Virus record (IMG/VR): IMGVR_UViG_3300049846_000469
Span: 1 to 23,596 of that record
DNA from: a virus
DNA: 23,596 nucleotides
Direction: 5' to 3' (one strand)
Below are positions 1-23,596 of this stretch, piece by piece. The translations under genes and the position numbers were made by a program. The notes under the pieces are model-generated. The model worked only from the letters and a program-made list of their open reading frames with translations, was not told where the DNA came from and ran no database searches. Within the stretch, counting starts at the first letter, position 1; each line of letters begins with the position of its first letter.

Positions 1-841
1 CCTGAGACGCTGTGTAGTCACCAGATTGAGCAGTTACAATTCCAGTGCGACCAAACACGGAATTAACCGCATCTGTGCCGTCTGACTTTTCCCAGATAGA
101 GCCGTTGTAGATAACGTAGTCGCCAATAGCGTAGCTAACGGAACCTGAGCCGAGGTCTTGCGTACCCGCAACCGACACGCGATAAACCATACCAGCGTTG
201 CCAACACCATCAGCAAGAGATGGGCTATTTGAACTAGCGTCCCACATGCCTTCGTAGGTCATCACTGCGTTAGGCAATTGAGATACTGGAATTTTGCCTC
301 CGCCGTCGAGCGTTGCTACGCCGTTAGCAGCACCCTTTTGAGAAAGCGGAATAAAAGTAGCGTCAACGTATGTCTGCGTTGCGTAATCAGCTTCAATAGT
401 ATCCAGACGTCCATCGAGAGCATCTAACTGATCTTGTGCATTAGATGTGAGCGAGTTAATACGCTGAAACTCTGCATTAGATACAGAACCATCAGCAATC
501 TTGGATGCGTCAATCGCAGCAGAAGCCGAAATGTGAGAGTTGTCAATGCTACCAGCTACAATAGACGGGGTTAGCTCATTTGCTCCGTCATTGTAAGACC
601 ACTCAATGGTGGAACTGTCTTTCAACAGAGCCGCAACTGCATCCTGAATTTGCTCAGTAGTAGCTGTGGCCGTTTCCCAGTCTGTGTCCCCTGTATTTGC
701 CTTTTGGTAAATACCAGAAGAACCAGATACGATAGCCAAAGACCCGATTTCAGCAAAATAGCCAAGTCCGGTGTTTGGTGCCGAATCCAGCACTGCAATT
801 TTTAAATCCCCTACGGTAATTTGATCCAACAAAATAGCCAT
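1..841 (-). CDS. Tail fiber / adhesin protein, N-terminal 280 residues (cut by window edge)
   Basis: The frame opens at ATG 841 behind a strong ribosome site (CTAAGGAGAAAT) and stays open to the left edge, so the C-terminus is missing. The translated part starts MAILLDQITVGDLKI. Residues 61-108 (IQDAV...STIEWSYNDGANELT...) parallel residues 52-100 of the upstream 220 aa protein. Residues 108-126 (AAIDASKIADGSVSNAEFQR) match the tandem repeat of the 641 aa fiber. A short coiled-coil-like stretch follows (DQLDALDGRLDTIEADY). Residues 172-192 (NGVATLDGGGKIPVSQLP) and 260-277 (NSVFGRTGIVTAQSGDY) are phrases that recur in phage fibers. It is last in the visible block, 8 nt after the 220 aa gene. 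A receptor-binding or fiber-shaft role is inferred; the receptor end lies outside the window. Confidence 0.85.
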   Translation of the reverse strand, partial: MAILLDQITVGDLKIAVLDSAPNTGLGYFAEIGSLAIVSGSSGIYQKANTGDTDWETATATTEQIQDAVAALLKDSSTIEWSYNDGANELTPSIVAGSIDNSHISASAAIDASKIADGSVSNAEFQRINSLTSNAQDQLDALDGRLDTIEADYATQTYVDATFIPLSQKGAANGVATLDGGGKIPVSQLPNAVMTYEGMWDASSNSPSLADGVGNAGMVYRVSVAGTQDLGSGSVSYAIGDYVIYNGSIWEKSDGTDAVNSVFGRTGIVTAQSGDYTASQ

Positions 842-849
842 ATTTCTCC

Positions 850-1512
850 TTAGTTGTTACTGGTGGTAATTTCTAGAACCCACCTAAGATTGTTATTTGT
901 TAGTCCGCCAACTCTAAATAAAATGTCTGTTCCACTCACCACATATTCGACTCGCATTCCTGCATCATCACGGGAAGTGTAGTCCGACTGCATATCCAAA
1001 ATGGACACCACTCCACCAATAGACTTCACTCTAAACGTACGCTTAAACGCCGCCCCATCTCCGGGAGAACCTGCCAAGCCTCCAGTCCTAGTACAAGTGG
1101 TAACGGTCTGCACCATAATAGTACTATCGGACGAGGCATCCAGAACAAACGCTGTGGCAAAAGATGCTGTCGTAGTATTAAGGGTGGCCTTATATCTAGT
1201 ACTGTTTAAATCCCCGATTTTCGTAGGACTTATTTGATAAACGTGCGACGAGTTGATAGACTCCGGCACGATGTTTGCTGTAATTTCGTCAGCAACGTCG
1301 TTATAGTTTAAATCAATCGTGGCGGTATCTGTAAGCGACTGACCAATTGCATCCTGAATAGCTTCAATTGAGTTTGAAGCATCGTAGTCAATTACATCGC
1401 CATTATCCAGCGTTCGCTTTAGATGGTTGTCCGACTCATCTACCCAAAGCTTAGAAGTGCCCGTGGGGGTAGTTAGCGGATTCTGTCCTTTTCTAAATCT
1501 AATTACGGACAT
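850..1512 (-). CDS. Virion structural / fiber-associated protein, 220 aa
   Basis: The ATG at 1512 shares one base with the stop of the 69 aa gene (TAATG), and a GGAG lies just upstream, so the two are translationally coupled. Residues 1-48 (IRFRKGQNPLTTPTGTSKLWVDESDNHLKRTLDNGD) resemble the short N-terminal docking segment that opens many phage fiber proteins. Residues 49-100 (IQDAIGQSL...TIDLNYNDVADEITANI) are a module repeated in the next, edge-cut fiber. The C-terminal ~110 residues look like a beta-sandwich of alternating hydrophobic residues (FKRTFRVKSIGGVVSIL ... ILFRVGGLTNNNLRWVLEI), a form common at the ends of phage virion proteins. No enzyme motif is visible. A virion adhesion or connector role is inferred from context. 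Confidence 0.82.
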   Translation of the reverse strand: MSVIRFRKGQNPLTTPTGTSKLWVDESDNHLKRTLDNGDVIDYDASNSIEAIQDAIGQSLTDTATIDLNYNDVADEITANIVPESINSSHVYQISPTKIGDLNSTRYKATLNTTTASFATAFVLDASSDSTIMVQTVTTCTRTGGLAGSPGDGAAFKRTFRVKSIGGVVSILDMQSDYTSRDDAGMRVEYVVSGTDILFRVGGLTNNNLRWVLEITTSNN

Positions 1513-1721
1513 TATTGCTCCAACACCAAGGTTCCGTCGAGCCTAAGCTCACCCTCGACAACAAACCCCTCCGCCACTATCATTTGCATGTTTTCTGGGA
1601 TGGCTAGATTCTTGTTGGCAGGAACACTTTCGTATGAAAAATTATTATCAGTAATAATGTCAAAATCACCCTCAAGCGGGTTGATGACTACTTTCTGCTT
1701 AGGTTTTACTCGTAAGCTCAT
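1512..1721 (-). CDS. Small phage protein, 69 aa, likely virion accessory
   Basis: This short acidic ORF sits between two structural genes with single-base TAATG overlaps at both ends, which is good evidence that it is translated. The start at 1721 has a GAGTGA-like ribosome site inside the upstream gene. The sequence begins MSLRVKPKQKVVINPLEGDFD and ends with alternating strands (IPENMQMIVAEGFVVEGELRLDGTLVLEQ). This ENxQMxV...GEL.LDG.L.L pattern recurs in small proteins near phage fiber genes and suggests a compact beta fold that could cap or bridge a trimer. No membrane segment or catalytic motif is seen. The exact function is unknown. Confidence 0.75.
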   Translation of the reverse strand: MSLRVKPKQKVVINPLEGDFDIITDNNFSYESVPANKNLAIPENMQMIVAEGFVVEGELRLDGTLVLEQ

Positions 1722-2584
1722 TACAAATCACTCACTTCAACGTCTAGAAAGTCGCCATCCGAGTCATATTGAATGGTTGCTAGCTGCTTTGGAACTCCGG
1801 CGAGATATGACTCAACTTGCAAAGGATTTCCGTCATCATTTTTTGACAAAACACTTAGCTTATTGTAAGGCTTAGTGAATAGTCGGTTTTGCACTACCAC
1901 GTTTGTAGCAGAGGACGAGCTTATTGCGTTTTTTTCAAACTTGCCGGAATAAACGTCGTAGTGGTAGTCCTTAAGAAGCTGCCCATTATAAACAGGATCA
2001 AGCCCTACGTAGTCAATTAAAAGCTCGGCAGTTTTGACTTGAGTGCCTTGCGTATTTGAAAAGACAAACCCCGTACCGAAATCTACTGTGTTGGAGCAAA
2101 TCCCAAATCCAACAGTCCTAAGTTCTACAGCGGCTCCAGTGCGACTTGTCGTAAAATAGCGAGAAAACAGCGCTGCAATTGTCAAGGAGAGCGCGGTAGC
2201 CACTACTATGGCTGGATCATTTTGAGAAATCTCCACTTCGATCGCTGTGGAATTTGCCACTACGGGAGCAGTGCCTCCACCATCTACGTTGAACCAAACG
2301 TGGAACGCCTTATTCGCTGGGGCGGAGTAGAGCTTGAAATATGTGTTGTTCAAACTACCCGACACATCCGCAATACAGCCAATTTTTGTTATATGGCTAG
2401 TTTCACCTCGGAAATACGTAACCTGGGTAGGGTTATTATCTCCGTTGTAAACCACTGAGAAGTGTGTAAAATAGCCACTGTTAATGGCAGTAGCGTCAGC
2501 TGTACGTATGAATTGCCCGTGGAAGTCATGGACTTCTTTTACAATTAAGCCTGGGTCATACTGCGAATTTTTATTTCCAGCCAC
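1721..2584 (-). CDS. Virion structural / tail fiber-like protein, 287 aa (GTG start)
   Basis: The frame starts with GTG at 2584, four bases after TAGAGG, and ends in a TAATG overlap with the 69 aa gene. It is the first gene of the block that follows a terminator (2634-2653) and a promoter-like motif (2596-2612). Residues ~70-140 (IADVSGSLNNTYFKLYSA...AFHVWFNVDGGGTAPVV...IEVEI) match the recurring phage pattern in which a strand-rich domain carries an F.VWFNVDG.G..P phrase, followed by a helix with small residues (VATALSLTIAALFSRYF). The last 100 residues (YVGLDPVYNGQLLKDYHYDVYSGKFEKNAI... to DGDFLDVEVSDL) look like a second beta domain. It is probably a fiber or baseplate-type virion component; no receptor or enzyme function can be assigned. 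Confidence 0.82.
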   Translation of the reverse strand: MAGNKNSQYDPGLIVKEVHDFHGQFIRTADATAINSGYFTHFSVVYNGDNNPTQVTYFRGETSHITKIGCIADVSGSLNNTYFKLYSAPANKAFHVWFNVDGGGTAPVVANSTAIEVEISQNDPAIVVATALSLTIAALFSRYFTTSRTGAAVELRTVGFGICSNTVDFGTGFVFSNTQGTQVKTAELLIDYVGLDPVYNGQLLKDYHYDVYSGKFEKNAISSSSATNVVVQNRLFTKPYNKLSVLSKNDDGNPLQVESYLAGVPKQLATIQYDSDGDFLDVEVSDL

Positions 2585-2595
2585 AAAACCTCTAC

Positions 2596-2612
2596 TTAAT
2601 AAGGGCGTTGCC
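2596..2612 (-). promoter_or_regulatory. Repeated promoter-like motif, copy G (one-base variant)
   Basis: The minus strand reads GGCAACGCCCTTATTAA, one base off the consensus GYAACACCCTTATWWA (G for A in CAACGCCC). It lies between a terminator hairpin and the GTG start at 2584, with only 11 nt between motif and start codon, so a transcript from it would carry a very short leader. Promoter function is inferred from placement and recurrence. Confidence 0.6.
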
Positions 2613-2633
2613 TAGCGCACCTAAGTACAATTT

Positions 2634-2653
2634 AAAAACAAGCTAAGTGCTTG
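2634..2653 (-). terminator. Intrinsic terminator after the small membrane protein gene
   Basis: On the minus strand CAAGC-ACTTA-GCTTG forms a 5 bp stem with a 5 nt loop and runs straight into TTTTTAAA. It starts 22 nt past the TAG at 2676 and just ahead of motif copy G. The stem is short, so termination may be partial. Confidence 0.6.
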
Positions 2654-2675
2654 GAAATACAGAAAATAGAAATGG

Positions 2676-3017
2676 CTACTCTTGTTTTTTACTTTCTACG
2701 GAGATTGATTTCCCATTGCCGATCATTCTTCTGCCCAACAAAGCAGCTAAACATCCAAAAAACAAGTAGTTAGCAGAGCTTAAATCAACGGCCCCTAGAA
2801 TCTTTGTGACCTTGCCAATCTGCCCCAACAAGGCAGTGTTAAAACTTATAATAGCAAACGTAGCGGTCAAAGAGGGCTTACCGTCAAGACGGAAGAGGGG
2901 AACCGGAATTCCCCTCTCGTTCATAGATTGAAATAGCTTTTTAACTTTATGCAGCACGATCTTTACCTTTTCTCTTTTAAATTGCAGTAAATCCTGCTGG
3001 CTTATAAGTTGCCGCAT
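2676..3017 (-). CDS. Small two-helix membrane protein, holin-like candidate, 113 aa (or 93 aa)
   Basis: The N-terminal third is basic and helical (LLQFKREKVKIVLHKVKKLF). Two hydrophobic segments follow: residues ~49-66 (SLTATFAIISFNTALLG) and ~80-95 (SSANYLFFGCLAALLG), then a positive RR and a polar tail. The DGKPSLTATFAIISF phrase is typical of small membrane proteins found beside fiber genes in several phages; some are listed as holins, but this is not proven. The ATG at 3017 overlaps the 793 aa gene by 41 nt and has a weak ribosome site. A GTG at 2957 (residue 21), preceded by AAAAGG at good spacing and 20 nt past the upstream stop, is an equally plausible start. It is the last gene of its unit. 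Confidence 0.72.
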   Translation of the reverse strand: MRQLISQQDLLQFKREKVKIVLHKVKKLFQSMNERGIPVPLFRLDGKPSLTATFAIISFNTALLGQIGKVTKILGAVDLSSANYLFFGCLAALLGRRMIGNGKSISVESKKQE

Positions 3018-5358
3018 TTTCTTTTGTAATAGACGCTCCAGTTCCTAAACAAAAGCCAAGATAAGCCCTTGTACTAGCTCCGCGAGGAGTTGTAAACGCC
3101 GTAGCCCCTCCTGAGCCTGTAGCTGGGTTGCCTCCAGTCCAGACACCATTTACCCCAAACCACACCTTATTTGCAGCAAAGTCGATCGCTACCATGACCT
3201 TCTGGTTTAGAACCCACGTTGGATGCAATGCTTCTACTCCCCCTGCGGAATTATTGGTGACGTGTAGAATAGCTGTTGAGTTGTGGTAAACCAGTACGGA
3301 GTTGTCGCCAAACGGAAAGTCCGTCTCAACAAAATCCCAAGGAGTTGAATTGTAGAACCCTATTCCGAAATAGTTGTCTCCGGACAAGTTGGTGGGAGTA
3401 AACTCCAGGTAGTATTTTCCATTTACGGCAAGGTCTACGTATGGACGCAAGTATCCGAAGTTGGCATAGTCTGATCCTGCTCCGCCAGTCAAGGTGAGGT
3501 TATTATTAGAGATTACCAGAGTTGACGACTTTAAGTTTGCGTCAAGGTCTGCATAATTCACGTACGAGGATGTTATCTCTCCTCCGGAGCTATACGGTCT
3601 AGCTAGAGGATAGATTGGGTTCTGAGAGTTAGCAGAAGTGTGAACTGTTGTGCCATTGTACTTAATTGACAAGGTTCCAGATACTCTCATTACTTCCACA
3701 ACTTGAGCCCCGGTAATGATAGGAGTTGTTCCAACTACAGACTCATTAACAAAAATAGTGAAGTTAGACGGGTCATTCCCCACTCTCACAACTCCAGTGA
3801 ATCCACCAATACTTCCGCTAGTGCCATTTGTGGAAACTCCGACTGCCCAGAAATTTGGAACTTTTGCAGAGGTGGAAAGCCAGCGGTAATGGAAATCTCC
3901 CGACTGAACAGCATTAGCCGTGGATTTGGCAATATTTGTACCTGCCTCGTTTATAACATTACCTACCACTTTTCCAATAGAATTATCCACAATAGGATCA
4001 TTGGTGAGGTCATATACTATGGACTTAGTGCTGCCAAATAGCAGTTCTTTGGCGGTATCTTTGGTCCAATCTGATCTTGTGAAGTTAAGTGTTTTATAGG
4101 TAACAATATTACTGTACTGATCCACATATTGCAATTCAATCTGAAGAGGAACCCAGTCCATCTCATCTCCTCCTCCAGTGAATCCGCCAATACCTATTCT
4201 AAAGCCTTGTATAGTAGTTGTCGTTCCAAAATCCAAATATATGTAGGCTGGATTATTTGTAGCTGCTCCGTAATTATTTGGGTCCGTAATAAAGGAACCA
4301 TTAGACAGAGAGCCTGTGGGGAGAAAGTAGTTGCTGCTTATTGTAGCCCCTGCTTCTGACAGAGTTTTCCAGGTGTTATTCTGCATTACTTGGATTTCTG
4401 TTAAAATCATAGAGCTTCCTCTAGAAGTATCTCTTTGAGGAATGTTAATTCCGAAGTACCTGGAAGATAATTGATATTCTGGAGATTGAAAACTATTAAT
4501 TAAAACAGAGCTAACCTTTGCAGTTCCTCCACTGATCGCAACATGGGGGTAAACTACTCCGGAATAAGATTCGATAACTCCCGTTTTTGCACTAGTGCCA
4601 ACAGCGGCGGTGCCGGGTATGTCATGTTGGAAAGTAATTGCACTGCCTACTCTAGTTATAGTCAAAGTCATTGTACTAAAAGTTGGAAAGTTGTAAATAA
4701 AATTATCTTGCCAATCTTCAGCTGGAGCGTATGAATTACTTAGTATTTGGTTTCCCCCCAGATAGATAGATTTTTTAGGATATGAGGTTAGGGAATTAGG
4801 TATAGCTTTACTATACCCAAACATTAATTGTGTATTATTGTCTACTCGGGAGATGGTGTAGGTGATAGTAAAATCTCCATAGATGGCGGGCAAGTATGCC
4901 GATGGGAACTGATTTAGCACCGGGGTTTCTAAAGAATTCCACTGGACTCCACTGGCTCCAAATGGAATAAGTGCAGGGGTTCCAAAATAGGTCCACGAGG
5001 TTTGCTGAGAAGGCTGAAAGCTAATATCAAAATCCGCCGTGACCAGTTGCGCTCTTGGAATTACAAACTCTCCACCATCATTATCCACGATGACTAGCTT
5101 AGAAATTTGAAATGAATCCCTGGCAGTGGAACTAGCCAAAAACACTGCAGTTGGAGAAGCTCCGTCGGCGTCAAACACGACAGACTTAGGCTGTCCTCCA
5201 ACGGTGCTCTTGTAGATGAGCTGAACCTTTTCCCAGTTAGCCATTACTGAAAAATATGGATCAGCAGAAACCAAAGAATGGGCAGCAAGGTCTGCTTTAT
5301 TAAGCGTAAATGTTGCGGGAACGCCTTTAGAAACAGAACCTTTTGTAATAATAGCCAT
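2977..5358 (-). CDS. Multidomain lectin-like tail fiber / receptor-binding protein, 793 aa
   Basis: The ATG at 5358 follows TTCAGGAGTAAGT, where the ribosome site overlaps the end of the previous gene. The apparent domains, by pattern only, are: residues 1-115, a strand-rich N-terminal head; 115-290, a concanavalin/LamG-like sandwich (GDFTITYTISRVDNNTQLMF ... TLTITRVGSAITFQHD); 290-440, a discoidin-like region (ILTEIQVMQNNTWKTL ... YIYLDFGTTTTIQGFRIGIGG); 450-605, a second lectin-like sandwich; 610-793, a SPRY-like domain (KYYLEF, YFGIGFYN, VMVAIDFAANKVWFGVNGVW). These folds usually bind sugars or proteins. The preceding 99 aa gene resembles a fiber-assembly chaperone, which supports a receptor-binding role. 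No depolymerase active site was recognised. Confidence 0.82.
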   Translation of the reverse strand: MAIITKGSVSKGVPATFTLNKADLAAHSLVSADPYFSVMANWEKVQLIYKSTVGGQPKSVVFDADGASPTAVFLASSTARDSFQISKLVIVDNDGGEFVIPRAQLVTADFDISFQPSQQTSWTYFGTPALIPFGASGVQWNSLETPVLNQFPSAYLPAIYGDFTITYTISRVDNNTQLMFGYSKAIPNSLTSYPKKSIYLGGNQILSNSYAPAEDWQDNFIYNFPTFSTMTLTITRVGSAITFQHDIPGTAAVGTSAKTGVIESYSGVVYPHVAISGGTAKVSSVLINSFQSPEYQLSSRYFGINIPQRDTSRGSSMILTEIQVMQNNTWKTLSEAGATISSNYFLPTGSLSNGSFITDPNNYGAATNNPAYIYLDFGTTTTIQGFRIGIGGFTGGGDEMDWVPLQIELQYVDQYSNIVTYKTLNFTRSDWTKDTAKELLFGSTKSIVYDLTNDPIVDNSIGKVVGNVINEAGTNIAKSTANAVQSGDFHYRWLSTSAKVPNFWAVGVSTNGTSGSIGGFTGVVRVGNDPSNFTIFVNESVVGTTPIITGAQVVEVMRVSGTLSIKYNGTTVHTSANSQNPIYPLARPYSSGGEITSSYVNYADLDANLKSSTLVISNNNLTLTGGAGSDYANFGYLRPYVDLAVNGKYYLEFTPTNLSGDNYFGIGFYNSTPWDFVETDFPFGDNSVLVYHNSTAILHVTNNSAGGVEALHPTWVLNQKVMVAIDFAANKVWFGVNGVWTGGNPATGSGGATAFTTPRGASTRAYLGFCLGTGASITKENAATYKPAGFTAI

Positions 5359-5360
5359 AC

Positions 5361-5660
5361 TTACTCCTGAATTGAAGCTCGGGCAGCAGCCCTAGCGTCT
5401 AAGATTTCCTGGGGGACTGGAACTCCCGTTTCCCCAAATCTAATATAATACCAATCTGTGGATGCTAGGTAGGCGCGAGCCTCGGCATTAATCTGTGCTT
5501 GACTTGGCACCGCGTCTTCAATTAAAACTTCGTAGGTTCCGGCAGCACCAAAAGAGCCCATAGCTTCGTGCCGAGAAAGCCAAGCTTCAGCTTCTTCCTG
5601 AGTGGGAAATTGAGCAGAGTTAGTGACTTGTCCATTTTTAATGATGGATATTTTAATCAT
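5361..5660 (-). CDS. Tail fiber assembly / chaperone-like protein, 99 aa
   Basis: The protein has an N-terminal beta-rich half (MIKISIIKNGQVTNSAQFPT, then EEAEAWLSRHE) and a C-terminal helix-rich half with the phrase STDWYYIRFGETGVPVPQEILDARAAAR (residues ~67-95). This DWY.IR..ETG...P.EIL..RA.AR signature is common in short proteins encoded next to phage fibers and annotated as tail fiber assembly proteins or tail chaperones. It sits between the two largest adhesin genes, 1 nt after the 1377 aa gene and 2 nt before the 793 aa gene, with AGGAAAC as ribosome site. A likely role is folding or attachment of one or both fibers. It could instead be a minor virion component. Confidence 0.75.
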   Translation of the reverse strand: MIKISIIKNGQVTNSAQFPTQEEAEAWLSRHEAMGSFGAAGTYEVLIEDAVPSQAQINAEARAYLASTDWYYIRFGETGVPVPQEILDARAAARASIQE

Positions 5661-5661
5661 A

Positions 5662-8600
5662 TTAGTTTCCTGTTCCTACGCTAGTTTTGTGGATTGAGAA
5701 GTGATTAGCTCCCACAGATGTAAACAAGCTAATAGCAGCGCCACTATCTTGAAATGCCCTAATATCAACCGTATCAGATTTATTGAGATAAACCCCGGTA
5801 CTTCCGACAGAGCTGTGTTGTTGAGTGTTTGCTCCTACGTCTACTTGCATCTCGCCATAGGCATACGGCGAGGAGTTTTTATACATAAGTGTTATAAATT
5901 GCTCACCAGCTCCAAACCCTCCTCCGCCGGCCAAATTCACCCTCCAACTAACTTGATAATAGCCAGACTCAGGAGCTGTAAATATGCCAGTTGACGTATT
6001 TAGTGCGCCATGTGTGTCGTATGTTTTGGCGGAATCGTACACTATAGTTTGTCCAGAGCCGCCGTTAGCAATACTGGTCCCTGCAGTGTTCACTCCCCGA
6101 GCGGCTACAGTTCCTAAACCTAAACCAGTAAGAGCTGGATTTTTAGAAGCACTAATAGTTAAGTATGCTTGAGTCCTTGCGTTTCCGGTGTTATCAACCC
6201 AATAACGACTAGTGTAAGTGCTTCCCCATGCAGTAGAGGCATCTAAAAGAAGTACCCCAGTAACTTCATTATAGGCAATAAATGCTCCAATTTGAACTGT
6301 AGTTCCAGACAAGGCTGATTGGTCAGGTTTAATAGCTGCACCAGACTTAGCAGTGGCAACATATCCATTTACAGTTACCCCCTTCATCCCCTTGCCAATC
6401 TGAATGGCAATATAAGCAGGTTGAGTTGCAATACTTGCAGCATTATATGCTCTACTGTAAAGCAAAATGCCATTACTATTCATGTCGGCATCTGTTTGAG
6501 TTGGACGATTTGTTCCGGTAGTTTGTGTATGTACGTTTGTTGTGTTAATTGCTGTTGTAAACGTAATGTACGTCCCAACTGGAGCATCCGATAAGGTAGT
6601 TAGAGTGTAAGTGGCAGCATTTGCATAAGTGAGAGCATTGCTGTCTGTGGAGAAGGTTTCAGGAGCGGTGAGGATTTGGTCTGAAAGAGCTGTTGCTACT
6701 ACGTTACCCCTTGCACTTGAAATAGAGTTGGCATCGTTTGAAAAGTAGAAGGTATCTCCAGCATTTAATCTTGCTGTAAGAGCAGTAGTCGCCGTTCTTC
6801 CTGCCGTAGCATCTGTATGCTGACTGGCTCTATTGGAGCCATTAACGTAGATTCGCAGAACCGCTTGAGCAGCTGCTGCTGCAGTCCCATCTAACGTCAA
6901 GGTTACATTACACAGCTTTAGTGCGGTGTATATGCCAGAAGTAGCGTTGTAACTATATACTCCAGAGCCGACTGACGTACTTAACGCCCCCGTTAACGTA
7001 GCAACACCGAATGCACCAAAAGCAATGTAGCTACTCTGACTCTCAGGCTGAGGCACGTTAACAAATGGAGTCACATCGACACCAGTTACGTTGGGTTTTC
7101 CTACTTTTGTGATTGTGAATTGAGAGTATGCGGGAGCGGCTCCACTGGGAGATGCTCCTGTTTGTGCCCTAATTATGTCTCCAGCAGTAAGGTATCCCAT
7201 CCACGACACGGTATCTGCAGTATTTGTTGCCGTAGTTCTTCCAATTGCAAGACGCTCCGTATCAGACAATGCGTTAATATTAGCAGATAGACTAGATGAA
7301 TTTTTGCTGATTCCTAAATTATCAGAAACGTTAAATTGGTCAGAGTAACTTATTTGATATACTCCTGAAGTTTTTATTGTAAAACTTGCACCCTCAGTGG
7401 GGGAGTCTAGGTAGGTAATATCAGAGCCATAGTTATCTTTTAAATTAGAGAACCTACGTACCGAGGTTCCTAATGATCCATATCCATTAGCGGTGGCTAC
7501 TCTCACCGAACTATCGCTTTCGCTAAACTGAGGAAGGGTGTTGGTTACGGAGACAGAAATGTCCTGTTCTTGATGTAATAAGTTAAAGCTAGAAAAACCA
7601 TTAGGAGCCGTTGGAGTAATTACTTTAATTCGAATTATATCTCCAATATTCACCTTACCCGTCCAAGCGGTAGACTGCACATTATTGTTCGAAAGCGCGG
7701 TATAAGATGAGGCTAAGTACTCGGGTCCACTAGCGGCGGTGTCCGTTAATCCAGCCGCATCTAGGTTTTTTGTTATAGAAAAATATCCTACAACTCCAGT
7801 GAAAGTCATACTTGCCGATACGCTCAGAATACCAGCTTTTCGGATTGTAACTACTGTTCCATTGTTGCTATTATTGTTAATAGAAAAAGCATCTCCTACA
7901 ACTTTCTCTATTGTATCTAAATACACAATTCTAGAATCGACAGCTCCAAAGGCTGTGGAAGAATCTGTAAAACGTAGCTCAGAAGTTGGAATTGTAATCT
8001 TCTGGTCTGAAGAAACGGACACTTGTTTAAGAGAGCCTTGTTTCGTGAAAGTTAAGGCTACGGACTGACCGTTGTTACTTGCGGGAGACACCGAACCGCA
8101 GTAAATAATGTCACCTTGGACTAGTCTACCAGTCCAATTAGCATTCATATACTTAGAATTAGTATTAGCAGTGTTATATAGTGCGCCATCGTATGCTAAC
8201 ATATTTGCAAGATTGAATGCTGAAATATTTGGATCATTTTTGGAAATGACAGCATACGCAGCTACTGTATTTGCGCTAGAGGTTTCAGAATAGCTGATAG
8301 TGTATATGCCATCTTCGTTGATAGTAAAGTACGATCCAAGAGTTGCGCTGTCTGTCCAAGTTACCGCACTTCCGTAAGATTCTGCAAGAGTGGTAAATCT
8401 TCTAACGCTAGTATTAGTAGAGCCAAATCCATTCCCCGCGGTGAAGCGAAGCATTGTGTCGGGCTCTTGCACCATTCCGCTTTGGGTTAGAGGAATAACC
8501 TCGGTAGTGGTTGCCGAGAGTCCCGCACACGGGATGGAGGCGAACATTTGAAAACTCGCTCCAGTTGATATGTCCGTTCCGTTGACTTTTGTGGATGGGT

Positions 8601-9795
8601 TTGTAGACCCTGAACCGTAGGTTGACGAACTTCCAAGCGTAACATAAGATACGCTTGGCTCAATGAGTACTGGTCCGCCGTGACTATTGGTTGAGGTTAG
8701 TCCGTTAATGTAAGAGCCTACCATCACAATGCTTGGAATTATAGATGTGTTTGAAGATGTGAAGCTTGCGGGAAGACTCACTCTTGCTTCAACTGCGGTG
8801 GTTGTGCCAGCCGTTGCCTTACCTCTAATTTCTATGTTCTCCCCAACTTGCCTCCACTCAAATTCTACGTTTGTTGGAGTACCAAATCCTTGGAATGTCG
8901 GAGTATAGCCTTGCCAAGCTGTAACCACTGGAACTTCGACAGAGGTTTCAAGAAGGGCGGTATTCGATAGCTCAATGACAATATCATCAATTACAGAACG
9001 AGGACTATTAGCCTCTGGAAGTGCTGTGATCGTGTAGCTCAAGGAACTGCAAGATGTCGGAATAGTAAAGCTGTAAGCATATCTAGCTGGTAGGGCAGAA
9101 GCGCGTAATGAGGCTCCCGTAGCCGTGGCTGTAGCGTTAATAGAGATAGTGACTTGGTTAGTTCCGAGTGCGGTAATTACGGTTCCTACCGCAATTCCCG
9201 GACCTGACACAGCATCACCAATTTGAAGCAAAGCCATGTCTGCGTTTGAAATGCCGCTAAGCGTGGGTGAGCCGCTTGAAGTATTTGCCGTAAACGGACT
9301 ACTGCCGGTTTGAATTTGCTCAGATGCAATTAAATTTGTAGAATTAGATTCGTCGCGAACTCGCAGCGTCAGATTTCCTTGAGTGGCAGTGGATCGCACG
9401 AACAGCGATAGGTTCATGGACTTGCCACGGAACTTTCGATCTACGCTAATGGTTTGTTTAAACGACTGATCGTTAGTGGGACTGACTCCAGTTTGGTGAG
9501 TAAGTAAGGCAGACTGAGTCCCCTTGAGCGGAGCCAAAGTTGCGAATGAAAGTCCAGTTTGCGTAAAGTCGGTTAGAGCTGCGTTGTCAAACGTTTGCGT
9601 CAAAAGCGCGTTGACATTTGCATCTCCTCCGGAGCCAACCTCGATCCACTTAGCCCCAACGGAGTCGTATCTTTTGATTTTGTTTGAGTCATTAATATCG
9701 CAAGCAATATCCCCAGATTCTGGGTTTGACAATGTAGTAAGGTCTACAGGTGTTAAATTGAGTCCATTCTTTACTTTAAAAGAGTTCTGAGCCAT
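5662..9795 (-). CDS. Giant multidomain tail fiber / adhesin with repeated C1q-like domains, 1377 aa
   Basis: The ATG at 9795 follows AGTGAAGGAAC. The modules by pattern are: 1-60, a docking segment with AKWIEVGSGG; 60-290, a jelly-roll-like region ending VIDDIVIELSNT, a phrase typical of carbohydrate-binding modules; 295-440, a strand-rich virion domain (WQGYTPTFQGFGTPTNVEFE); 441-590, 600-750 and 755-900, three related C1q-like repeats; 915-1045, a shorter divergent copy (GIYTALKLCNVTLTL...ARLNAGDTFYF); 1045-1225, another strand-rich module; 1225-1377, a terminal C1q-like domain (GIFTAPESGYYQVSWRV ... FSIHKT). Repeats 1 and 3 share GxGSxxTSVRRFxxLxxxYGS. The length is far above ordinary fibers. 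It heads its own unit if motif copy F, inside the end of the collar gene, is a promoter. A multi-receptor adhesin role is inferred. Confidence 0.85.
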   Translation of the reverse strand: MAQNSFKVKNGLNLTPVDLTTLSNPESGDIACDINDSNKIKRYDSVGAKWIEVGSGGDANVNALLTQTFDNAALTDFTQTGLSFATLAPLKGTQSALLTHQTGVSPTNDQSFKQTISVDRKFRGKSMNLSLFVRSTATQGNLTLRVRDESNSTNLIASEQIQTGSSPFTANTSSGSPTLSGISNADMALLQIGDAVSGPGIAVGTVITALGTNQVTISINATATATGASLRASALPARYAYSFTIPTSCSSLSYTITALPEANSPRSVIDDIVIELSNTALLETSVEVPVVTAWQGYTPTFQGFGTPTNVEFEWRQVGENIEIRGKATAGTTTAVEARVSLPASFTSSNTSIIPSIVMVGSYINGLTSTNSHGGPVLIEPSVSYVTLGSSSTYGSGSTNPSTKVNGTDISTGASFQMFASIPCAGLSATTTEVIPLTQSGMVQEPDTMLRFTAGNGFGSTNTSVRRFTTLAESYGSAVTWTDSATLGSYFTINEDGIYTISYSETSSANTVAAYAVISKNDPNISAFNLANMLAYDGALYNTANTNSKYMNANWTGRLVQGDIIYCGSVSPASNNGQSVALTFTKQGSLKQVSVSSDQKITIPTSELRFTDSSTAFGAVDSRIVYLDTIEKVVGDAFSINNNSNNGTVVTIRKAGILSVSASMTFTGVVGYFSITKNLDAAGLTDTAASGPEYLASSYTALSNNNVQSTAWTGKVNIGDIIRIKVITPTAPNGFSSFNLLHQEQDISVSVTNTLPQFSESDSSVRVATANGYGSLGTSVRRFSNLKDNYGSDITYLDSPTEGASFTIKTSGVYQISYSDQFNVSDNLGISKNSSSLSANINALSDTERLAIGRTTATNTADTVSWMGYLTAGDIIRAQTGASPSGAAPAYSQFTITKVGKPNVTGVDVTPFVNVPQPESQSSYIAFGAFGVATLTGALSTSVGSGVYSYNATSGIYTALKLCNVTLTLDGTAAAAAQAVLRIYVNGSNRASQHTDATAGRTATTALTARLNAGDTFYFSNDANSISSARGNVVATALSDQILTAPETFSTDSNALTYANAATYTLTTLSDAPVGTYITFTTAINTTNVHTQTTGTNRPTQTDADMNSNGILLYSRAYNAASIATQPAYIAIQIGKGMKGVTVNGYVATAKSGAAIKPDQSALSGTTVQIGAFIAYNEVTGVLLLDASTAWGSTYTSRYWVDNTGNARTQAYLTISASKNPALTGLGLGTVAARGVNTAGTSIANGGSGQTIVYDSAKTYDTHGALNTSTGIFTAPESGYYQVSWRVNLAGGGGFGAGEQFITLMYKNSSPYAYGEMQVDVGANTQQHSSVGSTGVYLNKSDTVDIRAFQDSGAAISLFTSVGANHFSIHKTSVGTGN

Positions 9796-9818
9796 AATGT
9801 TCCTTCACTTTCCGGTTG

Positions 9819-10634
9819 TTAGGCTTTGATGATATAATTAATAAGGGTGTTACTTGGTCTTGTTTCATTTCCACCAGAACTACTAGAAGGGGAAACGTCT
9901 GCGGCAGTTGTACCACTTCCGAGCTGATAGGCATAGTTACCCCCACCTTGAAGACCGTTGTTGGCTATTGCAAACGACGTGTTTATGGCGGTATTGTTAA
10001 TTTGCCCCTGGCTTGCCACAGTAAAGTGTAGGTGACTTCTATTATCACTTTCCTGACTAGCGCCAATAGAATTACCCGAACTACCACCCACGGTGGCGGA
10101 AAGTCTTGATCCGGAATCTGGGTCTTCCCACTGAGAAATAACCGCAGAGTTTGCTCCAGAAATTGCAATCTTTGTCCCAGCTAATGCGTTAGCTAAGCTC
10201 GTAGCAAAGGCTAACGTATTTGCATCTACGACGATAACGTAGTAATCAGTTGCCGTTGCTAAGCCAGTTAACGTACCTGAAGTTAATCGAACTTTAAAGC
10301 CTGTGCGTTTGATGCCATGTGCAGCAAAGGTTGCATTGTTAGACGCAGCCGAACCAGAGCCGGAAGCAGTGCTAATTTGCACTCTGCCGCGAAGAAATTT
10401 TCCCTGTAAATCTGGAAGGTTGAAGGTTGTAGACCCATCTCCGGAGCCGTTTGATGTAGATAAAACTGCAAATAGCCCTGCATAAGTTGTACGACTAACC
10501 GCAGACCCGTCGCATAAGAGCCACCCAGTTGGAACAGTTCCTCCGCCAAAGGGGGCAATAGTTCCAGCCGGAATTACGGACCCTACCAAAATGGATTGAG
10601 CTGCCACTGACGACCGCCCATTTTTTAATGCCAT
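9819..10634 (-). CDS. Phage tail collar domain protein, 271 aa, with inserted module
   Basis: Residues 22-84 carry the classic phage tail-collar signature: PAGTIAPFGGGTVPTGWLLCDG, then a TYAGLFAVL helix, STTFNLPDLQGKFLRG. The collar fold is expected to resume at WEDPDSGSR (residue 169) and end with NETRPSNTLINYIIKA. Between them, residues ~105-165 form an inserted strand-rich module (KVRLTSGTLTGL...DYYVIVVDANTLAFATSLAN). HLH at 201-203 may bind metal, as His-x-His does in some fiber tips. Collar proteins are short-fiber or adhesin tips. The gene starts 1 nt after the 641 aa gene, with GAGG as ribosome site. Its last codons contain motif copy F. Confidence 0.9.
   Translation of the reverse strand: MALKNGRSSVAAQSILVGSVIPAGTIAPFGGGTVPTGWLLCDGSAVSRTTYAGLFAVLSTSNGSGDGSTTFNLPDLQGKFLRGRVQISTASGSGSAASNNATFAAHGIKRTGFKVRLTSGTLTGLATATDYYVIVVDANTLAFATSLANALAGTKIAISGANSAVISQWEDPDSGSRLSATVGGSSGNSIGASQESDNRSHLHFTVASQGQINNTAINTSFAIANNGLQGGGNYAYQLGSGTTAADVSPSSSSGGNETRPSNTLINYIIKA
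9838..9853 (-). promoter_or_regulatory. Repeated promoter-like motif, copy F, embedded in the end of the collar gene
   Basis: The minus strand reads GTAACACCCTTATTAA, matching the consensus although it also encodes part of the NTLINYIIKA tail of the collar protein. It ends 42 nt before the ATG of the 1377 aa gene. Collar proteins often end in similar residues, so a coincidence of coding sequence cannot be excluded, but orientation and spacing fit the other copies. Confidence 0.5.
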
Positions 10635-10635
10635 A

Positions 10636-12561
10636 TTATACCCTCAATGTTCTTTTTATTGAATACTTCATAACTCCAACATAGTTAGCTCCTGCAATAT
10701 TAGAGCTAGTGTATCGGAGTTGTCCGGAAGATAGAATGCTAAACGACACTCCTGAGTTTTGACCGGAATAGTCGTCCGACATGAACCAAGTTGCGGACTG
10801 AGTATTGTATACCCCACGAAGATTCCCTATCTGAGCCACAGCCGAGCTGGCTGTATCAGTTTGTCGGTAGACAGTATACTCAATGCTAAACCCTCTAATT
10901 TGAACTCCGTCAAAAAGCAAGTTTGTAATATTTGCAGCAGAGGATTGGTTATTTGCTATTGTAAAGCTAAAATCGTCTTGAATGTAAATGGCAGAAGCTG
11001 ACGCCACTGGATTAAGAACTAGGGAGGTAGAATTGTAGGCAACTCCTATTGCAACAATCCACTGACCTCCAGTAGATGGAGGAGTGGACGTAATAGCTCC
11101 AGGAGTTGACGGGGAAGCGTAGTACATCTGTCCTGCGGTTAAGCCTGATAATCCTGTGATTAACCCGGATGTCTGTATTTCTACCGCATTTCCAGTGGAG
11201 GCTGCTTTGGATACAAATCCAATAACTTCCACGCGGTCGTCATTTGACGCATCAGTTTTATAAGCCCTTCCAGAGGTTCTTCCAGAATCGTTCCCCGTAC
11301 CAGTAGAGATGTATACGAGATTTCCAACAGAAAGGTTTTCTCCAGCAATTGGCTTTATAATTGCTTGACCACCAATGGATACAAGTTGGTTATCAACAAC
11401 CTGATACATCTGCTTTTCATCTGTGGCAAAAACAATCTGCCCATTTGTTGCAGTAGTTGCGTATGTATCTAAGTTAGCTCGAATGTCTTGCTTCACATCC
11501 AATCGAGTTGGAGTTACAATTGAGCCGTTTGTTAACGTTCCACCGGAGGAATTAACCTTAGCGTTAAGCTGTGTTTGAATGGCGGAGGTAACTCCGTCTA
11601 GATACTGAAATTCTGTATTTGAAACAGAGCCATTTGCGATTTTAGACGCATCAATTGCTGCACCACTCTTAATGTCAGCGTTTTCAATGTTAGTGATGAT
11701 GTTTAGATCAGCGTCAATTATTTTGTTGGTAAGAGTTTGGGCGTCGGAAATACCGACAACTGCACTTCCAACTCCATCAAGTCTCTGAAACTCAGCATTA
11801 CTAACTGTACCATTGGCAATTTTAGAAGCATCAATGGCGGCACCGGCTTTTATGTCGGCATTGTCAATGTTTGTAATTGTGTTTAAATCAGCGTTAATGG
11901 TTTTATTAGTAAGGACTTGAGCGTCGCTAGTGCCTACAATATCCCCGGTCGTCCCGTGGGTAGTTGTGTCGCTTATATGCGTAGATAGGTCAGAGCTGGT
12001 TGCGCGAGTGTTAATATCGAGCTGAAGCTCAACGAAAGCAGCTTGCGCTTCTGTTGAAGTTAGGTTGCCGGAAGGAACCACAGAAATAGCAGAAGCATCG
12101 TGCGCATCAGTTGTGTCGTTCAGGTGGGCTTGGATGTCGGAGTCAAGTTCCTCGCCCATAGCCTGTACGTTGGTTGCGGAAATCGTGCCCGCCGGGTCGA
12201 AGCTAATTTCAGAAGCTTCGTTTTGAGCAGCGGCTTTGTCGTCTATGTAGGTTTTGATAGCCAGGGCTGAAGGAACCTGGGTGTTGGAAGCTCCAGCCAT
12301 CGAGGTGGAGGTGTTTAGAACTCCGGCCTTGAGATTGTCTACTTCAAGATTAGAGATTGGGTTATTGTCGGCGTCGATAGACTTGTTTGTTAGCGTCTGT
12401 GTTTGGGAATCTGTAAGAACTTCACGAGCCGCTCCACCCAAGGTGGCCTTTAATTTCCCGTCCGAAGCACCTACCTTAAGCTCGCCTTCAAGCGATTCTA
12501 AAGCAAGGTTATCAGGAGCTAATACAACGCCTTTTACAAACCGTGTTTTTTTAATTGACAT
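10636..12561 (-). CDS. Repeat-containing tail fiber protein, 641 aa
   Basis: The ATG at 12561 follows TAGGAACC. Residues 50-80 hold a degenerate unit (QTQTLTNKSIDADNN). Residues 110-200 hold the virion phrases EISFDPAGTISATNVQ and DAHDASAISVVPSGNLTSTEAQ. Residues 211-329 hold two tandem ~60-residue repeats (SDAQVLTNKTINADLNTITN, then AAIDASKIANG.VSN.EFQ.LDGV). Residues 400-520 are a compact beta domain (IAGENLSVGNLVYIS ... SGLTAGQMYYASPSTPG). Residues ~525-641 form a C-terminal sandwich (GQLRYTSSNIAGANYVG) that matches the C-terminal half of the upstream 164 aa protein. The repeats suggest an extended trimeric shaft with a head domain at the end. No catalytic motif is seen. It lies between the 164 aa and collar genes with 12 and 1 nt gaps. 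Confidence 0.85.
   Translation of the reverse strand: MSIKKTRFVKGVVLAPDNLALESLEGELKVGASDGKLKATLGGAAREVLTDSQTQTLTNKSIDADNNPISNLEVDNLKAGVLNTSTSMAGASNTQVPSALAIKTYIDDKAAAQNEASEISFDPAGTISATNVQAMGEELDSDIQAHLNDTTDAHDASAISVVPSGNLTSTEAQAAFVELQLDINTRATSSDLSTHISDTTTHGTTGDIVGTSDAQVLTNKTINADLNTITNIDNADIKAGAAIDASKIANGTVSNAEFQRLDGVGSAVVGISDAQTLTNKIIDADLNIITNIENADIKSGAAIDASKIANGSVSNTEFQYLDGVTSAIQTQLNAKVNSSGGTLTNGSIVTPTRLDVKQDIRANLDTYATTATNGQIVFATDEKQMYQVVDNQLVSIGGQAIIKPIAGENLSVGNLVYISTGTGNDSGRTSGRAYKTDASNDDRVEVIGFVSKAASTGNAVEIQTSGLITGLSGLTAGQMYYASPSTPGAITSTPPSTGGQWIVAIGVAYNSTSLVLNPVASASAIYIQDDFSFTIANNQSSAANITNLLFDGVQIRGFSIEYTVYRQTDTASSAVAQIGNLRGVYNTQSATWFMSDDYSGQNSGVSFSILSSGQLRYTSSNIAGANYVGVMKYSIKRTLRV
11575..11931 (-). 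repeat. Two tandem ~180 nt coding repeats in the 641 aa fiber
   Basis: Codons 211-269 and 271-329 encode two copies of the same ~60 aa unit: SDAQ.LTNK.I.ADLN.ITNI.NADIK.GAAIDASKIANG.VSN.EFQ.LDGV.SA. The DNA copies are clearly alignable but diverged at many third positions, so this is an old duplication and not a recent slip. A shorter degenerate copy lies at codons 50-80, and one half-unit occurs in the edge-cut fiber at 1-841. Confidence 0.85.
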
Positions 12562-12573
12562 TTATGGTTCCTA

Positions 12574-13068
12574 TTAGCTATTTATTACCTTGGCTTCAAA
12601 CGTAATAGTACCAGCATGTGTAGAGCCTGGTAGATTGGTGCTTGTGTATTGAATTTGACCAGCCGGAGTAATGGACAGAAGAACTCCGACATAAGATGGA
12701 GGGATAATCCCAGAATCGCCAGTTGTTCGAATTGTAATGGACCAGTTAGTGCCATCAAATGAGCCTTCGATGTAACCAACCTCGGCATAGGTGGCGGACG
12801 GTCCTGTGGTAACTCGCTTGACAAAATAACGACAATCAATCGCAATTACCTGCGCAGTGGAAAAACTAAATCCCGGAATATTGGTGGGAGTGGTCACATT
12901 ATTGGCTAAGGAGGCGGTAGTAGTTAGAATGTCGTTGGGCTTTTGCACTGTGGAAAGTGCATCGGTAACAGCGCCAGCCCAGTCAGTGATTTCTGATGCA
13001 TAACCAGGGTTTTCGCCGCTCAGCGGAAACTCAAACTCTTCACTACCTACTACAAGGGTTTTAGGCAT
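12574..13068 (-). CDS. Virion protein sharing a C-terminal domain with the 641 aa fiber, 164 aa
   Basis: This is the first gene after the capsid terminator and motif copy E; the ATG at 13068 has a GTGAGCG ribosome site. Residues 1-60 (KTLVVGSEEFEFPLSGENPG, ITDWAGAVTDAL) look like a docking segment with a short helix. Residues ~62-164 (ANNVTTPTNIPGFSF, YAEVGYIEGSFDGTNWSI, VLLSITPAGQIQYTSTNLPG) align by eye along their length with residues 535-640 of the next gene product, including GQ(I/L).YTS(T/S)N(L/I).G. The two are therefore likely paralogs in one structure, this one possibly a short decoration or adaptor. A head-fiber, neck or fiber-tip position is possible; I cannot choose from sequence. 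Confidence 0.8.
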   Translation of the reverse strand: MPKTLVVGSEEFEFPLSGENPGYASEITDWAGAVTDALSTVQKPNDILTTTASLANNVTTPTNIPGFSFSTAQVIAIDCRYFVKRVTTGPSATYAEVGYIEGSFDGTNWSITIRTTGDSGIIPPSYVGVLLSITPAGQIQYTSTNLPGSTHAGTITFEAKVINS

Positions 13069-13100
13069 TTACGCTCACTTTGTTCTGGGACATATCTGTT

Positions 13101-13116
13101 ATATAAGGGTGTTGCC
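13101..13116 (-). promoter_or_regulatory. Repeated promoter-like motif, copy E
   Basis: The minus strand reads GGCAACACCCTTATAT, a full consensus match followed by AAC. It lies 44 nt downstream of the capsid terminator and 32 nt upstream of the ATG at 13068. This terminator-then-motif order is the best positional support for promoter function. Confidence 0.68.
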
Positions 13117-13159
13117 GGGGATATTTAATGTACCAAAGTAAAGATTTATAAGTAGCTGA

Positions 13160-13191
13160 AATAAAAAGGGCCACCAGAACGGCGGCCCTTT
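13160..13191 (-). terminator. Strong intrinsic terminator after the major capsid gene
   Basis: On the minus strand, AAAGGGCCGCC pairs with GGTGGCCCTTT (11 bp including one G-U) around a GTTCT loop, followed by TTTTTATTT. It begins 16 nt after the capsid TAA at 13208. This is a textbook factor-independent terminator. Confidence 0.92.
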
Positions 13192-13207
13192 GGGAACTTA
13201 GGCGGGA

Positions 13208-14470
13208 TTAGGCAGTCTTGATGTACTTGAGTACAGTCATCTTGCCTGGAGCGGAAGTGAAGAGAGCCTGGTCGCTGTAAGAACGGAGTTCGTAGCCGTT
13301 AGCAGATTCCATCTCTTTGAAGAACTTGCCAGGGAAGCCTGGACGCTCGAAAGTAATGTCGCTAGAGCCAATACGCTCGAGTTCAGCAGGTGGGAAGATG
13401 TAAGCAAAGCCTTCTTTAACGAAGAGAGAAGCGTGAACTTCGATCTTGCCGTTCTGGCCGTAGAACACGAGGTTCTTAGCGCCGTTTTCCATCTTCTCAG
13501 AAGAGTAAGAGCTGTCGTATTGACGCTTAGCAGCCTGCTCAGTCATGAGCTTGTTCCAGTGCTTAGGGTTAACGAGACAAACAACGTCTTCTTCTGTGAG
13601 GCCTTTTTCCATAGCGAGAGCGATACCTTCTTCAACTTTTTCGAAAGAGATAAAAGCTGCGCCAGAGTGAGCGTTAGAACCAACGAGAACTTCGTTACCT
13701 TTGAAGAGATCAAACTCAGAAGCGTCGATGTTGAAGATCGTGCTAGAGTTAGTGATGATCTTGTGGAGGCCAGCGAATTCTTTGTTGTAAGAACCCTTGA
13801 AGTAGATAACGTCAGCAGCTGCGTTTTCTGGGTCAACGTTACCAGAAACACCAGCAGGCATAACGTCAACTTCAACGCTCTTAGAAGCGAGAGTTGGCTT
13901 AACTACGTTACAAACACCACGAAGAGTGCCGGTAGAGGAGCGGATTTCGAGGGCAGCGTTCTTAGAACCTGACCAAATACCAGCAGCCCATTCTGCGTCA
14001 CAGATGGTGATGACGTTACCAGAAACGGATTCAACGCGAGCGATACCAGACTGGCCGTACATCAACTGGATTTCCATGCGGATTTGAGTTGACTTGAGCA
14101 TGTTCTGGACAAGGCGCTTAGTTTCTTGCTCGAAAGCAGCTTTAGAGCTGATAGAACGAGAAGCTGCACCAACAGAGATAGCAGATACGAGAACAAGCTC
14201 GTAGCCTTTAACTTGTGCATCGCGGTTTGGAGAAGCGATTGCAGAGTTAAGGAGGAAAGCTTCGCCAGCAGAACCGCCGTAAGTGAAGCCGTGCTCGAGA
14301 CCAAGAGTAACTGGCTGGTGGTAAAGATTACCAAGAAGCTTTTCAGCAGCGTTGAACTCGGCGAGCTTGAGCATCTTCATTCCCTCAGGAACGAGGTCTT
14401 TAATTTTAGAGGCATACACTTCTTTAAAGTGACCGTCAAGTGTGGATACGGTATTAGCTTGTTGAGCCAT
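13208..14470 (-). CDS. Major capsid protein, 420 aa
   Basis: Placement after a scaffold-like gene, isolation in a two-gene unit ended by a strong terminator, and the protein pattern identify the main shell subunit. The N-terminus (FKEVYASKIKDLVPEGMKML, EKLLGNLYHQPVTLGLEHGF) and the middle (RMEIQLMYGQSGIARV) resemble a family of phage capsid proteins of similar length. The C-terminus (ANGYELRSYSDQALFTSAPG, KMTVLKYI) fits the closing strands of HK97-fold capsids. Length and order match the P22-type coat (about 430 aa after an about 300 aa scaffold). Codon choice looks strongly biased, with many GAA, GCT and AAC codons, and long open frames appear on the opposite strand as a by-product. The ribosome site is AAAGGATC before ATG 14470. 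Confidence 0.88.
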   Translation of the reverse strand: MAQQANTVSTLDGHFKEVYASKIKDLVPEGMKMLKLAEFNAAEKLLGNLYHQPVTLGLEHGFTYGGSAGEAFLLNSAIASPNRDAQVKGYELVLVSAISVGAASRSISSKAAFEQETKRLVQNMLKSTQIRMEIQLMYGQSGIARVESVSGNVITICDAEWAAGIWSGSKNAALEIRSSTGTLRGVCNVVKPTLASKSVEVDVMPAGVSGNVDPENAAADVIYFKGSYNKEFAGLHKIITNSSTIFNIDASEFDLFKGNEVLVGSNAHSGAAFISFEKVEEGIALAMEKGLTEEDVVCLVNPKHWNKLMTEQAAKRQYDSSYSSEKMENGAKNLVFYGQNGKIEVHASLFVKEGFAYIFPPAELERIGSSDITFERPGFPGKFFKEMESANGYELRSYSDQALFTSAPGKMTVLKYIKTA

Positions 14471-14495
14471 GTGATTGATCCTTTTTTAGTTTAAA

Positions 14496-14777
14496 TTACT
14501 TAAGTTTAATAACGAGGTCGATGATGTCAGTTGCCGCAAGAGCTGCATCTGTGATTGTAAGGTTTGAACCAGAAATCGCAGGCGTACAAGCACTGTCGTC
14601 TGTGAGGTTGTGTGCTCTGAGGACGTCAGACGCAGCAATTGCATCAGCTGAGAGATCAGCAAGAGCAATTGTGAGTACGTTAGAGGCTACTGAGCCGAGG
14701 TCTTGTGCAGGAGCTGTGAGACGAACGGTTTTTGCCATTGAGTCTTGGAGCTTCTGGCTTTTTACTTGATATTCCAT
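14496..14777 (-). CDS. Capsid-associated protein, decoration protein candidate, 93 aa
   Basis: This is the first gene of the capsid unit, 25 nt before the major capsid gene, with a strong ribosome site (ACGGAG) before ATG 14777. The N-terminus is polar (MEYQVKSQKLQDSMAKTVRL), followed by alternating small hydrophobic residues (SVASNVLTIALADLSADAIA, ITDAALAATDIIDLVIKLK), which suggests a small beta-rich domain. There is no signal peptide, membrane helix or enzyme motif. Co-expression with the major capsid at presumed high level suggests a decoration or cement protein. It might instead be a head-assembly factor. The family is not recognised. Confidence 0.72.
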   Translation of the reverse strand: MEYQVKSQKLQDSMAKTVRLTAPAQDLGSVASNVLTIALADLSADAIAASDVLRAHNLTDDSACTPAISGSNLTITDAALAATDIIDLVIKLK

Positions 14778-14894
14778 TTTTTTCTCCGTAATGTGTTGTT
14801 TTTTATTTTTAGCTGTGTTACACTTTTTTCAAATAGCTAATCTAAAGTCCTAGGATATTTAGAGGCTACAAGATACTTCATATAACTTCACTAA
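14778..14894 (-). other. Long structured leader of the capsid unit
   Basis: About 117 nt separate motif copy D from the capsid-unit start codon, the longest such leader in the window. On the minus strand TCTAAA...TTTAGA and TTAGCT...AGCTAA can form two small A/U-rich hairpins, and an A-rich stretch precedes the ribosome site. A 14-codon frame opens at 14881 (MKYLVASKYPRTLD, stop at 14837) with only a weak GTGAAG upstream. The leader may stabilise or tune a highly expressed mRNA; this is inference. Confidence 0.4.
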
Positions 14895-14910
14895 CTTATA
14901 AGGGTGTTGC
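14895..14910 (-). promoter_or_regulatory. Repeated promoter-like motif, copy D
   Basis: The minus strand reads GCAACACCCTTATAAG, a full consensus match, between the scaffold stop (14956) and the capsid unit. It is the right-hand arm of the inverted repeat at 14897-14939. Confidence 0.66.
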
Positions 14911-14939
14911 ACTTAGTAAAAAAATGCAACATCCCTATT
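14897..14939. repeat. Inverted repeat made of two opposed motif copies
   Basis: The plus strand TATAAGGGTGTTGCA (14897-14911) faces TGCAACATCCCTATT (14925-14939) across a 13 nt A-rich spacer. As RNA on the minus strand, 13 of 15 positions pair, including one G-U. The second copy is the motif in plus-strand direction with one changed base in the core (CATCCC for CACCC). There is no U-tract after the stem in gene direction, so a simple terminator is unlikely. It could be a dimeric protein-binding site or an RNA processing hairpin. Confidence 0.65.
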
Positions 14940-14955
14940 AATTCAAATACTTATC

Positions 14956-15936
14956 TTACTTCTTCTTGCCAAGACTGCGAAAAAACTCACGCTGTTTAAT
15001 CTTTTCAGCCTTTTGCTGCTCTTGCTTTTGAATCGAAGCCGTAGTAGGCTTAATAGAATTCAAAGACTTAGCATTAGACGCATTCATGGCATTAAGACGC
15101 TTTGCTCGCATGCGCTCTAAGTTACGCTGACCAATAAGCTGCTCAAGCACGTCTTCCGGAGAATCGTCCATAAGACGACTCATCTCGTCGCGCCATTCTT
15201 TCTCTACGAGCGGCATAACGTCTTCGGCAGTAACATTCTCATACCCATTGTTAATTGCCCAAAGCATGGAATCCGCAATGCGCTTAACAATGTGGCGAGA
15301 CTTGGGCAAAGTTTTATGTGCGTCAAGAGCCTGCTCGATTTCCGACTCGATCTGAACCGCTGCTTGCTCTTTCATTTTCTCAAACTGTTCAGCCTCGCGC
15401 TCCTCCTTCAAGCGCTTGGCTTCTTCTCGAGCGTCCTGCAGTTCTTTTTGAATGCGCTCTTTTTCTAGCTGCTCTGGAGATTTTTTCATCTCTTCAATGC
15501 GCTGTTGAATGCGAAGCTCTGCCAGTTCGTCCGGGTCCATGCCGAGTTCCTGGAGAACTTCCCATGGGTTTTGCTTAAGACGCCCTACTTCTTTTTCGTA
15601 TAGTTTTTTAAGATTTGCAGCTTCCTGCATAGATTGACGTGCAGCAGCGGCAAGCTGAAGTTCGTTCTTCAAAGTGGCTTCATCGGAGAGGTCGATCTTC
15701 TTGTTTACAACCTTACCATTGACCTTAAGCTGGAACTCTTTAATGAGATTCTTGACTTCTTTTTCTGACGCGCCGTTTGCAATGGCGGTTTCTACGGCAT
15801 CTTGAAGCTGCGCCTCTGGGGCCTCAGCCGACTGCCCTTCTTGAGGTGCGCCTTCTGCAGCTTGCGAAGCTTCCTGGGCTGGAGCTTCTTGTGATTGTTC
15901 GGACTGTTCTACTGGAGCTGAACTTTCTTCAGACAT
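14956..15936 (-). CDS. Scaffolding-like head assembly protein, 326 aa
   Basis: The protein is very hydrophilic. Residues 1-45 are low-complexity and rich in Glu, Ala, Gln and Ser (SSAPVEQSEQSQEAPAQEAS). Residues ~85-200 are a long charged helical stretch, probably coiled coil (EEMKKSPEQLEKERIQKEL, DAREEAKRLKEEREAEQFE), and the last ~40 residues are basic (KQEQQKAEKIKQREFF, SLGKKK). An acidic helical rod with a basic C-terminal coat-binding tail is typical of phage scaffolds, as in P22 gp8 (303 aa). It lies between the portal and capsid genes, as expected. ATG 15936 has the ribosome context AAGGAATATATG, also used at 21475 and 16648. A weak hairpin lies just upstream (about 15970-15995). No protease domain is visible. 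Confidence 0.85.
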   Translation of the reverse strand: MSEESSAPVEQSEQSQEAPAQEASQAAEGAPQEGQSAEAPEAQLQDAVETAIANGASEKEVKNLIKEFQLKVNGKVVNKKIDLSDEATLKNELQLAAAARQSMQEAANLKKLYEKEVGRLKQNPWEVLQELGMDPDELAELRIQQRIEEMKKSPEQLEKERIQKELQDAREEAKRLKEEREAEQFEKMKEQAAVQIESEIEQALDAHKTLPKSRHIVKRIADSMLWAINNGYENVTAEDVMPLVEKEWRDEMSRLMDDSPEDVLEQLIGQRNLERMRAKRLNAMNASNAKSLNSIKPTTASIQKQEQQKAEKIKQREFFRSLGKKK

Positions 15937-16009
15937 ATATTCCTTTTTGGCTGTTTGTATGAGCCAGAAATAGCTGTCCCGTTATTGGGATAAGCTTGTT
16001 GTAAATTTT

Positions 16010-16204
16010 TTAGTAGCCTTGTTTTTTCTTGGCTTTTTCGATTTCTTCTGCGGCGGTAGTTCCGGCTGTTTTCTCGCCGATAATTCTTTTCTTAAACCAC
16101 TCGCCCCAACGGGACGAGGTTTGTGCAGGCTGTTCCATTTCCTGCTCATCATCTTCTGATTTTCGTCCCATTTGCTGCCATAGAGGTCTTGTATCTTTTC
16201 CCAT
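16010..16204 (-). CDS. Small hydrophilic phage protein, 64 aa, unknown function
   Basis: The ATG at 16204 shares one base with the TAA of the 51-codon gene (TAATG), and GGGGAAG lies upstream. The sequence starts MGKDTRPLWQQMGRKSEDDE, has an SSRWGEWFKKRIIGEK segment with clustered aromatic and basic residues, and ends AAEEIEKAKKKQGY. It is highly charged with a likely C-terminal helix and no membrane segment. It sits in the chain of tiny genes between portal and scaffold, so a head-assembly or portal-associated role is possible. I do not recognise the family. Confidence 0.68.
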   Translation of the reverse strand: MGKDTRPLWQQMGRKSEDDEQEMEQPAQTSSRWGEWFKKRIIGEKTAGTTAAEEIEKAKKKQGY

Positions 16205-16359
16205 TATTTCTTCCCCGATACTTTTTCTTTAAGTTTCGCAAACCGCTTCTTGGGAGTTGCCTTAATAAATTCTTTGGCTACTTCTTTAGGAACTCCAGTA
16301 TCAGCTCCACCAAGCGTCGCATACATTAGCCGTAATTGCTTTTTACTGCGTATTGGCAT
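16204..16359 (-). CDS. Small basic phage protein, 51 aa
   Basis: This frame reads from ATG 16359 to TAA 16206-16204 and begins MPIRSKKQLRLMYATLGGAD, then VPKEVAKEFIKATPKKRFAK. It ends one base inside the next start (TAATG) and starts 9 nt after the 78 aa gene, so it fills an otherwise unexplained 164 nt gap exactly. The MP.xSKKQxRLMxA...VPKxVAxEFIxxTP pattern recurs in tiny basic proteins of many phages, whose function is not known to me. It is rich in Lys and might bind nucleic acid or another head protein. The ribosome site is weak (AGAGAA), so coupling to the upstream gene is likely. Confidence 0.8.
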   Translation of the reverse strand: MPIRSKKQLRLMYATLGGADTGVPKEVAKEFIKATPKKRFAKLKEKVSGKK

Positions 16360-16368
16360 AATTATTCT

Positions 16369-16605
16369 CTATTTTTTATTTTTTTTAAATAATTCTTCAA
16401 AATCTTCAACTGGTTCTACTAAATTTTGTGGGTAGTATTCTTCGGGATCTTTCTGATCCTCCCCCTCTAACATTCTTTCAAATTTTCTTTGTTCATAATC
16501 TCGTTGAATCTTTCTATTTTTAGGATCAAATAAATAATGTTCTTTTTTAGACGGAGATGCATTAACTCTTGATACTAATTTCTTAAGTTTTTCAAATTTA
16601 GACAT
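16369..16605 (-). CDS. Small charged phage protein, 78 aa, unknown function
   Basis: The ATG at 16605 follows AAAGGGGAAATAAC, where the TAA is the stop of the 13-codon frame. The protein is rich in Lys, Glu and Asp (SKFEKLKKLVSRVNASPSKK, RKIQRDYEQRKFERML, EDFEELFKKNKK) with a probable central helix and a YYPQN turn. Base composition is more A/T-rich than the flanking portal and scaffold genes. It has no membrane helix or known motif. Position between portal and scaffold suggests a head-assembly accessory, but that rests on context only. Confidence 0.7.
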   Translation of the reverse strand: MSKFEKLKKLVSRVNASPSKKEHYLFDPKNRKIQRDYEQRKFERMLEGEDQKDPEEYYPQNLVEPVEDFEELFKKNKK

Positions 16606-16606
16606 G

Positions 16607-16648
16607 TTATTTCCCCTTTCCTTTTCCTCTACGACATTTCTTTTTCAT
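16607..16648 (-). CDS. Possible 13-residue basic peptide overlapping the portal stop
   Basis: The ATG at 16648 overlaps the portal TGA in an ATGA junction and reads MKKKCRRGKGKGK before TAA at 16609-16607, one base ahead of the next ATG. Its start context AAGGAATATATG is identical to that of the scaffold and 151 aa genes. Eight of 13 residues are Lys or Arg. It may be a real micro-protein or a coupling device that hands ribosomes from portal to the 78 aa gene. Its shortness makes the call uncertain. Confidence 0.42.
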   Translation of the reverse strand: MKKKCRRGKGKGK

Positions 16649-18801
16649 ATATTCCTTGCCATAAGTTGCTCAGGAGTTTGTGGTTGCTCCGGGAGAATTC
16701 CGTTATTAACTCCCGCAGGCTGAGCTGGCGAAGGCAGCGGTCCCATATTTTCTTGAACGCTCGCTGATTGAGCTTGTGGATTATTTAGCAAGCCTTGAAT
16801 TTCTTCTTGTCCTTGCTGCATTGGCTGTTCTGGAGCTGCATTAGCCGGAGCTACGGGGCTACCACCTGGCGCACTAAGGGGCTGCTCGCCCAACATACTA
16901 AGAATATTTGCAACAGCAGGATTAGATAAAATGTCAATATGCTCTTGAATGTGGGCCAGGGTTCGCTGAACAAGTTCCGCGTCCATACGTAGATCAGGAT
17001 CAGCGAGAACAGCCTTATGCTCTCTAATATGAAGTGAATGAGCATCAGTGAGTACAGCCACCACGGGAGTTGAACCGTCCACAAGTCGTTCGCGTTCAGC
17101 TCTAACAAGCAAAAGCTCCTTGTTTTGACCTTCGGTCATTGTTTCGAGCTTGCCGGTGTTGATTACAGCAATATACTGCTCTGGGGTTGTAATGATACCC
17201 ATCTGCATCATCTGGCTTGCCATCTCTACGCGACCAGCGGTGGTTTGGGCAAGAGCGTTACCGGCATCTACGATGACTCTGGTAATGGAGGTTAAGTCGC
17301 TGGACGAGAATTCCTTCATATAAGTCACATTAGACTTACCCGCAATAGCCGCAACGCGAGGCGTTTTGGCGAATGTTTTAAGAAGCTCTACAACGTTAGT
17401 TCCAACGTCTTCAATCAACTGAATGTACGATTGCTGCAATCCGGAGATAAATTGCAGAGCTTGAGATTGAATTAATGCTAGAGCATTACCGGATTTAAGC
17501 TGAGACTCCGGGTTTCCTCGGGCTACCGAGTTAACTCCTGAGATAGTCTCCATCGCAGCTTCTAGCATTTTCAAAAAGTTAAAGATTTCAGCGGGTGTAT
17601 TGGTCAAGTTTAGAGGCTGGGGTGGCTTAAATCCAGGATTACCTTGGATAAAATTAAGGCCATCGGAAATTTGCTCCATCTGCACGTCAGAGCCGCGTTC
17701 CACGTAGACGTTTTGAACACCAAAGGCATTCTGGTTGGTCATAATGGTGGAGTATAGCGAGTTTACAGCATCTTGGATTGGAAGTAGGTCGAACATTGCG
17801 GTGTAGCTGAACGGAGTTCCAATAATGTCACGCGAGGCAATTCTGAAAATGGGAAGATTCTTGTACACAAGCACGGTGTCTTCTAGGACAACATCCTCGC
17901 TAAGATAGAGGACGTAGCGACCTTTTGGAAGTGCCTCTGTTGGGCGGTGGAAGAACTCGTACACTGGAACATCCGTGGTCTCGTCGTAAGCGGTCATGCT
18001 AACGCGGGACGTATTAATCTCGGACTTAGTCTTCAAGGCCTTAATCTTGTCCTCGAACTCCGGGTACTTGGCAATCATGTCGTACTTGTTCTTAAAAGAA
18101 CGGCACAGCTGCCAATCGTGCTTATTGTCGCTCTTGGTAGGATCAAATACTACATCAAAAGGCGACAGCACATTGAAAACAATGTCTCCGGAGTAGAGAG
18201 GTACACCTTCACGCAGAACCACTGGCTCGCCATCCTCGTCCATTTCATAAACTGGATTACCTTCGACATCAAACTGCTCAATTCCTTGCTCGTCCGTTAG
18301 AGGTTTGTATTCCGGTTCAATAAAATCATAAACTTCGCCAGTTGTGGCATTCCACTCCATTTTAATGTAGCCAGAGCCCATTACAATCGCAAATTCTACA
18401 GCCTTTTTTAGGTCTTGCTCCAAACGCTTATCTCGCATATAATACTCGAGGAGACCGTTTGCGAGGTTTGTTTGAATCTGAGACTTGACGTCAGTGTTGG
18501 TAGAGCGAGCTTGGAATGCTGGACGAGTGGCAGTGACCATTGTCAGAATGTGGCTAGCAATGTTGCCGTAGTGGTTCATCGGAAGATTGACCAACTCGCC
18601 AGTTTCTCCGCCAAACGTAATTGCATGGCCACCTTCGTAGTAAAGCCCGTAGTATGCCTGCCAGCTGCGCTTAATTTTGTCCAAATACGCACTTGACGTC
18701 ATTGAATTGAACCAAGCGTCCGATTTCTTTTGGAGATAGAGGACAAGCTCTTCTCCCGAATTGGCGGCGAAGTAAATGTCACCATTGGACTGCGTACTCA
18801 T
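16645..18801 (-). CDS. Portal protein, 718 aa
   Basis: The portal forms the dodecameric DNA gate at one capsid vertex. Identification rests on position directly after TerL, on length close to the P22 portal (725 aa), and on internal pattern: an N-terminal helical region (DKIKRSWQAYYGLYYEGG), wing-type strands with acidic loops (YEMDEDGEPVVLREG, FNVLSPFDVVFDPTKSDNKH), and a stem/crown helical core (LLPIQDAVNSLYSTIM, GNALALIQSQALQFISGLQQ, LIEDVGTNVVELLKTFA). The last ~90 residues are rich in Pro, Gln and Ala (PEQPMQQGQEEIQGLL, NNGILPEQPQTPEQLM) and probably flexible. ATG 18801 follows AAAGGATTTTAA and is preceded by motif copy C. The stop overlaps a tiny frame (ATGA). Confidence 0.88.
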   Translation of the reverse strand: MSTQSNGDIYFAANSGEELVLYLQKKSDAWFNSMTSSAYLDKIKRSWQAYYGLYYEGGHAITFGGETGELVNLPMNHYGNIASHILTMVTATRPAFQARSTNTDVKSQIQTNLANGLLEYYMRDKRLEQDLKKAVEFAIVMGSGYIKMEWNATTGEVYDFIEPEYKPLTDEQGIEQFDVEGNPVYEMDEDGEPVVLREGVPLYSGDIVFNVLSPFDVVFDPTKSDNKHDWQLCRSFKNKYDMIAKYPEFEDKIKALKTKSEINTSRVSMTAYDETTDVPVYEFFHRPTEALPKGRYVLYLSEDVVLEDTVLVYKNLPIFRIASRDIIGTPFSYTAMFDLLPIQDAVNSLYSTIMTNQNAFGVQNVYVERGSDVQMEQISDGLNFIQGNPGFKPPQPLNLTNTPAEIFNFLKMLEAAMETISGVNSVARGNPESQLKSGNALALIQSQALQFISGLQQSYIQLIEDVGTNVVELLKTFAKTPRVAAIAGKSNVTYMKEFSSSDLTSITRVIVDAGNALAQTTAGRVEMASQMMQMGIITTPEQYIAVINTGKLETMTEGQNKELLLVRAERERLVDGSTPVVAVLTDAHSLHIREHKAVLADPDLRMDAELVQRTLAHIQEHIDILSNPAVANILSMLGEQPLSAPGGSPVAPANAAPEQPMQQGQEEIQGLLNNPQAQSASVQENMGPLPSPAQPAGVNNGILPEQPQTPEQLMARNI

Positions 18802-18820
18802 TTAAAATCCTTTAAATTTC

Positions 18821-18839
18821 TATAAACTAAGGGTGTTGC
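18821..18839 (-). promoter_or_regulatory. Repeated promoter-like motif, copy C (divergent AT end)
   Basis: The minus strand reads GCAACACCCTTAGTTTATA. The GC-rich half is perfect, but the AT-rich half is shifted by an inserted AGTT. It lies between TerL and the portal gene, 19 nt before ATG 18801. GCAAC is duplicated just upstream (GCAACGCGCAAC). Confidence 0.6.
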
Positions 18840-18863
18840 GCGTTGCTAACATACACAAATCAA

Positions 18864-20339
18864 CTACTTACCTTTTTTAGCCTTCCAGACCAGTGAAGAT
18901 AGCCAAGATTTCGTAGAGTTATCAGCCTCCTCTCTCTTATGCTGGGACTCAAACACATTGGAGCCGGACATGCTGCCATACCCCACTGGGTAGGGGTTTT
19001 TGCTTTTAATGATGTTCCGGTGGAGGTAGATTAGCGCAGCGAGGGCATCTGCGTGGCCGCCCTTAATTTCACCGGACGGGGAGTTCTTAAGGGGCTTAAA
19101 CTTGGTGCGAGTATTGTTCCACTGGGCAAACTTCATGTGGTATAGAGTGTGCTTACACCTTGGGTGGATTATCACTTTATGTTGAGACAGGGCTACATCC
19201 AGGGAGTTAATGGCGGCTTCCCGGTTATCCTTTCTAGTAGGTATGAAAATTATACCGTGGTCTCTTTGAAGATCGGTCAACATGATTAGGTTGTTGTTAT
19301 CTGCGATTCGCAAATACGGAGGCATGGGCGACTGATCTATGGGATTTACCCAAAGCTCAGCCTCTTTCTTCCTAACCTCCTCAGCAACGGTCTTTGTGTT
19401 GACGTCTTTACCGAAGATAAGCTCATCCTCTATAACTGTTGTGGCATTTAGATAATCGTAATACCCAAATACAATGGCTGTAAGGTCCGAGCCCCCAATA
19501 TCCATTGATACATAGGAGTCGAAGAATACTGGGCGAACATAATCAGCAGTCACAATCACGCGCTCACACTCAGAGTTAAACGAAGGAAGAATGGACGTGT
19601 CGGCACTTCGCACAACTTCGCACATATATTCGCGACGGAAGCCAGGGTCTTTATCACCTTCAGGATAATCATCTAGCGCGTCTTTGATGATAGCCTCTGT
19701 GAACTGCGGGTTATCGTAAATGGAGAACACTCGAATGCGATTCTCTGCCTGGTACTTCAGAACAAATTCTTGAATGAACTCATGGTTCTCAAATCGTGAT
19801 GGGGTTGATACCAGAATAGTTCTGCCGCGAGTCAGCTTGGTGGTAGGTGCCAGTACGGAGCGCACAGCATACGCTAAATCATCGCAGAACCCCGCTTCGT
19901 CCACGATGTTTAAGCTAGAGTTACCACCTCGGATATTTTCGATATTGCCATTATCCGATCCCGCCATTTGTAATTCGCTCCCATTTGGGAACTTGTAGAG
20001 CAAATCTGCTGCCATGAAGGTTGGCTTAAGGTGCTTTGGGCAGTCCTCCAGGATGGTTTTCATTACCGGAAGAATGTTCTTTTTGGCGGCTTTCTGCTTA
20101 GGAAACACGTACTTTACTATGGTGTCCGGGTTCTGCAGGCATTTTTCAATGCACATGGTCAACGCCAAGTATGTCTTGCCTAGACGACGAGCGCACATGA
20201 CGACGCTAATCTTGCTTTTGTCGTCGATAATGCCTTGCTTGATGATGGTTTGCGGAGTGGTAAGCTTCCAGTCTAGAATGCCCTGCTCCCAAAGTTGGGC
20301 AATAGCTTGCTCTCTGGTAACTTCTTTTACTTTGCTCAT
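18864..20339 (-). CDS. terL: Terminase large subunit (packaging ATPase-nuclease), 491 aa
   Basis: This motor pumps DNA into the prohead and cuts the concatemer. The N-terminal ATPase has Walker A ARRLGKT (residues 50-56), Walker B NIVDEA (144-149; D147, catalytic E148) and the coupling motif VSTPS (177-181). The C-terminal RNase H-like nuclease has three acidic positions: D280 in SMDIGGSD, D347 in RIADNN and D431 in GGHADALAALIY. Length matches P22 gp2 (499 aa). The ATG at 20339 overlaps the stop of the small-terminase candidate (ATGA) with little ribosome site of its own, so translation is probably coupled. All key residues are present; the gene looks intact. It is the last gene of its unit. 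Confidence 0.97.
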   Translation of the reverse strand: MSKVKEVTREQAIAQLWEQGILDWKLTTPQTIIKQGIIDDKSKISVVMCARRLGKTYLALTMCIEKCLQNPDTIVKYVFPKQKAAKKNILPVMKTILEDCPKHLKPTFMAADLLYKFPNGSELQMAGSDNGNIENIRGGNSSLNIVDEAGFCDDLAYAVRSVLAPTTKLTRGRTILVSTPSRFENHEFIQEFVLKYQAENRIRVFSIYDNPQFTEAIIKDALDDYPEGDKDPGFRREYMCEVVRSADTSILPSFNSECERVIVTADYVRPVFFDSYVSMDIGGSDLTAIVFGYYDYLNATTVIEDELIFGKDVNTKTVAEEVRKKEAELWVNPIDQSPMPPYLRIADNNNLIMLTDLQRDHGIIFIPTRKDNREAAINSLDVALSQHKVIIHPRCKHTLYHMKFAQWNNTRTKFKPLKNSPSGEIKGGHADALAALIYLHRNIIKSKNPYPVGYGSMSGSNVFESQHKREEADNSTKSWLSSLVWKAKKGK

Positions 20340-20680
20340 TTTTTCTGTACAATGCTAAGAAGCTCGGCAACTGACTTAGTTCCCTTTTTCTTTGGCTTCT
20401 CTTCCGGAGCGGATTTTCCTCGAATTGCTAGCAAGTTCTTTACTAGCAAGTCTAAGATTTTCACATCCTCTAGCGTTAAAACTCCGTTATCGCTAGCCAC
20501 CTTTAGCTTGTGAATTTCGCTAATGCAGATAGTCTCTTCGTCGCTAACGCTTGGAAGTTCGTCCGCTAGGTCATTTTCTTCCAACACGGAACGAGCTTTA
20601 GCAAGTTCTATTTCAAGCTCAGCCACGCGCTTTTTTAGGCGCTCTAGCTCGAGAGAGTCTAGTTCTGGAAAGTTGCTCAT
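20336..20680 (-). CDS. Terminase small subunit candidate, 114 aa
   Basis: The gene lies directly ahead of TerL with a 4 nt overlap. Residues 8-35 are a leucine-rich coiled coil (LELERLKKRVAELEIELAKA). Then comes a helical core (ICISEIHKLKVASDNGVLTL, EDVKILDLLVKNLLAIRG) and a Lys-rich tail (EEKPKKKGTKSVAEL). Small terminases recognise the packaging site and form rings around an oligomerisation core, often with short basic ends, so context and helical content fit. No clear helix-turn-helix was seen, and the size is below P22 gp3 (162 aa). It might instead be a TerL cofactor. ATG 20680 shares a base with the upstream stop (TAATG), behind AAGGTGAGC. Confidence 0.62.
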   Translation of the reverse strand: MSNFPELDSLELERLKKRVAELEIELAKARSVLEENDLADELPSVSDEETICISEIHKLKVASDNGVLTLEDVKILDLLVKNLLAIRGKSAPEEKPKKKGTKSVAELLSIVQKK

Positions 20681-21018
20681 TAGAAGCTCACCTTGGGACG
20701 ATCTTTAGGACGCTCTACCACTCCAGGAACTCTGGCCATGGACAAGCTAAACTTAGCGACATCATCGCGAAGTGCCGACAGCTCTTTCTCCGCTTTGTCT
20801 TGGATTTTAAGAACTCGCTCGTCTGTTTCCTTACGAAGCTTTTCCAGCTCGGCAAGAATGTCGGGTTGCTCTGTTCTAAATAAGTATTGTTGATATGCAA
20901 AAACCAGACACGAAGCGACAAAACCAATGACCGGCTTTAGGCCTGAAGGTAAGACAGCTAAGTAAACAAGGAAGAATAGAACGAGGACTGCGGGAAGTGC
21001 ATCTAGGTATTTTTTCAT
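20680..21018 (-). CDS. Two-helix membrane protein with coiled-coil tail, 112 aa
   Basis: Residues 7-26 (ALPAVLVLFFLVYLAVLP) and 28-46 (LKPVIGFVASCLVFAYQQYL) are two adjacent membrane helices joined by a tight turn. A charged helix follows (ILAELEKLRKETDERVLKIQ, KAEKELSALRDDVAKF) and the tail is basic and Pro-containing. This hairpin-plus-coiled-coil layout occurs in holin-like and spanin-like proteins and in some phage membrane proteins of unknown role. It lies between an unknown gene and the small terminase candidate, unusual for a lysis gene. ATG 21018 has an excellent ribosome site (AAGGAG) overlapping the upstream stop. The function is unproven. Confidence 0.72.
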   Translation of the reverse strand: MKKYLDALPAVLVLFFLVYLAVLPSGLKPVIGFVASCLVFAYQQYLFRTEQPDILAELEKLRKETDERVLKIQDKAEKELSALRDDVAKFSLSMARVPGVVERPKDRPKVSF

Positions 21019-21019
21019 A

Positions 21020-21475
21020 TTACTCCTTTATAACCACAATTCGGATTTCGTACGCTGAGCCGCCGTCAACCTCTCTAATAAAACTAGAATATCCCGGCAT
21101 TCTAAGTGACAGCTTCATGTTGTGTAAAGAACCAATCTGATTGGTTAAGTCGATGACGCCCTGGTTGATGAGAGGCGACAGTATTAACTTTAGTTTTTCT
21201 GGGGTTTTGACGCTAGATAGAGCTAGGTGAGATACGGCAAATCGGTGAACAGCAACAACTCCTTTATACTCACCAGGAACCTTGGAGGGGCCTCCGATAT
21301 GCTGGCGCATAGGAACAGCGATAATTGGATTAAGTAGATATGAAGAATCTGGAGTTTTGTTGAAGACTAGGGTAGTGGAGGTTCTATCACCCCAGTCATC
21401 AAACTTAATAGCGTAGGGGGGTATGTCGTCTAGACCGGCCTTTTCAGCCAACTGATTTAACAATTCCAATGACAT
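21020..21475 (-). CDS. Phage protein of unknown function, 151 aa
   Basis: This is the first gene of the terminase unit, 58 nt after motif copy B; ATG 21475 follows AAGGAATAT, the same start context as the scaffold gene. It is a mixed alpha/beta globular protein with no membrane helix: an N-terminal helix (LELLNQLAEKAGLDDIPPYA), a central strand-rich section (TSTTLVFNKTPDSSYLLNPI, VVAVHRFAVSHLALS) and a C-terminal strand pair ending SAYEIRIVVIKE. No catalytic or binding motif was recognised. Co-transcription with the terminase genes suggests a packaging or late accessory role, but that is context only. Confidence 0.75.
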   Translation of the reverse strand: MSLELLNQLAEKAGLDDIPPYAIKFDDWGDRTSTTLVFNKTPDSSYLLNPIIAVPMRQHIGGPSKVPGEYKGVVAVHRFAVSHLALSSVKTPEKLKLILSPLINQGVIDLTNQIGSLHNMKLSLRMPGYSSFIREVDGGSAYEIRIVVIKE

Positions 21476-21533
21476 ATATTCCTTGTAAGATCAGCGTGAG
21501 GAGTCGAAATGATGTCCTGTAGCTGTCTTCGAT

Positions 21534-21548
21534 ATATAAGGGTGTGAC
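21534..21548 (-). promoter_or_regulatory. Repeated promoter-like motif, copy B
   Basis: The minus strand reads GTCACACCCTTATAT, with TCA where other copies have YAA, then ATCG. It sits in the 80 nt gap between the 589 aa gene and the terminase unit, 58 nt before ATG 21475. No terminator hairpin with a U-tract precedes it. Confidence 0.6.
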
Positions 21549-21555
21549 GCTTGTG

Positions 21556-23325
21556 CTATCCTTGGCTTTTCAACGCCTGGAGGGCTTTAATGCGATTTTC
21601 AACGTCTGAACCCTCGGTGGCAGAAGTATCTACTGGTTGACCGGAGAAGCTTTCCACAACTGGGGACTTGCCTTGCTCCATTCGCTTCTGGCCAATGCGC
21701 TGCAGTAGCTTGCGATACTCAGGGTCAAAAAGCTCCGGAGATTTGTCGCGCAGAGCTGCCTCCTCCATAAGATTTGCGGTAATGTCCTCAGCTCCAATAG
21801 GTGCGGCGTAAGAAGCAGCGCGAGCGAGGGCAGTGTTGGTCTTCCCTTCCTTAATGTCCGCAGCAAGCGGAACTACGCCAGATGCAATAGCCAGTGGTCC
21901 TAACGCACGAGCGGCAGCAGTGGCCACTCCATGAGCGCGGTACATTTTAGGATTTTCGATTTTTTCTAGGTCTTCCGTGGCCCATTGAGGAAGAAGACCA
22001 GTCTTTTGCTCGGCATACTTTGTTTCTGCGGGATTTGCCCTGTTTGCCTCACCAAACGGCCCGAAGTTTACCCACGAGTTTTGACCGCGAGTTTCGGTTG
22101 CAAGGGCTTTTTGCGCTTCCGGGCTGAACATTTTTCTATGTGCCTGATAGGCCCGCTCTTCTCCAGTGGCTCCGAATTTATTATCGCCAGCAACGTGGCC
22201 GTAGTAATCATGGACCACGCGGAAAAGGTCGTTTGCCTTCATAGGCTTCCCATCTGGTCCAACAAAACGAGTTTCCTTCAATAGCGGGTTGCTTTGAGCA
22301 GCATCTGCGGCTCCGCCAGCTCCAAAACCGTCGTCCGTTGGAAAATATGCCATGTGCTTATTTTCGCGCACATCTTTTATTAAGTCCGCACTAGATTTGT
22401 ATGGATTTGGATAATCTTCGCCAATTTTAGAAAGCTTAAGACCTTTATTTTTCTGCAGGTCTTCAAATTGCTGTTCTGTTTCATCCATTAAAGCTTGATA
22501 TGCTTTTTGTACTTCCGGATTTGAAGGATCGTGCTTCATTGCTTCATAGGCGGAGGCAATCTTAGCCTGAGCACCAGGATTTGCTTTTACTGGAGCGTCG
22601 GTGTAGAGCCCTTTCATAGATTCAAGTACAGCACCAGCAGGTCCAGTTGTGCCTTTAAAATTTCCTGTCTTTAAATAGCTCTTTAATGCACCTAGACCGA
22701 ACGTGCCTTCTCGAAGACTTGGAATTTGCGCGTGATGCTTTGCGCCATAAAGTTCGTACACTTGGGCGGGGTCCATGTTTTTTAAGTCATAACCCTCTCG
22801 AACAAGCTTTCTAAGGGTTTCCAAATCTAGCTCTTCCGTAGCTTTTTTCAAAATCCTATCGTCATATTGATGCCCAGCCTCGTGTAACAACGTCCCTACG
22901 CCACGAGTTGGTCCGCCTTTTAAAAGCTCATTTTCATTGACAACTATGAGAGGGTTTTGCCGACTTTGCACTTCTGGCTGATAAAAACCAGACACGCTTT
23001 CGTCTAGCATATTTTTGATTTTCTTATCCGGTAATACCCGAACATCAGGTTCCAGTTCAGGATACCGTTCTTTCATAATACGAGCTAGAAAGTCTGCCTG
23101 CTTAGAAGGAGACGCTTCTTTTCCAGGGATTGGAATTCCTGTATTTTTTAAAACTTGATTGGCAAGGGCCTCTTCTGTAAAAGCCCTCGCTCGTAAGGCG
23201 TTACGCTCTACGTTGGAGTCTTTTTGGATATAATCTTCCGCAAAGGGCAGTCCCTGTTCTACGTCTTTTGCAAACTGCTCTAGTGCTTTTTTGCGAGCGT
23301 TCTCCACTACTCCCCACATTTCCAC
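21556..23325 (-). CDS. Large protein with zinc-protease-like HEAGH motif and a second His-rich conserved domain, 589 aa
   Basis: Residues 126-153 read LIVVNENEL then GVGTLLHEAGHQYDD: HEAGH (148-152) is the HExxH signature of zinc metalloproteases, preceded by a strand as in zincins. H197/H198 might supply a third ligand. Residues ~265-450 are a second conserved unit (DPSNPEVQKAYQALMDET ... NDLFRVVHDYYGHVAG ... EERAYQAHRKMFS ... TETRGQNSWVNFGPFGEANR ... QKTGLLPQWA), a block I recall from large phage and mobile-element polyvalent proteins, with H372, H377 and H396 as possible metal ligands. Residues 469-490 are hydrophobic and could enter a membrane. GTG 23325 (or ATG 23319) overlaps the upstream gene and has a poor ribosome site. 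It could be an injected or internal virion protein; the substrate is unknown. Confidence 0.8.
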   Translation of the reverse strand: MEMWGVVENARKKALEQFAKDVEQGLPFAEDYIQKDSNVERNALRARAFTEEALANQVLKNTGIPIPGKEASPSKQADFLARIMKERYPELEPDVRVLPDKKIKNMLDESVSGFYQPEVQSRQNPLIVVNENELLKGGPTRGVGTLLHEAGHQYDDRILKKATEELDLETLRKLVREGYDLKNMDPAQVYELYGAKHHAQIPSLREGTFGLGALKSYLKTGNFKGTTGPAGAVLESMKGLYTDAPVKANPGAQAKIASAYEAMKHDPSNPEVQKAYQALMDETEQQFEDLQKNKGLKLSKIGEDYPNPYKSSADLIKDVRENKHMAYFPTDDGFGAGGAADAAQSNPLLKETRFVGPDGKPMKANDLFRVVHDYYGHVAGDNKFGATGEERAYQAHRKMFSPEAQKALATETRGQNSWVNFGPFGEANRANPAETKYAEQKTGLLPQWATEDLEKIENPKMYRAHGVATAAARALGPLAIASGVVPLAADIKEGKTNTALARAASYAAPIGAEDITANLMEEAALRDKSPELFDPEYRKLLQRIGQKRMEQGKSPVVESFSGQPVDTSATEGSDVENRIKALQALKSQG

Positions 23326-23573
23326 TTTTTACGTGACCAATAATTGGCGGAAAGTTTACCTTCCCCGCCTTTAATTCCGCCGGATCGAGCGCAATAAGAT
23401 TTACGACGCTCTGGATTAGAAGTACCGTCAGGCATGCTAGGGTCTCCGAAGCGCACAATCTTTTCTTTTCCATCTTGGCAGCCTTTTACGACCCAAGATC
23501 GCCCCTCACCAGGAGTAGCTTTTGGACTATTGCAGCTAAGCTTTTCTTTTAGCCTTGACCATCGCTTTTTCAT
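23307..23573 (-). CDS. Small basic Cys-containing phage protein, 88 aa
   Basis: The sequence carries the phrases VVKGCQDGKEKIVRFGDPSM (residues 28-47), SNPERRKSYCARSGGIKG (52-69) and ANYWSRKKWKC (75-85). This GKEKI.RFGD ... NPERRKS..AR ... YWSRK.W pattern is recurrent in small phage proteins of unknown function. Four cysteines and many basic residues suggest metal or nucleic-acid binding. ATG 23573 lies only 3 nt past motif copy A and has no visible Shine-Dalgarno. No other start codon is evident before the conserved region. The 3' end overlaps the 589 aa gene by 19 nt. Confidence 0.75.
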   Translation of the reverse strand: MKKRWSRLKEKLSCNSPKATPGEGRSWVVKGCQDGKEKIVRFGDPSMPDGTSNPERRKSYCARSGGIKGGEGKLSANYWSRKKWKCGE

Positions 23574-23576
23574 ACT

Positions 23577-23591
23577 TTATAAGGGTGTTAC
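23577..23591 (-). promoter_or_regulatory. Repeated promoter-like motif, copy A
   Basis: The minus strand reads GTAACACCCTTATAA, then AGT-ATG. It is almost flush with the start codon at 23573. AGGGT-AAC-ACCCT around it can form a small 5 bp hairpin. The window ends 5 nt beyond, so the wider context is unseen. Confidence 0.6.
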
Positions 23592-23596
23592 CCTCT

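Follow-up and report, generated by a model that had tools for sequence, protein, structure and literature searches.

The open reading frame at 21,556-23,325 on the minus strand of the window, that is, of the whole stretch of DNA analysed (23,596 nucleotides, from a source record that is a 23.6-kb virus fragment), very probably codes for a compact polyvalent protein of a phage, in which two enzyme-like domains are independent of each other. One of them, N-terminal, carries a HEAGH motif; the other, C-terminal, carries an HDxxxH motif and belongs to a family that is widespread in phages and bacteria. As a complete proposal, to which we give somewhat less than even chances, the protein would be delivered by the virion and its C-terminal domain would be a metalloenzyme acting on S-adenosylmethionine (SAM), or on a product of SAM, against methylation-dependent defence.

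Gene position and domain architecture

As the first-pass annotation had reported, the frame is open on the minus strand and comprises 589 codons counted from the first in-frame GTG; residues are numbered here according to that reading, as they were in the annotation. The true start is probably the GTG at 23,307-23,305, which would yield a product of 583 residues; this codon is preferred because it shares nucleotides with the stop (TAG) of the preceding gene and agrees with the starts of two relatives, found in the stretches L002 and L169. The upstream gene (23,307-23,573, minus strand) encodes a protein of 88 residues assigned to phrog_7595. The genes for the large subunit of the terminase (18,864-20,339; PF03237, 2.4e-9; phrog_2, 1.1e-28) and for the portal protein (16,645-18,801; PF16510, 6.2e-13; phrog_156, 1.4e-26) lie on the same strand, and the reading frame adjoins these packaging genes, i.e., it is located in a late or virion-gene neighbourhood. 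It is from this position only that carriage in the virion is suggested, and delivery by the virion is a reading towards which we lean with some reserve. The closest relative of the terminase, with 29% identity, was found in a phage record from Silvanigrella aquatica; therefore, a Bdellovibrionota-like bacterium is a possible host.

The HEAGH motif is present at residues 148-152, and the separate histidine block, VHDYYGH...TETRGQNSWVNFG, was placed more precisely at residues 371-422; the positions previously assigned to H148, E149, H152, H372, H377 and H396 are correct. In the AlphaFold2 model of the whole protein, pLDDT values are 76-89 over most of residues 50-110 and 130-150, and 93-98 for most of residues 250-450, while they are mostly below 50 for residues 196-240 (22,606-22,740, minus strand), a segment that begins before the conserved N-terminal domain ends. 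Because of this profile, the two motifs are assigned to distinct domains with a loose connection between them. Each domain also occurs by itself: the N-terminal domain in a protein of 269 residues in L169, and the C-terminal domain in the bacterial copies. A single metal site formed jointly by both motifs was rejected, given that the domains are separable by the 196-240 linker and by their independent occurrence. In five giant polyvalent proteins the C-terminal domain and an HExxH domain are adjacent, with 34-43 residues between them and their order reversed with respect to the window protein; this recurrent pairing agrees with a delivered module accompanied by a processing peptidase.

The whole protein matched no family in Pfam, NCBIfam or PADLOC, sequence searches of the PDB returned nothing useful, and neither Foldseek nor VIA gave a useful match in the PDB for the whole model. 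Matches to augmin and DrrA in the PDB cover just N-terminal parts of the C-terminal domain, look like chance and were rejected.

A hydrophobic stretch had been described at residues 469-490. It is present in a weak form, with the best 19-residue mean (1.52) at residues 467-485; hydropathy and the model delimit a weakly hydrophobic helix region at residues 459-490 (21,856-21,951, minus strand), in which AlphaFold2 predicts a helix at 459-481 with low to moderate confidence. The C-terminus of the protein (21,556-21,600) ends in RIKALQALKSQG, and similar tails, such as RRAALEKLMRK, RRSAIEDLLRK, RRAALEKLGK and RQAALESLLKK, end several unrelated, successive proteins at L169:5010-8651 and L002:6718-7107, often after a hydrophobic segment. 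Judging from sequence, this common tail could possibly be a packaging tag.

The N-terminal zincin-like domain

The N-terminal domain comprises residues 40-218 approximately (22,672-23,208, minus strand), as delimited with the AlphaFold2 model, the profile of the metallopeptidase (MPTase) domains of polyvalent proteins, and the relatives in L002 and L169. Among proteins with this composition, about 1.5% would contain an HExxH motif by chance. The motif of this protein (22,870-22,884, minus strand) is kept in both relatives of its N-terminal half, as HEGAH in L002 and HEGGH in L169. Furthermore, D155, located three residues after the motif, as well as E191, H197-H198 and E206, are invariant across the three N-terminal domains. 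In the model, HEAGH is located in a predicted helix (residues 131-165) that follows a helix and strands, as in zincins, so that the strand-helix setting described by the first-pass annotation was recovered and the motif does not fall in a disordered region; the pLDDT of this helix is about 83-86 up to residue 150 and 62-67 beyond it.

The zincin-like identity suggested earlier is also supported by profile comparison. Aligned with hhalign to the HExxH segments of the giant polyvalent proteins, the profile of the three N-terminal domains scored 35.1 bits (74.5%), against at most 14.6 bits in 15 column shuffles. According to the text of Iyer et al. 2017 (PMC5512222) that was searched, the phage-type MPTase has an Asp three residues after HExxH, which D155 fits at the level of sequence, and it was proposed there that MPTase domains process polyvalent proteins. 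The usual third-ligand motif of these peptidases, HHE, reads HHA in this domain, within a KHHA motif in residues 191-206 (22,708-22,755, minus strand); the invariant E191 and E206 are candidate third metal ligands in the same region. As HHA stands in the place of HHE, peptidase activity is likely and not certain. From its sequence and predicted structure, the domain is likely a divergent zincin-like metallopeptidase of the kind present in phage polyvalent proteins.

Searches with this part of the protein were less informative: the domain matched no Pfam family, no phage sequence convincingly matched the N-terminal half when this was searched by itself, and a scan with the genes of the cassette that surrounds the L169 relative matched only its own contig. 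A match of the N-terminal half to a Vibrio phage exonuclease (E 8e-3) was discarded, since it covers 28% and excludes nearly all of HEAGH. The L169 cassette also encodes a second HExxH protein (L169:7713-8654, VLHEYAHSVDD), which likewise shows an Asp three residues after the motif.

The C-terminal HDxxxH domain and its relatives

The C-terminal domain comprises residues 246-461 (21,943-22,590, minus strand), as defined by its homologues and by a model of the domain alone with a pLDDT of 93.5 and a pTM of 0.90. Its only library match is PHROG_3170 (E 1.8e-19); no Pfam or NCBIfam model matched it, and a scan of 101 homologues revealed no convincing Pfam family. The domain is present in at least 592 of 600 viral stretches, among the matches listed, and in 81 of the 90 bacterial stretches matched (80 were kept), and it also matches 200 phage records. 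Since the HDxxxH block belongs to a domain of approx. 215 residues that is widespread in viral, phage and bacterial sequences, its occurrence is far beyond chance. No PDB chain was retrieved by Foldseek with this domain at E<=0.001, which is not in itself proof of a new fold, and VIA gave no useful match in the PDB (best second-look Z of 3.1). Weak Pfam matches of the domain to MATCAP were rejected as chance, as they fall within its residues 2-83, at a distance from HDxxxH.

Ten residues are invariant in the 101 homologues. Five of them, N365, R369, H372, D373 and H377, belong to the segment NDLFRVVHDYYGH (residues 365-377; 22,195-22,233, minus strand); the others are F384, G388 and E389 (these two at 22,159-22,164), and E411 and Q415, which delimit the segment E411-T-R-G-Q415 (22,081-22,095, minus strand). 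From these residues one metal site is predicted, likely formed by H372, H377 and E411: the metal would be held by the two histidines, both on one helix, and by the glutamate of a later helix, with D373, E389, Q415, R369 and N365 lining the site. H396, which had been listed among the residues expected to cluster, is kept in at least 90% of the copies but is not invariant. Thus, of the earlier suggestion of two metal sites in one protein, what stands is that the second block is a domain of its own with a conserved HxxxxH; H396 as a key ligand is not supported. We consider it probable that the C-terminal domain is a metalloenzyme.

It could be argued that this domain is a second metallopeptidase, in which HDxxxH would be the counterpart of the HExxxH of some zincins, devoted to cutting host proteins. 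In the model, a helix with H-x4-H comes after strands and is followed by a helix with a Glu, which is a zincin-like order, and polyvalent MPTases with HExxxH are reported in the text of Iyer et al. (PMC5512222) that was searched. However, the position of the base Glu of HExxH is occupied by Asp in all 101 sequences, hhalign gave 0.3% for the C-domain profile against the polyvalent MPTases and 0.2% against MATCAP, and the bacterial neighbours described below are metabolic or methylase genes; a second peptidase is therefore considered unlikely. A value of 99% against the MPTase segments was dismissed, because some of these segments included the end of the C-terminal domain, and the 0.3% was obtained once they were trimmed.

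The location next to the packaging genes could also indicate a protein that is mainly structural or involved in head maturation, with the conserved motifs as remnants, and the change from HHE to HHA suggests that the N-terminal domain may have lost its usual third ligand. Nevertheless, 156 of the 159 copies retain the core motif of the C-terminal domain, and this domain is also found in bacteria outside phages; a mainly structural role seems to us quite improbable.

When viral models were searched with Foldseek, small phage proteins 160-200 residues long were retrieved as well, and two of them were traced by length and position to ORF7 of LKA1 and gp6 of Percy, members of PHROG_7806. When the profile of 12 of these small proteins was compared with the C-terminal domain, hhalign gave 94.8% (E 5.5e-8), against at most 0.8% for 20 column shuffles and one reversed profile. 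All 12 have HDxxH, nearly all have D or E where the window protein has E411, and GQ is mostly kept; by sequence, the C-terminal domain is homologous to these proteins. They are encoded in the early region of Autographiviridae: in Pifdecavirus Pf-10 the small relative is the first gene after the sigma-70-like promoters, and in Pifdecavirus Nouni it is the first annotated gene. An early role brings to mind a non-catalytic blocker that binds a SAM-using enzyme of the host or a defence protein, as does the SAMase of phage T3, which also binds and inhibits the host methionine adenosyltransferase (PMC8406200). On the other hand, the invariant polar residues clustered in motifs and the stand-alone copies in bacterial operons indicate catalysis, and we assign a low probability to a domain that acts by binding alone.

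Genomic contexts, proposed action and known systems

In bacteria, 55 of the 80 loci of the C-terminal domain correspond to three operon types; the remaining 25 show none of these contexts and are mostly giant polyvalent or fragmentary copies. The first type (26 loci) includes a divergent N6 DNA methylase, accompanied by a Ser/Thr kinase in 24 and by a UvrD helicase in 20 of these loci, according to Pfam and PADLOC. The second type (13 loci) includes an enzyme similar to S-adenosylhomocysteine (SAH) hydrolase (SAHH), mostly together with DUF3293, for which a literature search found nothing. The third (16 loci), of methionine/SAM-cycle type, includes members of a cluster of SufS-like, Cys/Met PLP, UbiE-like methyltransferase, homocysteine S-methyltransferase and SAHH genes, although in two of these loci only the SufS-like gene is present. 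In a tree of the domain the copies from each bacterial context form a single group, and the protein of the window lies among the phage copies.

The organization of these loci deserves some additional description. In L144 (6125-12073) and 25 similar actinobacterial loci, the N6 DNA methylase, the C-domain protein, the Ser/Thr kinase and the UvrD helicase form a cassette that looks like an undescribed defence system; its kinase is similar to PD-T4-6 and mad6 of PADLOC, and in L144 the cassette is followed by a type I-E cas3. The three-gene operon that combines a SAHH-like enzyme with the C-domain protein and DUF3293 was found in Bacteroidota and Pseudomonadota (L113:6775-9114, L109, L106 and L117), and in Actinophytocola (L108:6711-9152) the three are fused in one protein of 814 residues. 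The SufS-like/PLP/methyltransferase cluster, seen in L121 (5919-12917), L125 and L150, is possibly a new pathway of sulfur or methyl transfer.

Each of the three contexts contains enzymes of SAM-dependent methylation or of the SAM cycle, and it is mainly because of these three separate contexts that a SAM-related substrate is proposed, a suggestion that we hold at just under an even chance. DNA methylases are common neighbours in defence regions, which counts against it, and neighbouring genes indicate a pathway rather than a reaction, so the three contexts could correspond to different substrates. In regard to the targets first considered, the genomic contexts favour SAM or methylation over the host envelope. 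The methionine-type cluster could encode a biosynthetic pathway in which an oxygenase is required, which would suit a domain similar to non-haem iron oxygenases, distantly related to or convergent with the aromatic amino acid hydroxylases (HDxFGH...E, a 2-His-1-carboxylate site) and with a small molecule different from SAM as its substrate. Bacterial phenylalanine hydroxylases do carry FHDVFGH, and the C-terminal domain scored 31.1 bits (21%) by hhalign against the hydroxylases, compared with at most 17.0 for shuffles; however, the small phage relatives gave 0.1% in the same comparison, the Pfam model PF00351 showed no match, and hydroxylases are absent from the Foldseek PDB list, an absence that does not exclude the fold. 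An oxygenase of this sort thus appears improbable.

In the mechanism that we favour, i.e., a delivered protein with a SAM-related metalloenzyme domain, the protein would be produced when the late genes are expressed, would probably be packaged into the head and would enter the cell along with the DNA. The N-terminal domain would be a peptidase like those proposed to cleave polyvalent proteins into functional parts, and it may free the C-terminal domain. The latter would then act in the cytoplasm on SAM or its product (SAH or an intermediate of the methionine cycle), and methylation-dependent defence of the host would be blunted. A broader view, in which the domain founds an undescribed superfamily of metalloenzymes of SAM or SAM products, employed by phages as virion-carried and first-gene anti-defence proteins and by bacteria in SAM-cycle operons and in a defence-like cassette, is speculative and rather doubtful.

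The C-terminal domain is present in hundreds of phage genomes and in several bacterial phyla, yet it has no Pfam or NCBIfam family. It has now been linked to enzymes of the SAM cycle, to a cassette with a DNA methylase and, in T7-like Pseudomonas phages, to the first gene, and these links would turn this orphan family into a testable idea. The bacterial copies that stand alone and the early phage ones, which are small and have a single domain, are suited to assays. By profile it belongs to PHROG_3170, for which the resources searched give no function, fold or active site. Phage records annotate members of this family as lysin, crystallin beta/gamma motif protein, RelA/SpoT or large polyvalent protein; no support was found for the labels lysin and crystallin.

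Among the known systems, the window protein resembles the phage polyvalent proteins, as these are described in the searched text of PMC5512222, in that it joins unrelated domains including an HExxH MPTase with an Asp after the motif, and in that its gene is near late genes. It differs from them in its small size, with two domains only, and in that HHE reads HHA. A domain with the HDxxxH...GQN signature was not found in the passages of that paper that were searched. With the aromatic amino acid hydroxylases (PF00351) the C-terminal domain shares H[D/E]xFGH on one helix and a downstream Glu, a similarity at the level of the motif only, as the family model gives no match. The resemblance to PHROG_7806, which includes ORF7 of LKA1 and the first-gene proteins of Pifdecavirus, extends to the core N..FR..HD.(2-3)H, GE and GQ motif; in contrast, the phages shown have HDxxH instead of HDxxxH, in a single small early protein. 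Finally, no sequence link was seen to the T3 SAMase, and the SAM lyase fold is absent from the Foldseek PDB list, an absence that is not an exclusion. Nevertheless, the T3 SAM lyase is the first viral protein expressed (PMC8406200), the small relatives have the same first-gene place, and the substrate proposed here is related; phages may carry a second, unrelated way of switching off methylation-based defence.
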